From Dyadobacter fermentans DSM 18053 (lineage in GTDB: Bacteria > Bacteroidota > Bacteroidia > Cytophagales > Spirosomataceae): a DNA stretch of 64,000 nucleotides. Both the position numbers and the translations under genes were made by a program. A model generated the notes under the pieces. That model worked only from the letters and a program-made list of their open reading frames with translations, was not told the DNA's origin and searched no databases. The DNA lies in assembly GCF_000023125.1 (NCBI RefSeq), contig NC_013037.1, positions 5,682,501 to 5,746,500 on the forward strand, read 5' to 3'. Shown in pieces: positions 1 to 64,000 of this stretch; the stretch's first letter is position 1, and each line of letters opens with the position of its first letter.

Positions 1-2510
1 GCGCGCCCGGCAGCCCGATCAGTGTGCGGGTGCGCGGTACCAACTCCATTCAGGGAAGTAACGAGCCGCTTTACGTGGTGGACGGTTTTCCCTATTCCGG
101 CAGCCCTACTTTGCTCAACAACGCCGATATCGAATCCATTGAAGTGCTGAAAGATGCTTCGGCAACGGCCATTTACGGCTCGCGCGGCGCAAATGGAGTG
201 GTTTTAATCACCACTAAAAAAGGCAAGGCCGGCCGTGTGAGCGTCGATTACGACGGCTACTACGGCGTGCAGACGATCCGCAAAAAGCTGGATTTGATGA
301 ATGCCACCGAATATGCCAATTTCTACAACGAGCATGCGGCCAACGACGGCCTCGCCCCGCGGTTTACGCCCGACCAGATCGCCGGCTTCGGTGAAGGTAC
401 TGATTGGCAGGACATCGTTTTCCGGTCGGCACCGGTGCAGAACCACGCATTGACGGTAAGCGGCGGTAACGAAAAAACGCGGTTTTCGGTCGCTGCCAGC
501 AATTTCAGCCAGGACGGCATCGTGATCGGCAGTGACTACGTCCGGAATGCATTGCGCATGAACCTCAGCTCCGACATCGGTAAAAAATTCAAATTCGACC
601 TCAGCACCCTCCTCAGCCGCATCAATTCCGACCGTAAGAACTCGGAGAAAGGCAACCGGGGCGGAACGCTCATGTCGGCCATGCTATCCGGCTATCCGAC
701 CATCCCGGCCACGTTGCCCGACGGCAGCTATTCGCGACTGGCGGAGGCTTACGCGTGGGGTTCCAATGTGATTACCAACCCGCTGAACTACATGTATCAG
801 TATTCGGATATGATCCGCTCGAACAAAATCCTTACCAACGGCGCCATTACATTTGAGCCGGTCAAGGGATTGATGATCAAGACATTGGCTGGTGTTGAAA
901 GCACGGATGACCGCACCGATACCTACACCACTACCAGATTTGTAAATTCGAAAGGCAGTGCAAATGTAGGAACACAGCGCGTGACCAGCCTTTTGAGCGA
1001 AAATACGATCAGTTATCTCAAAGACTTCGGTAAACACAGCGTGTCGGCCGTGGCGGGTTTTACCTACCAGGATTATACACAAACTTCGCTTACTGCTAGT
1101 GGAAGCGGTTTTATCAGTGACAATCAGGAAACGTACGACATCGGCGCTGCCGCTACACAGGGCGTTCCTAGCACATCCTATTCAAAATGGGCGTTGCTGT
1201 CCTACCTGGCGCGGGTGAATTACACATTCAACAGCAAAATCCTCGCTACCGCCAGCTTCCGTGCGGATGGCTCGTCCCGTTATAGCGCGGGACAGAAATG
1301 GGGCTTTTTCCCGTCCGGTGCATTGGCATGGCGCATGTCCGAAGAAGAATTTATCAAAAACATTCCATTCGTTTCGGACCTGAAATTACGGGTAGGCTAT
1401 GGAGAAACGGGGAACACGTCCATTAACCCTTATTTTACACTCAATCAGCTTAATTCGGCCCCGGTGGTGTTCGGTGACGCATTTATGACCTCCTATGCGC
1501 CGGGTACCCGGCTCGCCGGCTCGCTGCGGTGGGAAACCACGGCCCAAACCGACTTCGGTATCGACCTCGGCCTTTGGAACAACCGCGTAAATGTGACGGC
1601 CGACTATTACATCAAAAACACCCGCGATCTGCTGAACAGCGTCGCATTGCCTTCCTCGCTGGGCTTCACCCATACGATCCAGAATATCGGGAAAATCCAA
1701 AACAAAGGTTTTGAGCTCGGGGTGAATGCGGCCGTGCTGGAAGGGGCGTTTAAATGGAATGTGTCGACCAATTTGTCCATTAACCGGAACAAAGTGATGA
1801 AGCTGTATGGCGGAAACGACATCCTGGGGCAGACAATCGGTGCGGCGGTGAACGATAATGTGAATATCCTTCGCGAAGGTTACCCGCTCGGATCTTTCTA
1901 TGGCTATGTGGAAAAAGGATACGACGAAAAGGGTTTTATCGCCTATGAAGATTACAATAACAGCGGGAGCCGCGACGCAGGTGACAAGCGCATTATCGGT
2001 AACCCGAATCCTAAGTTCACCTACGGCTTTAACTCCACGATGTCGTTCAAAAACTTCGAGCTGACGGTCTTCATCCAGGGCTCGCAGGGTAATGACATTT
2101 TCAACCTCAGCGCGCAGGGCCAGGGCTACGACTACGGCCAGGCGCTCAACATGCCGCGCGAGGTGTACCTCGACCACTGGACGCCCGAGAACACCGATGC
2201 CAAATACCCGGTCATCAAAACCTCCTCACAGGCGCAGATGTCGGACCGCTTCGTGGAAGATGGCTCTTACCTCCGGTTAAAGAACATCCAGCTGAGTTAC
2301 AACCTGCCGGTGGCTAAGCTGCATATCAAATGGATGAAATACGGACAACTGTATGTGAGCGGCCAGAACCTGATCACATTGACCAAATACTCGTGGTACG
2401 ATCCCGAAGTGAACTCTTACGGATCGGGGAATTCATTTGTGCAGGGCGTAGACCATTACGTTTACCCGGTTGCCAAAACCACCACCGTGGGCCTCAGAAT
2501 TGGGTTTTAA
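1..2510 (+). CDS. SusC-like TonB-dependent outer-membrane receptor, 5' end outside window
   Basis: This is the C-terminal part of a SusC/RagA-type TonB-dependent transporter, which imports an oligomer, probably a glycan, across the outer membrane together with its SusD partner. The frame is open to the left edge (first full codon at 3). The residues before the first possible start read as the normal SusC plug, [17 protein letters not shown], so the gene begins upstream. The plug continues with [13 protein letters not shown] and the [20 protein letters not shown] signature, and a long beta-barrel follows. The protein ends with the aromatic strand [10 protein letters not shown], typical of outer-membrane barrels. 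About 836 residues are visible; the signal peptide and carboxypeptidase-like domain are missing. The SusD gene starts 35 bp downstream. The substrate cannot be read from the sequence. Confidence 0.95.
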
Positions 2511-2545
2511 GGTCAGTTTAATCACCGGTTTAAGAAATCACCATT

Positions 2546-3985
2546 ATGAAAAAGATATTCACCAGTTTGTTTTTGGCGGCGGTTTGCATGGCTTGTTCCG
2601 ACATTCTTGAAGAAAAACCCAAATCACTTGCCTCTGAGAATTTTTACAATACCGCCGCGGAGGCCAAGGCCGCAGTGAACGCGATTTACGGCCCGATGCG
2701 CACCGACGCCGCATTGTCTACCAACTATCCCGCCCAGCTCGAAGGCCTGGCCGATTACGGCAATTCACGCGGTACGCAAACGCCCGTGAGCTTGTACCAG
2801 GGCCTCGATAACACGAACATCAACCGCGTCGCAACGATCTGGGACAACTTTTACCAATCCATCCGGAATGCTAACCTGGTGATCGCCAATGTGCCGAAAG
2901 GGACCAGCATGACCGACGCCGAAAAGGCGTCATTCGTGGCCGAGGCCAAGTACATGCGTGCGCTCATCTATTTTGCGCTCGTGCGGAACTGGGCCGGCGT
3001 GCCCCTGCGCACGGAGGAGAATATGACGGTGGCCGACATCCCCAGATCGAGCGTCGACGATGTGTATAAGCTGATTGTCGCCGACGCATTGGTGGCGGAG
3101 GCCGGGCTGGCGGATAACCCCTCGGAGATTGGCCGCCCGACCAAATGGGCCGCGAAAACGCTTTTGTCGGAAATATACCTGTACCTCGAAAAATGGGAGG
3201 ATTCGCGCGCGAAAGCGAAGGAAGTGATCGATGCCAATAAGTACTCGCTGGTGCCGGTGACCGTTTCGGAGGATTTTCAGAAGATTTACGGTCCGGAGGT
3301 CGTGAATACGAGCGAGGAGATTTTCTATTTCAAATACTCGCGCCAGCAAGGCTTTGGCCTGGTGAGCTATGCGCACCGCAAAATCGGGCCTTATAACTAT
3401 TACGGTCCGGGCGGTGTGTATGCTCAGTACACCGATTCAGTTTCCAACCCCGTGATCAAAAACTGGGATTTCAAGGATTTGCGTAAAAACCATATTCTGT
3501 ACAATGTGGACATCGGCCTGGGCACTACTTCCATGCTGTTCCGCAAATACCGCGATCCGCTGGCCACCGGCGGTGCTGGCAACGACTACCCCTGGTACCG
3601 CTACGCCGATCTGCTCCTTTTCCACGCCGAAGCCGATGCCCGTGCCAATGGGAAACCGACCGCCGACGGTCTCGAAAGCCTGAACAAAGTACACCGCCGC
3701 GCATACGGCAAGCCGGCCGAAGCTGCTTCGACGGTCGATTTCAAACTCGCCGATTTTGCCTCTTTACCGACCTTCATCGACAAGGTGGTGCAGGAGCGCG
3801 GCTATGAAACCATGTATGAAGGCAAGCGATGGAATGACCTGAAACGATTAGGAATTGCCAAGCAACGCATTTTGGAAGTAAAGAACATCGTCATCGCCGA
3901 AAAGCACATGCTGTGGCCGATCCCGAATTCTGAAATTTTGTATAACAAAGCCATCACTGCCAAAGACCAGAACCCGGGTTACTGA
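2546..3985 (+). CDS. SusD/RagB-family surface lipoprotein
   Basis: This is the substrate-binding lipoprotein that caps the preceding SusC transporter. It has 479 residues. The N-terminus MKKIFTSLFLAAVCMAC is a type II signal peptide with the lipid-accepting cysteine at residue 17. The early segment NFYNTAAEAKAAVNAIY and a helical TPR-like body (KAEAKYMRALIYFALVRNW) are family hallmarks. The C-terminus has the usual ERGYETMYEGKRWNDLKR stretch and ends DQNPGY. It lies 35 bp after the SusC stop and 20 bp before the FAD oxidoreductase, so all three are probably co-transcribed. The ligand is unknown. Confidence 0.95.
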   Translation: MKKIFTSLFLAAVCMACSDILEEKPKSLASENFYNTAAEAKAAVNAIYGPMRTDAALSTNYPAQLEGLADYGNSRGTQTPVSLYQGLDNTNINRVATIWDNFYQSIRNANLVIANVPKGTSMTDAEKASFVAEAKYMRALIYFALVRNWAGVPLRTEENMTVADIPRSSVDDVYKLIVADALVAEAGLADNPSEIGRPTKWAAKTLLSEIYLYLEKWEDSRAKAKEVIDANKYSLVPVTVSEDFQKIYGPEVVNTSEEIFYFKYSRQQGFGLVSYAHRKIGPYNYYGPGGVYAQYTDSVSNPVIKNWDFKDLRKNHILYNVDIGLGTTSMLFRKYRDPLATGGAGNDYPWYRYADLLLFHAEADARANGKPTADGLESLNKVHRRAYGKPAEAASTVDFKLADFASLPTFIDKVVQERGYETMYEGKRWNDLKRLGIAKQRILEVKNIVIAEKHMLWPIPNSEILYNKAITAKDQNPGY

Positions 3986-4005
3986 GCATTTAACAAAGTA
4001 CATTT

Positions 4006-6048
4006 ATGATGATACGTAAAAAGATTGCATTGGCGCAGATCGCCTGTATGATGGCATTCGTATTAGCCGGTTTCCGACCGCGGGAACCGAGGCCTGCGGC
4101 CGATGTAACTGCCAGCGTGCAGGCGGATGTATGCGTGTACGGAGGCACCGCCGCAGGCGTGATAGCGGCCTACACGGCGAAGAAAATGGGCAAGTCCGTC
4201 GTACTCATCGAGCCGGGCGGGCATTTGGGCGGTATGACGTCCGGCGGCCTCGGCTACACGGATATCGGTAACAAATACGCCATTACCGGCCTCTCCCGCG
4301 ACTTCTACCGCCGCATTGGGTTGCATTACGGCAAGTTCGAGCAATGGACCTTCGAGCCGAAAGTGGCGAAAAGCACCTTGCAGCAGTACCTGGATGAGGC
4401 GGGAATCAAGGTTATGTACCAGAGTCGGATCGTCAGCACCCGGAAGTCCGGGGCGGCCATTCAGTCCATTGTTTTGGAAAACAGCCTGAAACCAGACGCC
4501 AAATCCAACCAGACTATTGCCGCGAAAATGTACATCGATTGTTCCTACGAGGGCGACCTGATGGCGAAAGCGGGCGTTTCCTACACCGTAGGACGGGAGG
4601 CCAACAGCGAGTACAATGAAACCATCGACGGCGTGCAGCTCATGCACGGTCACCAGCTCCCCGACGGCATTGATCCTTACAAAACAGCGGGTAAACCCGA
4701 AAGCGGGCTACTCTGGGGCGTTTCTCCCGCCAAATTGGAACCGAATGGGACCGGCGACAAAAAAGTGCAGGCTTACAACTACCGCATTTGCCTCACGTCC
4801 GACCCGGCCAATATGGTGCCCATTACCCAGCCGGCAGACTACGATGCCTCCCGCTACGAGCTGCTCGCACGGCTCATTGCCAAGCAGCCCCAGCGCAAAA
4901 CGCTGAACGACTATTTCATTTGGAGTAAAATGCCGAATAACAAAACGGACATTAACAACCGTAATGGCTTTTCGACGGACATGATCGGCATGAACCATGA
5001 CTATCCTGACGCAGATTACAACAAGCGCGCGGAGATAATCAAAGCGCACGAAGCCTACACCAAAGGGCTGCTCTATTTCATCGGCCACGATCCGCGCGTA
5101 CCGCAAGAGCTGCGCGAGTCGATGCAGAAATGGGGGTATCCCAAAGACGAGTATGTAGAAACCGGCAACTGGTCGCCGCAGCTGTACATCCGCGAGGCGC
5201 GGAGAATGGTAGGCAGCTACGTGATGACCCAGGCGCATTGCGAGCTGAAAGAAGTCGTGAAGGATGGCGTAGGCATGGCGGCTTACCAGATGGATTCGCA
5301 CAACATCCAGCGCATTGTCGTGAATGGCATGGCCAAAAACGAGGGGAATGTGGAGGTAAGCGCCTCGGGACCATACCCCATTGCCTACCGCTCGCTGGTT
5401 CCGAAGGAGCAGGAGTGTACCAACCTGCTGGTGCCGGTATGCTTGTCGGCTACGCACATTGCCTATGGTTCTATCCGTATGGAGCCGGTGTTTATGGTGC
5501 TCGCGCAGTCATCCGCAGTGGCGGCGGCCATGGCGATCGATTCGAAAAAAAGCGTACAGCAGATCGACGTTCCTAAGTTGCAGGCCAAACTCAAATCCGA
5601 CCCGCTTGTGAACGGCAAAACGCCTGAAATCCTCGTGGATAATGAGGATACGCAAAATGTTTCTGTGAAAGGAAACTGGCAACCGGTCAAAAAAGGCGGT
5701 TACGGCCCGTCGTTCCTGACGACATCCGAAACGGACAAAGCGGGCGGCTCGGTCACATTCACGCCTCAAATCGCCGCGGCGGGTAACTATCAGATTTACG
5801 CGTATTTTCCCAAAGTGGCCAAGCCGGCGTCGGAAATCAAGCTTTCCGTGAAAGCGGGTAACGAGGTCAAGGCCATTTCTGTACTTGAAAAAGACATTGT
5901 TGTGGAAGGCCAGACCTCGGGCGAATGGTACCACGTAGGCAAATTCAATCTGCCCAAAGGCAATGCCAGCTCGGTGAATATCTCGTCCGAAGGCGCCTCG
6001 GGCGCTGTGGCAGCGGATGCGGTGCTGTTCGTGCCCGAGTCAAAATAG
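4006..6048 (+). CDS. Exported FAD-dependent oxidoreductase with C-terminal golvesin/Xly-like beta domain
   Basis: This 680-residue protein belongs to the FAD_oxidored family (PF12831 type), whose members are often loosely labelled xanthan-lyase-related. A short hydrophobic leader (residues 1-25) suggests export. The dinucleotide-binding motif is ADVCVYGGTAAGVIAAY near residue 40, followed by GGHLGGMTSGGLGYTDIGNK. The second conserved block near residue 485 reads VPVCLSATHIAYGSIRMEP. Residues from about 545 to the end (VDNEDTQNVSVKGNWQPVKK and on) form a beta-rich module resembling the golvesin C-terminal or xanthan-lyase carbohydrate-binding domain, which its neighbour lacks. The start is the first ATG of a tandem ATGATG. 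The substrate is unknown; a carbohydrate is inferred from the SusCD neighbours and the binding-like module. Confidence 0.85.
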   Translation: MMIRKKIALAQIACMMAFVLAGFRPREPRPAADVTASVQADVCVYGGTAAGVIAAYTAKKMGKSVVLIEPGGHLGGMTSGGLGYTDIGNKYAITGLSRDFYRRIGLHYGKFEQWTFEPKVAKSTLQQYLDEAGIKVMYQSRIVSTRKSGAAIQSIVLENSLKPDAKSNQTIAAKMYIDCSYEGDLMAKAGVSYTVGREANSEYNETIDGVQLMHGHQLPDGIDPYKTAGKPESGLLWGVSPAKLEPNGTGDKKVQAYNYRICLTSDPANMVPITQPADYDASRYELLARLIAKQPQRKTLNDYFIWSKMPNNKTDINNRNGFSTDMIGMNHDYPDADYNKRAEIIKAHEAYTKGLLYFIGHDPRVPQELRESMQKWGYPKDEYVETGNWSPQLYIREARRMVGSYVMTQAHCELKEVVKDGVGMAAYQMDSHNIQRIVVNGMAKNEGNVEVSASGPYPIAYRSLVPKEQECTNLLVPVCLSATHIAYGSIRMEPVFMVLAQSSAVAAAMAIDSKKSVQQIDVPKLQAKLKSDPLVNGKTPEILVDNEDTQNVSVKGNWQPVKKGGYGPSFLTTSETDKAGGSVTFTPQIAAAGNYQIYAYFPKVAKPASEIKLSVKAGNEVKAISVLEKDIVVEGQTSGEWYHVGKFNLPKGNASSVNISSEGASGAVAADAVLFVPESK

Positions 6049-6072
6049 CTATTAATCCTAAATCAGACATTC

Positions 6073-7716
6073 ATGAAAAAAATACTCTTACTGGTTGCAA
6101 TCGTTATTTCTCATCTCACACCGCGGGCTGTTTCCGCACAGTCGTTCGAGGCGGATGTGATCGTATACGGAGGCACCTGTGCGGCGGTTACGGCGGCGGT
6201 CCAGGTGGTTAAGTCAGGTAAAACGGTGCTCGTGGTGTCGCCCGACAAGCATTTGGGCGGGCTTTCGTCTGGCGGGCTCGGCTTCACCGATACCGGCAAC
6301 AAATCGGTGATCGGCGGGCTCGCTCGTGAATTTTACCACCGCGTTTTCCTGCATTACGACAAGCCCGAAGGCTGGCAATGGCAGAAAAAAGAAGAGTACG
6401 GCAACAAAGGCCAGGGAACCGTGGCGATGGACGGCGCCGAGCGCACGATGTGGATCTTCGAGCCGCACGTCGCCGAGCAGGTGTTTGAAGATTTTGTGAA
6501 AGAAAACAACATCAAAATCTACCGCGACGAATGGCTCGACCGCAGCAAGAGCGGCGTTCAGAAAAGCAATGGCCGCATTGCTTCTTTCAAAACATTGAGC
6601 GGCAAGACGTTCAAGGGAAAAATGTTCATCGACGCCACTTATGAGGGCGACCTCATGGCCGCTGCGGGTGTAAAATACCACGTGGGCCGCGAAGCCAACA
6701 GCGTTTATAATGAAGAATGGAATGGGGTTCAGGCGGGCGTGTTCCAGCACCGCCATTATTTTGCCAAAAACATCAGTCCCTATAAAGTGGAAGGCGACCC
6801 AAAGAGCGGTTTGCTGCCCTACGTAACGTCGGAGAAAATCGCTAAAAACGGTTCAGGGGATAACAAAATCCAGGCTTACTGCTTCCGGATGTGCCTCTCG
6901 TCGCATCCCGACAACCGCATTCCGTTCGCCAAACCCGCGGGTTACGACCCGGGTAAATACGAGCTGCTCGCCCGTGTGTACAAAGCCGGCTGGACAGAAA
7001 CTTTCGACAAATACGACCCCATTCCCAACCGTAAAACGGATACCAACAACCACGGCCCGTTCAGCACCGACTTCATCGGCCAGAACTACGACTACCCCGA
7101 CGCTACGTACGAACGCCGCAAGGAGATCATTAAGGAGCACGAGGTATATCAAAAAGGCCTGATGTACTTCCTCGCCAACGACCCGGCCGTTCCTGCCGAC
7201 GTGCGCGCCAAGGTAAATGAATGGGGCTTGCCCAAAGATGAATTCAAAGACAATGGCGGCTGGCCGCACCAGATTTACGTGCGCGAGGCGAGGAGAATGC
7301 TGGGCAAAAGCGTAATGACCGAGAACGAGACATTGGGCAAAAAAGCCGTGCAGGAATCGGTTGGGATGGGTTCCTACTCGCTCGACGCGCACAATGCGCA
7401 GCGTTACGTGAAAGAAGACGGTTTTGTGCAGAACGAGGGCGACATCGGCGTGCATCCCAAAACCCCTTACGGCATTTCCTATGGCGCTATCGTCCCCAAA
7501 AAGGCAGAATGTGAAAACCTGCTTGTGCCCGTGTGCGTGTCGGCGTCGCACATTGCCTACGGCTCGATCCGCATGGAGCCCGTGTTCATGATCCTCGGCC
7601 AAAGTGCCGCTACGGCCGCCGTGCAGGCGATCGACGGCAAGGTGGCCGTGCAGGATGTGGATTATGGCAAATTGAAAGAACAGTTGCTTAAAGACAAGCA
7701 AAAACTGGAACTATAA
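6073..7716 (+). CDS. Exported FAD-dependent oxidoreductase, paralogue of the preceding gene
   Basis: This 547-residue FAD_oxidored-family protein has a clear signal peptide (MKKILLLVAIVISHLTPRAVSAQ, cleavage after about residue 22), so it acts in the periplasm. The FAD motif is ADVIVYGGTCAAVTAAVQVV, followed by LGGLSSGGLGFTDTGNKS. Comparison by eye with the upstream neighbour shows shared blocks throughout: the ATYEGDLMAAAGVKYHVGRE region, GQNYDYPDA, VREARRMLG, and SHIAYGSIRMEP. It differs by an insertion near residues 95-120 and by lacking the C-terminal beta domain. The 24-bp gap to the previous gene suggests one transcript and a local duplication. The two may act on related sugars or form a pair; this is inference. 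Confidence 0.85.
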   Translation: MKKILLLVAIVISHLTPRAVSAQSFEADVIVYGGTCAAVTAAVQVVKSGKTVLVVSPDKHLGGLSSGGLGFTDTGNKSVIGGLAREFYHRVFLHYDKPEGWQWQKKEEYGNKGQGTVAMDGAERTMWIFEPHVAEQVFEDFVKENNIKIYRDEWLDRSKSGVQKSNGRIASFKTLSGKTFKGKMFIDATYEGDLMAAAGVKYHVGREANSVYNEEWNGVQAGVFQHRHYFAKNISPYKVEGDPKSGLLPYVTSEKIAKNGSGDNKIQAYCFRMCLSSHPDNRIPFAKPAGYDPGKYELLARVYKAGWTETFDKYDPIPNRKTDTNNHGPFSTDFIGQNYDYPDATYERRKEIIKEHEVYQKGLMYFLANDPAVPADVRAKVNEWGLPKDEFKDNGGWPHQIYVREARRMLGKSVMTENETLGKKAVQESVGMGSYSLDAHNAQRYVKEDGFVQNEGDIGVHPKTPYGISYGAIVPKKAECENLLVPVCVSASHIAYGSIRMEPVFMILGQSAATAAVQAIDGKVAVQDVDYGKLKEQLLKDKQKLEL

Positions 7717-7784
7717 CCAGGTACCGACCATGAAAGTGATGCCCGGCCTGTTTGCTGAAAACAAAACTTTCTTTCTAATTTTTA

Positions 7785-7824
7785 TAAATTTGCCAACGAA
7801 TAGCCGGGCTTATGTCCGGCTATT
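7785..7824 (+). promoter_or_regulatory. Promoter-like -7 box followed by a hairpin
   Basis: TAAATTTG (7785-7792) matches the Bacteroidota -7 consensus TAnnTTTG, although no -33 box sits at the right spacing. Just downstream a perfect 9-bp stem, AATAGCCGG (7799-7807) and CCGGCTATT (7816-7824), encloses an 8-nt loop. If the box is active, the hairpin is the extreme 5' end of the MFS mRNA; alternatively it ends transcription of the FAD oxidoreductase operon. There is no clear T-run after it, which favours the first reading. Confidence 0.45.
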
Positions 7825-7848
7825 TGCATAATATTGCAAGTTATTCCG

Positions 7849-9111
7849 ATGAAACCCATAGAAACTCAAATGTCATCCGTCACAGCAACGCGCTCAGACG
7901 CCTCTTACCTTTTCAGTGCTCCCGTTATAGTCGCTGCCCTTGGTTATTTCGTAGATATTTATGATTTGCTCCTTTTCGGGATCGTCCGGCTGCCTAGCCT
8001 GGCTGCGCTCGGGCTTTCCGAGGCGGATATTTCGGTCACGGGCGCCAGCATCCTCAACTGGCAAATGACCGGGCTTTTGCTAGGCGGTATTCTCTGGGGT
8101 GTTCTGGGGGATAAAAAAGGCCGTCTTTCGGTGCTTTTCGGCTCCATTATCACTTACTCGCTGGCCAATATCGCCTGCGGCTTTGTGCAGGATGTGACGG
8201 TTTACAAACTGCTCCGTTTCATCGCGGGCATTGGTCTGGCGGGAGAGCTGGGGGCGGGGATCACGCTGGTTTCCGAAATCCTTCCCAAGCACCTGCGTGC
8301 CATCGGTACTTCGCTGGTGGCCGGCATTGGTTTGCTAGGGGCGGTAGTGGCCTATTTTACGGTCGAGTATTTCGATTGGCGCTATGCCTATTTCATCGGC
8401 GGCGGCCTGGGTATTTCACTGCTTTTGCTGCGGATCGGTGTTTTCGAATCGGGGATTTTTAAGGATATTAAAGATCAGAAACACGTCGAAAAAGGCAACT
8501 TTTTTGCATTGTTTACCAACAAAGACCGCCTCCAAAGATACCTGAAATGCATTGGCATCGGCCTGCCTACCTGGTTTGTGATCGGTATTCTGGCCACATT
8601 CAGTAACGAGTTTGGAAAAGCGTTGGGCATTGAGGAGCCGATCAAGCCGGGACTGTCCATCATGTGGTGCTATGTGGGCCTTTCGATAGGCGACCTTTGC
8701 AGCGGGTTCATCAGCCATTGGCTCGAATCGCGCAAGAAGGCGGTTTTTTACCTCATGATCTTCACCTTTGTTTTCAGTGTCGTTTACCTGTTCGCCGGCA
8801 TTCAATCGGCCTCGTTATTTTATACCGTAGCCGCATTGCTGGGCTTCGGCATTGGTTACTGGGCCATGTTCGTGACCATCGGGGCGGAGCAGTTCGGTAC
8901 CAACCTGCGTGCTACGGCCGCTACCACCGTGCCCAATATGGTCCGTGGAACGGTTGTCGGAATGACTACATTATTTGCTACTTTTAAAGACTCGTTCTCA
9001 GTCATTCAGGCAGGAGCGCTGGTAGGTGTGATTTGCTTTGCGATAGGCATTTTCTGCATTCTCACCATTCCCGAAACCCACGGTCGTGATCTGGACTTTC
9101 TGGAAGAGTGA
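7849..9111 (+). CDS. MFS permease
   Basis: This is a 420-residue major facilitator superfamily inner-membrane transporter with about 12 hydrophobic segments. The loop 2-3 signature is present as GVLGDKKGRLSVLFGS, and LLRFIAGIGLAGELGAG resembles the conserved TM4 motif of the sugar and aromatic-acid:H+ symporter branches. The C-terminal PETHGRDLDFLEE recalls the sugar-porter end motif PETKG. The frame is open from a TTG at 7834, but the ATG at 7849 (MKPIETQMSS) is the more credible start. It follows the two FAD oxidoreductases and precedes the GMC dehydrogenase pair, so it may import their oxidised product. The substrate is not determinable here. Confidence 0.85.
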   Translation: MKPIETQMSSVTATRSDASYLFSAPVIVAALGYFVDIYDLLLFGIVRLPSLAALGLSEADISVTGASILNWQMTGLLLGGILWGVLGDKKGRLSVLFGSIITYSLANIACGFVQDVTVYKLLRFIAGIGLAGELGAGITLVSEILPKHLRAIGTSLVAGIGLLGAVVAYFTVEYFDWRYAYFIGGGLGISLLLLRIGVFESGIFKDIKDQKHVEKGNFFALFTNKDRLQRYLKCIGIGLPTWFVIGILATFSNEFGKALGIEEPIKPGLSIMWCYVGLSIGDLCSGFISHWLESRKKAVFYLMIFTFVFSVVYLFAGIQSASLFYTVAALLGFGIGYWAMFVTIGAEQFGTNLRATAATTVPNMVRGTVVGMTTLFATFKDSFSVIQAGALVGVICFAIGIFCILTIPETHGRDLDFLEE

Positions 9112-9227
9112 CGGGTGGTCAGGTATGGTCGAGAATAGTCAGAGAGAGGAAATTTTACAATGACAACCTCCTGACAATAAATGACACAAAACAATAATTA
9201 AGACGTTTAAACAAAATAGATAAGAAA

Positions 9228-9749
9228 ATGGAAAGACGGGGAGCGCTTAAAAGTATGGCAGTGGCCATGGGCGCCATGGCGGGTTTGCCTGCGTGGGCAT
9301 CCGGTTGGAACAAAAGTGCGGTGGCGAAAAGCGGGTTGCTGGCGGCAGATCAATCCAAAAATCTTGCAATGATCGTCGAAACCATTATTCCCAAGACTGA
9401 CACGCCGGGAGCGGGTGAGCTGGGCGTGGGTGATTTTGTACAAAAAATGGTGAAGGACTGCTACGACGCCAAAGCGCAGGCCAGCCTCGCCAGCGGCATT
9501 TCGAACATCGACGAACAAAGCGTTCAGCGGTTCGGGAAGTCGTTTACCGACGCCAGCAAGGAGCAGCGCCTGCAAATCCTCTCCGACATTGAAAAGGGCA
9601 GCGATACCGCCCAGAAGGGCTTTTTCAGCATGGTCAAAAACCTGACGATCCAGGGCTACATGACTTCCGAATACGTGATGACCAACATTACCCACTACGA
9701 AATGATCCCCGCCCGCTACCATGGGTGTGTACCTGTTAAAAAGGGATGA
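9228..9749 (+). CDS. Gluconate 2-dehydrogenase subunit 3 family protein
   Basis: This small exported protein of 173 residues matches the subunit-3 family (PF13618 type) that accompanies membrane or periplasmic GMC flavoprotein dehydrogenases. The N-terminus MERRGALKSMAVAMGAMAG carries an arginine pair and a hydrophobic stretch, consistent with Tat export. The mature part contains the family-like segments MIVETIIPKTDTPGAGELGV and YMTSEYVMTNITHYEMIPAR. The stop overlaps the region of the GMC gene start, a strong sign of coupled expression. In characterised gluconate dehydrogenases subunit 3 works with the flavin subunit and a cytochrome c subunit; no cytochrome gene lies beside this pair. Confidence 0.85.
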   Translation: MERRGALKSMAVAMGAMAGLPAWASGWNKSAVAKSGLLAADQSKNLAMIVETIIPKTDTPGAGELGVGDFVQKMVKDCYDAKAQASLASGISNIDEQSVQRFGKSFTDASKEQRLQILSDIEKGSDTAQKGFFSMVKNLTIQGYMTSEYVMTNITHYEMIPARYHGCVPVKKG

Positions 9750-9772
9750 AAGGGAGGATTACAACCGAAACT

Positions 9773-11485
9773 ATGGCAAATTTTAATATTGATAGTAAAA
9801 AAGCCCGCACTTACGATGCCATTGTGATTGGCTCGGGGATCAGCGGCGGTTGGTCGGCTAAGGAGCTGACCGAAAGAGGACTGAAAACCCTCGTACTCGA
9901 ACGCGGCCGGGACGTGCAGCACATCAAGGATTACCCTACCACGAACATGATGCCGTGGGAGTTTGAGCACCGCGAGCGCCTTCCCAAGGAAATCGCCGAT
10001 GCGAACCCGATTGCGGCTCGCTGCTATAACTTCAAGGAATCGTCGATGCACTTCTTCGCGAAGGATAATGAGCATCCGTACATTCAGGAAAAGCCTTTCG
10101 ACTGGCTTCGCGGTTACCAGGTAGGCGGCAAGTCGCTGCTTTGGGCGCGGCAAACGCAGCGTTGGAGTAAGTACGATTTCGAAGGCCCCGCGCGTGACCA
10201 ATTCGCCGTGGAATGGCCGATCGGGTACGACGACATTGCGCCCTGGTACAGCCACGTGGAGAAATTCGCGGGCATTACCGGCAACAAGGACGGTATCGAC
10301 GCATTGCCGGATGGCGAGTTCCTCCCGCCGCACGAGCTCAACTGCGTGGAGAAATATTTCAAAGAGCAGGTTTCGAAGCAATACAAGGACCGCCACATTA
10401 TCATCGGGCGTGCCGCACATATCACCGAGCCGCAGCAGATCCACCTGGATCAGGGCCGCGCCAAATGCCAGCATCGCACCATTTGCGAGCGCGGATGCCC
10501 GTTTGGAGGCTATTTCAGCAGCAATTCCTCCACAATCCCCTGGGCAGCCAAAACGGGCAATATGACGCTCCGCCCGCATTCGGTGGTGCATTCGATTATT
10601 TACGACGACAAAAAGCAGAAAGCCTCGGGCGTGCGCGTGATCGATGCGAACACGAAGCAGATGATCGAGTTTTATGCAGACATTATTTTCCTGAACGCCG
10701 CCGCGCTGAACTCCAACCTCGTGCTGCTGAACTCCACGTCGAGCCGCTTCCCGAACGGCCTCGGCAACGACAGTGGCCTGCTGGGTAAATACATTGCATT
10801 CCATAACTACCGCGCTACGGTGTCGGGCCAGTACGAAGGCTTCCTCGATTCGACGACGGACGGCAAGCGCCCGAACGGAGGCTATATTCCGCGTTTCAGG
10901 AATGTTTACAAGCAGGAAACCGACTTTTTGCGCGGATATGCGGCCGGTTTCAGTGCTTACCGCATGACGTCCAACGACCGCGACGGCCTCGGCGAATCGC
11001 TGAAAGCAGGTTTGCACGAAACGAAGTATGGCAACTGGGGCGTAGGTTCGCACATGATGGGCGAAACGATCCCGAAAGAGAGCAACTATGTGGCCCTCGA
11101 TCAAAATGAAAAAGATCCGTTTGGAATGCCCAAACTGAGAATCTCGGTCGATTACGACGATAACGACGAGAAGATGATCAAGGATTATATGGAGCAGGTG
11201 AGCGAGATGTTCACCAAAGCGGGCTTCACCAATGTGAGAACAAACGACAACCACCGTAATCCAGGCAACGATATCCACGAAATGGGCGGCGTGCGCATGG
11301 GGAAAGACCCCAAAACGTCGTTGCTCAACAAATGGAACCAGCTGCATCATTGCAAAAACGTGTTTGTAACCGACGGCGCGAGCATGACTTCCACCGCTAC
11401 ACAAAATCCTTCACTGACTTATATGGCCCTCTCGGCCCGGGCCGTGGACTATGCGGTAAAACAACGCAAAGCGAAGAATTTGTAA
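9773..11485 (+). CDS. GMC-family flavoprotein oxidoreductase (gluconate-dehydrogenase-like large subunit)
   Basis: This is the FAD-containing catalytic subunit paired with the upstream subunit-3 gene; it probably oxidises a sugar or sugar alcohol in the periplasm as the folded partner of the Tat-exported small subunit. The FAD motif is AIVIGSGISGGWSAKEL near the N-terminus. A cysteine cluster, CQHRTICERGCPFGG, is typical of the gluconate dehydrogenase branch. The C-terminal GMC block has HEMGGVRMG and VTDGASMTSTATQNPSLT, with the conserved catalytic-region His/Asn. An in-frame ATG at 9746 overlaps the preceding stop by 4 bp (ATGA). I prefer 9773 (MANFNIDSKK, 570 residues) because the added nine residues look non-native, but either start is possible. 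The exact substrate is unknown. Confidence 0.9.
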   Translation: MANFNIDSKKARTYDAIVIGSGISGGWSAKELTERGLKTLVLERGRDVQHIKDYPTTNMMPWEFEHRERLPKEIADANPIAARCYNFKESSMHFFAKDNEHPYIQEKPFDWLRGYQVGGKSLLWARQTQRWSKYDFEGPARDQFAVEWPIGYDDIAPWYSHVEKFAGITGNKDGIDALPDGEFLPPHELNCVEKYFKEQVSKQYKDRHIIIGRAAHITEPQQIHLDQGRAKCQHRTICERGCPFGGYFSSNSSTIPWAAKTGNMTLRPHSVVHSIIYDDKKQKASGVRVIDANTKQMIEFYADIIFLNAAALNSNLVLLNSTSSRFPNGLGNDSGLLGKYIAFHNYRATVSGQYEGFLDSTTDGKRPNGGYIPRFRNVYKQETDFLRGYAAGFSAYRMTSNDRDGLGESLKAGLHETKYGNWGVGSHMMGETIPKESNYVALDQNEKDPFGMPKLRISVDYDDNDEKMIKDYMEQVSEMFTKAGFTNVRTNDNHRNPGNDIHEMGGVRMGKDPKTSLLNKWNQLHHCKNVFVTDGASMTSTATQNPSLTYMALSARAVDYAVKQRKAKNL

Positions 11486-11506
11486 CCAAAAATAACATAT
11501 AGTAAC

Positions 11507-11542
11507 AAAAAGGCTGTCATTCGCTGGAATGGCAGCCTTTTT
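11507..11542 (+). terminator. Rho-independent terminator after the GMC gene
   Basis: A 16-bp stem pairs 11507-11522 with 11527-11542 (one G-T pair) around a 4-nt GCTG loop. Its 3' arm ends in a T5 run. It sits 21 bp after the GMC stop and should end the region 1 transcript. Confidence 0.85.
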
Positions 11543-11661
11543 AGTTTTCGGGCTGTAAGTGTCAATTTAGCACTTAAAAAAGTTTTAGTTTTTTTAAAAC
11601 AAGGGTAAGGGATTTTAAATGCAAGAAAGTCTTTTAATTATTACATACGAACGGATACTCA

Positions 11662-12327
11662 ATGCACGATCCTTTGCTCAACCCGGAACCGAAGCGCCCA
11701 GGGCCATTTGTGTCACCCGCACACGATGGCAAGGCCGCCGTAAGCGAAATTGATTCTGCGACCTTTCTGAAATCGGCTTTTGAACAAAATCCGGGAAAGG
11801 GCCTGGAATTGTTGTTTAAGCGGTACTATAACCCGCTTTGCAGCCATGCGGTGCGATTTGTGTATTCCAAACAGATTGCCGAAGACCTGGTAAGCGAGGT
11901 GTTCTTCCAGTTTTACCGGACGAAGGCTTATGAGAATATCACCACATCGTACACCAGCTATTTGTTCCGTTCCGTGCGCAACGAATGCTATACGTATATG
12001 CGCAGAGAGTTCGGGAAGACGGATTCGCTCGAAATGAACGAGGAGCATTCGATTTCGACCTACCATCAGCAGCCTGATGCCGAAATCCATTACAACAACC
12101 TTTTCCTGAAAGTAAACGAAGTGATCGCGCGGCTCCCGATGCAATGCCAGAAGGTGTTCCTGCTCAGCCGTTTCGAGAACAAAAAATACCACGAGATCGC
12201 GGATGAGCTGCACATTTCGCCCAAAACCGTGGAAGTGCACATTTCCAAGGCTTTGAAACACCTTCGCCTGGCATTGAACGGCGAATGGATGCTCCCGCTG
12301 TGCCTCACCATTTTGAATTCCCTCTAG
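11662..12327 (+). CDS. ECF-type RNA polymerase sigma factor
   Basis: This 221-residue protein is an extracytoplasmic-function sigma factor of the FecI-like Bacteroidota type. Region 2 is visible as LLFKRYYNPLCSHAVRF and AEDLVSEVFFQFY (about residues 50-90). Region 4 is ARLPMQCQKVFLLSRFENKK followed by the helix-turn-helix YHEIADELHISPKTVEVHIS (about residues 155-200). The next gene, 43 bp downstream, is a FecR-like anti-sigma factor, followed by an STN-domain SusC receptor. By analogy with Fec and Bacteroides systems, ligand binding at the receptor should release this sigma to transcribe the receptor genes. The first 30 residues are poorly conserved, so a later start is possible. Confidence 0.92.
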   Translation: MHDPLLNPEPKRPGPFVSPAHDGKAAVSEIDSATFLKSAFEQNPGKGLELLFKRYYNPLCSHAVRFVYSKQIAEDLVSEVFFQFYRTKAYENITTSYTSYLFRSVRNECYTYMRREFGKTDSLEMNEEHSISTYHQQPDAEIHYNNLFLKVNEVIARLPMQCQKVFLLSRFENKKYHEIADELHISPKTVEVHISKALKHLRLALNGEWMLPLCLTILNSL

Positions 12328-12370
12328 AAATCCTGCACGCAGGCTCGTCAACGTTGTAAACCGAACAAAA

Positions 12371-13390
12371 ATGGAAAGAACTATATCGAAGTATACGCTT
12401 TTCGAGTACCTGGCCGGACGCGCCAATCCGCTCGAAAGGCAACTCGTGGAAGATTGGATCGTCCAGAAGCAGAATTCCGACACGTTTCATCAATGGCTGC
12501 TGGAATATGAAACGAAATCGCCGCAATTCGTTCCCGACCGGGACGCGGCGCTGGCCAACCTGCTCCACCGGATCGACTCTACCCTGGATGAGGTAACCGC
12601 CGAAGAAGGGGAGGACGAAGCCGACGAGGCAGACCGGCAACCCTCGTGGATCGCGCGCCGCAGTAATCGTTTCTGGCTTGTAGCAGCATCTGTAACCGCG
12701 CTGGTGAGCTGCGGGTGGTGGTTTCGCGAGCCATTGCAGTACAAAACGTATCAAACAGCCTACGGCCAGACTACCGACGTGTACCTCGAAGATGGAAGCC
12801 GAGTAGCATTGAACTCGAATTCCAGGCTGCAAGTGCCCCGACTGGGTTTCTGGGGCGATGTGCGGACGGTCGCATTGGAGGGTGAGGCCGAGTTTTCGGT
12901 GAGCCATACCATTGACAACAAGCGGTTTGTGGTGCGAACGTCCGAAAAATTCCAGGTAGAAGTGCTCGGCACCACATTCTCGGTGTTTGCCCGGCAAAGG
13001 GGTACGAAAGTAGCATTGAAGTCCGGCAGCGTGCGCATTGATTACTCACAAAACGACCAGCGCAGGGAGGTGATGATGGAGCCCGGCGACCTCGCGATCC
13101 TGGATCAGGAAGGGGCGGTGCAGCTCGAAAAACAGCAGGATGTCAAAGCATTCGCTCCGTGGACGGAGCAGCGCTATGTGTTCAACGGAACACCGGTGAA
13201 GGAGATACTGGCGATGATCGAAGAGAATTTCGGGCAAAAAGTGAGCCTTTCCGATTCGAATATCGCCCAGCGGTCTATCACCGGCAATTTCAAGACCAGA
13301 AACGCGGAGGAGCTTTTGAAAACGGTCTCGGAGGTGCTTGATCTCAGGGTCGAGCAAAACGGCGCTTCAATTCTTTTAACGAACCATTAA
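12371..13390 (+). CDS. FecR-family anti-sigma factor
   Basis: This 339-residue protein spans the inner membrane once. A cytoplasmic N-terminal part (about residues 1-98) contains the acidic stretch EEGEDEADEADR. One transmembrane helix (FWLVAASVTALVSCGWWF, about 101-118) follows. The periplasmic FecR domain has YGQTTDVYLEDGSRVALNSN and EGEAEFSVSH. The C-terminal end (VKEILAMIEENFGQKVSLSD) is the DUF4974-type STN-like module that contacts the receptor signalling domain. It lies between the ECF sigma gene and the STN-bearing SusC gene, so it most likely relays the receptor signal to the sigma factor. Confidence 0.92.
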   Translation: MERTISKYTLFEYLAGRANPLERQLVEDWIVQKQNSDTFHQWLLEYETKSPQFVPDRDAALANLLHRIDSTLDEVTAEEGEDEADEADRQPSWIARRSNRFWLVAASVTALVSCGWWFREPLQYKTYQTAYGQTTDVYLEDGSRVALNSNSRLQVPRLGFWGDVRTVALEGEAEFSVSHTIDNKRFVVRTSEKFQVEVLGTTFSVFARQRGTKVALKSGSVRIDYSQNDQRREVMMEPGDLAILDQEGAVQLEKQQDVKAFAPWTEQRYVFNGTPVKEILAMIEENFGQKVSLSDSNIAQRSITGNFKTRNAEELLKTVSEVLDLRVEQNGASILLTNH

Positions 13391-13410
13391 TTATTCCAAA
13401 CCATTTGATT

Positions 13411-16400
13411 ATGAATCTAACGCTATCAGCCAAGCAATGGGTGGCGATCGGGATTGTGTTGATGACGCAATCCTCGCGGGTCGTGCATTCACAGGTCATT
13501 GCCTTTGCGTCGGTGCCTTCCAGGCAGCATATGTCCATCGGGCAGGAAATGAAGCTCAAAAACGTGCTCCTCGATCTGCAAAGACATTACGGGGTGGAAA
13601 TTATCTTCGAAGACCGTCTGGTAGGTTCCGTCAATGTCGCTTCGAGCAACCTGGATTTTAACCAGCCAATTGAGAAAAACCTCGACCAGCTGCTGCGGCA
13701 GAACGGCCTGAAATATAAAAAGACCAGAAAGAATACATTCGTGATCACCGAGGGCAAAGGAAAGGAAGCCCTGCCGGGAAAGGATAACCGGGAAGAGGCG
13801 CTGGCGCTTCCCGAACAGGCGCTGAACCAGGAGAACCTGACGGCCCAGGCATCGGCGGGCCAGGAGGCGGTGGACCGGACGATCAAAGGGAATGTGACCG
13901 ATGAGGGCGGCGCTGGCCTCCCCGGCGTGAGCGTGGTGTTGAAAGGCACGCAGCGCGGTACATCCACCGGCGCATCCGGGGAATTCAGCCTCGAAATCCC
14001 CGATGGCGGACAGCCGGTGCTGGTTTTCAGTTTTGTGGGATACAAATCGCAGGAGGTGACGGTGGGAAACCAGTCGGCCGTGAATGTGACCATGGCGCCG
14101 GACGAGAATGCATTGGAAGAAGTGGTGGTGGTAGGTTATGGTACGGTTAAAAAGTCCGATCTGACGGGCGCGGTAGGGACCCTCAAAGCGGAAGTTTTGC
14201 AGGAACGCCCGGCGTCGTCCCTCAACCAGGGGCTTTCGGGCCGCATTACAGGCGTGAACGTGTCGTCCAACTCGGGCCGGCCGGGTGGGCGCGCGAACAT
14301 CCGCATTCGCGGGGCGAGCTCCATCAGCGTGTCCAACAACCCGCTTTACGTGATCGATGGCGTGATCCTGAATGCGGTTGACCTGCAAAACGGCAGTACG
14401 CCCATCGACTACCTCAACCCGAACGACATCGCGTCCATCGAGGTGTTGAAAGATGCTTCGTCAACGGCCATTTACGGTGCGCGCGGTGCAAACGGGGTAA
14501 TCCTCGTAACAACCAAACGCGGTACATCGGGCGGCGGAAAGGTGACTTACGACACTGATTTCAGCATTGGTGTGGCTCCCCGCAAGCTGCCTGTTTTGAA
14601 TTCGAGGGAATTTTTGCAGGTAGAAGAAACCCTTTATGCCAATGCAGCCAAATATGATCCCGTGGGCTGGGCTACCGGCACCAAATACACCGATCCCAAA
14701 CTGAAACGGACCAATCCGCTGCTTTTCGACTCGAACGGCAACCCGCTTTACGACACCGACTGGCAGAAAGAAGCTTTCCAGAAGGCATTTACTCAAAATC
14801 ACCAGCTGGGCTTTACCGGCGGCAACGAAAAAGGCAGCTTCGGGGCGTTCCTGAACTACCGCAACGAGGATGGTATCATCAAAGAATCGTGGCAAAAGCG
14901 CTTCTCAGGCCGTTTGGTGTTTGATTCCCAAATCAAAAGCTGGCTGAAAGTGGGCGGTACGCTGGGCTACACCGATCAGAACGAAAAGCAGATCGACCAG
15001 CTGGGCGGCGGTGGTATCACGGCCATGCGCCAGGTGCTGGAAGCGTTGCCGATCATCCCGGTGAAATATCCCGACGGAAGATGGGCCAGCAACCGCGATT
15101 ACCCGGGAATGGAAGGCGGCGACAGCCCGCTGCGCGTGGTGAATGAGCGCCTTTTTTACCTCAAAACACAAACCATGCTGGGGAATATGTATGCCAATAT
15201 CCGTCTTGCCGACGGTTTGGAACTGCGTTCGACGGTGGGTGCCAACGTGATCAACCAGCGTAACGACTATTTCGCGGCTGCCGGGTTGCAGTACATTACC
15301 AGCAATGGCGAGGCCTGGGTGATCAATAACCGCTATAATTCGTGGCAATTTGAAAACTACCTGACGTATTACAAAGACTTCGGCAAGATCCACTCGATCA
15401 ATGCGATGGTCGGTTTGTCGTGGCAGCACGTCGATCGTTTCGATAACCAGGCACGCGCCCAGAACTTTACGGACACTTATTTCCAATACAATAACCTCTC
15501 CGCGGGGGCCATCGCCATAGCACCGACTTCCCGCGCCGAAGCGTACGGTTTGAACTCTTACTTCGCCAGGATCAATTACAGCCTGATGAATAAATACCTC
15601 GTAACGTTTACAGGCCGTATGGATGGCTCGTCCAAGTTTGGTGATGCCAACCGGTATGCATTCTTCCCGTCGGCGGCAGTGGCCTGGCGTGTGAATGAGG
15701 AAGAGTTTCTCAAAAACTCGAACTCGATCTCCAACCTGAAAATCCGCGCGAGCTACGGTGCTACCGGTAACTCTGAAATCCCCGCCTACCGCGCGCTTGC
15801 CGGTATGGCCAGCTCGGATGTCATTTTTGGCGGCACGCGTAATATCGGTATCGGCGTAGGCCGGATGTCGAATGCGAACCTGCAATGGGAAAAAACACAG
15901 CAAGTGGATTTGGGGATTGAATTGGGATTGTTTCAGAACCGCGTGAGCTTCGAACTCGATCTCTACCGCCGCAAAGTGAATGAAATGTTGCTGGATGCGC
16001 CACTACCGTCGAGCAGCGGCTACACGAGCATTTTTACCAATATCGGCAGCATGGAAAACAAAGGGGTCGAATTCGCGGTGAACTCGACCAATATCAAAGC
16101 CGGGGACTTCTCTTGGAATACCACATTCAATATTTCCGTGAATAAAAACAAGGTGCTGGCGCTTTCGGGCGGCAGCGATATCTTCTCCGGCGCAACGGTA
16201 ATACGCGTAGGTGAGCCCGTCGGGTCGTTTTTCGGACGCGTGCACCAGGGAATCTGGTCTACTTCGGAAGCGGAGGAAGCCAAAAAATACAACATGCTGC
16301 CCGGTGACGTGAAGTACGCAGACCTGAACAAGGACGGCGCGATCAACGACAACGACCGTGCGATCATCGGTAAAGGTATTCCCGACGGCTTCGGTACGTT

Positions 16401-16878
16401 CCTGAACACATTCAGCTACAAGCAATGGTCGCTGACCGTCGATTTGCAATACATGTACGGCAATGACGTGCTCGACAGAAGTATCCACTCCGCGGAGGAC
16501 CGCCAGGGTATCGCTAACAGCTACAAAACAGTGCTGAATGCATGGACGGAAACCAACCAGAACACGCCGATTGCACAGGTACGCCCGATTAACGCCTACT
16601 ACACGACCAACAACGACAGCCACAAGGTAACCGACGCTTCGTTTATCCGCGGCCGTAACCTTCTGTTGGCCTACGTGTTCCCGACCAATGTGGTTTCGAA
16701 GTTGAAGCTGGACCGTCTGAGAGCTTATGCTTCCATTCAGAACTTCTTCGTGGCGACCAAGTACAAAGGCTATGACCCGGAAGTGTCCAACTCCTCATCG
16801 CCTTTCGACCAGGGATTGGGTTTGTATGACTATCCAAAACCAAGAGTATTTATGCTCGGCTTGAATATCGGTTTATAA
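13411..16878 (+). CDS. SusC-like TonB-dependent receptor with N-terminal STN signalling domain
   Basis: This 1155-residue outer-membrane transporter also acts as a signal sensor. Domains in order are: signal peptide (about 1-28); STN domain (about 48-110; LLDLQRHYGVEIIFEDR to KNTFVITEG), which contacts the FecR protein; a carboxypeptidase-like Ig domain starting near IKGNVTDEGGAGLPGVSVVL; the plug (EEVVVVGYGTVKKSDLTGAV, then [20 protein letters not shown]); and a 22-strand-type barrel ending VFMLGLNIGL. An in-frame TTG at 13405 exists, but the ATG at 13411 gives the better signal peptide. SusD follows after 27 bp. Sigma, anti-sigma and receptor form a complete trans-envelope regulatory unit. 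The imported substrate is unknown. Confidence 0.94.
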   Translation: MNLTLSAKQWVAIGIVLMTQSSRVVHSQVIAFASVPSRQHMSIGQEMKLKNVLLDLQRHYGVEIIFEDRLVGSVNVASSNLDFNQPIEKNLDQLLRQNGLKYKKTRKNTFVITEGKGKEALPGKDNREEALALPEQALNQENLTAQASAGQEAVDRTIKGNVTDEGGAGLPGVSVVLKGTQRGTSTGASGEFSLEIPDGGQPVLVFSFVGYKSQEVTVGNQSAVNVTMAPDENALEEVVVVGYGTVKKSDLTGAVGTLKAEVLQERPASSLNQGLSGRITGVNVSSNSGRPGGRANIRIRGASSISVSNNPLYVIDGVILNAVDLQNGSTPIDYLNPNDIASIEVLKDASSTAIYGARGANGVILVTTKRGTSGGGKVTYDTDFSIGVAPRKLPVLNSREFLQVEETLYANAAKYDPVGWATGTKYTDPKLKRTNPLLFDSNGNPLYDTDWQKEAFQKAFTQNHQLGFTGGNEKGSFGAFLNYRNEDGIIKESWQKRFSGRLVFDSQIKSWLKVGGTLGYTDQNEKQIDQLGGGGITAMRQVLEALPIIPVKYPDGRWASNRDYPGMEGGDSPLRVVNERLFYLKTQTMLGNMYANIRLADGLELRSTVGANVINQRNDYFAAAGLQYITSNGEAWVINNRYNSWQFENYLTYYKDFGKIHSINAMVGLSWQHVDRFDNQARAQNFTDTYFQYNNLSAGAIAIAPTSRAEAYGLNSYFARINYSLMNKYLVTFTGRMDGSSKFGDANRYAFFPSAAVAWRVNEEEFLKNSNSISNLKIRASYGATGNSEIPAYRALAGMASSDVIFGGTRNIGIGVGRMSNANLQWEKTQQVDLGIELGLFQNRVSFELDLYRRKVNEMLLDAPLPSSSGYTSIFTNIGSMENKGVEFAVNSTNIKAGDFSWNTTFNISVNKNKVLALSGGSDIFSGATVIRVGEPVGSFFGRVHQGIWSTSEAEEAKKYNMLPGDVKYADLNKDGAINDNDRAIIGKGIPDGFGTFLNTFSYKQWSLTVDLQYMYGNDVLDRSIHSAEDRQGIANSYKTVLNAWTETNQNTPIAQVRPINAYYTTNNDSHKVTDASFIRGRNLLLAYVFPTNVVSKLKLDRLRAYASIQNFFVATKYKGYDPEVSNSSSPFDQGLGLYDYPKPRVFMLGLNIGL

Positions 16879-16905
16879 CAATATTGACTCTTACCGACGG
16901 CAACA

Positions 16906-18405
16906 ATGACAATCCTATCAAAAAAAATCGGCCTGCTCGCGATATTGAGCTTATTTGGGGCAACCAGTTGCTCCGACTTCCTGGACGAGTCCGACCCCAG
17001 TAACTTCACCGAAGAAAACTACTTTACGCAGCCTGCGCACGCGAGAAGTTCGGTGAACGCCATTTATACACCCCTGCGCGAACCGATGGTGGGCAGTTTC
17101 AACGGGTCGGCGTGGATGATGCCCGAGTTTGCAACGGGCCTGGCCAATACCGACCTTGGTCAGGCTGTGAACAGTTATTTTATCAAGGACCTGCGGAACA
17201 CTTCCGACAATACTTACGGACAAACCTACTGGACCCAATACTATAAGGGAATCGCCGGTGCCAACCTGTCGATAGCCAGGATTCCGGGCATTACGATGGA
17301 TGCCGCCGAAATGAAGCGGGTGCTTGGCGAGGCTTATTTCCTTCGCGCATTTTACTACTTCCAACTGGTGCAGATGTTCGGCAACATTCCGCTGATCACC
17401 GAGCCTGTAAACCTGCAATCGGAGCAGCTGCGTCCGGATGCGGCTACGCCGGAGGCGATTTATAACCAGATCGTCGAAGACTTGAAAACTGCCGAAGCAT
17501 CGGGCTTGCCCATGACCGAAAACAGTGGAAAAGTAACCCTCGGAGCGGTGAAATCGCTGCTGGCGAAGGTGTATCTCACCATGGCCGGTTATCCATTGCA
17601 AAAAGGCGCGGCCTACTACGATCTGGCGGCGAAAAAAGCGGAAGAAGTGATCGATTCCAAGCAGTTTAAGCTGTTTGCGAGCTACGACGACCTTCACAAC
17701 CCCGCGAAAAAGAACATCGAGGAAAACATTTTCATGATCCAGTATAAAACCGGATTGATTGCTTCGAACTGGCAGGTTTCCATTATTCCCTACAACAAAA
17801 ATATTTCGGCCTATTCCGATGAAACAGGCGGGATTTACGCCACGGGCGATTTTGTGAAGTCTTACGATGCCAACGACCTGCGCATTAAGGAAAAGCAATT
17901 TTTCTTTACAAAATTCACCAACGAGTCCGATCGTAACAAGGAGGTGGATCTGGGAGGCTATTTTATCTACAAACACTTTGATAATGTGGCACAAACCAGC
18001 TCCGCAAACAGCGACCTGAACTGGCCGATCCTGCGCTATGCCGATGTGCTGCTCATGTACGCGGAGGCATCCAATGAGGTATCGGGACCGTCGGCGAAGG
18101 CCTACGAGGCCGTGAACGCGATCCGCACCCGCGCGCAGCTGCCTGCATTGGCCGGGCTCACAAAGGATACGTTCCGCGAGGCAGTTTGGAAAGAACGCTG
18201 GCATGAGCTGTGCTTCGAGAACATCACCTGGTTCGACATGGCGCGCCTGCGGAAAGCATTCAATGTGAAGACGAAAAAGTTTGAAAATTACGTAGGTCAC
18301 AAGTTTTCATACGGCCCGGAACTGACCGAGCGCGAACTACTCTTCCCGATCCCGACCGCCGAAATACGTAATAACACCAAACTGAACCAGAACAAAGGGT
18401 ATTAG
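16906..18405 (+). CDS. SusD/RagB-family surface lipoprotein
   Basis: This is the partner lipoprotein of the STN-domain SusC. It has 499 residues. The signal peptide ends in the lipobox ATSC with the acceptor cysteine near residue 23. The segment ENYFTQPAHARSSVNAIY and the helical repeat LGEAYFLRAFYYFQLVQMFG are diagnostic. The C-terminal KERWHELCFENITWFDMARL and final NQNKGY fit the family. It is the last gene of the sigma/anti-sigma/SusCD unit, and a strong hairpin follows 50 bp later. Confidence 0.95.
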   Translation: MTILSKKIGLLAILSLFGATSCSDFLDESDPSNFTEENYFTQPAHARSSVNAIYTPLREPMVGSFNGSAWMMPEFATGLANTDLGQAVNSYFIKDLRNTSDNTYGQTYWTQYYKGIAGANLSIARIPGITMDAAEMKRVLGEAYFLRAFYYFQLVQMFGNIPLITEPVNLQSEQLRPDAATPEAIYNQIVEDLKTAEASGLPMTENSGKVTLGAVKSLLAKVYLTMAGYPLQKGAAYYDLAAKKAEEVIDSKQFKLFASYDDLHNPAKKNIEENIFMIQYKTGLIASNWQVSIIPYNKNISAYSDETGGIYATGDFVKSYDANDLRIKEKQFFFTKFTNESDRNKEVDLGGYFIYKHFDNVAQTSSANSDLNWPILRYADVLLMYAEASNEVSGPSAKAYEAVNAIRTRAQLPALAGLTKDTFREAVWKERWHELCFENITWFDMARLRKAFNVKTKKFENYVGHKFSYGPELTERELLFPIPTAEIRNNTKLNQNKGY

Positions 18406-18455
18406 CAGAACAGGTTAATCATTAAACTTAGTCAGTTTAATAGTAGATAGTAATG

Positions 18456-18487
18456 AATAAGCCGCCGGAGTTTTCCGGCGGCTTATT
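18456..18487. terminator. Bidirectional terminator between convergent operons
   Basis: A perfect 14-bp stem (18456-18469 with 18474-18487) around a GTTT loop has AATAA on one flank and TTATT on the other. It lies between the + strand SusD stop and the - strand phytase stop and can serve both. Confidence 0.85.
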
Positions 18488-18511
18488 TGCTTGTAAGCTG
18501 TTTTCGGGAGG

Positions 18512-19588
18512 TTATTTAACAACCATAATGTCTTCCCAGCGGTAGAGGTGGAATGTCTTATCGTCGCTCATGGCCACGAACAATCCGTTTTTGAATTGGG
18601 CATTGAGCGGAACCGATACGACGTCGGAGCCGTCGCTATGGTTGGCACTCACGGTTACTTTTCGCAGCAGCGGATGTGTGTGGGGTTGGCCGTCGGTGCC
18701 TTCGCGGGGGAAAATGTGAAAACTGTTGGCTCCCTGGTCCGATACCAGAATGTACCCCGTGCTATCCGTAAGCTGGTAAATCGAAATGCCTTCGTGGTCT
18801 TCCGTGAAACCGGTGGTGGCGAAAAGGGCGAGTTCTTCGTTGCCTTTTTCGGGGTCGGCGTAGTATTTGCGGACGCCCTGGCCTTCGTCGGAATAGTAAA
18901 CGTAGCCTAGCTGGTCGTCCACCACTATGGCCTCTATTTCTTTCAAACCACTGTATTTTCCGAACTTACGCACCAGCGAAGCCTTCACGCGGCCTTTGCC
19001 ATCGTCTTCCAGCAGGTATTGCCAGAGGTAGGTGCCGTCGGTAGGGCCAGCTTTGCGTCCCACCACGGCATATATTTTGCCGGCCTTGCTTTTGTAAAGG
19101 GCTATACCCATCAGATCGCGCATGTTTTCGCCCTTTTCTCCTACAAAAACTTCGATACCGCCATTGTCGACCGGCTGCATGTCCGGCAGGCTGTAAATGC
19201 GGAGCTTATGCGTGAACCGCTCGGTGGTAACGGCAATGTCGGTCGGTCTGCCGCCCAGCATCAGGCCATATTCTACGTCCACATTATCGGGGCGTTTCAG
19301 GCCGGTTACGGTTTTGTCGCGCTGCACCTTGCCTTGCAGATCGAACACGTACAAGCCGCCGTCCTGATCCTTATCGGTGCCGATGATCAGGCTTTGGGCG
19401 GGGTCGGCAGGGTTGATCCAGATCGCGGGATCGTCGGTGTCGTGGGCGACGGTATCGGTGATGAACACCGGCTGAACGACCGCATTAACGGTGTCGGCCT
19501 TTGCGGACTGGATCGGCGTGCCGGTATTGGATTGGCAGGCCACGAGCGATGCGGCCAGGCCAATGGCCGGGAGAATGAATGCTTTCAC
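18512..19588 (-). CDS. Beta-propeller 3-phytase-like lipoprotein
   Basis: This 358-residue exported phytase (PF02333 type) would release phosphate from phytate using calcium. The leader MKAFILPAIGLAASLVAC is a lipoprotein signal peptide with the cysteine at residue 18. Family motifs include DTDDPAIWINPADPAQSLII, GLKRPDNVDVEYG, RPTDIAVTTER, MGIALYKSK and FTEDHEGISIYQL. These acidic stretches supply the calcium and phosphate sites in known enzymes. The start codon is GTG (no ATG gives an intact leader). It is the last gene of a - strand group with a TonB receptor and a beta-helix lipoprotein, which points to a dedicated organic-phosphate uptake locus. Calcium dependence is family knowledge, not visible here. 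Confidence 0.9.
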   Translation of the reverse strand: MKAFILPAIGLAASLVACQSNTGTPIQSAKADTVNAVVQPVFITDTVAHDTDDPAIWINPADPAQSLIIGTDKDQDGGLYVFDLQGKVQRDKTVTGLKRPDNVDVEYGLMLGGRPTDIAVTTERFTHKLRIYSLPDMQPVDNGGIEVFVGEKGENMRDLMGIALYKSKAGKIYAVVGRKAGPTDGTYLWQYLLEDDGKGRVKASLVRKFGKYSGLKEIEAIVVDDQLGYVYYSDEGQGVRKYYADPEKGNEELALFATTGFTEDHEGISIYQLTDSTGYILVSDQGANSFHIFPREGTDGQPHTHPLLRKVTVSANHSDGSDVVSVPLNAQFKNGLFVAMSDDKTFHLYRWEDIMVVK

Positions 19589-19628
19589 TGGTGTTAGAAT
19601 AAAAGTATGATTAGAAGCGATGCACGTT

Positions 19629-19722
19629 ATGTCATGTTGAGCGCACCGGGCCGCCGGGCGGTCGAAACATGGCTTGCATTACGCCAATTGTCTTCGGCGG
19701 CCCGGTGCGCTCTGGCTGACAT
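19629..19722. repeat. Large intergenic hairpin repeat
   Basis: A perfect 18-bp inverted repeat pairs 19639-19656 with 19695-19712, and ATGTCA (19629-19634) pairs with TGACAT (19717-19722) outside a 4-nt bulge. The central part contains GTCGAAACATGG. The TGTCATGTTGAGCG...GTCGAAACATG wording resembles dispersed intergenic repeats I associate with Bacteroidota genomes. It separates the beta-helix gene from the phytase gene, so in RNA it could act as an mRNA-stability or partial termination element. Confidence 0.75.
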
Positions 19723-19760
19723 TACCGTCGTGCCGTGGCTAAAAATCTGAATGGATAAGA

Positions 19761-21038
19761 TTACTTCGCACCAAACGCCCCGATGTAATCGGCCGGTGCT
19801 GGGGATTTGTAGGTGACGCCGTTTACCACGAGGCCGTCCGCATACAAGCGTGAGAAGCCCGTTTTGCCCTTGCCCAGCGCGGGCGAGCCTGCCTGCACGT
19901 GGAAATCCCAGGCGGTGTTGAAGGTGGCGTTTTTGCTGTCGGTCGTTAATGGGTAGTTCACGAATTTCGGGTCGTTGTCGCCCACTTTGGCGGAAATAAG
20001 GTCGTTTGCGCCTTTCAGGATTTCGGCCGACGGCTGGAACTGCTTCACGCCTTCCTCGGTAGCGCCGTAGTATAATGTATTGGCAATTACCGAACGGTCA
20101 TCCACAGACTTGTCCACATTCTCCGTCTTGATACCGAAGCGGTCGTTGGCGAGCAGGTTGTTGTAAAGGTCCGCGCGGACGCCTTTTTCAAGCCAGATGG
20201 AACCGCCTTTGGTAGTGGGCCTTCTCCAACCGGCGTTGATGATCGTGTTGTTATAACCCACCACATATGCCTGCGGCGAGCGCTCGCCGGAGTTCGAGAG
20301 TTTCAATGCATTGGTATTGGGGCTGTAAATGAGGTTGAATGCCACATCCGCCTGCACGCCCGATTTGATATTGATCGCATCGCCGCCCGATACGCCCGTA
20401 GTGTTGAACGTGTTATTGGCGATGAGCACCTTGCCGCCTTCGATGTAGAAGCCGTCTTCATTGAAATTGCGGATAATGCTGTTTATAACTACCAGCTTTC
20501 CGTTGATGTTGGAATAGTAGATAACCGGCACGTGCTCGCCCGCTTCGGCTTTGTACAATTCCGCTTTCACCGACGGCGATTCTTCCGTGGTAACGGCGCC
20601 GCCATATTCGAGTATGGTGTTGCTCAACACGAATTCAGCCGAGTTCGGACCGGCGATCAGACCGCCCCAGAGGTTACCAAACTCGTTGGCCGGCGTTTTC
20701 CAGGCATCGGGCACAGTGAATTTCACAGGCGCCGCGGCTGTGCCAAGGCTGTACAAGTTGCCTTTTACAACCACTTCCGGCTTAATGATCGAGTCGCTGA
20801 AAAGCACTGTCACGCCTTCCTCGATCGTGAGTGATTTGCCGTCGGGGATCTGGATGTGGCCGGTTACTTTGTAGGTATTGCCTTTGGTCCAGGTTCCGGA
20901 CACTTCGCCGGATACCGATTCTTCGGTGGGCTGTGGGTTTACCGGCGTGGGTTCTGATTTGTCGTCGCTGCAACCGGTGATCAGGAATGCGGCAAGCGCT
21001 GAGAGCATAAATAGCTGTTTCATTCTGGAATTGTTCAT
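19761..21038 (-). CDS. Right-handed beta-helix repeat lipoprotein
   Basis: This is a 425-residue exported protein of unknown function. The signal peptide MNNSRMKQLFMLSALAAFLI leads to the lipobox TGC (cysteine near residue 23). After a Pro/Thr-rich linker, repeated short beta strands with Asn/Gly turns (LVVINSIIRNFNEDGFYIEG, VLIANNTF, VAFNLIYSPNTNALKLSNSG, ADLYNNLLANDRFGIKTENV) indicate a parallel beta-helix like pectate-lyase-fold proteins. No catalytic lyase motif stands out. A longer open frame reaches 21170 but overlaps the TonB receptor gene and reads as non-coding. It follows that receptor by 25 bp, so it probably acts with it as a surface binding or processing partner. Confidence 0.8.
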   Translation of the reverse strand: MNNSRMKQLFMLSALAAFLITGCSDDKSEPTPVNPQPTEESVSGEVSGTWTKGNTYKVTGHIQIPDGKSLTIEEGVTVLFSDSIIKPEVVVKGNLYSLGTAAAPVKFTVPDAWKTPANEFGNLWGGLIAGPNSAEFVLSNTILEYGGAVTTEESPSVKAELYKAEAGEHVPVIYYSNINGKLVVINSIIRNFNEDGFYIEGGKVLIANNTFNTTGVSGGDAINIKSGVQADVAFNLIYSPNTNALKLSNSGERSPQAYVVGYNNTIINAGWRRPTTKGGSIWLEKGVRADLYNNLLANDRFGIKTENVDKSVDDRSVIANTLYYGATEEGVKQFQPSAEILKGANDLISAKVGDNDPKFVNYPLTTDSKNATFNTAWDFHVQAGSPALGKGKTGFSRLYADGLVVNGVTYKSPAPADYIGAFGAK

Positions 21039-21063
21039 GAGATTTAAAAATTTTGATGACTGA

Positions 21064-23817
21064 TTAAAATTTGTATCGCACACCAAGCAGATAGGAGCGC
21101 TGGTAGCGGTCGCGGCGGATGAGTGTCTTGCCCGGCAGGTCCTGGTTCGGAATGCGGGCATTGGAGGCATTCACATTGTTGATATACACTTCCATCGGGG
21201 TGTTGAGCAGGTTATTGGCTTTCACGAACACGCCCAGGCCATTACGGAATGTCTTTTCGAGGGAGGCATCCATTTGGATAAATCGTTTTTGACAGAGGTC
21301 GTTGTCGATAAACTGCGAAACCGTGTTGATACGGTCGCCCGTGTATCCACCGGCCAGCTGGGCATCGATGCCATTCTGCTGGTTTTTATATAGTACCGAG
21401 AGGTTGGCTACATGCGCCGATTGTCCGTAAAGCGGCCGCGTTTGCTCGACATTAATCGTTTCGAGGTCGCCGCTTTCGTTGCGGATGCGCCTGGATTTCG
21501 TGGTGGCAATGCGCGAATGCGTGTAAGTGTAGTTGGCCTTGATCCCGAATTGCTTCACGTATTTGATGTAATCGATTTCCAGACCATAGTTTTTCGCATT
21601 CCCGAAATTGCCCGGCGAGTAGTAAATGTCCTGCCCGCGAACGGCGTCGCGCCGGAGGGTGTATTCGATCGGGTCTTTAATCATTTTGTAAAAAACACCC
21701 ACCATAAATTGCTCCGAAGCGCGCGGGAACAGCTCGTAACGCAGGTCGATATTGTCGGCAACGGCGCGTTTCAGATCCGGGTTTCCGCGTTCCTGGTATT
21801 CTTCCAGCACAATGCGATAGGGTACGATTTCGAAGAAGCCGGGGCGGTTGATCGACCGGAAGTAGGAGGCGCGGAGGTTTACATTGCCTTCCGGCTTGTA
21901 TTTGAAATGCAGGCTCGGCAGGATGTCCGTGTATTGCTGGTTACCATTCGGCCGGTCTTCACCGATCGGGAAAAGCATTGAATAGCCCTGGTGGGTCGCC
22001 TCGGCACGCACGCCGCCGAGGATTTCGAGATTTTTCGTTTCTGCTTTGAATTGAATGAAACCCGCTTTGATCTGTTCGGTAGCGTTGTAGTTCAATGCAC
22101 TCGCTACCGAGCCGCGTGGGTTTTGGATTGTCCAGCGGATCTGCGTGTAGTCCGTGAAATCCTTTCCGAATTCGGCAAATGGGTCGGCCGGGCGGAGCTG
22201 GTAGTTGTTGTAAAAATTGGAGCGGGACTTGTCGCGGAACAAGCCGCCGGCCGTCCATTCGAGCTGCGTGGAGCCGATGGTGGTGTTGTAGGTCAAATTG
22301 AGATAGGCCGAAAGGTCCCGGTCGGAGTTGTGCTCCCAGCGCCTGGATGCGTCGCCTACGGTTGTCTTCCTTTCCCGGAAATTCTCCCGGAAGCCAATGA
22401 GCGGCACGGTTACATTGTCGGGAACCTCGTTGGTGGCTTTGGAATACACCGCCGACCATTGCAATGCGAGCGCGTTGAGCAGCTGGTGCTTGCCCTGCAA
22501 TGTGCTGTTGAAGATCTGCTGCCTGGTCAGCCGCGAGCGGGTAGAGAAGCCGAGGGTCGCATTGCCCGCTACCGGATCGTAGCCGCCAATGGTAAGCTGG
22601 GTCGATTTTACATCCCGGACCTGCACATTCGTCAGGTTCATAAATGCATTGTAAAGCTGGATTTTATGCTTGTCATTCACCCGAAAATCGATTTTGGAAT
22701 GCAGTCCATAGCGGATCTGCTGTTCGGAATACCGGCGTTCGCTCATTTTGGTGAGCGCTTCGCCGCGCAGGGTGTCCACGGTTTCGGAGTCGAAGAAAAG
22801 GCTGTTGCTGCCGCGGTGGGTGTTTTGGTAACTTCCCGCGAGGAGAATGCCGAGTTTGTCGTTCAGAAAACGGTTCCCTACCGCAATGCTGCCGAGCAGG
22901 TTGGGGGCCGGTGTTTTGAGCTTGTAATCCACGGTGGCGGTAGAAAAGTCGGCCGCGGTAGCATTGTAGAGGTTGCCGTTCCGCTCGTAGGGTGATTTGG
23001 ATTGAATGTTTTTAAAATCATAACCCATGAACTTACGGTCCACAAACAGCTCGTTGTAGCCGGTAGACACGTTTGCCGAGAACGTAAATTTGTCGGGTGC
23101 GTCTTTCATCACCATATTCACCGCCCCGCCGATCGCGTCGCCTTCCATGGCGGGCGTGAGGGCCTTGTACACTTCGAGGCGGTCGAGCAGGTCGGAGGGG
23201 AAGATATCCAGCGGCACGTAGCGGTACTTGTTATCGGGGCTCGGGATTTTGACGCCGTTTACGAGCGTGTAGTTATATCGTTTGTCCATCCCGCGCAGGA
23301 TCGCATGCTGACCGTCGCCATTGCTGTTGCGTTCAATGGAAATGCCCGAAATGCGCTGGATCACATTGGCGACGGTCAGGTCGGGTGAAATCTGGATAGT
23401 TTTGCCGGAGACGATATTCATGACCTGGCTGGCATTGCGCTCCATGAGCCGCGCCGTATTGTCGCTCGCGCCGTCGCGCTTGCCGGTCACGGCCACTTCG
23501 GCGAGCTTCACGTCGGCAGCTTCGAGGGAAAGGTCCATTTGGATTACCTCGTTGCCATTCACCGCAAATTCCCGTTGGACGGGTGCATAGGAAATATGCC
23601 GGATCGTGAGCCGGTAGGAGCCCTTTTGCAGGTTCGGGATGGAGAACGAGCCATCGAGGCCGGAAATATCGTGGAGGCTCGTACCTTCGATCGAGATCAC
23701 CACGCCCAGCGCGGGTTCGCCGGTGGCGGCTTCGAGCAGCTTGCCTTTGAGGGTGCCGGCTTGGAGCATGGTGGTGCTCGAAACGAGCAGCAGGATATGG
23801 AGTAATGTACGGATCAT
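21064..23817 (-). CDS. TonB-dependent outer-membrane receptor (non-SusC type)
   Basis: This 917-residue receptor starts with a signal peptide (MIRTLLHILLLVSSTTMLQA). It continues with a carboxypeptidase-like regulatory domain (GVVISIEGTSLHDISGLDGS), a plug with ERNASQVMNIVSGKTIQISP and GMDKRYNYTLVNGVKIPSPD, and a barrel ending RSYLLGVRYKF. It lacks the SusC-specific plug signature and has no SusD gene beside it; a beta-helix lipoprotein takes that place. It heads a - strand group ending in phytase, so phosphate-containing ligands, such as inositol phosphates or metal-phosphate complexes, are plausible cargo. That is inference from context. Confidence 0.9.
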   Translation of the reverse strand: MIRTLLHILLLVSSTTMLQAGTLKGKLLEAATGEPALGVVISIEGTSLHDISGLDGSFSIPNLQKGSYRLTIRHISYAPVQREFAVNGNEVIQMDLSLEAADVKLAEVAVTGKRDGASDNTARLMERNASQVMNIVSGKTIQISPDLTVANVIQRISGISIERNSNGDGQHAILRGMDKRYNYTLVNGVKIPSPDNKYRYVPLDIFPSDLLDRLEVYKALTPAMEGDAIGGAVNMVMKDAPDKFTFSANVSTGYNELFVDRKFMGYDFKNIQSKSPYERNGNLYNATAADFSTATVDYKLKTPAPNLLGSIAVGNRFLNDKLGILLAGSYQNTHRGSNSLFFDSETVDTLRGEALTKMSERRYSEQQIRYGLHSKIDFRVNDKHKIQLYNAFMNLTNVQVRDVKSTQLTIGGYDPVAGNATLGFSTRSRLTRQQIFNSTLQGKHQLLNALALQWSAVYSKATNEVPDNVTVPLIGFRENFRERKTTVGDASRRWEHNSDRDLSAYLNLTYNTTIGSTQLEWTAGGLFRDKSRSNFYNNYQLRPADPFAEFGKDFTDYTQIRWTIQNPRGSVASALNYNATEQIKAGFIQFKAETKNLEILGGVRAEATHQGYSMLFPIGEDRPNGNQQYTDILPSLHFKYKPEGNVNLRASYFRSINRPGFFEIVPYRIVLEEYQERGNPDLKRAVADNIDLRYELFPRASEQFMVGVFYKMIKDPIEYTLRRDAVRGQDIYYSPGNFGNAKNYGLEIDYIKYVKQFGIKANYTYTHSRIATTKSRRIRNESGDLETINVEQTRPLYGQSAHVANLSVLYKNQQNGIDAQLAGGYTGDRINTVSQFIDNDLCQKRFIQMDASLEKTFRNGLGVFVKANNLLNTPMEVYINNVNASNARIPNQDLPGKTLIRRDRYQRSYLLGVRYKF

Positions 23818-24007
23818 CGCATCAAAAAATACTGGTCGGGTCGACCGGTTATACTGTCAGCTGGCCGCCGTGCCGGTTGACGATGCGAATGTGTGCAGAA
23901 CCCAACGAGTGATCCAAATCAGGCCCGTTAACAAAAGGGCAACAGGCAGTTTTCAGGCGTTACATCAAGGCAACAAGTGTTAAAAATAAGCGTTAATCGT
24001 TTAATAT

Positions 24008-24027
24008 CCAGGGATTTAAATCCCTGG
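24008..24027. repeat. Perfect 20-bp palindrome
   Basis: CCAGGGATTTAAATCCCTGG is a perfect 20-bp palindrome between the TPR/HTH regulator and the TonB receptor, both on the - strand. It could be a dimeric regulator site or a member of a dispersed palindromic repeat family. No T-run flanks it, so a terminator is less likely. Confidence 0.8.
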
Positions 24028-24077
24028 TTGGTGGCATTATGTTTGCGTTACGGCACTGTTAAGAAATCGTTAACGGC

Positions 24078-25760
24078 TCAGATGGACTGGATGTAGGCGG
24101 AAAGATTGTCCCCGGCGGTGAGGTTCAGTTTCTTGCGCAGGCGGTGGCGGATCACGCGCAGGCTGTCCTGCGATATGCCGAGTAGCGTGGCAATGTCGGC
24201 GGAGGTCAGGTTCATTTTAATCAATGCGATCAGCCGGAGGTCGTTCGCGGTGAGCGGGCCGGTTTGCTGTTGCAGCCGGTCGAAAAACGACTGGTGTACC
24301 TGCTCGAATATGCCCCGGAATTCTTCCCAATGCTGGTTGTCCTGCAAGCCTTCGCCGATCTGTTCGGACAGCGCCCTGATTTGCTTCCGCTGGTCGCGCT
24401 TATCGTCTTTGATCATCTCCTCGAGCTTCGTGCGGAGGTCTTCGAGCAATTGATTTTTGCGGATCACATGCAGGGTGTAGCTGCTCAATTCCTGGGTTTT
24501 GGTTTCGAGCTGCTGTTTGAGGTGCTCTTCTTCGAGCTTTTTGTTTTTCAATTCAACCTCCATCAACTGGTTTTGCGCTTCGTACACCTGCTTGTGCTGC
24601 GCGCGGAGCTTTTGTTCATTTCGGATTTTGAGCCGCTGCCGGCTAATAATCAATGCGGCGACTACGATAACCAATATGATTACAACACCTGTTGCAATAG
24701 AAATCAGCGTGTCAATGCGCCGGGCCTGGGTGAGCTGGGCTATTTCACTATCCTTTTTTTCGATTTCGTAGAGCGTTTGGAGCAATGCAAGTTGCTTGTT
24801 GCTTTCTTCGGAATAAATATCGTTGAGCAGGCTGCGGCTCAGCGCCAGATAGTGGAATGCGCTGTCGTTGCGGTTCAGGAGGTTGTAGGCTTTGGAAATA
24901 TCATAATAGGCGCTCGAAATCTGGTAGCGTTCGCCATGCGTCCGGGCGAGGTTCAGACTTTGGATGCTATGCGCCAGCCCTTCGCGGAAGCGGCCGGTTT
25001 TCCGCAATACATCGCCGAGGTTATTCACCACTTCCACCTGGGCGCGTGCATTGTTCGTTTGCGCATTCAGCACGTAGGCTTTGTTGAAATAGAAATAGGC
25101 CGAGTCGTATTCTTCGAGGTCTTCGTAAATGCTGCCAATGTTTTCGTAAATCTTCGCGGCGCCATCGGTGTGGCGATCGAGCTCGTAGGATTGCAGGGCT
25201 TTTCTCTGAAAATAGAATGCGCTGTCGTACATCTCGCGCTTTTCGTAAAGGTGGCCGATGCGCCCGTAAATTTCCGCCTTGCCGGATTCCATTTTAAGGC
25301 TCTGGTAAATGCCCAGGGCCTCGTCGTACTGTTTTCGGGCAAGCTGCGGCCGGCGCGAGCGGTAGTAGAGCTCGCCGAGCATATCCAGGTTGGCGGCGAG
25401 CATTTTTTTCCGGCCGGTGTGGCGGTAGGTTTTTTCGGCTTGCAGCAAATAGTCGAGCGACTGCGGGTAATGTCCCGAAATAAACAGCAGCCTGCCGATC
25501 TGCTGCAAATAACCCGCCGCTTCCCCCTCGTTATTTTTCGCGATTGCCGCGTAATAGTTTGCTTTAAGGCCGATCAGCAGGGAATCCGGGTTATGCGGAC
25601 TGGCGGGAATGCTGTGCTCGGGCTCTGGCAATGGGTGGGCGCTTTGTGCAAACAGGTGTTGGGTAACGAAAAGAAGGAAAATAGCCGTCCCGCTCAGAAT
25701 CCGGATGGCAGCGGAATGGGTAGGAGGGGAAAAACGCTTTCGGGCGCGGCCGGTATGCAT
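24078..25760 (-). CDS. Membrane-bound TPR protein with C-terminal LuxR-like HTH
   Basis: This roughly 560-residue protein combines sensing and DNA binding. A hydrophobic leader (ILSGTAIFLLFVTQHLFAQ) precedes several tetratricopeptide repeats (for example AEIYGRIGHLYEKREMYDSA and AKIYENIGSIYEDLEEYDSA). One transmembrane helix follows (ISIATGVVIILVIVVAALII), then a long Lys/Glu/Gln coiled coil. The C-terminus has the HTH segment TSADIATLLGISQDSLRVIR. The architecture resembles Bacteroidota membrane-anchored regulators with periplasmic TPRs. The frame is open from a TTG at 25790; the ATG at 25760 is preferred. It lies 260 bp upstream of the TonB/beta-helix/phytase genes on the same strand and may regulate them, but this is unproven. 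Confidence 0.85.
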   Translation of the reverse strand: MHTGRARKRFSPPTHSAAIRILSGTAIFLLFVTQHLFAQSAHPLPEPEHSIPASPHNPDSLLIGLKANYYAAIAKNNEGEAAGYLQQIGRLLFISGHYPQSLDYLLQAEKTYRHTGRKKMLAANLDMLGELYYRSRRPQLARKQYDEALGIYQSLKMESGKAEIYGRIGHLYEKREMYDSAFYFQRKALQSYELDRHTDGAAKIYENIGSIYEDLEEYDSAYFYFNKAYVLNAQTNNARAQVEVVNNLGDVLRKTGRFREGLAHSIQSLNLARTHGERYQISSAYYDISKAYNLLNRNDSAFHYLALSRSLLNDIYSEESNKQLALLQTLYEIEKKDSEIAQLTQARRIDTLISIATGVVIILVIVVAALIISRQRLKIRNEQKLRAQHKQVYEAQNQLMEVELKNKKLEEEHLKQQLETKTQELSSYTLHVIRKNQLLEDLRTKLEEMIKDDKRDQRKQIRALSEQIGEGLQDNQHWEEFRGIFEQVHQSFFDRLQQQTGPLTANDLRLIALIKMNLTSADIATLLGISQDSLRVIRHRLRKKLNLTAGDNLSAYIQSI

Positions 25761-25818
25761 GGCTGGTAGCGCTGGGTTAATTTCACGCAAGTTACGCCGA
25801 TGCCCCCGCTATGAATGC

Positions 25819-25850
25819 CAAAAGCCATTGAAATACATCAATGGCTTTTG
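25819..25850 (-). terminator. Terminator-like hairpin after xylA
   Basis: A perfect 13-bp stem (25819-25831 with 25838-25850) with a 6-nt loop lies 33 bp past the xylA stop. On the - strand the 3' arm ends CTTTTGG, a short T-run. It separates xylA from the TPR/HTH gene. Confidence 0.7.
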
Positions 25851-25883
25851 AAAAATAATATTGAGGTAATATTGGGGTTACAC

Positions 25884-27212
25884 TCAAAGGAAACGGTTGA
25901 TCAGGTTTTCGAGGTACTCCTGCTTGCCGGAAGTCGTTGCAGGCTCGCCTTTTGTAGCAGCCAGTTCAAACAGGTCTTCCAGTTTCAATGCACCTTTTTC
26001 GAAATCTGCACCTTTGCCGCCGTCGAAGCTTGCGTAGCGGTTTTTGCGGATTTCGTCGTAAGCGCCGTTCTGGATGATCTTGTCGGCGATTACCAGCGCA
26101 CGTGCCACGGTGTCGATACCACCGATGTGCGCATGGAATACATCGTCTACGTCGGTCGAGTTGCGGCGGCGTTTCGCGTCGAAGTTGATACCGCCTCCCT
26201 GCAATCCGCCTGCATTCAGGATCACGAGCAATGCGCGGGTCCATTCGGCGATGTCGTTCGGGAACTGATCGGTATCCCAGCCGTTCTGGTAGTCACCGCG
26301 GTTGGCGTCGATCGAGCCCAGGATGCCTGCGTCGGCAGCAACTTGTAGTTCGTGCTCGAAAGTGTGGCCGGCCAATGTGGCGTGGTTTACTTCGAGGTTC
26401 AGGCTGAAATCGGCCAGCAGGTCGTGCTGACGAAGGAAACCGATTACCGTTGCCGCATCGTAGTCGTATTGGTGCTTGGTAGGCTCGCAAGGCTTCGGTT
26501 CAATGAAGAATTTACCTTTGAAGCCATTCGCACGGGCATAAGCCACGGAGATTTTCAGCATTTGGGCAAAGTGCTCCTGCTCACGCTTCATATCGGTGTT
26601 CAGAAGGCTCATATAACCTTCGCGGCCACCCCAGAACACATAGTTTTCACCGCCCAACGCGATGGTAGCGTCCAGAGCCATTTTGATTTGTGCACCTGCA
26701 TGTGCTACCACGTCGAAATCAGGGTTGGTGGAAGCACCGTTCATGTAGCGGTGGTGACCGAACAGGTTGGCAGTTCCCCAAAGGAGTTTCACGCCCGATG
26801 CCTTTTGTTTTTCACCCAAATAGGCAGTCAATGCTTGCAGGCGTTTTTCGTTGGTGCGTACGTCGTCGTCGTAGTCAACTACGTCCACATCGTGGAAACA
26901 GTAGTAGGGCAGGCCCAGCTTCGTGATGAATTCGAATGCGGCGTCGGCCTTGTCTTTGGCGCGGTCAACGGCGTCGGCCTTCTTGTCCCAAGGGTAGAAA
27001 AGCGTCGGTCCGCCGAATGGGTCCAGACCTGCGCCACAGAATGTATGCCAGTAGGCCACTGCGAAGCGCAGGTGATCTTTCATCGTTTTACCGGCTATAA
27101 CGCGGTTTTCATCGTACCAGCGGTAAGCCAGTGGGTTGTCGGTTTCGGGGCCTTCGAAAGAGATCTTTCCGATACCCTTAAAATACTCCTGTTCTCCGAG
27201 TAGAATGCTCAT
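25884..27212 (-). CDS. xylA: Xylose isomerase
   Basis: This 442-residue enzyme converts D-xylose to D-xylulose (and glucose to fructose as a side reaction) in the cytoplasm with two divalent metals. The length and N-terminus fit class II enzymes. Recognisable blocks are [14 protein letters not shown], the catalytic-His region [53 protein letters not shown] and [20 protein letters not shown], which carry the metal-binding Glu, Asp and His residues. No xylulokinase gene lies beside it, so the gene stands alone and is bounded by hairpins on both sides. Confidence 0.96.
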
Positions 27213-27386
27213 TTTAATGTAGTTAATCGTTTTCTAATGGTTAAATAGATAGTCCGGTGCAGTAGGACGAGAAGTACATCCTCCGTTCCTCCATCCTCCT
27301 TTCTCCCTTATTGATTTAATAAGTGTAAAATTGACATTTCATACTGCAATACTATCACTTTTTTCTGAAAAATTTGCAGTGCAAAT

Positions 27387-27422
27387 AAAAAGAGGAGCAG
27401 ATTTAATTTCTGCTCCTCTTTT
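27387..27422 (-). terminator. Rho-independent terminator after the PpiD-like gene
   Basis: A perfect 14-bp stem (27388-27401 with 27409-27422) surrounds a 7-nt loop. On the - strand the 3' arm runs into TCCTCTTTTTATTTGC, a good T-tract. It starts 24 bp after the foldase stop. Confidence 0.88.
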
Positions 27423-27445
27423 GGCAAGTTATTCCAGGAATTTGA

Positions 27446-29563
27446 TCAGAAGAATTTCGCGCGGCGGTCTTCGATTTTGGCGTTTTCGCGGATGGCTTCG
27501 TTCACCAGGTACGACATGCGGCTTTCCAGCGATTGCGTTACCTGCGTTTTATACTGCGTGAAGTCGGCGATTTTCGGAGCGTCGGTCTTGTTCACCAGTT
27601 CCATGATGAACACGCCGTTTTCGCCGGTGAACACACCTGATTTCTGGCCTGCTTTCAAGCCGAATGCTTTTCCGAGTGCGATAGGATCGAAACCTGCGCT
27701 GGTCAGGAAGCCTGTTGCGAGTGAAATGTCGCTGGCCGATTCCACCAATGCACCTGCACCGTATTTTTTCGCGATGTCTTCGAGTGAGCCGGTAGCGCCT
27801 TTGAGTTTGGCAGAGATCTGCTCGGCCTTGATCTGGTTGCGCACTTTGGTCGTGAGCTCGTCGCGGAAGTCATCCACTTTTACATCTTTCGCGTCCGATT
27901 TGCCTGTCAGCACCGCCACTACATATTGTTCTTCGGTTTCGAACACGGGAGAAACGGTTGAAGGCTTGGTATCTTCCTTGAAGGCCCATCTCACGATTTC
28001 ACGTGCATTCTGGATGGCGTTGATATTCGTGGCCGATTCCGGAATGCGGTTCGCATTAGCCAGTACCAGCGCTTTGTTTTTCTTTACAGCCTCTTCGAAT
28101 TGCTCACGGCTTTTCACGGTGTTGGCAAATTCATCGGCTCTTCTGTAAGCTTCGTCACGGGTTGCCTGGCTTGGAGCGATCGTTTTACCGATGGTAGCGA
28201 TGCGGTACAGGGTGTTCGATTTCGGAGCGGTTACTTTAATAATGTGGAAACCAAACTGGCTTTCTACCAAACGCGGGATCAGGCCGGGAGCAGAAGCGGA
28301 GAAAACTGCTTCTTCGAATGGCTTCACCATCGCGCCGTTGTTCTGGAAGTAACCCAGGTCACCGCCACGCTGTGCCGAACCGGGGTCCGCGCTGGAAGTA
28401 GCAGCCAATGCTTCGAAGTTAGCACCTGCTTTGATTTGCGCCAGGATGCCTTCCGCTTTGACGCGAGCCGCCGTTTTCGCCGAGTCCGACTGGTTTTCAG
28501 CGCGGATCAGGATGTGGCTTGCTTTGGCAGAAGAAACGCTATCGCTGCGTGTGCCGCCGTATTTGTAGATATAATAGGTATTGCCTTCACGGTATGGTCC
28601 GTAAACACCGCCCGGAACGAATGTCTTCACGGCTTCTTTCAACTGGTCGCTCATGGTAGCGTACGACTGGTTGATCGGCGTCGGGATGTCGGTGTTCATG
28701 GCCGCAAATGCAGAGTCGCTCTGAGCGGTAGCAAGGCCGCGTGCGAGTTCTTTGATCTCGTTATACAGCGCCGCGCTGTCGTCTTTCGCAGGCTGAACAG
28801 GGAACGTCACGTATTCGATCGAGCGGGTGTCGGTTCCTTTGTATTCTTTTTTATGCGCGCTCAGGTATTCTTCGAGCTGCGCGTCGGTTACTTTAATGGT
28901 AGTATCTACAACCGAGAAATAAGGTACGTAGAGGTAACGCAGGTTGGCTTTGGTGTTTTGCGCTACGTATTCTTTTTCAGCCTGTGCTTTTGGCGTGTAG
29001 GTCGAGAGGCGAAGCATGTTTTCATATTTCGCACGGGTACGCTCTTCCCGAAGGCTTTTTTCGAAGTTCTCCCAGGATTTTTGCTGTTCCAATGGAAGGG
29101 TTTTCAGGTTTTTCAGGTAGTTAACCACCGCATTCTTGTCGAAGCGGCCAGTGGTAGGGTCTGAAAATGCTTGCAGAATCGAAGGGCTGATGTGGTTACC
29201 CTGTACCATGTCGTACAGTTCCTCGTCGGTTACTTCAAGGCCCAGTTTGTCGTATTGCTTTTTGTAGGCAATGTCCACCACGAACTGGTTCCAGGCCTGG
29301 TCTCTCAAAGAAGCCAGCTCGCCTTCGTTCAGGCTGCGGCCCGACTGCGCCTCGTAGTTTTGACGGAAACCGTCCACCCGGCTTTGAAAATCTTTGATAT
29401 TAATTTCTTTCCCGGCAATCTCTCCCACAATCTGGTTGTCATTGCCGCCCAGAAGGGAATTAGGGCCCAGCAAATCGCCTCCAACCATAAAAAGAATTAA
29501 ACTGATAGCGATAACCGTGACGGCTACCCCGGATTTTTCTCTGATTTTGTTAATTAAAGCCAT
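27446..29563 (-). CDS. PpiD/SurA-like periplasmic peptidyl-prolyl isomerase
   Basis: This 705-residue membrane-anchored foldase helps outer-membrane and secreted proteins fold. An N-terminal transmembrane helix (SGVAVTVIAISLILFMVGGD, about 11-30) anchors it. A SurA-N-like chaperone region follows (DFQSRVDGFRQNYEAQSGRS, EGELASLRDQAWNQFV). A parvulin rotamase domain lies near residues 345-455 (SSAKASHILIRAE, GGDLGYFQNNGAMVKPFEEA, ESQFGFHIIKVT). The C-terminal part has further helical segments as in PpiD. Its size is slightly above E. coli PpiD (about 620). It appears monocistronic. Confidence 0.92.
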   Translation of the reverse strand: MALINKIREKSGVAVTVIAISLILFMVGGDLLGPNSLLGGNDNQIVGEIAGKEINIKDFQSRVDGFRQNYEAQSGRSLNEGELASLRDQAWNQFVVDIAYKKQYDKLGLEVTDEELYDMVQGNHISPSILQAFSDPTTGRFDKNAVVNYLKNLKTLPLEQQKSWENFEKSLREERTRAKYENMLRLSTYTPKAQAEKEYVAQNTKANLRYLYVPYFSVVDTTIKVTDAQLEEYLSAHKKEYKGTDTRSIEYVTFPVQPAKDDSAALYNEIKELARGLATAQSDSAFAAMNTDIPTPINQSYATMSDQLKEAVKTFVPGGVYGPYREGNTYYIYKYGGTRSDSVSSAKASHILIRAENQSDSAKTAARVKAEGILAQIKAGANFEALAATSSADPGSAQRGGDLGYFQNNGAMVKPFEEAVFSASAPGLIPRLVESQFGFHIIKVTAPKSNTLYRIATIGKTIAPSQATRDEAYRRADEFANTVKSREQFEEAVKKNKALVLANANRIPESATNINAIQNAREIVRWAFKEDTKPSTVSPVFETEEQYVVAVLTGKSDAKDVKVDDFRDELTTKVRNQIKAEQISAKLKGATGSLEDIAKKYGAGALVESASDISLATGFLTSAGFDPIALGKAFGLKAGQKSGVFTGENGVFIMELVNKTDAPKIADFTQYKTQVTQSLESRMSYLVNEAIRENAKIEDRRAKFF

Positions 29564-29701
29564 TTTCTCGATTCAAATTAGTGCGCAAAATAAAAAGTTT
29601 TCTTCGTGGAATGCAAGACCTTACATTCCTATTTACAATTATTGGTAGCATCCGGACGTTGCGCGGCGCGCCGGAGCGATCAAGAGGATGGTTTTGAGGC
29701 T

Positions 29702-30184
29702 TTAATACATGTGTTTCAGGTTGAAAGCGTAGAGAATCGCCATGAATACGCTGAAAAATATGCCGGCCATGGCGGTGATAGCGCCCATCCAGCCACCGAT
29801 CATCAATAAAGGTGCCAGAAATGCGACCGCCATGCCGCCCAGGTAGAGGTAATAACCCCGCTTTTGCAGGTTCCACATCAGATAGGCCGCGTACAGCGAA
29901 AGCGATTCGAAAATGAGCATGATAATGGCGCCGGTTTTGATGTTCTCGGCGGTGGTTTGCTCGATCATGGCTTCAAACATCTTGTCCATCGAGTTATCCT
30001 TTGCCGCGGCGGCCTGGTTTTCCAGGTTTTCGCGCACTGCTTCGAAGGTCTCCCGCGTTTTGTCGGCGGTGATGCCTGGGTTCCATAGCCGTTCGGATTG
30101 CGTCCAAAGGCCGGAAACGGCGCTCATAAATGTAAGAAAACACAAAATAGTAAGGAACGTGGGGCGATTCACAGGTGCACTCAT
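29702..30184 (-). CDS. Small multi-pass membrane protein, unknown function
   Basis: This 160-residue protein has an N-terminal hydrophobic helix (FLTILCFLTFMSAVSGLW), an amphipathic polar middle (about 40-85, rich in Glu, Lys and Ala), and three further hydrophobic segments (TGAIIMLIFESLSLYAAYLM, LYLGGMAVAFLAPLLMIGGW, GAITAMAGIFFSVFMAILYA). I do not recognise the family beyond a general four-helix membrane-protein layout. It diverges from the SCP2 gene, with 154 bp between their starts. Confidence 0.75.
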   Translation of the reverse strand: MSAPVNRPTFLTILCFLTFMSAVSGLWTQSERLWNPGITADKTRETFEAVRENLENQAAAAKDNSMDKMFEAMIEQTTAENIKTGAIIMLIFESLSLYAAYLMWNLQKRGYYLYLGGMAVAFLAPLLMIGGWMGAITAMAGIFFSVFMAILYAFNLKHMY

Positions 30185-30260
30185 TCAGTTGAATATGACT
30201 CAGCAGGTTTTCTGATGAAGAATGTAAAATTTGTCGTTTTCGGTGAAAACACCAAAGGCA

Positions 30261-30291
30261 TTTGAATATTCTTCCGGTGCGCCTACATTTG
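30261..30291 (+). promoter_or_regulatory. Consensus Bacteroidota promoter for the SCP2 gene
   Basis: TTTG (30261-30264), 19 bp, then TACATTTG (30284-30291) matches the Bacteroidota primary-sigma consensus TTTG-N19-TAnnTTTG. Transcription would start near 30298, about 40 nt before the ATG at 30339. A direct repeat ATTTGTCGTTTT (30229-30240 and 30287-30298) overlaps the -7 box. Confidence 0.75.
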
Positions 30292-30338
30292 TCGTTTTTT
30301 AATCCAATAAAACTCAAACTTTCTAACAAACGGTACTT

Positions 30339-30641
30339 ATGAGCCTTCAAATTCTGACTGATCGCATTGCAAATATTCTGGGAACGGACAGCGGACTCGA
30401 TGCCACAGCCAAGTTTGTAACCGACGAGGGCGTGTTGTTCGTGGACGGCAAATCGGTACCCAACAGCGTTTCCAACACCGATGCCGAAGCCGATTGCATC
30501 TTTGAAGTATCGGTAAAAAATGCATTGAAACTCATTGACGGCGACCTGAATGCCATGATGGCCCTCATGACCGGCAAGTTGAAAATAGACGGCGATATGG
30601 GCGTAGCGATGAAGATCGCAGAAACGTTCGGACGGCGATAG
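30339..30641 (+). CDS. SCP2 sterol-carrier-like lipid-binding protein
   Basis: This is a compact 100-residue cytoplasmic protein with the single SCP2 fold, which binds hydrophobic ligands such as fatty acyl groups in a tunnel. Family hallmarks are VLFVDGKSVPNSVSN, DCIFEVSVKNALKLIDGDLN and MALMTGKLKIDGDMGVAMK. No catalytic partner is fused to it. It has its own near-perfect promoter and is followed 63 bp later by the Gfo/Idh/MocA gene, without an obvious functional link. Confidence 0.9.
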   Translation: MSLQILTDRIANILGTDSGLDATAKFVTDEGVLFVDGKSVPNSVSNTDAEADCIFEVSVKNALKLIDGDLNAMMALMTGKLKIDGDMGVAMKIAETFGRR

Positions 30642-30704
30642 TAGGCTTTCCCGCCGGGTGCCTTTTTTCGTTACCAGCAGTTTTCAACAAACGATCACAC
30701 CAGC

Positions 30705-32156
30705 ATGGATAATCACGAAAAGGCATCCGGAATTACTACAAAAAGAAGGGATTTTATCAAAGCAGGTGCATTGGCAGCCGGCAGCTTCATGATCGTCCCG
30801 CGCCACGTGCTGGGGCGGGGTTTCACCGCTCCGAGCGACAAGCTCAATATCGCCGCGGTGGGGTGCGGCGGCAAGGCGGATTTCAATATCAAACAAGCCT
30901 ATAATAATGGTACGGAAAACATCGTGGCGCTCTGCGATGTTGACGACCGGCAATCCGAAAAATACCGGAAACAATTCCCCAAAGCCCCTTACTACAAAGA
31001 TTTCCGGAGGATGTTCGAAAAGGAGGCGAAGACGTTTGATGCCGTCATTGTCACCACGCCCGACCATATGCATTACCCGGTGGCCATCGCCGCCATGGAG
31101 CTCGGGAAGCATGTGTATGTGGAAAAACCTTTGACGAAAGATATCTGGGAGGCTCGCATGCTCACCGAAGCCGCCAAAAAATACAAGGTGGTAACCCAAA
31201 TGGGCAACCAGGGGAGCAGCAGCAACGGCACGCGCAACACGGAAGCGCTCGTACAATCGGGCGCGATCGGCGATGTGCATACCATTGAAGTCTGGACCGA
31301 CCGGCCCGTATGGCCGCAGGGCGTGCAGTCGCCGAAGGATAAAGGTGAGTCGCAGCCCGTACCTGCGGGCGTGGACTGGGACCTATGGCTCGGCACCGCC
31401 CCGAAACGCGACTACCACGAAGCCTACATGCCGTTCCGGTGGCGCGGTTACTGGGATTTTGGCACGGGCGCATTGGGCGATATGGGCTGTCACTTCCTCG
31501 ACGTGCCCTTTCGTGCATTGAAACTCGGCTATCCCACATCCGTAGAATGCAGCGTAGGCTCCGTGTACGCCGATTTCTTTCAGCAGGCATTCTTCGACGA
31601 CGTTGCGCCGCCTTCCGCCAATATCCATTTAAAATTCCCTTCCAAAACCGCCGGCAAGGAGATCAATCTCAACTGGTACGACGGCGGCATGCGCCCGCAG
31701 CTGCCCGACGGCTGCGATTACAAAACCGTTTTCGGAAGCGTCGATGGCGGGATATTATTTATAGGTACAAAAGGCATTATCAGTGCGGAAATGTTCGGGG
31801 AAAACCCGCGGCTGTGGCCCGAGAAGAAATTCGAGAACGTGCGCATTGCCACCAAGCCAAGGGCATTGGTGCAGGGCGGTTGGGAAGGGCATCAGCAGCA
31901 GTTTGTGCAGGCTTGCAAAAAAGGCTTCGGAGCGTACACGAGTTCGTCATTCGACCAGTCGGGGCCTTTGACGGAGATTGTGCTCATGGGTAATCTGGCG
32001 GTGCGTTCGTACCTGCACCGTGAGGCCAAACCTGATGGGAAGGGTTTCAATTTCCCGGGTCGCCAGCGGTTGATGTGGGATGGTACCAATATGAAGATCA
32101 CCAATTTCGACGTGGCGAACCGGTTTGTGAAAAGGGAGTATCGGACGGGGTGGTGA
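30705..32156 (+). CDS. Tat-exported Gfo/Idh/MocA-family oxidoreductase
   Basis: This 483-residue NAD(P)-dependent sugar oxidoreductase-like protein carries a Tat signal (TTKRRDFIKAGALAAGSFMI). The Rossmann motif is NIAAVGCGGKADFNI near residue 47, and the family catalytic-region motif is VYVEKPLTKDIWEA. The C-terminal alpha/beta domain includes FRWRGYWDFGTGALGDMGCH, typical of the periplasmic Bacteroidota branch. Exported members carry their nucleotide through Tat and usually act on sugars or glycosides; the substrate here is unknown. It is not next to a SusCD pair. Confidence 0.92.
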   Translation: MDNHEKASGITTKRRDFIKAGALAAGSFMIVPRHVLGRGFTAPSDKLNIAAVGCGGKADFNIKQAYNNGTENIVALCDVDDRQSEKYRKQFPKAPYYKDFRRMFEKEAKTFDAVIVTTPDHMHYPVAIAAMELGKHVYVEKPLTKDIWEARMLTEAAKKYKVVTQMGNQGSSSNGTRNTEALVQSGAIGDVHTIEVWTDRPVWPQGVQSPKDKGESQPVPAGVDWDLWLGTAPKRDYHEAYMPFRWRGYWDFGTGALGDMGCHFLDVPFRALKLGYPTSVECSVGSVYADFFQQAFFDDVAPPSANIHLKFPSKTAGKEINLNWYDGGMRPQLPDGCDYKTVFGSVDGGILFIGTKGIISAEMFGENPRLWPEKKFENVRIATKPRALVQGGWEGHQQQFVQACKKGFGAYTSSSFDQSGPLTEIVLMGNLAVRSYLHREAKPDGKGFNFPGRQRLMWDGTNMKITNFDVANRFVKREYRTGW

Positions 32157-32177
32157 CAAACCCTGCATTGTTGTTGC

Positions 32178-32327
32178 ATGCCTACGGCATTCGCGATCAG
32201 CGGTTATTTATTTTCCTACCAACGTTACGTCGCTAACGCGACTGGGCACCTCACAGCGAAGTGCCGCTAGGCACGTAATATTGGTAGAACGGTAATGTTA
32301 ACCCACAAACTTAAATCCCGTAGGGAT
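32178..32327. repeat. Cluster of three intergenic hairpins
   Basis: Three stem-loops sit in tandem between the convergent oxidoreductase and pdxJ genes: ATGCC/GGCAT (32178-32190, loop TAC); a 28-bp imperfect inverted repeat (32216-32243 with 32260-32287) whose arms share CTACCAA, TTACGT and GCTA blocks; and ATCCC/GGGAT (32315-32327, loop GTA). The small loops share a C-TAC/GTA-G core. They look like REP-type dispersed elements common in Bacteroidota intergenic DNA, and may also end the two converging transcripts. Confidence 0.65.
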
Positions 32328-32345
32328 GTAACATCAATACGAATT

Positions 32346-33065
32346 TTACAACTCCAACTCCCGCAAATACATCTGGATCGTATTTTCCAATCCTATATAT
32401 AATGCATCGCAGATCAATGCGTGGCCAATGGATACTTCATCCATCCAGGGAATGCTTTGTTTCAAAAAATGCAGGTTGTCCAGGCTCAAATCGTGCCCTG
32501 CATTTAATCCCAAACCTACTTCGCGCGCTTTTTCAGCGGCTTTGACAAACGGCAGCACGGCTTTCTGACGGTTTTCGAAATAACCTGCCGCAAATGGCTC
32601 CGTGTAAAGTTCCACGCGGTCTGCGCCGCAGATTTTCGCGCCTTCCACCATGTCTTCATCCGGGTCCACAAACACCGACACGCGGATACCGGCGGATTTG
32701 AATGTTCCTACGAGGTCGGTGAGGACGGAGCGGTGGGTGATCGTGTCCCAGCCTGCATTGGATGTAATGGCGCCGAGCGCGTCGGGTACGAGCGTTACCT
32801 GGTCGGGTTTGTTGGCTAAAACCAGTTCTACGAATTTCTTTTCGGAAGGGTTGCCTTCGATATTGAACTCCGTCGTGACAAGTTCGCGGAGATCGTACAC
32901 ATCCTGATACCGAATGTGGCGCTCATCCGGCCGCGGATGCACGGTAATGCCCTGTGCCCCGAACCGCTCGCAGTCCAGCGCTACTTTCAATACATTAGGA
33001 TTGTCACCGCCACGGGAATTGCGAAGGGTGGCGATCTTGTTGATGTTGACGCTTAGACGGGTCAT
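32346..33065 (-). CDS. pdxJ: Pyridoxine 5'-phosphate synthase
   Basis: This 239-residue enzyme catalyses the ring-closing step of DXP-dependent vitamin B6 synthesis. It is a TIM barrel starting [20 protein letters not shown]. Family motifs are [81 protein letters not shown] and [15 protein letters not shown], which contain the catalytic Glu and His residues. Bacteroidota PdxJ usually is about this length. The start lies against the repeat-rich intergenic region described below. Confidence 0.96.
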
Positions 33066-33248
33066 ATTTGGAATGATTGAATGAGTGAATGATTGAATGG
33101 GACTTTGCTAATGAGTGAATGTGTGAATGAGTGAATGTGCCGCCGTGGAACGGGGAATGAGTGAATGTGCCACCGTAGAACGGGGAATGTGCGAATGATT
33201 GAATGATTGAATGATTGAATGATTGAATGATTGAATGATTGAATGACC
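33066..33248. repeat. Left arm of a repeat-rich inverted structure, with 8-mer tandem repeats
   Basis: This stretch is built almost entirely from GAATGATT/GAATGAGT-like 8-mers. It contains one arm (33125-33167) of a perfect 43-bp inverted repeat whose other arm is 33411-33453. A degenerate second copy of the arm follows (33157-33195). Six perfect GAATGATT units run from 33193 to 33240. The region lies directly upstream of pdxJ. Confidence 0.9.
33193..33240. repeat. Simple sequence repeat, six copies of GAATGATT
   Basis: Six uninterrupted 8-bp units are followed by a partial unit GAATGACC. Such tracts can change copy number by slipped-strand mispairing. It lies 128-175 bp upstream of pdxJ, so length changes would alter upstream spacing, not a reading frame. 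Confidence 0.9.
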
Positions 33249-33410
33249 GAATAGATCGTTTATAAAACCGAGTTTTCAAGTGAATCACTAACTTTGCCGG
33301 TCTGTTACAAATTTAGCATTCGAGTGTAGAAAAACACTTTTAGTGCCAATTTTTAACCTAAATCAATAAAACAAACAACAAATGACCGAATGACAATACC
33401 TGACTTTCAA
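33249..33410 (+). promoter_or_regulatory. Unique spacer between inverted arms, with yqeY promoter-like box
   Basis: This segment separates the two repeat arms. TAACTTTG (33289-33296) matches TAnnTTTG and is followed by GCC, a typical Bacteroidota -7 context; no convincing -33 box was found. If used, the yqeY-like mRNA would have a leader of about 230 nt that contains the right repeat arm. No gene is seen here. Confidence 0.4.
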
Positions 33411-33524
33411 CATTCACTCATTCCCCGTTCCACGGCGGCACATTCACTCATTCGCTCATTCGCTCATCGCACCGGCGACCCGGTCAAAATTCTGACATTC
33501 AATCATTCAACCATTCAATCATTA
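33411..33524. repeat. Right arm of the 43-bp inverted repeat
   Basis: 33411-33453 is the exact reverse complement of 33125-33167. It is followed by more 8-mer-like units (ATTCAATC, ATTCAACC) to about 33524, mirroring the left side in reduced form. It ends 8 bp before the yqeY-like start codon. Confidence 0.9.
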
Positions 33525-33531
33525 TAGTCCC

Positions 33532-33981
33532 ATGTCACTAAAAACCCAAGTAGAATCCGGTATCAAAGACGCGATGCGTGCGAAGGATCAGGATACATTG
33601 CGTGCGTTGCGCGCTATTAAGTCGTTGATTTTGTTGGAAGAGACCAAAGGCGGTGCCAGCGGTGAGCTTTCGGCGGACGATGAGCTGAAACTTTTAACCA
33701 AAGCCGCGAAGCAACGCCGCGAGTCTGCGGACATTTACAAAACACAAGGCCGTGCCGACCTGCTGGAAAAAGAAGAAGCGGAACTCGCCGTGATCGAGCA
33801 ATTCCTGCCCAAGCAGCTGACCGAGGACGAAGTGAAAGCCAAATTGCAGGAAATCATCGCCCGCGTGGGCGCGTCGGGGCCTTCTGATATGGGCAAAGTA
33901 ATGGGCGTTGCCACGAAAGAACTGGCCGGACAGGCTGAGGGACGTGTCGTTTCAACCTTGGTGAAGGCATTGCTCGCATGA
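33532..33981 (+). CDS. GatB/YqeY domain protein
   Basis: This 149-residue cytoplasmic protein is a stand-alone YqeY domain, related to the C-terminal tRNA-binding tail of GatB. Recognisable segments are IKDAMRAKDQDTLRALRAIK, TKAAKQRRESADIYKTQGRA, EQFLPKQLTEDEV and GPSDMGKVMGVATKELAGQA. The full family length is present. Its stop overlaps the cvpA-like start by 4 bp (ATGA), so translation is coupled. Its precise cellular role is not established. Confidence 0.93.
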   Translation: MSLKTQVESGIKDAMRAKDQDTLRALRAIKSLILLEETKGGASGELSADDELKLLTKAAKQRRESADIYKTQGRADLLEKEEAELAVIEQFLPKQLTEDEVKAKLQEIIARVGASGPSDMGKVMGVATKELAGQAEGRVVSTLVKALLA

Positions 33982-34511
33982 AATTACTGGATGTTCTCAT
34001 CCTTCTTCCCCTGCTATGGGGCGCATTACATGGCTACCGCAAAGGCCTGCTGATCGAGATTATCGGGATTCTGGGTATGGTGGTAGCCATGGTTTTGGGT
34101 TTCAAATTCCTGGGCCTGGGGATGGAGATTCTCACGCCGTATTTCAGTGAGGGCGTCGCGCGGAGAATCCTCCCTTATGTGGGTTTTTCGGTGATTTTCT
34201 TTCCCACCATTTTTTTGTTGAACCAATTCGGTTACACTATCCGGCGGTCGCTGCGGTACTCGATACTCGGTACATTCGACAGTTTCGCCGGCGCGATGGT
34301 GGGCGTTTTTACTTGGGTTTTCGGCATCAGCGTGTTCTTCTGGCTCGTGGATGCGATTGGCGTGAAAATCCCCGCGCACCGCACGGACGATACTTATCTG
34401 TACCCGCTCGTGGTACCCGTTGCGCCCACGGTAATCACCAAAGGATTGTCACTCATGCCCAAAGGCACCGACATTATCCGCGACTGGAAACGCGATTACC
34501 TCGAAGATTGA
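33978..34511 (+). CDS. CvpA-family membrane protein
   Basis: This 177-residue protein has four hydrophobic helices (LDVLILLPLLWGALHGYRKG, LLIEIIGILGMVVAMVLGFK, LPYVGFSVIFFPTIFLLNQF, GAMVGVFTWVFGISVFFWLV). The first contains the GxxxGYRKG-like turn of the CvpA/colicin V production family. E. coli CvpA is about 160 residues. Members are linked to purine metabolism, colicin V production and envelope stress. Here the gene overlaps the yqeY-like gene, a pairing with unknown functional meaning. Confidence 0.88.
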   Translation: MKLLDVLILLPLLWGALHGYRKGLLIEIIGILGMVVAMVLGFKFLGLGMEILTPYFSEGVARRILPYVGFSVIFFPTIFLLNQFGYTIRRSLRYSILGTFDSFAGAMVGVFTWVFGISVFFWLVDAIGVKIPAHRTDDTYLYPLVVPVAPTVITKGLSLMPKGTDIIRDWKRDYLED

Positions 34512-34557
34512 ACTTTCGATTTTCCTCTTGGGTTAAGCATTCGTTATTGACTTTCAG

Positions 34558-34565
34558 TACCTTTG
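34558..34565 (+). promoter_or_regulatory. Promoter -7 box upstream of rlmN
   Basis: TACCTTTG followed by CAG matches TAnnTTTG and lies 51 bp before the rlmN ATG. A -33 box at standard spacing is not evident. Confidence 0.5.
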
Positions 34566-34616
34566 CAGAAAATTTACAGTTGAATGCCCTGTGTGTTTGA
34601 CAGATTATAGCAGAAA

Positions 34617-35669
34617 ATGACCACGATACAGCAAAAGCAGGACATCCGTAAACTGAATGTCGACCAGATCAAAACCTGGATGACCGAACACGGAGAGAAG
34701 GCTTTCAGGGCAAAACAGATATATGAATGGATCTGGAAAAAATCCGCCCATTCATTCGACGAAATGACCAACCTCTCGCTCGCTACGCGGGAGCTGATGA
34801 ACGAGCATTTCGTGATTCACTCACTCGACGTAGCCAAAAAACAGCACAGCAACGACGGCACGGTCAAATCCGCATTCAAACTATTTGACGGAAACCTCGT
34901 GGAAGGCGTGCTCATTCCCGCCGCCGACCGCATGACCGCCTGCGTGAGCAGCCAGGTAGGATGCTCGCTCACGTGCAAATTCTGCGCGACAGGCTACATG
35001 GACCGCAAGCGCAACCTCGAAGCCGGAGAGATTTACGACCAGGTGGTTGCCATTGCGCGGCAGGCGGAGGCGACATTCAATGCACCATTGACCAACATTG
35101 TATATATGGGAATGGGCGAGCCGTTGCTGAATTATGCGAATGTGCTCAAATCCATCGAATACATTACTTCGCCGAAAGGTTTGAACATGTCGCCGAAGCG
35201 GATTACCGTTTCCACGGCGGGCATTGCGAAGATGATCACCAAGCTGGCCGACGACGAAGTGCGGTTCCGGCTTGCATTGTCGCTGCACGCTGCGAACGAT
35301 AAAAAGCGTAACCAGATCATGCCGATCAATGAATCGAACTCGCTTGATAACCTGGCTGACGCATTGAACTATTTTTATAAGAAAACCGGTAACCGCATTA
35401 CGTTCGAGTACATTGTTTTTAACAATTTCAACGATAGTTTGCAGGACGCCAAAGAGCTTTGGGAATTTTGCAAGCGTGTTCCGGCACGGGTGAACATCAT
35501 TGAATATAACCCGATCGCCGAGGCTGATTTTAAAAATACGGAGGCCGACCGCCTCGATAAATTTGCCGCATTCCTGGAAGATAGGGGCGTTTCGGTGCAC
35601 GTGAGGAGGAGCCGGGGCAAGGATATCGACGCTGCTTGCGGGCAGCTTGCTAACAAAGAAACAAACTGA
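34617..35669 (+). CDS. rlmN: Dual-specificity RNA C2-adenine methyltransferase RlmN
   Basis: This 350-residue radical SAM enzyme methylates A2503 of 23S rRNA and A37 of some tRNAs. An N-terminal helical domain (FRAKQIYEWIWKKSAHSFDE) precedes the radical SAM core with the CxxxCxxC cluster in CSLTCKFCATGYM. Other blocks are IVYMGMGEPLLNY, ITVSTAGIAKMI and LALSLHAANDKKRNQIMP. The C-terminal catalytic Cys lies in DIDAACGQL. Length fits the family (E. coli 384, many Bacteroidota about 345-350). Confidence 0.97.
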   Translation: MTTIQQKQDIRKLNVDQIKTWMTEHGEKAFRAKQIYEWIWKKSAHSFDEMTNLSLATRELMNEHFVIHSLDVAKKQHSNDGTVKSAFKLFDGNLVEGVLIPAADRMTACVSSQVGCSLTCKFCATGYMDRKRNLEAGEIYDQVVAIARQAEATFNAPLTNIVYMGMGEPLLNYANVLKSIEYITSPKGLNMSPKRITVSTAGIAKMITKLADDEVRFRLALSLHAANDKKRNQIMPINESNSLDNLADALNYFYKKTGNRITFEYIVFNNFNDSLQDAKELWEFCKRVPARVNIIEYNPIAEADFKNTEADRLDKFAAFLEDRGVSVHVRRSRGKDIDAACGQLANKETN

Positions 35670-35697
35670 GATAACTCCGGCTTAACAATTTCTTAAC

Positions 35698-35726
35698 ATT
35701 GCGTAGGCCGATTATAAGTAGTTTTG
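35698..35726 (+). promoter_or_regulatory. Promoter upstream of the PiT gene
   Basis: ATTG (35698-35701), 17 bp, then TAGTTTTG (35719-35726) fits the Bacteroidota promoter pattern with slightly short spacing. The start codon lies 30 bp downstream. Confidence 0.55.
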
Positions 35727-35756
35727 TGCCAATTAAATCACCTATCATCTGCTTCT

Positions 35757-37178
35757 ATGTTTGGTCTTGAAACCGACATTTTCATCCTCCTCGCGTTTAG
35801 TATTTTAGCGGCCTGCGCATTCGAATTTGTCAACGGTTTCCACGATACCGCCAATGCGGTGGCGACCGTGATCTATACCAACTCGCTGAAACCCAATGTG
35901 GCGGTGGTATGGTCCGGCTTTATGAACTTCTGCGGGGTTTTCTTCGGCGGAATTGCCGTGGCAATGGGGATCGTGAACCTGCTGCCGGTGGAACTGCTGA
36001 TCGATCAGAACGTCTACCATAGTGCCGCGATGGTCTTTGCATTACTTTTCAGCGCCATTATCTGGAACCTGGGAACGTGGTACTTCGGCTTGCCGAGTTC
36101 CAGCTCGCATACGCTCATCGGCTCTATCCTCGGCGTGGGCCTTGCATTTACATTAATGCCTGAAAACACGCAGGGAACCGGTGTGAACTGGTCGAAAGCG
36201 CAGGAACTGTTTATGTCGCTCCTTACTTCACCGATATTCGGTTTTGCGCTGGCGATCATCATTATGTTTATTTTGAGAAGATCGCTGTCCAAGCCGCTCC
36301 GCGAGATCGTTTTCAGCGAACCTAAGAAAAACGAAGCGCCGCCGATCTGGATCCGCGGGATTTTGATCCTTACCTGTACGCTTGTAAGCTTCTTCCACGG
36401 TTCGAACGACGGCCAGAAAGGGGTGGGGCTCGTGATGCTCATCCTGATCGGTATCGTGCCTGCCCACTTTGCATTGGATAATTCAAAAGACCCGATCGAA
36501 ATGAAAACCGACCTCGTCGGTATTGAGCGGGCTGTCAATACCATTGACTCGACGCGCCTTTCGATCTCCGACCGTGCGCATTTGCATACCATTAAAACCG
36601 AACTCACGCATTTGCAGGCGCAGATCAACCATCCGCTGCCTGAGCACCGCCTTCCCAAAGAAGAGCGTATGGAAGCACGCCGCTCGTTGTTGCTCGTGAG
36701 CCGTAACATCAAAACAATCCTCGACAACGGCCAGGCTAACCTGAATGCGGCCGACTTCGCATTCCTGAAAAAGCAATCGGGCAGCGAGCACGGTATCAGA
36801 AGGTACACCGACTACGCGCCTGACTGGGTTATCCTCATGATCTCACTTTCGCTTGGCCTGGGTACCATGGTGGGCTGGAAACGCATTGTGGTGACGATCG
36901 GCGAGAAAATCGGAAAGCAGCATTTGACTTACGCACAGGGCGCTTCGGCTGAGCTTGTGGCGGCGAGTACCATTGGCGTATCGTCCTACCTGGGCCTTCC
37001 GGTAAGTACCACGCACGTGCTTTCTTCCGGTATTGCGGGGTCGATGGTGGCCAGTAAGGGTGTGAAAAACCTGCAAGGCGGCACGATCCGTAACATCGTG
37101 ATAGCCTGGGTTTTGACATTGCCCGTAACGATGCTGCTATCGGGTACGTTGTACGCATTTTTCCGTTGGGTGTTGTAG
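35757..37178 (+). CDS. PiT-family inorganic phosphate transporter
   Basis: This 473-residue inner-membrane permease imports metal-phosphate complexes by symport. The two inverted PiT repeats are clear: FVNGFHDTANAVATVIYTNS and GLPSSSSHTLIGSILGVGL in the first half; FFHGSNDGQKGVGLVMLILI and GLPVSTTHVLSSGIAGSMVA in the second. A hydrophilic loop of about 120 residues (KTDLVGIERAVNTIDSTRLS to the YAPDW segment) separates them, comparable to the large loop of E. coli PitA. The frame is open from a TTG at 35724, but the ATG at 35757 is preferred. It has its own promoter and terminator. Confidence 0.94.
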   Translation: MFGLETDIFILLAFSILAACAFEFVNGFHDTANAVATVIYTNSLKPNVAVVWSGFMNFCGVFFGGIAVAMGIVNLLPVELLIDQNVYHSAAMVFALLFSAIIWNLGTWYFGLPSSSSHTLIGSILGVGLAFTLMPENTQGTGVNWSKAQELFMSLLTSPIFGFALAIIIMFILRRSLSKPLREIVFSEPKKNEAPPIWIRGILILTCTLVSFFHGSNDGQKGVGLVMLILIGIVPAHFALDNSKDPIEMKTDLVGIERAVNTIDSTRLSISDRAHLHTIKTELTHLQAQINHPLPEHRLPKEERMEARRSLLLVSRNIKTILDNGQANLNAADFAFLKKQSGSEHGIRRYTDYAPDWVILMISLSLGLGTMVGWKRIVVTIGEKIGKQHLTYAQGASAELVAASTIGVSSYLGLPVSTTHVLSSGIAGSMVASKGVKNLQGGTIRNIVIAWVLTLPVTMLLSGTLYAFFRWVL

Positions 37179-37202
37179 GACATTCAAGGATAGCGATATG
37201 AA

Positions 37203-37232
37203 AAAGCCGCCGGGACCGTTCCCGGCGGCTTT
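37203..37232 (+). terminator. Rho-independent terminator after the PiT gene
   Basis: A perfect 13-bp stem (37203-37215 with 37220-37232) with loop CCGT is followed by CGTTTTC. It begins 25 bp after the permease stop. Confidence 0.88.
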
Positions 37233-37258
37233 CGTTTTCATGCGGCAGCCGCACTTTC

Positions 37259-37291
37259 TTTGCTTTTCATTGGTTTAATATCGTAAATTCG
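37259..37291 (+). promoter_or_regulatory. Candidate promoter for nadAB
   Basis: TTTG (37259-37262), 21 bp, then TAAATTCG (37284-37291) is a near match to TTTG-N19-TAnnTTTG. It lies 42 bp before the nadA ATG. Confidence 0.4.
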
Positions 37292-37333
37292 GCATGGATT
37301 TTAGTGTTAAATAAAAGCCAATTATTCACCATA

Positions 37334-38329
37334 ATGACTACAATTGAAGCGCAGGTTAACCGCTACGGATATGTGACGGAGGCAGTTGCGGACGATATCG
37401 ATCTGGTTGCGGAGATCAACCGCCTGAAAAAAGAGAAGAATGCGGTCATCCTCGCACACTATTACGTGAACGAGGATATCCAGGACCTGGCCGACTACAT
37501 CGGCGACAGCCTTGGCCTGTCCCAGCAGGCAGCGGCCACCGACGCCGACATGATCGTTTTCTGCGGCGTGCACTTCATGGGCGAAACGGCCAAGGTACTC
37601 AGCCCGCAAAAAAAGGTGGTAATCCCCGACCTGAATGCCGGCTGCTCGCTGGCGGATTCCGCGCCGGCCGACAAGTTTGCCGCATTCAAAGCGCAATATC
37701 CCGATCATATCGTGATCAGCTATATCAACTGCTCGGCGGAGATCAAAGCTTTGACAGACATTGTTTGTACTTCCTCCAACGCATTGCAGATTGTAGAAAG
37801 CCTGCCGAAAGACCAGAAGATCATCTTCGCACCGGATGCCAACCTGGGCCGCTATGTGGCACATAAGACGGGCCGCGAAATGGTGCTTTGGGACGGAGCG
37901 TGCATTGTACATATTGATATTTCAAGGGAAAAGCTCGCGCAGCTGCGTGAAGAACACCCCGATGCATTGCTGATCGCCCATCCCGAATGCAAAGAGGACA
38001 TTTTGAAGCAGGCTGATTTTGTCAGCTCCACAACCGGTCTTTTGAAATTTGTGAAAGACTCGCCGCACGACAAGTTCATCGTGGCCACGGAAGCGGGTAT
38101 TTTGCACAAAATGAAACAATCGGTGCCAGACAAAAAGCTGATCCCGGCTCCCGGCTCCGACAACAATACCTGCGCTTGCTCCGAATGCCCGTATATGAAA
38201 ATGAACACCCTCGAAAAGGTCTACAACGCGCTGCTTTATGAGCAACCGGAGATCTTCGTGCCCGAGGACATCCGCCTGAAAGCCTACGATTCGGTAGCGC
38301 GTATGCTGGAACTGAGCAAAGGCATCTGA
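37334..38329 (+). CDS. nadA: Quinolinate synthase A
   Basis: This 331-residue 4Fe-4S enzyme condenses iminoaspartate with dihydroxyacetone phosphate to quinolinate in de novo NAD synthesis. Motifs are [91 protein letters not shown] and the C-terminal [15 protein letters not shown]. The cluster cysteines lie in the [18 protein letters not shown] and SECPYMKMN blocks. The frame is open from a GTG at 37304; the ATG at 37334 (MTTIEAQ) is the likelier start. nadB follows after 30 bp; together they make quinolinate from aspartate. Confidence 0.96.
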
Positions 38330-38359
38330 CACCCGATATAAAACCCTATTCCTGAAATT

Positions 38360-39940
38360 ATGCCCCAATTTGATTTTCTGATTATCGGTTCGGGAATTGC
38401 CGGACTTAGCTACGCAGCCAAATTAGCCCGCCATTTCGATGACCTGAAACAGGAAGTGTCCATCGCCGTGATTACCAAGGTCCAGGCCGATGAAACCAAC
38501 ACCAAATATGCCCAGGGAGGCATTGCGGTGGTATGGGCGGAGTCCGATTCGTTTGAAAAACACATTCAGGACACGATGGACGCGGGGGATGAGGTCAATA
38601 AAAGGAATATTGTCGAAATCGTGGTACGGGAAGCGCCGCAGCGCATTCAGGAGCTGATCGATTACGGAACGCGGTTTGACAAGGAAAAAGACGGGGAATA
38701 TGATCTGGCCAAAGAAGGCGGCCATTCCGACCATCGCATTCTGCATTTCAAGGACATTACCGGTGCGGAAATCGAGCGTGCATTGCTGGAAGAGGTGAAC
38801 CGTCACAAAAGCATTCAGATCTTCACGCATTACTATGCCGTAGAACTGATCACCCAGCATCATCTGGGCGAAACCGTCTATCGCTACCGTGAAGATATCA
38901 AGTGCTTCGGGGCCTACGTGTTGAACCGCCAAACCGGCGAAGTGGAGAAGTTTTTAGCCAAAACCACCCTGCTCGCTACCGGCGGGATCGGCAACATTTA
39001 CCAAAGCACCACCAATCCCACCATCGCCACCGGCGACGGTATCGCGATGGCCTACCGCGCTAAGGGCATTTGCGACAATATGGAATTCATCCAATTCCAC
39101 CCCACGAGCTTTTACCAGCCGGGGCAGAAGCCTTCATTCCTCATTTCGGAAGCCGTACGTGGTTTTGGGGGAATATTGAAACGGGCGGATGGCAGCACAT
39201 TCATGGAAAATTATGACGCCCGCCTGTCACTCGCCCCGCGCGACATCGTGGCCCGCGCGATCGACTCCGAAATGAAAAAGAACGGGGTGGATCACGTGTA
39301 CCTCGACGTGCGGCACTGCGATTACGAAAAGTTTCTCGAACACTTCCCCAACATCACCGAATACTGCCTCCAACAAGGCATCGACGTTCGGAAGGACATG
39401 ATCCCGGTCGTACCCGCGCAGCATTACATGTGCGGTGGCGTGCGGGTGAATGAATGGGGTAAAACCAATATTGAATTTCTGTACGCGGTAGGCGAATGCG
39501 CCTGCACGGGCCTGCACGGCTCCAACCGCCTCGCTTCCAACTCCCTGCTCGAAGCCGTCGTTTTTGGTCACCGCGCCTACGAAAGTACCATCGTACATTT
39601 CGAAAATGCGGTGATCGCCCAAAACATTCCCGAATGGGACGATTCGGGCACGACACACCCGGAGGAGCAGGTGCTGGTAACCGAAATGACCCGCGAGCTG
39701 AACAGCATCATGTCCAATTACGTGGGCATCGTGCGCACCGACCGCCGTCTTAAACGCGCCTACGACCGCCTCGAACTTCTGCATCAGGAGCACGAGGAAC
39801 TGTACCGCGAATCAAAAGTGTCGGTAGCGATTTGCGAGCTGCGGAACATGATCTCGGTTTCCTACCTGATCATCAAAATGGCCATGGCCCGCCGCGAAAA
39901 CATCGGCCTGCACTACAACGCCGATCATGTGCCTGCTTAG
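38360..39940 (+). CDS. nadB: L-aspartate oxidase
   Basis: This 526-residue flavoprotein oxidises L-aspartate to iminoaspartate for NadA. The FAD motif is FDFLIIGSGIAGLSYAAKLA. Further family blocks are KYAQGGIAVVW, EGGHSDHRILHFKDITGAEI, LLATGGIGNIYQSTTNPTIA, FIQFHPTSFYQPG, PAQHYMCGGVRVNEWGKTNI and CTGLHGSNRLASNSLLEAVV. The C-terminal helical bundle is complete. It is co-transcribed with nadA. No nadC gene follows. Confidence 0.96.
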   Translation: MPQFDFLIIGSGIAGLSYAAKLARHFDDLKQEVSIAVITKVQADETNTKYAQGGIAVVWAESDSFEKHIQDTMDAGDEVNKRNIVEIVVREAPQRIQELIDYGTRFDKEKDGEYDLAKEGGHSDHRILHFKDITGAEIERALLEEVNRHKSIQIFTHYYAVELITQHHLGETVYRYREDIKCFGAYVLNRQTGEVEKFLAKTTLLATGGIGNIYQSTTNPTIATGDGIAMAYRAKGICDNMEFIQFHPTSFYQPGQKPSFLISEAVRGFGGILKRADGSTFMENYDARLSLAPRDIVARAIDSEMKKNGVDHVYLDVRHCDYEKFLEHFPNITEYCLQQGIDVRKDMIPVVPAQHYMCGGVRVNEWGKTNIEFLYAVGECACTGLHGSNRLASNSLLEAVVFGHRAYESTIVHFENAVIAQNIPEWDDSGTTHPEEQVLVTEMTRELNSIMSNYVGIVRTDRRLKRAYDRLELLHQEHEELYRESKVSVAICELRNMISVSYLIIKMAMARRENIGLHYNADHVPA

Positions 39941-39981
39941 AGCTTAGGGCTTATAGCTTAGAGCTTAGGGCTTATAGCTTA
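39940..39981. repeat. Two 21-bp tandem repeats at the nadB stop
   Basis: The unit GAGCTTAGGGCTTATAGCTT plus a final A occurs twice without mismatch (39940-39960, 39961-39981). It is followed by degenerate GCTTA units to about 40002. The first copy begins on the last base of the nadB stop codon. The unit itself contains three GCTTA words, so this is a nested repeat. Confidence 0.9.
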
Positions 39982-39990
39982 AAGCTTACC

Positions 39991-41349
39991 TCAGGGCTTA
40001 GGACTTTGCGCGAGAGTGTTCCGGCTCCGGCGTGTTACTGCGCGCTGCCAGACGTTTGTACCGATTTTTTCGCCCAGATGGGTGCCTTCTTCAACGCCGT
40101 CGCGGTAATGGATACCGCCGTAAACGCGGCTGATGGACGCATCCCAATAGGCCTCTTCAAACGATTTGAAGGATTTGACGCCGTGGCCGTATTTCTTCTC
40201 GGTCGTATCGGTAAAAGCCACATTGCTTCCCATCAGTTGCGTGAGCACCACGCCGCAGGCTGCTGAAATGGAGCTATGCCCGCTCACGTATTCAGGAAAT
40301 GCCGGGGTTTCGAGAAAGGGGCGCCAGTTAGGGTCCCAATTGTTGTTGATCACCGTTTCCGGGCGGATGCGCACCGTGCGGTACTTCTCGTCCCAGCAGG
40401 CTATGAATGCGTCGTAAATGGACAATGCCCCGAGCGTATATGCCTCCACCGATTGCATCAGGTTCAGCTTCTTGTCCGTCGCGACAGTTCTGACGATTGC
40501 CATCCAGTGACCGGCAGGGGTCATTTTTTTATTGGCAAACATGGCATGACCCACCACATTGGTTACAAATGCATTGTCGTCCCAGAAGTATGCGGTAGCC
40601 TTCTGGGCATCCGTCAGTCCATTTCCGATGTTGTACACTTCCATGGCGAGCTGCATAAACTTACTGCTTTTGGCGAGGTCGTATTGGGCCGGCGCCGGGC
40701 AGCGGAACTGCGTCACCGAGTCGAGCGTGAAAGTTCTGACGGTATTCCATTTCGGCTCGCACGCGTCCGCGTAGGCGGGAGGGGTGGGGACCCATGTGCC
40801 CGGTTTGTTGGTCACCGTATAGCGGTAGCCGCGTATTTCCTTGTAATGATCTTTGGCCGAATAGGCCAGCACGTGTTTGGCTACCGTATCTCCGTATGTG
40901 ATAGAGCGTTCATATACGTCCTCCGGAATGCCCATTTCCTGGTACTTTTTGAAAAGCCCCTTTTCGTAATCGTCCCACATGTTGCCGGAAAAAGTGAGCG
41001 TCCTGGCAATAACGGTAAACGCCCGGATACTCGCGAGCGGGTAGCAATATACGAGCGCAGTATCCGGCTGCGGCGGCGTTCCGAATTTAACTAGTTGGTT
41101 TCCAAGTGATTGGTATTCAGGGTAGCCGGGTGCCAGTGCCTCGTAGGCTGCCAGGAACGAATATCCGTAAATGCGGCTCGCCACAGGCGGTTTGAAAATA
41201 TCGTGAATGATGACGTCGGTGAGGTGAGTTGCCGTTTCATGAAACAGTTTCGGATCAGCGGCCCTGGCGTTGTATTCATCCGGCGACGATTCTTTTTTAC
41301 ACCCGAAAATGAGCAAAACGAACACGATGGAGAGTAAACGAAATTTCAT
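39991..41349 (-). CDS. Vanadium-haloperoxidase/PAP2-superfamily lipoprotein
   Basis: This 452-residue exported lipoprotein (lipobox FGC, cysteine near residue 17) belongs to the vanadium-dependent haloperoxidase branch of the PAP2 fold. The vanadate/phosphate pocket is recognisable as K-x6-R-P in KYRTVRIRP, the SGH of FPEYVSGHSS, and S-R-x5-H-x2-D in SRVYGGIHYRD. These place Lys, two Arg, and two His as in known enzymes. Halide specificity or phosphatase activity cannot be told from sequence. It is divergent from the SusC gene at 41861, and a homologue closes that cluster at 50427, so both probably belong to one system. Confidence 0.88.
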   Translation of the reverse strand: MKFRLLSIVFVLLIFGCKKESSPDEYNARAADPKLFHETATHLTDVIIHDIFKPPVASRIYGYSFLAAYEALAPGYPEYQSLGNQLVKFGTPPQPDTALVYCYPLASIRAFTVIARTLTFSGNMWDDYEKGLFKKYQEMGIPEDVYERSITYGDTVAKHVLAYSAKDHYKEIRGYRYTVTNKPGTWVPTPPAYADACEPKWNTVRTFTLDSVTQFRCPAPAQYDLAKSSKFMQLAMEVYNIGNGLTDAQKATAYFWDDNAFVTNVVGHAMFANKKMTPAGHWMAIVRTVATDKKLNLMQSVEAYTLGALSIYDAFIACWDEKYRTVRIRPETVINNNWDPNWRPFLETPAFPEYVSGHSSISAACGVVLTQLMGSNVAFTDTTEKKYGHGVKSFKSFEEAYWDASISRVYGGIHYRDGVEEGTHLGEKIGTNVWQRAVTRRSRNTLAQSPKP

Positions 41350-41860
41350 TCGATGTAAAGGGGGATTTTGTAACTGAATTGCTTCACGAATATAATAAGA
41401 ATTGAAAGTTTGCCGGCATTAATGGATAAAAGAATGATTTTTTGTAACTTATATATCACTAAATCATAAAAATTGTTCGATTGGTACCAATATTTATTGT
41501 TATTTTTTAAGAATGCATATTCATTAACCGGGAAATCTTTTTTTTGTAAAAAAATTAATATCTTTTTGTACAATCAAGCGAGTGTATAGAGTCTCATGGT
41601 ACTCCCCCAACATAGAAATGGAGTATCTGAATACGCAAGAAATTGTGTACGATATACACTGATTGGATGTCCTGAACTCTTACTCGATGAAAGTGATCAC
41701 CCTAACTGCTAAAATTATTCTATGCCAAATTTCTCCTAGCTACAACTTTACTACTCCGCCGCAGCAGATTTCCGGAATGGAAATCCCAGCCTGACGCTAC
41801 GTTCCGTGCTTACACGGTTAAGCATTCTTTATTACTTCAACTTAATTTAACTATTAATCT
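41350..41860. other. 511-bp AT-rich divergent intergenic region
   Basis: No gene is seen between the divergent haloperoxidase and SusC starts. The half near 41400-41580 is strongly AT-rich and holds a perfect 12-bp palindrome ATTGGTACCAAT (41480-41491), a possible operator. TATCTTTTTG (41558-41567) is a degenerate -7-like sequence. The remaining 280 bp before SusC would be a long leader; I found no riboswitch-like structure by eye. Confidence 0.5.
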
Positions 41861-44800
41861 ATGAGATTTTCTACTGGATGGACGCCTCGTGCTGTATCAC
41901 GAAGTGTTTTTTCTCTTTGTCTCGCGCTGGTGACCGTCATGGGAGCATTCGCCCAGAACAGCATCAAGGGTAAGATCAAAGACGAACAGGGACAACCGCT
42001 GCCTGGTGTGAGCGTTGTCGTGAAAGGAACCACAGCAGGTACAGTGACCGACAATGAGGGGCTTTATACAGTTAATGCCGACAAAAATGCTACGCTTGTT
42101 TACTCATTTATCGGTTACCTCACGCAGGAAATTTCGGTAGGTGGCAAAAGCATTGTCGATGTAACCCTCCTCGCCGATACCAAAGCACTTGAAGAAGTGG
42201 TGGTTGTGGGTTATGGTACTGCTAAAAAAGCAACACTGACCGGCTCGGTAACCGCTGTAAAAGGGGCCGAACTGCAAAAAGCGCCTGCGGCCAACTTATC
42301 CAACACGCTGGGCGGACGCTTGCCCGGTATTTCGGCGGTACAATCGAGCGGTGAGCCTGGCTACGATGGCTCGGCGATCCGTATCCGCGGTACCAACTCA
42401 CTGGGTAACAGCAATGCGCTCATCGTTGTGGATGGTGTGCCCAACCGTTCCGGTGGTTTGGACCGTATCAACCCGGCCGATATCGAAAGTATTTCCGTAT
42501 TGAAAGATGCTGCCGCGGCGATCTACGGTTCGCGTGCAGGTAACGGCGTTATCCTGATCACCACCAAGCGTGGTAAGTCGGGCAAGCCGCAGCTTTCTTA
42601 TGATATGAACCTCGGTGTGTCGCAGCCAACGCGTACGCCGGAAATGTCGAACGCAGCTGAATATGCGACGATCCGTAACGAGTTGCAGATCTATGATAAC
42701 CTGCCCGTAGGACAGTGGCAGGGCGCATTGCAGGGCTTCAATACGAATGGCTCTTACACCAGAACGGATAACGGCAACGTCATCAACGCGGTATTCAACC
42801 CGGATGATATGCAGAAATTCCGTGACGGTTCCGACCCATTCCTGCACCCGAACACCGACTGGTACGGCTCTGTGATCCGCAATTGGGCACCTCAGCAACG
42901 CCACAACCTGCAACTCACAGGTGGCAGCGAAAACATCAAGTACCTTGCATCTGCGGGCTACATCAACCAGGATGGTTACTATGTGAATTCTGCGACGGGT
43001 TACAAGCAATATGATTTGCGTTTGAACCTTGACACGAAGATCAACAAATACGTAACTGCCAATTTGGGTGTGACTTTGCGTGAAGAATACCGCCACTTCC
43101 CAAGCGGCGGCAACAGCGCGGGAGCGATCTTCCGGATGCTGATGCGTGGTAAACCGACTGAAATTGCTATCTGGCCGGACGGACGTCCTGGTCCTGACAT
43201 CGAAAACGGTCAGAACCCCGCGGTAATCACCACCAATACAACCGGTTATAACAACGACAAGCGGGATTACATTCAAACCAACGGTGGTCTGGAAATCCTG
43301 ATCCCGGGTGTGCCAGGCTTGAAAGTGAATGCAATGGCTGCCATCGATAAGCAGCTGCGTCGTCAGAAAAACTTCGAAACGCCGTGGACATTGTATTTCT
43401 GGGATAAAAAGACTTACGAAGCAGACGGCAAAACGCCATTCCTGACAGGAACCGTTCGTTCGACATTCAAAGATCCCCGTTTGAGAGAAAGCTCTTCACA
43501 GGAATTGTCTATCCAGCTGACTGGTCAGGTTTCCTACGAAAAATCAATCGACGGTCACAATTTCAACGTAATGGCCGGTATCCAGCGTGAGAAAGTAGAT
43601 GCAGACGGTTTCTTCGCATTCCGCCGCTACTACATCTCCGACGTGGTTGACCAACTCTTCGCGGGTGGTACGCCTGAGCAGGATATGAACAACTTCGATT
43701 TGTTCAAAAGAGCACGTTTGAGCTACTTCGGTCGCGCGGGTTACAACTTCAAGGAAAAATACCTCGCCGAGTTCCTGTGGCGTGTGGATGGTTCCTACGT
43801 ATTCCCGAAAAACGGCCGTTTCGGTTTCTTCCCGGGGGTATCGGCCGGATGGCGTATTTCGGAAGAAGGGTTCTGGAAAAACAACATTTCGCGCTACGTA
43901 AACAATGTGAAGCTGCGCGGTTCGTGGGGACAAATGGGAGCTGAGCCTTACTTCCTCGGAACGGAAACATTGGCTGAGTACCAGTACCTGTCGACCATGG
44001 GCTTCGGTACCTACATTATCAACGACCAGGTGGCTAAAACCCTGCTCGAAACCCGCGTAGCCAACCCGAACTTTACCTGGGAAGTGGCGAACAACTCCAA
44101 CTTCGGTATCGAAGGAACGTTGTTCAACGACAAGCTGGCATTCGAATTCGACTACTTCGTAAACAACCGTTCGAAAATCCTGATCCCGAAAGCAGGCTCA
44201 ACGCCTTCGTCGGCAGGTATCGACGGCAAGCTTCCACCTCAAAACCTTGGTAAGCTGCAAAACAAAGGATGGGAATTCAAAGTGAGCTACGACGGCAATG
44301 CAGGCGATTTCTCTTACTCTGTGAGCGTGAATGGTGGTTATGCCAAAAACAAAATCAAGTACTGGGATGAAACTCCGGGCGCACCTGTGTACCAGCAGTC
44401 GACCGGCATGCCTTACGGCTCGTTCCTCGTGTATCAATTTGATGGCGCATTCAAAAGCCAGGAAGAGATCGACGCCAACAAAATCGACTACGGCCCGATC
44501 ACCGGTAACCTTCGTCCGGGTGACATGAAGTTCAAGGATGTGAACGGCGACGGCAAAATCAGCGCTGACGACCGTATCCGTTCCGAAAAAGTACAACGCC
44601 CATGGTTTACAGGTGGTGCTTCGGTGAACCTCGGTTACAAGCAGTTTGATCTTTCATTGTTGTTCCAGGGTACATTGGGCGGTCTTCAGATCGTAGGTCT
44701 GACCGAATCCGGCGACATTGGTAACTACCTGAAATACGATTTCGACCACCGCTGGACGATCGATAACCCAACCGACAAATACCCACGTCTGACCAACCGT

Positions 44801-45079
44801 AACAACCGTTACTACACCAACACAGGCCAGGCGGGTATCAACAACTACTTCCTGAAAAGCAACAACTACCTGCGTTTGAAAAACATCGAACTCGGCTATA
44901 ACCTGCCTTCGGAAATCGGTTCGAAAATCGGTTTGAGCAACCTGAGAATTTATGTGAATGGATTGAACCTGCTGACTTTCGACAAAATCAAAGTTTGGGA
45001 CCCGGAAGCAACCACCAACAGTGGCCAGTACTATCCACAAGCAAGAGTTGTCAGCGCAGGTGTACGTCTAGCATTTTAA
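41861..45079 (+). CDS. SusC-like TonB-dependent outer-membrane receptor
   Basis: This is a complete 1072-residue SusC transporter. It has a signal peptide ending near residue 31 (VTVMGAFAQ), then a carboxypeptidase-like domain (IKGKIKDEQGQPLPGVSVVV), the plug (EEVVVVGYGTAKKATLTGSV, IRIRGTNSLGNSNALIVVDG, ISVLKDAAAAIYGSRAGNGV) and a barrel ending VVSAGVRLAF. It has no STN domain, unlike the receptor at 13411, so it is not expected to signal through an anti-sigma factor. SusD follows after 12 bp. Cargo is unknown. Confidence 0.96.
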   Translation: MRFSTGWTPRAVSRSVFSLCLALVTVMGAFAQNSIKGKIKDEQGQPLPGVSVVVKGTTAGTVTDNEGLYTVNADKNATLVYSFIGYLTQEISVGGKSIVDVTLLADTKALEEVVVVGYGTAKKATLTGSVTAVKGAELQKAPAANLSNTLGGRLPGISAVQSSGEPGYDGSAIRIRGTNSLGNSNALIVVDGVPNRSGGLDRINPADIESISVLKDAAAAIYGSRAGNGVILITTKRGKSGKPQLSYDMNLGVSQPTRTPEMSNAAEYATIRNELQIYDNLPVGQWQGALQGFNTNGSYTRTDNGNVINAVFNPDDMQKFRDGSDPFLHPNTDWYGSVIRNWAPQQRHNLQLTGGSENIKYLASAGYINQDGYYVNSATGYKQYDLRLNLDTKINKYVTANLGVTLREEYRHFPSGGNSAGAIFRMLMRGKPTEIAIWPDGRPGPDIENGQNPAVITTNTTGYNNDKRDYIQTNGGLEILIPGVPGLKVNAMAAIDKQLRRQKNFETPWTLYFWDKKTYEADGKTPFLTGTVRSTFKDPRLRESSSQELSIQLTGQVSYEKSIDGHNFNVMAGIQREKVDADGFFAFRRYYISDVVDQLFAGGTPEQDMNNFDLFKRARLSYFGRAGYNFKEKYLAEFLWRVDGSYVFPKNGRFGFFPGVSAGWRISEEGFWKNNISRYVNNVKLRGSWGQMGAEPYFLGTETLAEYQYLSTMGFGTYIINDQVAKTLLETRVANPNFTWEVANNSNFGIEGTLFNDKLAFEFDYFVNNRSKILIPKAGSTPSSAGIDGKLPPQNLGKLQNKGWEFKVSYDGNAGDFSYSVSVNGGYAKNKIKYWDETPGAPVYQQSTGMPYGSFLVYQFDGAFKSQEEIDANKIDYGPITGNLRPGDMKFKDVNGDGKISADDRIRSEKVQRPWFTGGASVNLGYKQFDLSLLFQGTLGGLQIVGLTESGDIGNYLKYDFDHRWTIDNPTDKYPRLTNRNNRYYTNTGQAGINNYFLKSNNYLRLKNIELGYNLPSEIGSKIGLSNLRIYVNGLNLLTFDKIKVWDPEATTNSGQYYPQARVVSAGVRLAF

Positions 45080-45091
45080 CGAATAAGAAAC

Positions 45092-46969
45092 ATGAAATTG
45101 AGATATAAAAGTCTATTGCTCATAGCGCTGCTGGCCGGAGGACTTTCGTCATGCGATACAGAATTTCTGGATGTAACGCCGCCAACGGAAATCCCGAGCG
45201 AAGAAGCATGGAAAGACGGCGCATTGGCCGAAGGTTTTGTAACAGGTATTTATGCAGGTTTGCAACAGGGCGGTTTCAGTGAGCAAATGCTCGCGTCGCT
45301 TACCGACGAAGCTGTATTTACCCACACAGGCCGTAACATCAACACCGTGACAGAGGGCAGTTTGAGCCCTTCTAACCTCGGCTGGGTGGATGCGACCTAC
45401 GGGTGGAGCCAGATGTACCAGTTTATCCGCGCATCCAATATCGCGCTCACCAACCTGACAACGGCTACATTCGCCGACGAAACGCTGAAAGCCCGTTTGA
45501 AAGGCGAAGCCTACTTCATGCGTGCATATTACTACCAGCAGCTGGTTCGCTACTATGGCGCTGTGCCGATCATCAAGAAAGTGTATGCCCTGAACGAAGA
45601 TTATTCCGTTCCTCGTAACACTTTTGATGAATGTATCAAACAAATCGTAAGCGATGCCGACAGTGCTGCGTTGCTGCTCGACGGCAAAACGCTGGCCAAA
45701 GGCCGCGCGACGAAAGCAGCCGCATTGGCATTGAAATCACGCGTGCTGTTGTATGCAGCCAGCGATTTGTACGATGTTCCTACTGCGAAAGCGAAATCTG
45801 CCGTCCTTGCCGGTTTCTCGAATCCTGAATTCATCGGCTACGTTTCCGGCGACCGCAAGGCGCGCTGGACAGCCGCACAAGCTGCTGCAAAAGCTGCATT
45901 GGATGCGAGCGGAGGCGGTTACAAGCTGAACCTTACCGCACCCGTAACCGCGGAACAAGGTAAGATCAACTACATTTCAATGGCGATGGCCGGCGCGAGC
46001 GGTGACAAAACCCTCGACGCATCTGGAGCAAGCGAGCTGATTTTTGCCCGTTACTTTACCCCAAGCCAGAACGAAGGCGCCCGCCAGACTGGTTTGAACA
46101 ACGGTCCGAACGGTTACCACAACTGGGCGGGTAACACGCCGATCGGAACGCTGGTGGACGATTACGAAATGATGGACGGAACGAAGTTCTCATGGACCAA
46201 TCCTACTCACAAAGCCAGCCCGTACACTGGCCGCGACCCGCGTTTCTACGCCACCGTTATGTATGACGGTGCACCGTGGAAACCACGTCCTTCCGATGCG
46301 AAAGACCCTGCTAACCAGATCCAGACCGGTGCCTATGACCTGCTGGATGACAAAGGTGCGCTGTTCAACCGCAAAGGACTCGATACCCGCAGCAGCACGA
46401 TCGAAGACTGGAACGGTAGCCGTACCGGTTACTACATGCGCAAGTTCATTGATCCGAACCCTGCATTGTACGACAACACCGACCGCCAGAACATCCCATG
46501 GCCGTTCCTGCGCGTGACCGAGCTCGTATTCAACTACATCGAGGCGAGCATTGAAGTGGGTGACGAAGCCATTGCATTGGAATGGCTGAACAAAATCCGC
46601 TTCCGCGCCGGTATGCCTGCATTGAAAGTTTCAGGTGCCGCTTTGAGAGATGCTTACCGTCACGAAAAACGCATTGAAATGGCTTACGAAGAGCAACGCT
46701 ACCACGATGCACGTCGCTGGATGATCGCTTCCACTACATTGGGACGTCCATTGCAGTACATCAACGTGATCGGCAAGTTCAAGGCAGGCAAGTCGATGAA
46801 GGAACCATATCACTACGACCCAACGGTTTACGATTACACTTACACTCCGGTGGAAGAGAAATCGCACGAAAACCGCACTTGGGTGGACAAAATGTACTTC
46901 CGTCCATTCAGCCGCGATGAAATGAACCGTAACTCCAAACTGGTTAACAACCCCGGTTACGATAAATAG
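45092..46969 (+). CDS. SusD/RagB-family surface lipoprotein
   Basis: This 625-residue lipoprotein is longer than the other two SusD proteins here (479 and 499). The signal peptide MKLRYKSLLLIALLAGGLSS precedes the acceptor cysteine at residue 21. Family segments are EEAWKDGALAEGFVTGIYAG, LKGEAYFMRAYYYQQLVRYY and EKRIEMAYEEQRYHDARRWM. The extra length lies mainly in the middle and C-terminal part (TGRDPRFYATVMYDGAPWKP, THENRTW-like end region). It pairs with the preceding SusC. Confidence 0.95.
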   Translation: MKLRYKSLLLIALLAGGLSSCDTEFLDVTPPTEIPSEEAWKDGALAEGFVTGIYAGLQQGGFSEQMLASLTDEAVFTHTGRNINTVTEGSLSPSNLGWVDATYGWSQMYQFIRASNIALTNLTTATFADETLKARLKGEAYFMRAYYYQQLVRYYGAVPIIKKVYALNEDYSVPRNTFDECIKQIVSDADSAALLLDGKTLAKGRATKAAALALKSRVLLYAASDLYDVPTAKAKSAVLAGFSNPEFIGYVSGDRKARWTAAQAAAKAALDASGGGYKLNLTAPVTAEQGKINYISMAMAGASGDKTLDASGASELIFARYFTPSQNEGARQTGLNNGPNGYHNWAGNTPIGTLVDDYEMMDGTKFSWTNPTHKASPYTGRDPRFYATVMYDGAPWKPRPSDAKDPANQIQTGAYDLLDDKGALFNRKGLDTRSSTIEDWNGSRTGYYMRKFIDPNPALYDNTDRQNIPWPFLRVTELVFNYIEASIEVGDEAIALEWLNKIRFRAGMPALKVSGAALRDAYRHEKRIEMAYEEQRYHDARRWMIASTTLGRPLQYINVIGKFKAGKSMKEPYHYDPTVYDYTYTPVEEKSHENRTWVDKMYFRPFSRDEMNRNSKLVNNPGYDK

Positions 46970-46994
46970 TTATATTTTATTGACTAATTTTACT

Positions 46995-47033
46995 GAAACT
47001 ATGCCTTGGCGTACAAGGCATAGTTTCTTTTTT
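46995..47033 (+). terminator. Strong hairpin between SusD and the FG-GAP gene
   Basis: A perfect 14-bp stem (46995-47008 with 47014-47027) with loop GCGTA is followed by a T6 run. It has all features of a rho-independent terminator but lies inside an apparent gene cluster, 26 bp after the SusD stop. Confidence 0.88.
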
Positions 47034-47059
47034 ATCCTCTAAAACTCTTCATTCCTGTC

Positions 47060-50000
47060 ATGAAGCAATTATGGCCCTGGAAAGCGGGCAGCATTGTTCT
47101 GATCGCTGGACTGGTACTTTCCGGTTGTGACAAATCCTCCGATTCCACCAAAGACGAAAAGAAAGACGGCCCGGCGCTCTTCACGCTCCTGGGCCCGGAA
47201 AAGACGAAAATCGATTTCGCCAATACACTGACCGAAGGTTTAAATACCAACGTATTGATGTATGAGTATTTCTATAACGGCGGCGGCGTAGCGGTGGGCG
47301 ACCTGAATGGCGATGGCCTGGAAGACATTTACTTCACCGGGAATATGGTACCCAACAAGCTCTATCTCAACAAGGGCAGCATGGTGTTCGAGGACATTAC
47401 GGCCATTGCGCAGGTAGGCGGGCATGAGCGGCCCTGGAAAACGGGCGTTACCATGGCCGATGTGAACGGCGATGGTAAGCTGGATATTTACGTTTGCTAC
47501 TCCGGCGCGGTGTCGCCCGAGAGCCTCAAAGACCAGCTATTTATCAACAAAGGCAACAATGCTCAGGGCGTGCCGCAGTTTGAAGAAGTGGCGGAGCAAT
47601 ACGGCCTGGGCGTTTCGAGCAACAGCACACAAGCGGCATTTTTTGATTTCGATAAGGATGGGGACCTGGATATGTTCCTCCTTAACCACAACCCGAAAGC
47701 ACTCCCGATCCTCGACGAAGCGAGCACCGCCGATATTCTCAAAAAGGAAGATCCGGTAACAGGCGTAAGGCTGTTCCGCAACGACCCGCAAAACGGCGTG
47801 CCGCATTTTACAGACATTACCAAAAAAGCGGGCATCCACAGCTCGCAGCTGACCTACGGCCTCGGTATCGGCATTGCCGACATTAACCAGGACAGCTGGC
47901 AGGATATGTACATTTCCAACGACTATTCGGTCCCCGACTTTTTATATATCAACAATGGCAACGGCACGTTCACCGACGCGCTCGATGCCAGCATCGGCCA
48001 CACGTCGCATTCCTCGATGGGTAACGACATCGCCGACTTCAATAACGATGGTCTGCCCGACATTTTTACGCTCGATATGCTGCCCGAGGATAACCGCCGC
48101 CAAAAACTGCTGACGGGCCTGGACAACTATGAATTGTTTGATTTTAATGTCAAAATGGGCTTCCATCACCAGTATATGCGCAATATGCTGCAACTGAATG
48201 AAGGTATCACCAAAGGCGCCAAACACCCGGTATTCTCCGAAATAGGCCAGCTTTCGGGCGTGTCGAATACCGATTGGAGCTGGGCATCGCTCTTTGCAGA
48301 CTATGATAACGACGGCTGGAAAGACCTTTTCATCACAAACGGCAACCTCCGGGACTTCACGAATATGGACTTCGTGAAATTCATGGGCGATCATTTGAAG
48401 CGCATCGAAGGCCAGGTGAAGCGGGAAGATGTATTGCAGCTGGTGTATCAGATGCCTTCTTCCAACATGAAAAACTACCTTTTCCAGAATAAAAAAGACC
48501 TCACTTTTACCAATGTCGCCGACAGCTGGGGCTTGGGCGAAATCTCCAACTCAGGCGGAGCCGCCTATGCAGACCTTGATAACGACGGCGACCTCGACCT
48601 GATCGTCAACAATATCAATAAACCCGCATTCATTTATCAGAATGACGGGGACAAGCATTTGAAGAACAATTACCTGAAAATCAAGCTGACCGGAAGCCGC
48701 CAGAATACCCTGGGCCTGGGCGCCAAAGTGACCATTTACCAAAAAGGCCAGCACCAGTACCTCGAACAAATGCCGACGCGCGGTTACCAATCCAGCGTGT
48801 CGCCCGTGCTGCATTTCGGTCTGGGCAAGGACGCGGCCGTGGATTCGCTGGTGGTGACCTGGCTGAGCGGCATGCAGGAAAAAGTCATTAATCCCAAAGC
48901 AAACACCACACTCGCGCTTTCGGAAGCGAACGCAAAAGCAGGCCCGGGTGCCCGCAAAGGAGCGGCGCCGCTGTTTGCTCCCGTGGCTTCGCCGGTCGCA
49001 TTTAAAGGCCCGATAGTGAAACTGAACGACTTCAAGCGGCAGCCGCTGCTCATTAATCCGCTTTCATTTTCGGGGCCATGCCTGAGAAAAGGGGATGTAA
49101 ATGGCGATGGGCTGGAAGATGTATTCATCGGCGCGACGGCCGGAGAGGCTGGTAAACTGTACATCCAACAGAAAAGCGGCGCATTTACGCCCAAGCCAGT
49201 GCCGGCGTTTGAAGCCGACAAGCAAAGTGAAGATACCGACGCATTGTTTTTTGATGCCAATGGCGACGGTGCATTGGATATTTTCGTCGCCAGCGGTGGC
49301 TATGCGAGCTTCATGCCCGAAGATCCGCTGCTGCAAAGCCGCCTCTACCTGAACGACGGCAAAGGGAATTTTACCAAAGCCGCAGGTGCATTGCCCGCCA
49401 TGCTCACCAGCACGAGCTGCGTGCGCTCCGCCGATGTGAATGGCGACGGTAAGGCCGACCTTTTCGTGGGCGGTCGCGTGATTCCCGGCCGCTATCCCGA
49501 GGCGCCGCGGAGCTACCTGCTCATCAATGACGGCCAAGGCAAATTCACCGACCAAACCGCCTCCATTTCGAAGGAACTGGAACGCATCGGCCTGGTTACG
49601 GACGCTGCGTGGACGGACCTGAACGGCGACAAGAAAGCGGACCTCATATTGGTAGGAGAGTGGATGCCGGTTACGGTGCTGATCAACAACAACGGGAAGC
49701 TGGAAAACCAGACAACCACCTATTTTGACAAACCCTACAATGGCTGGTGGAACAAAATCCTTGTCGAAGACCTCAATGGCGACGGGAAGGACGACCTCGT
49801 GATCGGAAACATGGGAACCAACACCCAATGCAAAGCGAGCGACGCCGAGCCGGTGGAAATGGTTTACAAAGACTTCGACGACAACGGCTCCGTTGACCCG
49901 ATCATGAGTTTTTACATTCAGGGCAAAAGCTATCCGTACGTCACACGAGACGAGCTTCTGGATCAGATGAGCATCATGCGCACCCGTTTTCAGGATTACA

Positions 50001-50443
50001 AAAGCTACGCCGATTTGACGGTCAACGAGATTTTTACCAAAGAAGAACTCGAAGGCGCGAAAGAGCTGAAAGCCACTCACCTTCAAACAGCCTATTTTGA
50101 GCGGAACGCAAATGGCAAGTTCACCGAAAAAGCATTGCCGCTGCAAGTGCAGGTCTCTCCGGTGTACACCATTACTTCGCTGGATTACAATGCCGATGGT
50201 AAAAAAGACCTGCTGCTCTGCGGCAATGTAAGCAAAGCCCGGCTTCGTTTCGGGAAATACGATGCCAACTACGGCGTATTGCTGCAAGGCGACGGCAAGG
50301 GCGGTTTCACGTACGTCAACCAGTACAAATCGGGTTTTGCCTTGAAAGGCGATGTGCGAAGCGTGCTGCCGCTGGGAGATAAACTGCTGTTCGGAATTAA
50401 TCAACAGGAAATAAAAGCGTATCAAATTGGTAAAGTTCAGTAA
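47060..50443 (+). CDS. FG-GAP/VCBS-repeat and ASPIC/UnbV-domain lipoprotein (CRTAC1-like)
   Basis: This 1127-residue exported lipoprotein (lipobox SGC near residue 23) is a double beta-propeller-like protein. The first half has many calcium-loop repeats of the D-x-D/N-x-D-G-x-x-D type: GDLNGDGLEDIYFTGN, ADVNGDGKLDIYV, ADFNNDGLPDIFTLD, ADYDNDGWKDLFITNG and ADLDNDGDLDLIVNN. An ASPIC/UnbV domain follows (GLGAKVTIYQKGQHQYLEQM, LHFGLGKDAAVDSLVVTW), then a second set of FG-GAP repeats. Such proteins accompany SusCD pairs in Bacteroidota, but their function is unknown; surface ligand binding is likely. The downstream haloperoxidase overlaps its end. Confidence 0.9.
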   Translation: MKQLWPWKAGSIVLIAGLVLSGCDKSSDSTKDEKKDGPALFTLLGPEKTKIDFANTLTEGLNTNVLMYEYFYNGGGVAVGDLNGDGLEDIYFTGNMVPNKLYLNKGSMVFEDITAIAQVGGHERPWKTGVTMADVNGDGKLDIYVCYSGAVSPESLKDQLFINKGNNAQGVPQFEEVAEQYGLGVSSNSTQAAFFDFDKDGDLDMFLLNHNPKALPILDEASTADILKKEDPVTGVRLFRNDPQNGVPHFTDITKKAGIHSSQLTYGLGIGIADINQDSWQDMYISNDYSVPDFLYINNGNGTFTDALDASIGHTSHSSMGNDIADFNNDGLPDIFTLDMLPEDNRRQKLLTGLDNYELFDFNVKMGFHHQYMRNMLQLNEGITKGAKHPVFSEIGQLSGVSNTDWSWASLFADYDNDGWKDLFITNGNLRDFTNMDFVKFMGDHLKRIEGQVKREDVLQLVYQMPSSNMKNYLFQNKKDLTFTNVADSWGLGEISNSGGAAYADLDNDGDLDLIVNNINKPAFIYQNDGDKHLKNNYLKIKLTGSRQNTLGLGAKVTIYQKGQHQYLEQMPTRGYQSSVSPVLHFGLGKDAAVDSLVVTWLSGMQEKVINPKANTTLALSEANAKAGPGARKGAAPLFAPVASPVAFKGPIVKLNDFKRQPLLINPLSFSGPCLRKGDVNGDGLEDVFIGATAGEAGKLYIQQKSGAFTPKPVPAFEADKQSEDTDALFFDANGDGALDIFVASGGYASFMPEDPLLQSRLYLNDGKGNFTKAAGALPAMLTSTSCVRSADVNGDGKADLFVGGRVIPGRYPEAPRSYLLINDGQGKFTDQTASISKELERIGLVTDAAWTDLNGDKKADLILVGEWMPVTVLINNNGKLENQTTTYFDKPYNGWWNKILVEDLNGDGKDDLVIGNMGTNTQCKASDAEPVEMVYKDFDDNGSVDPIMSFYIQGKSYPYVTRDELLDQMSIMRTRFQDYKSYADLTVNEIFTKEELEGAKELKATHLQTAYFERNANGKFTEKALPLQVQVSPVYTITSLDYNADGKKDLLLCGNVSKARLRFGKYDANYGVLLQGDGKGGFTYVNQYKSGFALKGDVRSVLPLGDKLLFGINQQEIKAYQIGKVQ

Positions 50444-51761
50444 CCTTCTTCTGGCAATGCTACTGTCCCTGAGCTGGGCGGCTTGCACGAAAAGTGAATC
50501 TAATAAGGAAATCAGCCCGTCTGTAATCGGGCAGGTCACGTTGCAAATGACCGACGTGATGGTACACGACGTGACAAATCCGCCGCTGGGTGCGCGCTTC
50601 TATTCTTATGCCTGCCTGGCGGGATATGAAGTGGTTGCGCTTCATGACAAAGCGTACCCAAGCATGCACGGGGTCCTGAACGACTTTCCGGCGATAGAAA
50701 AGCCTCAGGTAGCAGATTATTCCTACCAGCTTGCATCGGCGCTCGCCATCCTTGAAACAGCGAAAAAAATGCAGCCTTCGGGCGCAATGCTTCAAAAGTA
50801 CCAGCAAACCCTGGTCGATTCGTGCAAGAAGAACGGTTTTACGGACGCGGTGATCGCTGGTTCGCAGGAATATGCATTGGCGATCAGCAAGCAGATTTTG
50901 AAGTATGCCAAAGCCGATCATTACAACAAGATCAGCAACTTTCCCCGGTACGAGCCGCATGGCGGGCCGGGCACATGGTATCCAACGCCTCCGGGCTACT
51001 TCCCGCCCGTGGAGCCGTATTTCAAAACGGTACGCCCGTTCACCCTCGATTCGGCAGCGCAGTTCAGGCCCGCGCCGCCCGTTGCATTCTCGGAAGCCGA
51101 AAATTCGGAGTTTTTCAAACTCATGAAGCTGAATTACGACGACGACCAGTCGGCACAGGAACACCGGGTGATCGCCGCATTCTGGGATTGCAACCCGTTT
51201 GCGCTCGAAAATAAAGGACATTTATTGGTAGGCATGAAGAAAATATCGCCGGGCGCGCACTGGATGGGCATTACCGATATTGCGTGCCTGAAAGCCAAAA
51301 CGGATTTTTCCAAAACCATGCTCATCAATACCGCTGTGGCGATCGGCCTGATGGACGGTTTCATGGCCTGCTGGGACGAAAAGTACCGAAGTAACCGTAT
51401 CCGCCCCGAAACCGCCATCCGCAAGTACATCGACCCTACCTGGAAGCCATTCCTGCAAACCCCGCCATTTCCCGAATACCTGAGCGGGCATTCGGTGATT
51501 TCCACCGCGGCGGCCGTGATCCTGACGCATTATTTCGGCGATAACTTCGCTTACACCGATACGGTCGAGGAACGCTTTAATCTGAAAGCCAGGCCATTCA
51601 AGTCGTTCATGGCTGCGGCGGAGGAATCGGGCATGTCGCGTTTTTACGGAGGCATTCATTTCATGGACGCCATCGAAAACGGCCAAAAGCAAGGCCAGCA
51701 AGTGGGCCAATGGGTGGTGCAAAAGCTTGGAAACAAAGCAGTGGCCGTGTCAGGGAAATAA
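50427..51761 (+). CDS. Vanadium-haloperoxidase/PAP2-superfamily lipoprotein, second copy
   Basis: This 444-residue lipoprotein is a homologue of the one at 39991-41349. The active-site set is intact: KYRSNRIRP, FPEYLSGHSV, and SRFYGGIHFMD. The start is unusual. The TTG at 50427 gives a proper lipoprotein leader (MVKFSNLLLAMLLSLSWAAC) and overlaps the FG-GAP gene by 17 bp, whereas the first ATG (50457) leaves a leader with no positive charge. Overlap suggests coupled translation. It shares short context strings with its homologue (GTWYPTPPGYFPP versus GTWVPTPPAY). Its 3' end overlaps the convergent patatin gene by 12 bp. Chemical activity is unproven. Confidence 0.87.
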   Translation: MVKFSNLLLAMLLSLSWAACTKSESNKEISPSVIGQVTLQMTDVMVHDVTNPPLGARFYSYACLAGYEVVALHDKAYPSMHGVLNDFPAIEKPQVADYSYQLASALAILETAKKMQPSGAMLQKYQQTLVDSCKKNGFTDAVIAGSQEYALAISKQILKYAKADHYNKISNFPRYEPHGGPGTWYPTPPGYFPPVEPYFKTVRPFTLDSAAQFRPAPPVAFSEAENSEFFKLMKLNYDDDQSAQEHRVIAAFWDCNPFALENKGHLLVGMKKISPGAHWMGITDIACLKAKTDFSKTMLINTAVAIGLMDGFMACWDEKYRSNRIRPETAIRKYIDPTWKPFLQTPPFPEYLSGHSVISTAAAVILTHYFGDNFAYTDTVEERFNLKARPFKSFMAAAEESGMSRFYGGIHFMDAIENGQKQGQQVGQWVVQKLGNKAVAVSGK

Positions 51762-52508
51762 CGTACCGGGCTGTTCAAGCAAGGTTTCGGTATAAGTATA
51801 ACCAGCCTCGAAAAGCTGATCAGCCTTCCTGAAATCGAAAATACTGAAACGGCTTAATACCGGTGGCTCAATGAGTAAATCGCATTGGGCGCACCGGGAT
51901 TTGGTTTTGGTGTGCATCGCGAGAATGAGGCTGCGGTACACGATTTCGGTTGTGCGCCGCAAAGGCCTGTCGAGGCCGAACGGATTGCAATGGCTGCCAA
52001 TGAGGTAGTCCGCCTCGCCGAGCACCGGTTCCACGGGCAGGTTGTTCAACACCCCGCCGTCCACAAGCTCGTGGCCATTGTAATGCATCGGACTGAAAAG
52101 CCCGGGAATGCAGCACGACGCCAGTACGGGCAGCGCCAGCTCACCGCTGCGAAAGCGAATCTCCTCGCCCGAGACGATGTCGGTAGCAGTCACCACGAGC
52201 GGTGTTTGGAGTATTTCAAAACTGTTTTCCGGGATGAATTTGCAGAAAACATCCTCCATTTTCCTCAAATGCAGCAACCCGCTCTTCCCGATCGCAAACC
52301 GGAAATAGGGGAAAAAACTCGTTTCACGAATAATCTTCAAAACATCCGCCGGCTCATAGCCATAAGCCAGCAAAGCCCCCACAAACGCCCCCGAACTCGT
52401 AGCGCTGATCACATCCGGCCTCACGCCCCGCTCACGCAAAGCCTGCGCCACCCCCAAATGCGCAATCCCCCGAGCCCCCCCGCCTGAAAGGATAAGAGCT
52501 GTTTTCAT
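51750..52508 (-). CDS. Patatin-like phospholipase
   Basis: This 252-residue serine lipid hydrolase has the patatin oxyanion loop LILSGGGARGIAHLGV, the nucleophile elbow ATSSGAF (Ser38; the usual first Gly is Ala), and the Asp of the catalytic dyad in HELVDGGVLNNLPV near residue 150. It is short, like bacterial RssA-type proteins, and has no signal peptide. The ATG overlaps the metallo-hydrolase stop by 4 bp, so the two are co-translated. Confidence 0.92.
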   Translation of the reverse strand: MKTALILSGGGARGIAHLGVAQALRERGVRPDVISATSSGAFVGALLAYGYEPADVLKIIRETSFFPYFRFAIGKSGLLHLRKMEDVFCKFIPENSFEILQTPLVVTATDIVSGEEIRFRSGELALPVLASCCIPGLFSPMHYNGHELVDGGVLNNLPVEPVLGEADYLIGSHCNPFGLDRPLRRTTEIVYRSLILAMHTKTKSRCAQCDLLIEPPVLSRFSIFDFRKADQLFEAGYTYTETLLEQPGTLFP

Positions 52509-53353
52509 GATGCTATGAAATCCCGTAACGCCCCCCGTTCGTGAATCCGGATTCCCTTCTCCGTTTGCTCCACCAATGCAGCTTCATAAACAGGGTCGTG
52601 CTCGAAAAAGAGGATGCATTGCTCGTCCAGGGCCTGTTGAAGGACGCGCTGTTTTTCTTCCATTGTTTGAAGCGGCCGCATGTCGTAGCTCATAATCCAG
52701 GGAATGGGGACGTGGTAGGACGAGGGGAACAGGTCTGCGCAGTAGATGATCTTCTGGTTCTTGTACTGAATTACGGGCAGCATCATTTGCTCGGTATGGC
52801 CGTCGACGTGCAGCAGGCCGATGTTTTCAAAAGGCGATTCGCCTTGCCCGATAAACCTTAGCTGCCCCGATTCTTCCAATGGAAGGATATTCTCTTTCAA
52901 AAAAGAAGCCTTTTCGCGCGGATTTGGATTGGTAGCCCATTGCCAATGCGCTTCGTTGGTCCAGTACACGGCATTCGGGAAAGTCGGGTCGAGGCGGGAG
53001 CCGTCGCGGCTGAATTGTACCGCGCCGCCTACGTGGTCGAAATGCAGGTGGGTCAGGAGCACGTCGGTGATATCGGCAGGGCTGAAACCTTTGTCCTCAA
53101 TCGAAGAAAGCAATGTGGCGTCGCCGTGCAGGTCGTAATGGCTGAAAAATTTATCGTCCTGTTTGTTACCCATGCCGGTGTCCACGAGTATCAGCTTTTC
53201 ACCGTCCTCGATCAGCAGGCAGCGCATGGCCCATGAGCAGAGGTTTTTTTCGTCGGCCGGGTTTTGTTTGTTCCAAAGCGTTTTGGGGACAACCCCGAAC
53301 ATCGCTCCGCCGTCGAGTTTGAAAAAGCCGGTATCGATGATATGGATTTTCAT
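52505..53353 (-). CDS. Metallo-beta-lactamase-fold hydrolase
   Basis: This 282-residue protein binds zinc through HxHxDH, seen in LLTHLHFDHVGGAV. Further metal ligands are likely in LLHVDGHTEQMMLPV and YCADLFPSSYHVP. The overall layout resembles AHL-lactonase-like and related hydrolases (LVDTGMGNKQDDKF, VYWTNEAHWQWA). Substrate is not clear; lactones or small esters are possible. It is the first gene of a two-gene unit with the patatin-like gene. Confidence 0.9.
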   Translation of the reverse strand: MKIHIIDTGFFKLDGGAMFGVVPKTLWNKQNPADEKNLCSWAMRCLLIEDGEKLILVDTGMGNKQDDKFFSHYDLHGDATLLSSIEDKGFSPADITDVLLTHLHFDHVGGAVQFSRDGSRLDPTFPNAVYWTNEAHWQWATNPNPREKASFLKENILPLEESGQLRFIGQGESPFENIGLLHVDGHTEQMMLPVIQYKNQKIIYCADLFPSSYHVPIPWIMSYDMRPLQTMEEKQRVLQQALDEQCILFFEHDPVYEAALVEQTEKGIRIHERGALRDFIAS

Positions 53354-53463
53354 AGGGTTTTTAGGATTTAATTCGTCTTTTTCAAAGGAATATCAACATT
53401 CTGTCGACCTAACATACCATTATTTTTTCGATCTTCCGCCCATAATTGATAACAACCCTAACT

Positions 53464-55779
53464 ATGCGCGTACCTTTCCTTCCTGTCGGTTTACTGTTTT
53501 TATCGACGCTTTTTATTGATAATCAATCCCATGCGCAGAAGGCACCGGTGGACTATGTAGCCACGATGATAGGCACTGCACCGTCGGCAACGGAGAGCGC
53601 CAGGGCGCATAGCGAGGCGGGCAGCGAATTGAAGGGACAGACGATTCCGGCCGTGGGCGTCCCGAACGGGATGACGCAATGGACCCCGCAAACCCGCGCC
53701 ACCGAAACCAAATGCATTGCGCCATTTTATTATAACGACAACCAATTCCAGGGATTCCGCGGCACGCATTGGCTCAATGGCTCCTGCGTGCAGGATTACG
53801 GCTCTGTGACAATCATGCCGCTATCGGGCGAACTCATCACCGATGCGGAAAAACGGGCCAGCGTTTTCAGCCACGATAAAGAACAAAGTTTGCCCGACCA
53901 TTATAGCGTGTGGCTGCCTGATCATCAGGTCAATGCCGAGGTGACCGCCCTTGCGCGCACGGCCATCATGCGTTTCAGGTATGATAGCGGCGAAGAATCA
54001 TTTCTCCTGATCGAGCCCAACAGCGATGAGGGAGAGGGCTTTGTGGAGGTCCTGCGCGAACGTGGCGAGGTGGTGGGCTACAATCCCGTACACCGCATTT
54101 ACCAGGGATCGGGCCAGCCTGCGGGTATTAGCGGTTATTTTGTGATGAAGTTTGATAAAAAAATCATTCAGTCGGGCGTTTGGCTGGGCGATACGATCAC
54201 TCCTATGGGCCGGATACTCACCGGAACCGGAAAACGGGAGAAACTGGGCGCCTATGTGGGCTTTGGCGACGCGAAACAGGTGGTTACCGTGCGTATCGGC
54301 ACGTCGTTCACGAGCATTGAAGGCGCGCGCGCGAACCTTGAAAAAGAAATGGGCGACAAGAGTTTTGAAGTGGTTCAAAAGCTGTCGCGCGATACCTGGA
54401 ATGCATCGCTCGGAAAAGTGAAGGTGAGCGGAAGCGACAATGACAAGGTGCTTTTTTACAGCGCATTATATCGCACAAAACAGTCGCCGAGGCTGCTATC
54501 GGATGTGGATGGGAGCTATCCCTCTTTCGCAGGCGGCACCCCGGTGCAGAAAACCGACGGCTTCGATTACTACTGCGATTTCAGCCTCTGGGATACGTTC
54601 CGCGCCGCCATGCCGCTGGAAATACTGCTCGAACCGAGGACGGCGGGCGATATGGTCCAGTCGCTTGTGAAAAAAGCGGAACAGGGCGGTTGGATGCCCA
54701 TTTTTCCCTGCTGGAACCATTATACGGCGGCTATGGTGGGCGACCACGGCATGTCGGTCGTGGCGGATGCCTATGCCAAAAACATCCGGAACTTCGATGT
54801 GAACAGCGCTTACAATTACCTTCGGAAAAATGCATTTGAAGTAAATACCAATGCGAAAAGCTACGAAGCCGGACAAGGCCGGAGGGCATTGAAATCATAC
54901 CTTCAATATGGCTATGTGCCGTTGGAGGACAGCGTTTGGCAGGCATTCCACAAGCGCGAGCAGGTATCGCGCACACTCGAATACGCGTACGACGATTTCT
55001 GCCTGTCAATCCTCGCGAATGGCCTCAGTAAAAAGGAAGACGCGGCCCAGCTGCGTGAAAGGGCGCTCAATTACCGCCACGTGATCGACCCGTCGACCGG
55101 CTACGCGCGCGGGCGCCATGCGGACAGCCGCTGGATCGGCAATTTCGATCCGTTCGCAAAGCGTGTAAGCTTTATCACAGAGGGCTCGCCGGCGCAGTAC
55201 ACGTGGTTTGTGCCGCAGGACATGGCCGGATTGCAGAAAATAATGGGAGGAAAAGACCGGTTTGTCCAAAAGCTCGACACACTGTTCGACCAGGGGCATT
55301 ACTGGCACGGCAACGAGCCCAACCATCAGATCGCCTATTTGTATGCATTCGCAGGCGAGCCGTGGAAAACCCAGCAATGGACGCGCACGATTATCCGCAA
55401 CGAATACGATAGCAGCGTAGGCGGACTGAGCGGAAATGAGGACGGCGGGCAAATGTCGGCCTGGCTGGCATTCAGCATGATGGGTTTTTACCCGGTTGCA
55501 CCCGGCACGGATCAGTATGTGCTCGGAAGCCCGGTATTCGAGGAAATGTCGGTGGAAACGGGCAAGAACCGGAGGTTTACCGTCACGGCCAAAGGTGTTT
55601 CCGACAATGCACGCTACATTCAGTCGGCTACTTTGAATGGAAAGCCCTTCACGCGTACTTACCTCACGCACGGTGAGTTGCTGAAAGGCGGCAGCCTGGT
55701 GCTTCAAATGGCGGAGGAGCCCAACAAGCAATGGGGCGCACAGGCAACGGACCGGCCATTTTCGCTTTCTAAAAACTGA
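53464..55779 (+). CDS. GH92-family alpha-mannosidase
   Basis: This 771-residue exported glycoside hydrolase belongs to GH92, calcium-dependent exo-alpha-mannosidases acting on N-glycan or yeast-mannan-type linkages. A signal peptide (MRVPFLPVGLLFLSTLFI...SHAQ) precedes the family N-terminal beta domain (VDYVATMIGTAPSATES, GVPNGMTQWTPQT). The (alpha/alpha)6 domain has DYYCDFSLWDTFRAAMPL and the hallmark GNEDGGQMSAWLAF followed by MMGFYPVAPGTDQYVLGSPV. The frame is open from a TTG at 53446; the ATG at 53464 is the better start. No SusCD pair adjoins it, so it is an orphan enzyme. Confidence 0.95.
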   Translation: MRVPFLPVGLLFLSTLFIDNQSHAQKAPVDYVATMIGTAPSATESARAHSEAGSELKGQTIPAVGVPNGMTQWTPQTRATETKCIAPFYYNDNQFQGFRGTHWLNGSCVQDYGSVTIMPLSGELITDAEKRASVFSHDKEQSLPDHYSVWLPDHQVNAEVTALARTAIMRFRYDSGEESFLLIEPNSDEGEGFVEVLRERGEVVGYNPVHRIYQGSGQPAGISGYFVMKFDKKIIQSGVWLGDTITPMGRILTGTGKREKLGAYVGFGDAKQVVTVRIGTSFTSIEGARANLEKEMGDKSFEVVQKLSRDTWNASLGKVKVSGSDNDKVLFYSALYRTKQSPRLLSDVDGSYPSFAGGTPVQKTDGFDYYCDFSLWDTFRAAMPLEILLEPRTAGDMVQSLVKKAEQGGWMPIFPCWNHYTAAMVGDHGMSVVADAYAKNIRNFDVNSAYNYLRKNAFEVNTNAKSYEAGQGRRALKSYLQYGYVPLEDSVWQAFHKREQVSRTLEYAYDDFCLSILANGLSKKEDAAQLRERALNYRHVIDPSTGYARGRHADSRWIGNFDPFAKRVSFITEGSPAQYTWFVPQDMAGLQKIMGGKDRFVQKLDTLFDQGHYWHGNEPNHQIAYLYAFAGEPWKTQQWTRTIIRNEYDSSVGGLSGNEDGGQMSAWLAFSMMGFYPVAPGTDQYVLGSPVFEEMSVETGKNRRFTVTAKGVSDNARYIQSATLNGKPFTRTYLTHGELLKGGSLVLQMAEEPNKQWGAQATDRPFSLSKN

Positions 55780-55798
55780 TCGGGAATAGGTAGTTTAG

Positions 55799-55823
55799 TT
55801 TCATAAAATTGTATTTTATGAAA
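55799..55823. terminator. Weak hairpin after the GH92 gene
   Basis: TTTCATAAAA (55799-55808) and TTTTATGAAA (55814-55823) form a perfect 10-bp AT-rich stem with loop TTGTA. There is no clear T-run, so it may be a weak terminator or an operator upstream of the DAO-type gene. Confidence 0.45.
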
Positions 55824-55921
55824 GAATATTTCGACATTTTTTAATACTACAATACAAAATTTGCATTCATAACGGTTGGTTCCTAAATTCCACAATCCCA
55901 TTACTTTTCACTCCAACCCTT

Positions 55922-57070
55922 ATGAACCGCAGAAATTTCTTCGAAAAAGCCATCCCGGCAAGCTTCGCGTTAGGCGCAGTAGCAACTTCCTGTGCCCCGA
56001 GGACCGAAATGAGGTATCCCGACAAGCATTTCCACATCGGCAGAGGGTATCACCAGATTCCCAAACTGCGCCTGTCGATGGACCGCATCGTGAAGGAAAC
56101 CGTAGGGTTGCGGCCATTCCGCGCCTCGGGACCGCGGCTTGACGTGGAGCAGCTCGGCAACAAAACGATCGTTCACAACTATGGTCACGGCGGCAGCGGC
56201 TGGTCGCTCTCGTGGGGGACGGGCAACATTGCCCGCAAGAACGTGCTCGCTACGGGCGAGAAGCAAATCGCCGTACTGGGCTGCGGCACGGTGGGCATTG
56301 CCACGGCGCGGCTGTTGCAGGAAAGCGGCTGCGAGGTGACTATCTATACGAAGGACGTGCCGCCCAATGTCACGAGCAACCTCGCTACCGGCACCTGGTC
56401 GCCGGCGTCGCGGGTGTGCGATAAGACAGTAGCGAAGCCCGAATTCCAGGCCATTTGGGAGGATGCCACGCGGTTTTCCTTCCGACGGTTCCAGTTTATG
56501 CTCGGTATGAACGACATTGCCTGCTGGGCCGAAGAATACGGCGTTTTCAGGGAAGCGCCGGTGTACATTCCCGGAGCGGGCGGGGAAGATTTTGAGATAG
56601 AAGGCTTGCTGCCCGAGCGCGTGCGGCTGACTAAAAAAGAACATCCTTTTAAAGCCGATCACGTGACGCGGCGCACGAATATCATGTTCAACATCCCGAC
56701 TTACCTGCGGCACCAGTTGCAGGATTTTACCATGTTTGGCGGGAAAGTAAAGATCCAGGAGATCAAAAAACCGGAAGATATCGACGCATTATCCGAAAAA
56801 GTGGTCGTGAACTGCATGGGGCTGGGCGCCAAGCCGGTTTTCAACGACCAGGAGCTGACGCCCGTGTCAGGCCAGCTTTCCTGCCTTATTCCGCAGGGCG
56901 ATGTGAACTACAAGTTATACACGAAAGGCGCCAACTTCATTTCCCGGAAAGACGGCATTTACATTGGAAGCAACGGGATTGTCGGCAACTGGGACACCAC
57001 GCCGAGCAAGGAACAAACCGAAAAGACCGTCGGGATACTGATGAAACTGATGGAGGAAATGAAGGGGTAA
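55922..57070 (+). CDS. Exported D-amino-acid-oxidase-type flavoprotein with permuted motif order
   Basis: This 382-residue flavoprotein belongs to the DAO superfamily. The N-terminus MNRRNFFEKAIPASFALGAV is Tat-like and ends in a lipobox with Cys24, so it is likely a periplasmic lipoprotein. The order of motifs is odd. GLRPFR (62-67) and HNYGHGGSGWSLSWG (85-99) come first; in D-amino-acid oxidase the matching GFRPVR and HNYGHGGYGLTIHWG lie at the C-terminus. The Rossmann motif (AVLGCGTVGIATARLL, 117-132), normally at residue 1-30, follows. VVVNCMGLGA (294-303) and PVSGQLSCL come next, and the protein ends after GNWDTT, where the standard enzyme has GNWSELNN before its GFRPVR block. This fits a circular permutation. 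The substrate is probably a D-amino or imino acid, unproven. Confidence 0.88.
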   Translation: MNRRNFFEKAIPASFALGAVATSCAPRTEMRYPDKHFHIGRGYHQIPKLRLSMDRIVKETVGLRPFRASGPRLDVEQLGNKTIVHNYGHGGSGWSLSWGTGNIARKNVLATGEKQIAVLGCGTVGIATARLLQESGCEVTIYTKDVPPNVTSNLATGTWSPASRVCDKTVAKPEFQAIWEDATRFSFRRFQFMLGMNDIACWAEEYGVFREAPVYIPGAGGEDFEIEGLLPERVRLTKKEHPFKADHVTRRTNIMFNIPTYLRHQLQDFTMFGGKVKIQEIKKPEDIDALSEKVVVNCMGLGAKPVFNDQELTPVSGQLSCLIPQGDVNYKLYTKGANFISRKDGIYIGSNGIVGNWDTTPSKEQTEKTVGILMKLMEEMKG

Positions 57071-57072
57071 GC

Positions 57073-57255
57073 CTATTCCTCTTTGAGAAGGTAACGTCTG
57101 CGTGTTTCGTTGATCAGGAATTTTTTGTGGGCCGTGAAACTCTCGGGATGCATGGTTTCAAAAAGGCCGCTCCATTCCCGGTAGCGCAGCGTATCGCCTT
57201 TCCGGAATGCTTCCGCATCTATTTTTTTCGATTTGAGGTATTCTTCGAATTCCAT
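57073..57255 (-). CDS. Small conserved hypothetical protein
   Basis: This 60-residue soluble protein starts MEFEEYLKSKKIDAEAFRKG and ends with a basic patch, FLINETRRRYLLKEE. Its charged helical pattern and the HPESFTAHKKFLIN block look like a small conserved Cytophagales family that I recognise only as hypothetical. An upstream TTG at 57276 is in frame, but the ATG at 57255 is preferred. It converges with the DAO-type gene (2-bp gap) and is divergent from threonine aldolase. Confidence 0.7.
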   Translation of the reverse strand: MEFEEYLKSKKIDAEAFRKGDTLRYREWSGLFETMHPESFTAHKKFLINETRRRYLLKEE

Positions 57256-57372
57256 ATTGCTTGAATTTGGGTGCAATATACCCGTTTAAAGTAAGCAATG
57301 CCCGCCCGCAAATCAGCTTTAAGCATTAATTTCGGCCAAAATTGCACTGATCATCCCTTGAATGCTTTTGAA

Positions 57373-58392
57373 ATGAAAATAGACCTGCGCAGCGACACCA
57401 TCACCAAACCTACCCGGGAAATGCAGGAAGCCATGTGGGCGGCAGAAGTGGGCGATGATGTTTTCGGCGACGATCCAACCGTGAATGCATTGCAGCAAAA
57501 GGCGGCTCAGCTTTTCGGAATGGAGGATGCGCTTTTCTGCCCTTCCGGCACCATGACCAACCAGCTCGCTATCCGCGTGCACACCCGGCCCGGAAGCGAT
57601 GTGATCTGCGATAAGTATTCGCACATTTATCTGTACGAAGGCGGGGGCATTATGCTCAACGCGTTTTCATCGGTAAAACTTCTCGACGGCGATCGCGGAA
57701 GGCTGAGCGCAAGCCAGGTGACGGAGGCGATCAGTCCGGAACACGATGTGCATTCTACGGTCACGCGGCTCGTTTCGTTGGAAAACACGATGAATAAGGG
57801 CGGCGGCTGCTACTATGATTTCAGCGAGATAAGGGCGATCCGCGATGTTTGTCGCGAGCGGAACATCCCGCTGCATCTGGACGGCGCCCGGCTTTTCAAT
57901 GCATTAGTCGAAACGGGCGAGACGCCCGCACAATACGGCGAAGCGTTCGATAGTATCAGCATTTGCCTTTCCAAAGGTCTGGGATGTCCCGTTGGGTCGT
58001 TGCTCATAGGAACGCGTGCGCTGATCCGCGAAGCACGGCGCTTCCGCAAGGTAATGGGTGGCGGCTGGCGCCAGGCTGGTTTTCTTGCAGCGGCCGGCCT
58101 TTACGCGCTCGATCACCATGTAGGCCGCCTGAAAGAAGATCATAGCCGCGCAAGGTCCGTGGGCGAATGCTTTTCGGCGCGGGCGGAGGTTGCGGAAGTT
58201 TTTCCGGTGGATACCAACATCGTGATCGTAAGGCTTCACGACGACATTTCCGAAAAAGAATACGTCAGCCGCCTGGCCGATGCCGGAATACTGGCTGTCA
58301 CTTTTGGAAAAGGGCTCGTCCGGTTTGTCACGCATCTCGATTTTACCGACGACCACCTCGACATCATGCGGAGCAAAGTGAGAAACCTTTAA
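57373..58392 (+). CDS. Low-specificity L-threonine aldolase
   Basis: This 339-residue PLP enzyme cleaves L-threonine or L-allo-threonine to glycine and acetaldehyde. It starts [20 protein letters not shown], the standard family start; the in-frame ATG at 57298 adds 25 unrelated residues. Key blocks are [61 protein letters not shown] and the PLP-lysine segment [17 protein letters not shown]. The stop overlaps the convergent DUF1398 gene by 4 bp. Confidence 0.94.
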
Positions 58393-58790
58393 GCTTCCGG
58401 GATCATTTCCTCGTATTCGTATTCCGAATTGGGGCCCTGGTAAATCACTTTCATGCCCGTGAGATCGGCTACGTAGGTATGAATGCCTGCGGCGCCGATC
58501 TCGTGCAGGAAAGTAGGATAGTCGGTAAGGCCATCCTGTGTGCGCTTGATAGCCGCCTTGACCTCTTCCAGTTTGAATGCTTCCGCACATTCGAATTCGG
58601 GCAGGTCGCCGGCGAGGATCAGCTTGTCGCCGTTAACGGAAGTATAGGTACGTTTGCGGTTTTTTACCTTCACCTCGTAGTTATCGACACCGATCGCTTT
58701 CAAATTCTTGACAAGTTGCGGGTAGGGCAGGCCGGCAGACCGTTGCTCGGCTGATTCAATGAGTTCTTCGGTCAGTTCGATCATTTCCAT
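58389..58790 (-). CDS. DUF1398 family protein
   Basis: This 133-residue soluble protein resembles the DUF1398 family (E. coli YbcV type). Characteristic features are the N-terminal LPYPQLVKNLKAIGVDNYEV, KNRKRTYTSVNGDKL and YPTFLHEIGAAGIHTYVADL. The function of the family is unknown. It appears to be transcribed alone. Confidence 0.8.
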   Translation of the reverse strand: MEMIELTEELIESAEQRSAGLPYPQLVKNLKAIGVDNYEVKVKNRKRTYTSVNGDKLILAGDLPEFECAEAFKLEEVKAAIKRTQDGLTDYPTFLHEIGAAGIHTYVADLTGMKVIYQGPNSEYEYEEMIPEA

Positions 58791-58883
58791 GGTCAGTTCA
58801 CTTTAATTGTCGGTATAAAAATTTAAAATACCCATGCCAGGCCGCTGAGGGTAGTTTTTTGATGATTTTTTCAAATATAAGCA

Positions 58884-58923
58884 CAAAAAAATGTTGCTTC
58901 GCCCGTCGGTCAAAGCAACATTT
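58884..58923 (-). terminator. Rho-independent terminator for the small PRPP-synthetase-labelled gene
   Basis: An 11-bp perfect stem (58889-58899 with 58913-58923) is followed on the - strand by a run of seven T residues (the 58884-58890 A-run). It lies 26 bp past the stop at 58949. Confidence 0.85.
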
Positions 58924-58948
58924 GTGCATCGCTAAAACAGCAGGCTGA

Positions 58949-59362
58949 TCAATGAGCCATATCGTCGTCTTCGGGATGATGAACGATGAGGGAGCTCCGC
59001 GTGTCCAGTTTCTTGATCATCTCGTTGGACATCGCATCGGCATACACGCCGTAGCTGCTCACCAGCGTCCCTTTCAGCCCGTCTTTCGATTCAATTGCGT
59101 ACAGGATCGACATATCCGATGGGTCGGTCATGCCTTCGAAGCGGTAAACCTGCACAATATCGAAATCTTCCGGTGACAATGTGAGACAAATTCCGTCGTC
59201 TTTATGTACTTCCAGGGCATGGGCCGTGAGATTGAAATCGTATGTATAGCCTTGCTCCTGTAAGTCTTCAAGCGTTTCGATGAGTGTGTCGGGCTCACTC
59301 ATGTTTTTGTTGGAGGGATGCGGCTTCTTAGCCTTATCCCGGTCTGTTCCTTGCAAGTCCAT
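58949..59362 (-). CDS. Small conserved Bacteroidota protein (family often mislabelled PRPP synthetase)
   Basis: This 137-residue protein contains the block IETLEDLQEQGYTYDFNLTA, then LTLSPEDFDIVQVYRFEGMT and SSYGVYADAMSNEMIKKLD. It matches a family of about 100 residues that automatic annotation commonly calls phosphoribosylpyrophosphate synthetase, although it lacks the PRPP-binding loop and is far too short (true enzymes are about 310 residues). An N-terminal basic extension and an acidic C-terminal tail (HHPEDDDMAH) are present. A second ATG at 59302 is an alternative start. Function is unknown. Confidence 0.75.
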   Translation of the reverse strand: MDLQGTDRDKAKKPHPSNKNMSEPDTLIETLEDLQEQGYTYDFNLTAHALEVHKDDGICLTLSPEDFDIVQVYRFEGMTDPSDMSILYAIESKDGLKGTLVSSYGVYADAMSNEMIKKLDTRSSLIVHHPEDDDMAH

Positions 59363-59556
59363 AGTATTGTTATTTTTAAGATTGATGTTCGGCTCAATGG
59401 AACACTGATATCAGAATGATCATGCAACGGGAAAAAAGCATGCCTTGTAAAACCGCGGTTTTCAGTCGTAAAAACGTAATCCGGCGATGTACATTTTGAG
59501 GTACTTTGACCTCAATTTGCCAGATTTTGTAGAACCAGAATAGGAGTTAAACCAGA

Positions 59557-60513
59557 TTATTTGGGACGATATATTAAATGCCCGGAATTGTATGCGCCGA
59601 AGCAGCCCAGGCCGCCGTTGACGTTGGTGTAGATCAATGAAGGCTCTACAAACGGATTGTCTGAATCGCCGCGCGTTTGCACCGAGCGATGGTATCTGAA
59701 ATAATGCTCATCGGTGTGGTAAACCTCCATGGTGACGGAAACAATCTTGTTTTTTGGATAAACAATGTATTCCCTGCCATTGAAATTGTAATACAGCGGA
59801 TCGGGCAGGTTGACGCGCCCGATGGGCGAATTGAAAGTGGTGCCGTCCAGGTTTACGTCGTTCCGGTAATCGTTCCGCCCGATGGTGTCGTCCCAGTTGA
59901 AATTGAACCGGTTCCTGATCCTTTTCTCCGTCAGCGGACTGGTATTGTCGTGAAGCCGGTCGGCGATGCTGTATTCCAGATCGAGCGAGGCGCGCACGCG
60001 GTAATAGTTGGCCTGGCCCGGAATGTCGTTCCAGGTCATTTTAACGGTGAGCGACGTATCCCGCGCCGACAAGCTGCCCGAATAGGACGTGTCTATTTCA
60101 TAAGAAGCCGGAACAACAGCGTTGGAAGGCACGGTGCACGTGGCATCCACCTTGCGGACGCCCTGAGTTACCGAAAGGAAATATGTTTTTCCGGGCAAAA
60201 TAGCGAGAGCTCCCTTCTCGATGGAATAGAGCTGGTTGGCGGTATCGAACGGAAACACCACTTCGCGCACTCCATCGGACATTTTAACGACAGCATTGGG
60301 GATCACGCCGCCTTTCAGGTCGGGCTCGGCAAATAGCGGAATAGATTCCGTAACCACCACATTGATGCGCGCGGCCTGCGGGGAAATAAACGATTGCACG
60401 ACAAGCTTCGACTCGATCTGCGGGAGATCTGCCTTGTCGACATCCGTTACAAGCGACTCGCATGCTGTAAGGAACAATGTCAGTAAGAACAAAATGACGT
60501 ATCGGGGAAACAT
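59557..60513 (-). CDS. DUF4249 lipoprotein
   Basis: This 318-residue lipoprotein (lipobox TAC, Cys18) starts with the family segment LPQIESKLVVQSFISPQAAR. The body is beta-rich. The conserved region SVTMEVYHTDEHYFRYHRSV and the C-terminal YTNVNGGLGCFGAYN are typical of DUF4249. These proteins are regularly encoded beside TonB receptors with carboxypeptidase-like domains, as here, and probably sit at the outer membrane as partners. It starts 9 bp after the receptor stop. Confidence 0.9.
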   Translation of the reverse strand: MFPRYVILFLLTLFLTACESLVTDVDKADLPQIESKLVVQSFISPQAARINVVVTESIPLFAEPDLKGGVIPNAVVKMSDGVREVVFPFDTANQLYSIEKGALAILPGKTYFLSVTQGVRKVDATCTVPSNAVVPASYEIDTSYSGSLSARDTSLTVKMTWNDIPGQANYYRVRASLDLEYSIADRLHDNTSPLTEKRIRNRFNFNWDDTIGRNDYRNDVNLDGTTFNSPIGRVNLPDPLYYNFNGREYIVYPKNKIVSVTMEVYHTDEHYFRYHRSVQTRGDSDNPFVEPSLIYTNVNGGLGCFGAYNSGHLIYRPK

Positions 60514-60522
60514 GGCCGCTTG

Positions 60523-62943
60523 TTAGAATTTGAAATTATAGCTGAAATAGGGCAGTACCGGAAACAGCGAGTAACGTTTCAGCGTGTATTTCGGCACCGG
60601 CGTCGCGGGCATTACATTCGGCAGGATCACCATTTCCTCGTCTATGTTGTAGAAAAACGGGTTCCTGCGATTATATGCATTGTACACCCCAAACTCCCAC
60701 GTGCGTTCATGTCGTTTCTTCTTCTTGTGGAATTGAATGGCGATATCCATGCGGTGGAACGGTTCGGCGCGATAGCTGTTTTTTTGGCCATATTCGTTTA
60801 CCGTGGGGCCAAACCAGCTGATGGCCGGTTTCCCTTCGGACGTTAGCCGGGTCACGAAATTATCGGTAGCGGCCCGGTAGCTCGACACGGGCAGCGTAAG
60901 CGCATTGCCGGTTCCGTACACCCACGTGGAGGACAGCGTAATGCGCTTACTGATTTCGTAAATGCCCACCACCGAAAGGTCGTGGCGGCGGTCGTAGCGC
61001 GGAAAGAAGGTTTGGCCGAAATTCAATTCACGGAATTTCCAATAAGTCCATGATAATGTATAACCGATCCATCCGGAGAATCTGCCGGTTTTCTTCTGTA
61101 TCAAAAACTCTCCGCCGTACGACCAGCCCTTTCCCGAAGTTACATTGTCCTCCCAGCTCAGTTCGTTGGCATTTTCGCCATTCAGGCTCAGGAACGACGA
61201 CCCTTCCTTGTAGTTCAGGATGTTGTTCATTTTTTTATAATAGCCTTCCAATGTAATGGTGAGCGCCGGCTGTTCGAGGTCTTTGGCAAAACCCGCCGCC
61301 ACCTGCTCCGACTGCTGGGGCGCTACCTTCGCGGTGGTGGGCACCCAAAGGTCGGTAGGGAGGCCAAGGCCGGTGTTGGAAAGCAAATGCACATACTGGT
61401 TCATGCGCGCGTAAGAGGCTTTGAACGAAAGGTTTTCGGCCAGGCGCAATGCGGCCGAAAGGCGAGGCTCGGGGCGGACATAAGTTTTCACGTCGGTCTG
61501 AAACGTGCTAAGCCGCAGTCCCGCATTGATTTTCAGCGCGTCCAATGCCTGCCAGGTATCTTCAATGTAAAGCCCTGTTTCCAGAGAATAAACCGGCCTT
61601 ACCGATCGCTCAATCGGATTGTCTGTAAATGTACCCGCAATGGCCAGCGCGGACGGGACGAACTTGTGAAAGGTGGCCTGCCCGCCGAATTTAACGGCAT
61701 GTTTGGGAGATGGGTAAAAATCGAAATCTGTTTTAATGCCCAGGTCGCGGATGCGTGAATCGTATTCGAGGCTGAACTCGTCGTCGAGCGAGCCGTCGCC
61801 GTTCAATTCTTTGGAATAACTGGATACGCCGAACTTGAAGTTGCTGAAAATGAAGGAAGTATTGACGAAGAGCTTCTGATTCAAAACATGGTTCCAGCGC
61901 ATGGTGGCTGTTGCATTGCCCCAATCGAGGCCGGCGCGGGTTTCGGACGTGCTGCTTTTCTCATTGGCGTGGAACTTGTCGCGCCCGAAATAACCACTGA
62001 TGTAAAGCTTATCCTTTTTGCCCAGATCGTAGTTCATTTTGGCATTAAGGTCGTAAAAATAATAGCCCGGCTTCACCTGGCTGTCTGCGCCCCGCTGCTC
62101 GCGCGCGATGAGCGGAGCCGCGAGGACATCAATGTAAGTCCGCCGCCCCGAAATGAGGAAGGAAGATTTGCCTTTTGAAATCGGCCCTTCTAGCGTCAGG
62201 CGGGAGGAAATGAGGCCGATACCGCCTTCGCCGTGTAGCTTTTCCTTGCTTCCCTCTTTCATATTCATTTCCAAAACCGACGACAACCGGCCGCCATAAC
62301 GTGCCGGAAAGCCGCCCTTCGTGAGTTCCACACTCCTGAGGGCATCCGAATTGAAAATGGAGAAAAATCCGAAAAGGTGGTTGGCATTGTACACCACGGC
62401 ATCGTCGAGGATGATCAGGTTCTGGTCGGGCCCGCCGCCGCGTACGTAAAGGCCCGTTTGGCCTTCGTTGCCTTTTTGCACGCCGGGCATGAGCTGCAAA
62501 ACGCGGAGGACGTCTTTTTCGCCGAAAAATGCAGGTACTTTTTTCAGTTGCTGGATCGGGATCTCAACCTTGCTCATCTGCACTGTGCGACTCACATAAT
62601 CTTCCTGGCGGCGCGCCGAAACCACCACTTCTTCGAGCTGGGTAATGGTAGGAAGCAGGATATTCAGGTCGGTATCGGCGCGAAGGGCCACCCGCTTCTC
62701 CTGTTTTTCATAGCCGACAAATGAGAACGAAACCGTTGCGGAGTCCTGGGCAGGCAATGTAAGCGAGTAAAATCCGTAGGTGTTGGTCACTGCGCCGTAG
62801 GGTGTGTTCCCGATGTACACATTCACGCCGGGGAGCAACTCCTGGCTGCCTTTTTCCCGCACGAAACCGCTGATCGTGACGCGGTCCTGGGCCCATGCGG
62901 TGATATGTAAAAGCAAGAGGAAAGCCGTAAAAATCAGACGCAT
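60523..62943 (-). CDS. TonB-dependent receptor, DUF4249 partner
   Basis: This 806-residue receptor has a signal peptide (MRLIFTAFLLLLHITAWAQ), a carboxypeptidase-like domain (GFVREKGSQELLPGVNVYIG), and a plug with EEVVVSARRQEDYVSR and LYVRGGGPDQNLIILDDAVV. The barrel ends LFPVLPYFSYNFKF. It is shorter than the SusC proteins and is not a SusC type. Substrate is unknown. The pair with DUF4249 is a recurring Bacteroidota arrangement. Confidence 0.92.
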   Translation of the reverse strand: MRLIFTAFLLLLHITAWAQDRVTISGFVREKGSQELLPGVNVYIGNTPYGAVTNTYGFYSLTLPAQDSATVSFSFVGYEKQEKRVALRADTDLNILLPTITQLEEVVVSARRQEDYVSRTVQMSKVEIPIQQLKKVPAFFGEKDVLRVLQLMPGVQKGNEGQTGLYVRGGGPDQNLIILDDAVVYNANHLFGFFSIFNSDALRSVELTKGGFPARYGGRLSSVLEMNMKEGSKEKLHGEGGIGLISSRLTLEGPISKGKSSFLISGRRTYIDVLAAPLIAREQRGADSQVKPGYYFYDLNAKMNYDLGKKDKLYISGYFGRDKFHANEKSSTSETRAGLDWGNATATMRWNHVLNQKLFVNTSFIFSNFKFGVSSYSKELNGDGSLDDEFSLEYDSRIRDLGIKTDFDFYPSPKHAVKFGGQATFHKFVPSALAIAGTFTDNPIERSVRPVYSLETGLYIEDTWQALDALKINAGLRLSTFQTDVKTYVRPEPRLSAALRLAENLSFKASYARMNQYVHLLSNTGLGLPTDLWVPTTAKVAPQQSEQVAAGFAKDLEQPALTITLEGYYKKMNNILNYKEGSSFLSLNGENANELSWEDNVTSGKGWSYGGEFLIQKKTGRFSGWIGYTLSWTYWKFRELNFGQTFFPRYDRRHDLSVVGIYEISKRITLSSTWVYGTGNALTLPVSSYRAATDNFVTRLTSEGKPAISWFGPTVNEYGQKNSYRAEPFHRMDIAIQFHKKKKRHERTWEFGVYNAYNRRNPFFYNIDEEMVILPNVMPATPVPKYTLKRYSLFPVLPYFSYNFKF

Positions 62944-63047
62944 AGAAGGACGTGTGGGTTAGTTTTGTAACGAGCCGGCCGGGAATCTAGTATGAATTGT
63001 TGTATTTGAACTAGACGATATATGGCCCGTTTCCGTTGCAGAAAGGC

Positions 63048-63096
63048 AAAAAAGAATGGCGGAATTTGCCGGTACACCCGGAAAATGCCGCCATTC
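63048..63096 (-). terminator. Terminator after the SMP-30-like gene
   Basis: A 9-bp stem (63054-63062 with 63088-63096) with an internal CCGG/CCGG pairing is followed on the - strand by a T-run (A-run 63048-63053). It lies 17 bp past the stop at 63114. Confidence 0.75.
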
Positions 63097-63113
63097 GAAA
63101 GGTTAAGCTGCAA

Positions 63114-64000
63114 TTATTTTACACCTTTAACCTTCATTTTTAAACCATACACAGCTGTTTCGGCCGTGATAAAGAGCAGATCGCGGTTTTTTCCACCGAA
63201 GCAAACGTTGGCCGTCCAGCCCTTATGCACGGGAAAATGGGCGATTTGTGTGCCCGATTTGTCGAACACCGTCACGCCGTCGCCGGTAATGTACAGGTTG
63301 CCTTCTTCGTCCAGGATCATGCCGTCGGACCCTTTGGAGACGAAAAGCTGCCGGTTGGTAAGTTTGCCGTCCTTCTGGATGTTGTACACATAGGTTTTGT
63401 TATCACCGATGTCGGCTACGTACAGTTTTTTGCCGTCGGCTGTTCCGATAATGCCGTTGGGCTTTTTCAGCTTTTCATCCACGCGGATAAACTGCTTCCG
63501 GTCGGGACTGAGGTAGTACACATGCTGGCCGTCCTGCTGCATTTCGGGATCACGCTTCCAGTAATCGCGTTTGTAGAGCGGATCGGTAAGGTAAATACCG
63601 CCTTTGGCGTCGATCCAGAGGTCGTTGGGGCCATTGAGCAGCTTGCCTTCGTAATCCTTCACGAGCACGGTCGGGTTACCGTTTTTGTCAAAAGACCAGA
63701 CCTGATTTTCTTCATCTGAACAGGCAACGAGGTTGCCTTTCTGATCGAAGTACATGCCGTTCGCACGGCCTGCCTTGTCTGAAAATGTACTGAATGCGCC
63801 CGTTTCGGCATTCCAGCGAATGATTTTGTTATTAGGCTGATCTGTAAAAAACACATTACCGTCTTTATCGGGAACAGGCCCTTCGGTGAATTTGTACCCA
63901 TCGCCGAGTTTCTCGACCTGCGCGCCGGGCGCAACGATTGACTTCGAATCCATAATTTGTGCGGATAGTAAAACAGGAAAAAACAGTGCAGCGAGCCCCG
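63114..64000 (-). CDS. Exported SMP-30/gluconolactonase-like protein, 5' end outside window
   Basis: This is a six-bladed propeller lactonase-like protein. The ATG at 63953 (MDSKSIV) is not the true start. The frame stays open to the right edge and reads GLAALFFPVLLSAQ, the end of a signal peptide, so the gene begins beyond the window. Family motifs are KFTEGPVPDKDGNVFFTDQP, GPNDLWIDAKGGIYLTDPLY and KPNGIIGTADGKKLYVADIG, with the Glu, Asn and Asp residues that usually bind the metal. It probably hydrolyses a sugar lactone in the periplasm; the substrate is unproven. Confidence 0.9.
   Translation of the reverse strand, partial: GLAALFFPVLLSAQIMDSKSIVAPGAQVEKLGDGYKFTEGPVPDKDGNVFFTDQPNNKIIRWNAETGAFSTFSDKAGRANGMYFDQKGNLVACSDEENQVWSFDKNGNPTVLVKDYEGKLLNGPNDLWIDAKGGIYLTDPLYKRDYWKRDPEMQQDGQHVYYLSPDRKQFIRVDEKLKKPNGIIGTADGKKLYVADIGDNKTYVYNIQKDGKLTNRQLFVSKGSDGMILDEEGNLYITGDGVTVFDKSGTQIAHFPVHKGWTANVCFGGKNRDLLFITAETAVYGLKMKVKGVK

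Follow-up and report, generated by a model that had tools for sequence, protein, structure and literature searches.

At positions 55922 to 57070 of the window, that is, the whole stretch of 64,000 nucleotides that was analysed, lies a plus-strand gene for a flavoprotein of the D-amino-acid oxidase (DAO) family. It stands between a glycosidase gene and a threonine-aldolase-like gene, and its product carries the conserved blocks of the family in an unusual order. The features, all on the plus strand, are:

53446..55779, plus strand: GH92 glycosidase gene, upstream of the DAO-family gene
55922..57070, plus strand: gene for the DAO-family flavoprotein, predicted to be permuted, 382 residues plus stop
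55922..55993, plus strand: predicted Tat lipoprotein leader, by eye, residues 1-24 (R3 R4, hydrophobic stretch, Cys24)
55994..56059, plus strand: linker, residues 25-46, low confidence in the model (pLDDT <50 at 12-42)
56060..56257, plus strand: C block at the front, residues 47-112 (GLRPFR, HNYGHGG and closing helix 92-109), from a 60-row profile and the helix and strands of the model
56105..56122, plus strand: GLRPFR, residues 62-67, from the alignment with pig DAO and conservation in permuted rows
56174..56218, plus strand: HNYGHGGSGWSLSWG, residues 85-99, from the translation and the block profile
56258..57070, plus strand: former N-terminal part, residues 113-382 (FAD Rossmann fold and substrate domain, final helix 363-379)
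56279..56296, plus strand: GCGTVG, residues 120-125, the FAD dinucleotide-binding motif, from the translation and Pfam
57298..58392, plus strand: threonine-aldolase-like gene (PF01212), downstream of the DAO-family gene

In the translation of this open reading frame GLRPFR (62-67) and HNYGHGGSGWSLSWG (85-99) precede GCGTVG (120-125), as the original prediction had said when it placed the C-terminal block of DAO ahead of the FAD motif. The same prediction let the protein end at GNWDTT; that motif is found at 355-360, but 22 further residues follow it, with a helix at 363-379 in the model. In classical DAO the counterpart of this helical stretch precedes GFRPVR, and by structural alignment model residue 379 corresponds to residue 269 of pig DAO. 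The Pfam DAO domain (PF01266) scores 75.7 bits against a cut-off of 27.9, the best stretch pairing residues 116-377 with profile positions 2-297 (of 353), and a second stretch also passes; the protein has the core fold of the DAO/D-aspartate oxidase (DASPO) family. Membership in the family had already been assigned by sequence, since the source names include ‘D-amino-acid oxidase’. The genome, one contig of 6.97 Mb, holds a single match to the protein.

Homology to solved chains was found in two pieces with swapped order. Searched as a single sequence against the PDB, residues 57-104 matched the D-aspartate oxidase 6rkf at 280-330, and residues 112-369 matched yeast DAO (1c0i) at 5-257. A profile of the front block, built from residues 47-112 of the protein and of 59 relatives (60 sequences), matched, below E 0.1, 17 different sequences of the PDB, all of them at C-terminal blocks of DAO or DASPO (E from 5.7e-17 to 4.1e-8), the next match being an unrelated one at E 0.13. 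This block aligns to residues 270-328 of human DAO, and the remainder of the protein aligns with DAO from DAO residue 1. Conversely, a profile of 123 classical bacterial DAO sequences matched in three pieces that are out of order: residues 52-101 on profile positions 255-302 (i-Evalue 3.6e-13), residues 114-162 on positions 2-50 (2e-11) and residues 252-374 on positions 124-248 (9.6e-17).

The order was also probed by rotation, where the mature sequence was rotated stepwise, each version was aligned globally to 15 classical DAOs, and the mean score was taken. The score rose from 158 in the native order to a peak of 225 with the start placed at residue 100, and ten shuffled sequences, scanned in coarser steps, reached maxima of only 12-26. 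The same was seen for three other permuted relatives, which scored highest when started at 98, 114 and 98; among three classical controls, two scored best unrotated and one at start 312 (1002 against 1001 in its native order). In addition to the match of model residue 379 given above, residue 51/52 corresponds to human residue 270 and pig residue 271, and model residue 114 to pig residue 1. These correspondences describe a single cut, at DAO residues 269-271, and a single join, with little of the chain lost.

Classification by block profiles of a redundant set of 413 sequences of both kinds, into which loci contributed only sequences with an HNYG-like motif, gave 275 with the order C-N-M, 137 with N-M-C and one incomplete. 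Homologues sharing the unusual order exist in number, and a second C block, which the original prediction had named as a finding that would speak against permutation, was absent from all 412 classified sequences (i-Evalue <0.01). The known DAO and DASPO enzymes (6rkf, 1kif, 2du8, 1c0k, 7ct4; PF01266) share the GxRPxR and HNYGHGG block with this protein; they carry it at the C-terminus (N-M-C), whereas here the block, residues 47-112, lies ahead of the FAD motif at 120 (C-N-M). The classical bacterial DAOs (P0122-P0241 and L005-L007; mostly Bacteroidota by their names, the phylum of the present protein) likewise have all the blocks, in the order N-M-C in all 123. Glycine oxidase ThiO and sarcosine oxidase score lower, and the front-block profile did not match them even with E allowed to rise to 10.

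Two other accounts of the front block were weighed with the help of an AF2 model of the protein (pLDDT 86.3, pTM 0.83). The block could be an added copy or an unrelated look-alike on an ordinary DAO that has lost its C-terminus, and the best Pfam stretch, ending at residue 377 with the end of the profile unmatched there, agrees with such a loss. Against this stand the specificity of the block profile for DAO and DASPO C-termini, the want of any classified sequence with two C blocks, and the invariance of R64, H85, G90 and G91 in alignments of 62 and of 21 sequences, which together leave this account barely credible. Alternatively, a domain swap would have the block complete the active site of a neighbouring subunit instead of its own. 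In the model the closing helix (92-109) is followed, after no more than about five residues (110-114), by the first FAD strand (115-119), and confidence in the monomer is high around that junction, so that a swap appears very improbable. Ten-residue pLDDT means lie at 88-98 over residues 51-110, and values are low in the leader. The structural-match rows of the model cover residues 110-379 and barely probe anything before 110; when the block was folded alone, its model was weak (pLDDT 70.9, pTM 0.47) and matched no known structure. With the swapped-order homology, the rotation scan, the 275 sequences of like order and the lack of a second C block, the reading of the B-A motif order as circular permutation is borne out, and the protein is almost certainly, as judged from sequence comparison, a naturally circularly permuted member of the DAO/D-aspartate oxidase family.

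The new N-terminus begins with MNRRNFF and runs to ATSC24, with the twin arginine at R3 and R4. R3, R4 and C24 are nearly invariant among 62 aligned sequences (its own included), and C24 is invariant in an alignment of 21. The Tat-like leader with lipobox that had been proposed was upheld in part: the twin arginine is plain by motif inspection and is conserved, but the lipobox is weak, the residues ATS fitting poorly before the cysteine, though C24 itself is conserved. Among 33 relatives that do not belong to the Cytophagales group, 20 have a lipobox-like Cys. These features support a predicted export leader on the permuted protein. When listed proteins were compared by their own predicted starts, a twin arginine stood near the N-terminus in 109 of 120 permuted proteins (this one among them) and in 0 of 120 classical ones. 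In the sampled proteins, therefore, the permuted order is accompanied by an exported-type leader. That the permutation made the leader possible, or the reverse, would be speculation.

The distribution of the permuted form was followed in several genome sets. A scan of species genomes, in which the best 80 of 576 relatives were retained, so that the permuted share of the loci is no rate, gave 79 loci permuted by profile; the eightieth (L095) is permuted by motif position and by later block profiles. Genomes were also drawn from several groups and examined for matches collinear with the permuted profile or protein; of 395 genomes of the host's class, 4 had one. At E<1e-50, collinear matches occurred in 28 of 291 genomes of the host's order, one of them a broken copy, and 12 of the 15 same-genus genomes in that draw (the source genome included) were matched. 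The Dyella family gave 29 of 147 genomes and the Acidobacteriota 20 of 247, with 5 more partial matches, three of those labelled N-M-C; among 229 genomes of the Dyella class the centre genome alone had a collinear match. In a tree of rotated sequences, made by a quick method with 72 of 176 clustered rows, 44 permuted and 28 classical rows were split at one branch (SH-aLRT 96), and the permuted rows with a named origin belong to Bacteroidota, Acidobacteriota, Pseudomonadota and Verrucomicrobiota. The branch that leads to a deep permuted clade (L003, L004, L134) is 4.1 changes per column long, and the tree program cautions that long branches meet. A single origin of the permuted branch is therefore likely, though not proven. 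In other families of the superfamily it is the N-terminal end onward that aligns to residues ~112 to 379, the C-terminal parts remaining unaligned, which argues that N-M-C would be the older order.

Counting along the alignment with pig DAO, R64 is the equivalent of Arg283 of the mammalian enzyme, and H85-G99 of residues 307-321. Arg283 and Tyr228, both named in PDB titles, are residues that we take to bind the substrate in DAO. Among 115 permuted rows, R64 is kept in 97%, the remainder being gaps, and H85, Y87, G90, G91 and G93 are kept in all. The position of Tyr228 is occupied by Asn338; across the same rows it is Tyr in 44%, Ser in 25% and Asn in 23%, as against Tyr in all of 61 classical rows, so that a variable Tyr228 position, like the exported-type leader, sets the permuted proteins apart from DAO and DASPO. 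At the position of Tyr224 the protein has Thr, as do 80% of the 61 classical rows. By alignment, then, the predicted carboxylate anchor and flavin block are kept in the permuted proteins and the Tyr228 contact often is not, and their substrate range or chemistry may therefore have shifted.

The genes around the permuted DAO differ between groups. The threonine-aldolase-like and GH92 neighbours recur in Dyadobacter loci only. Outside Dyadobacter, a gene for an imine deaminase (Rid) was found in 26 of the 82 fetched stretches, loci that are not independent of one another. About 1.24 would be expected, given that 47 host genomes totalling 273.7 Mb contain 281 Rid matches. In 15 Cytophagales loci the gene just upstream is divergent and encodes a protein of 158-170 residues; these form one cluster with an apparent signal peptide (by eye), and the tested member has the Rid domain PF01042. 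The 26 loci comprise 16 of this divergent upstream kind (in one, the contig ends within it), three from Larkinella with the gene directly downstream, two from Adhaeribacter, one each from Pelagicoccus, an Opitutaceae member and a betaproteobacterium, and two from Acidobacteriota. Pfam confirmed the Rid gene in every locus tested, five and then two more. None of the 18 Dyadobacter loci (17 and the window) has a Rid gene within 8 kb; the source genome encodes a Rid protein with a twin arginine at another place (3010941), where the adjoining genes look cytochrome-like and sugar-dehydrogenase-like by eye. Two Adhaeribacter loci (L064, L065) and L069 have, beside the permuted DAO, a gene for a twin-arginine protein of the class-V aminotransferase fold, assigned by Pfam in L064 (9202-10533) and L069 (9300-10622), where the twin arginine lies near the start, and by leader resemblance in L065. 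In the Dyella locus L093 the adjacent gene encodes a beta-lactamase-fold hydrolase, and by eye L096 and L098 resemble it. Near the DAO gene in L088 (6514-7836), L095 (6568-7932) and L108 (3444-4832) are genes for exported-looking proteins that contain two or three Rid stretches.

From these observations a course of events may be proposed. On this view the chain was opened at DAO residues 269-271, in the loop before the strand with the substrate-carboxylate arginine. A short connection of a few residues then linked the former C-terminal helix to the FAD strand at the former N-terminus, leaving a new N-terminus that bears the twin-arginine leader and, in most Bacteroidota relatives, a Cys. The protein would fold with its FAD in the cytoplasm before Tat export and would, in Bacteroidota, be lipid-tethered in the envelope. 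There Arg64 and the HNYGHGG block would place a D-amino acid (or a related amino acid) against the flavin, yielding an imino acid. Many relatives encode a putatively exported Rid protein close by, and this would convert the imine to keto acid and ammonia by hydrolysis. Peptidoglycan is a plausible source of the D-amino acids, as a guess. A parallel is DauA, a D-arginine dehydrogenase and likewise a flavoenzyme, whose product iminoarginine is hydrolysed in vitro by Rid2 and Rid3 proteins, according to PMC5619798; no significant activity on it was measured there for RidA and Rid1, and the neighbouring Rid proteins may belong to either set. The term ‘periplasm’ is absent from the main text of that paper, and here many of the neighbouring Rid proteins have apparent signal peptides (by eye).

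The same permuted fold might instead act on another substrate (e.g., glycine, an imino acid or an amino-sugar acid) or pass its electrons to an acceptor other than oxygen. The variable Tyr228 position fits such a shift; we consider this alternative unlikely, though of real weight. The preferred reading, a permuted DAO relative that is exported and, as a flavoenzyme, oxidises D-amino acids to imines, is given a probability of about 0.8. Exported amino-acid deamination by the protein, taken by itself, seems somewhat probable. The widest form of the proposal is tentative and falls a little short of even odds: one ancient permutation would have founded a separate exported DAO branch in at least four phyla, for envelope deamination of D-amino acids (perhaps derived from peptidoglycan) together with exported Rid, and the move of the C block would have given the enzyme a new N-terminus fit for a leader and lipid tether.

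What seems new is the permutation, the family membership being known. The original prediction knew of no described permuted DAO, and none is reported in titles of the open-licence PMC literature, among the matches listed; the string ‘permut’ is absent from the main text of PMC4699246. Among flavoenzymes DAO is a textbook case whose structural record is long, and a natural permutant tests which connections its fold needs; one that keeps the conserved blocks also offers a scaffold ready for use in engineering enzymes and sensors. The finding corrects the reading of database entries named ‘D-amino-acid oxidase’ or ‘FAD-dependent oxidoreductase’ and, if the envelope role is true, adds an exported route for the removal of D-amino acids.

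Some individual loci deserve mention. L063 has two tandem permuted copies (2507-4975) in a bin labelled Thalassovita (Roseobacteraceae), and its sequence nests among the Cytophagales-side rows of the tree, probably through mis-binning or transfer. The Acidobacteria bin G715 (L178, L200 and L204; stretches L209, L218 and L219) has four matches to the permuted profile. In L133 (G464, contig 116) the permuted copy is broken by eight in-frame stops. L134 and L135 (G601 and G426) hold a very divergent permuted form, with E of 3e-63 and 9e-59; L134 falls in the long-branch group with L003 and L004, and L135 comes from a genome of only about 1.2 Mb.
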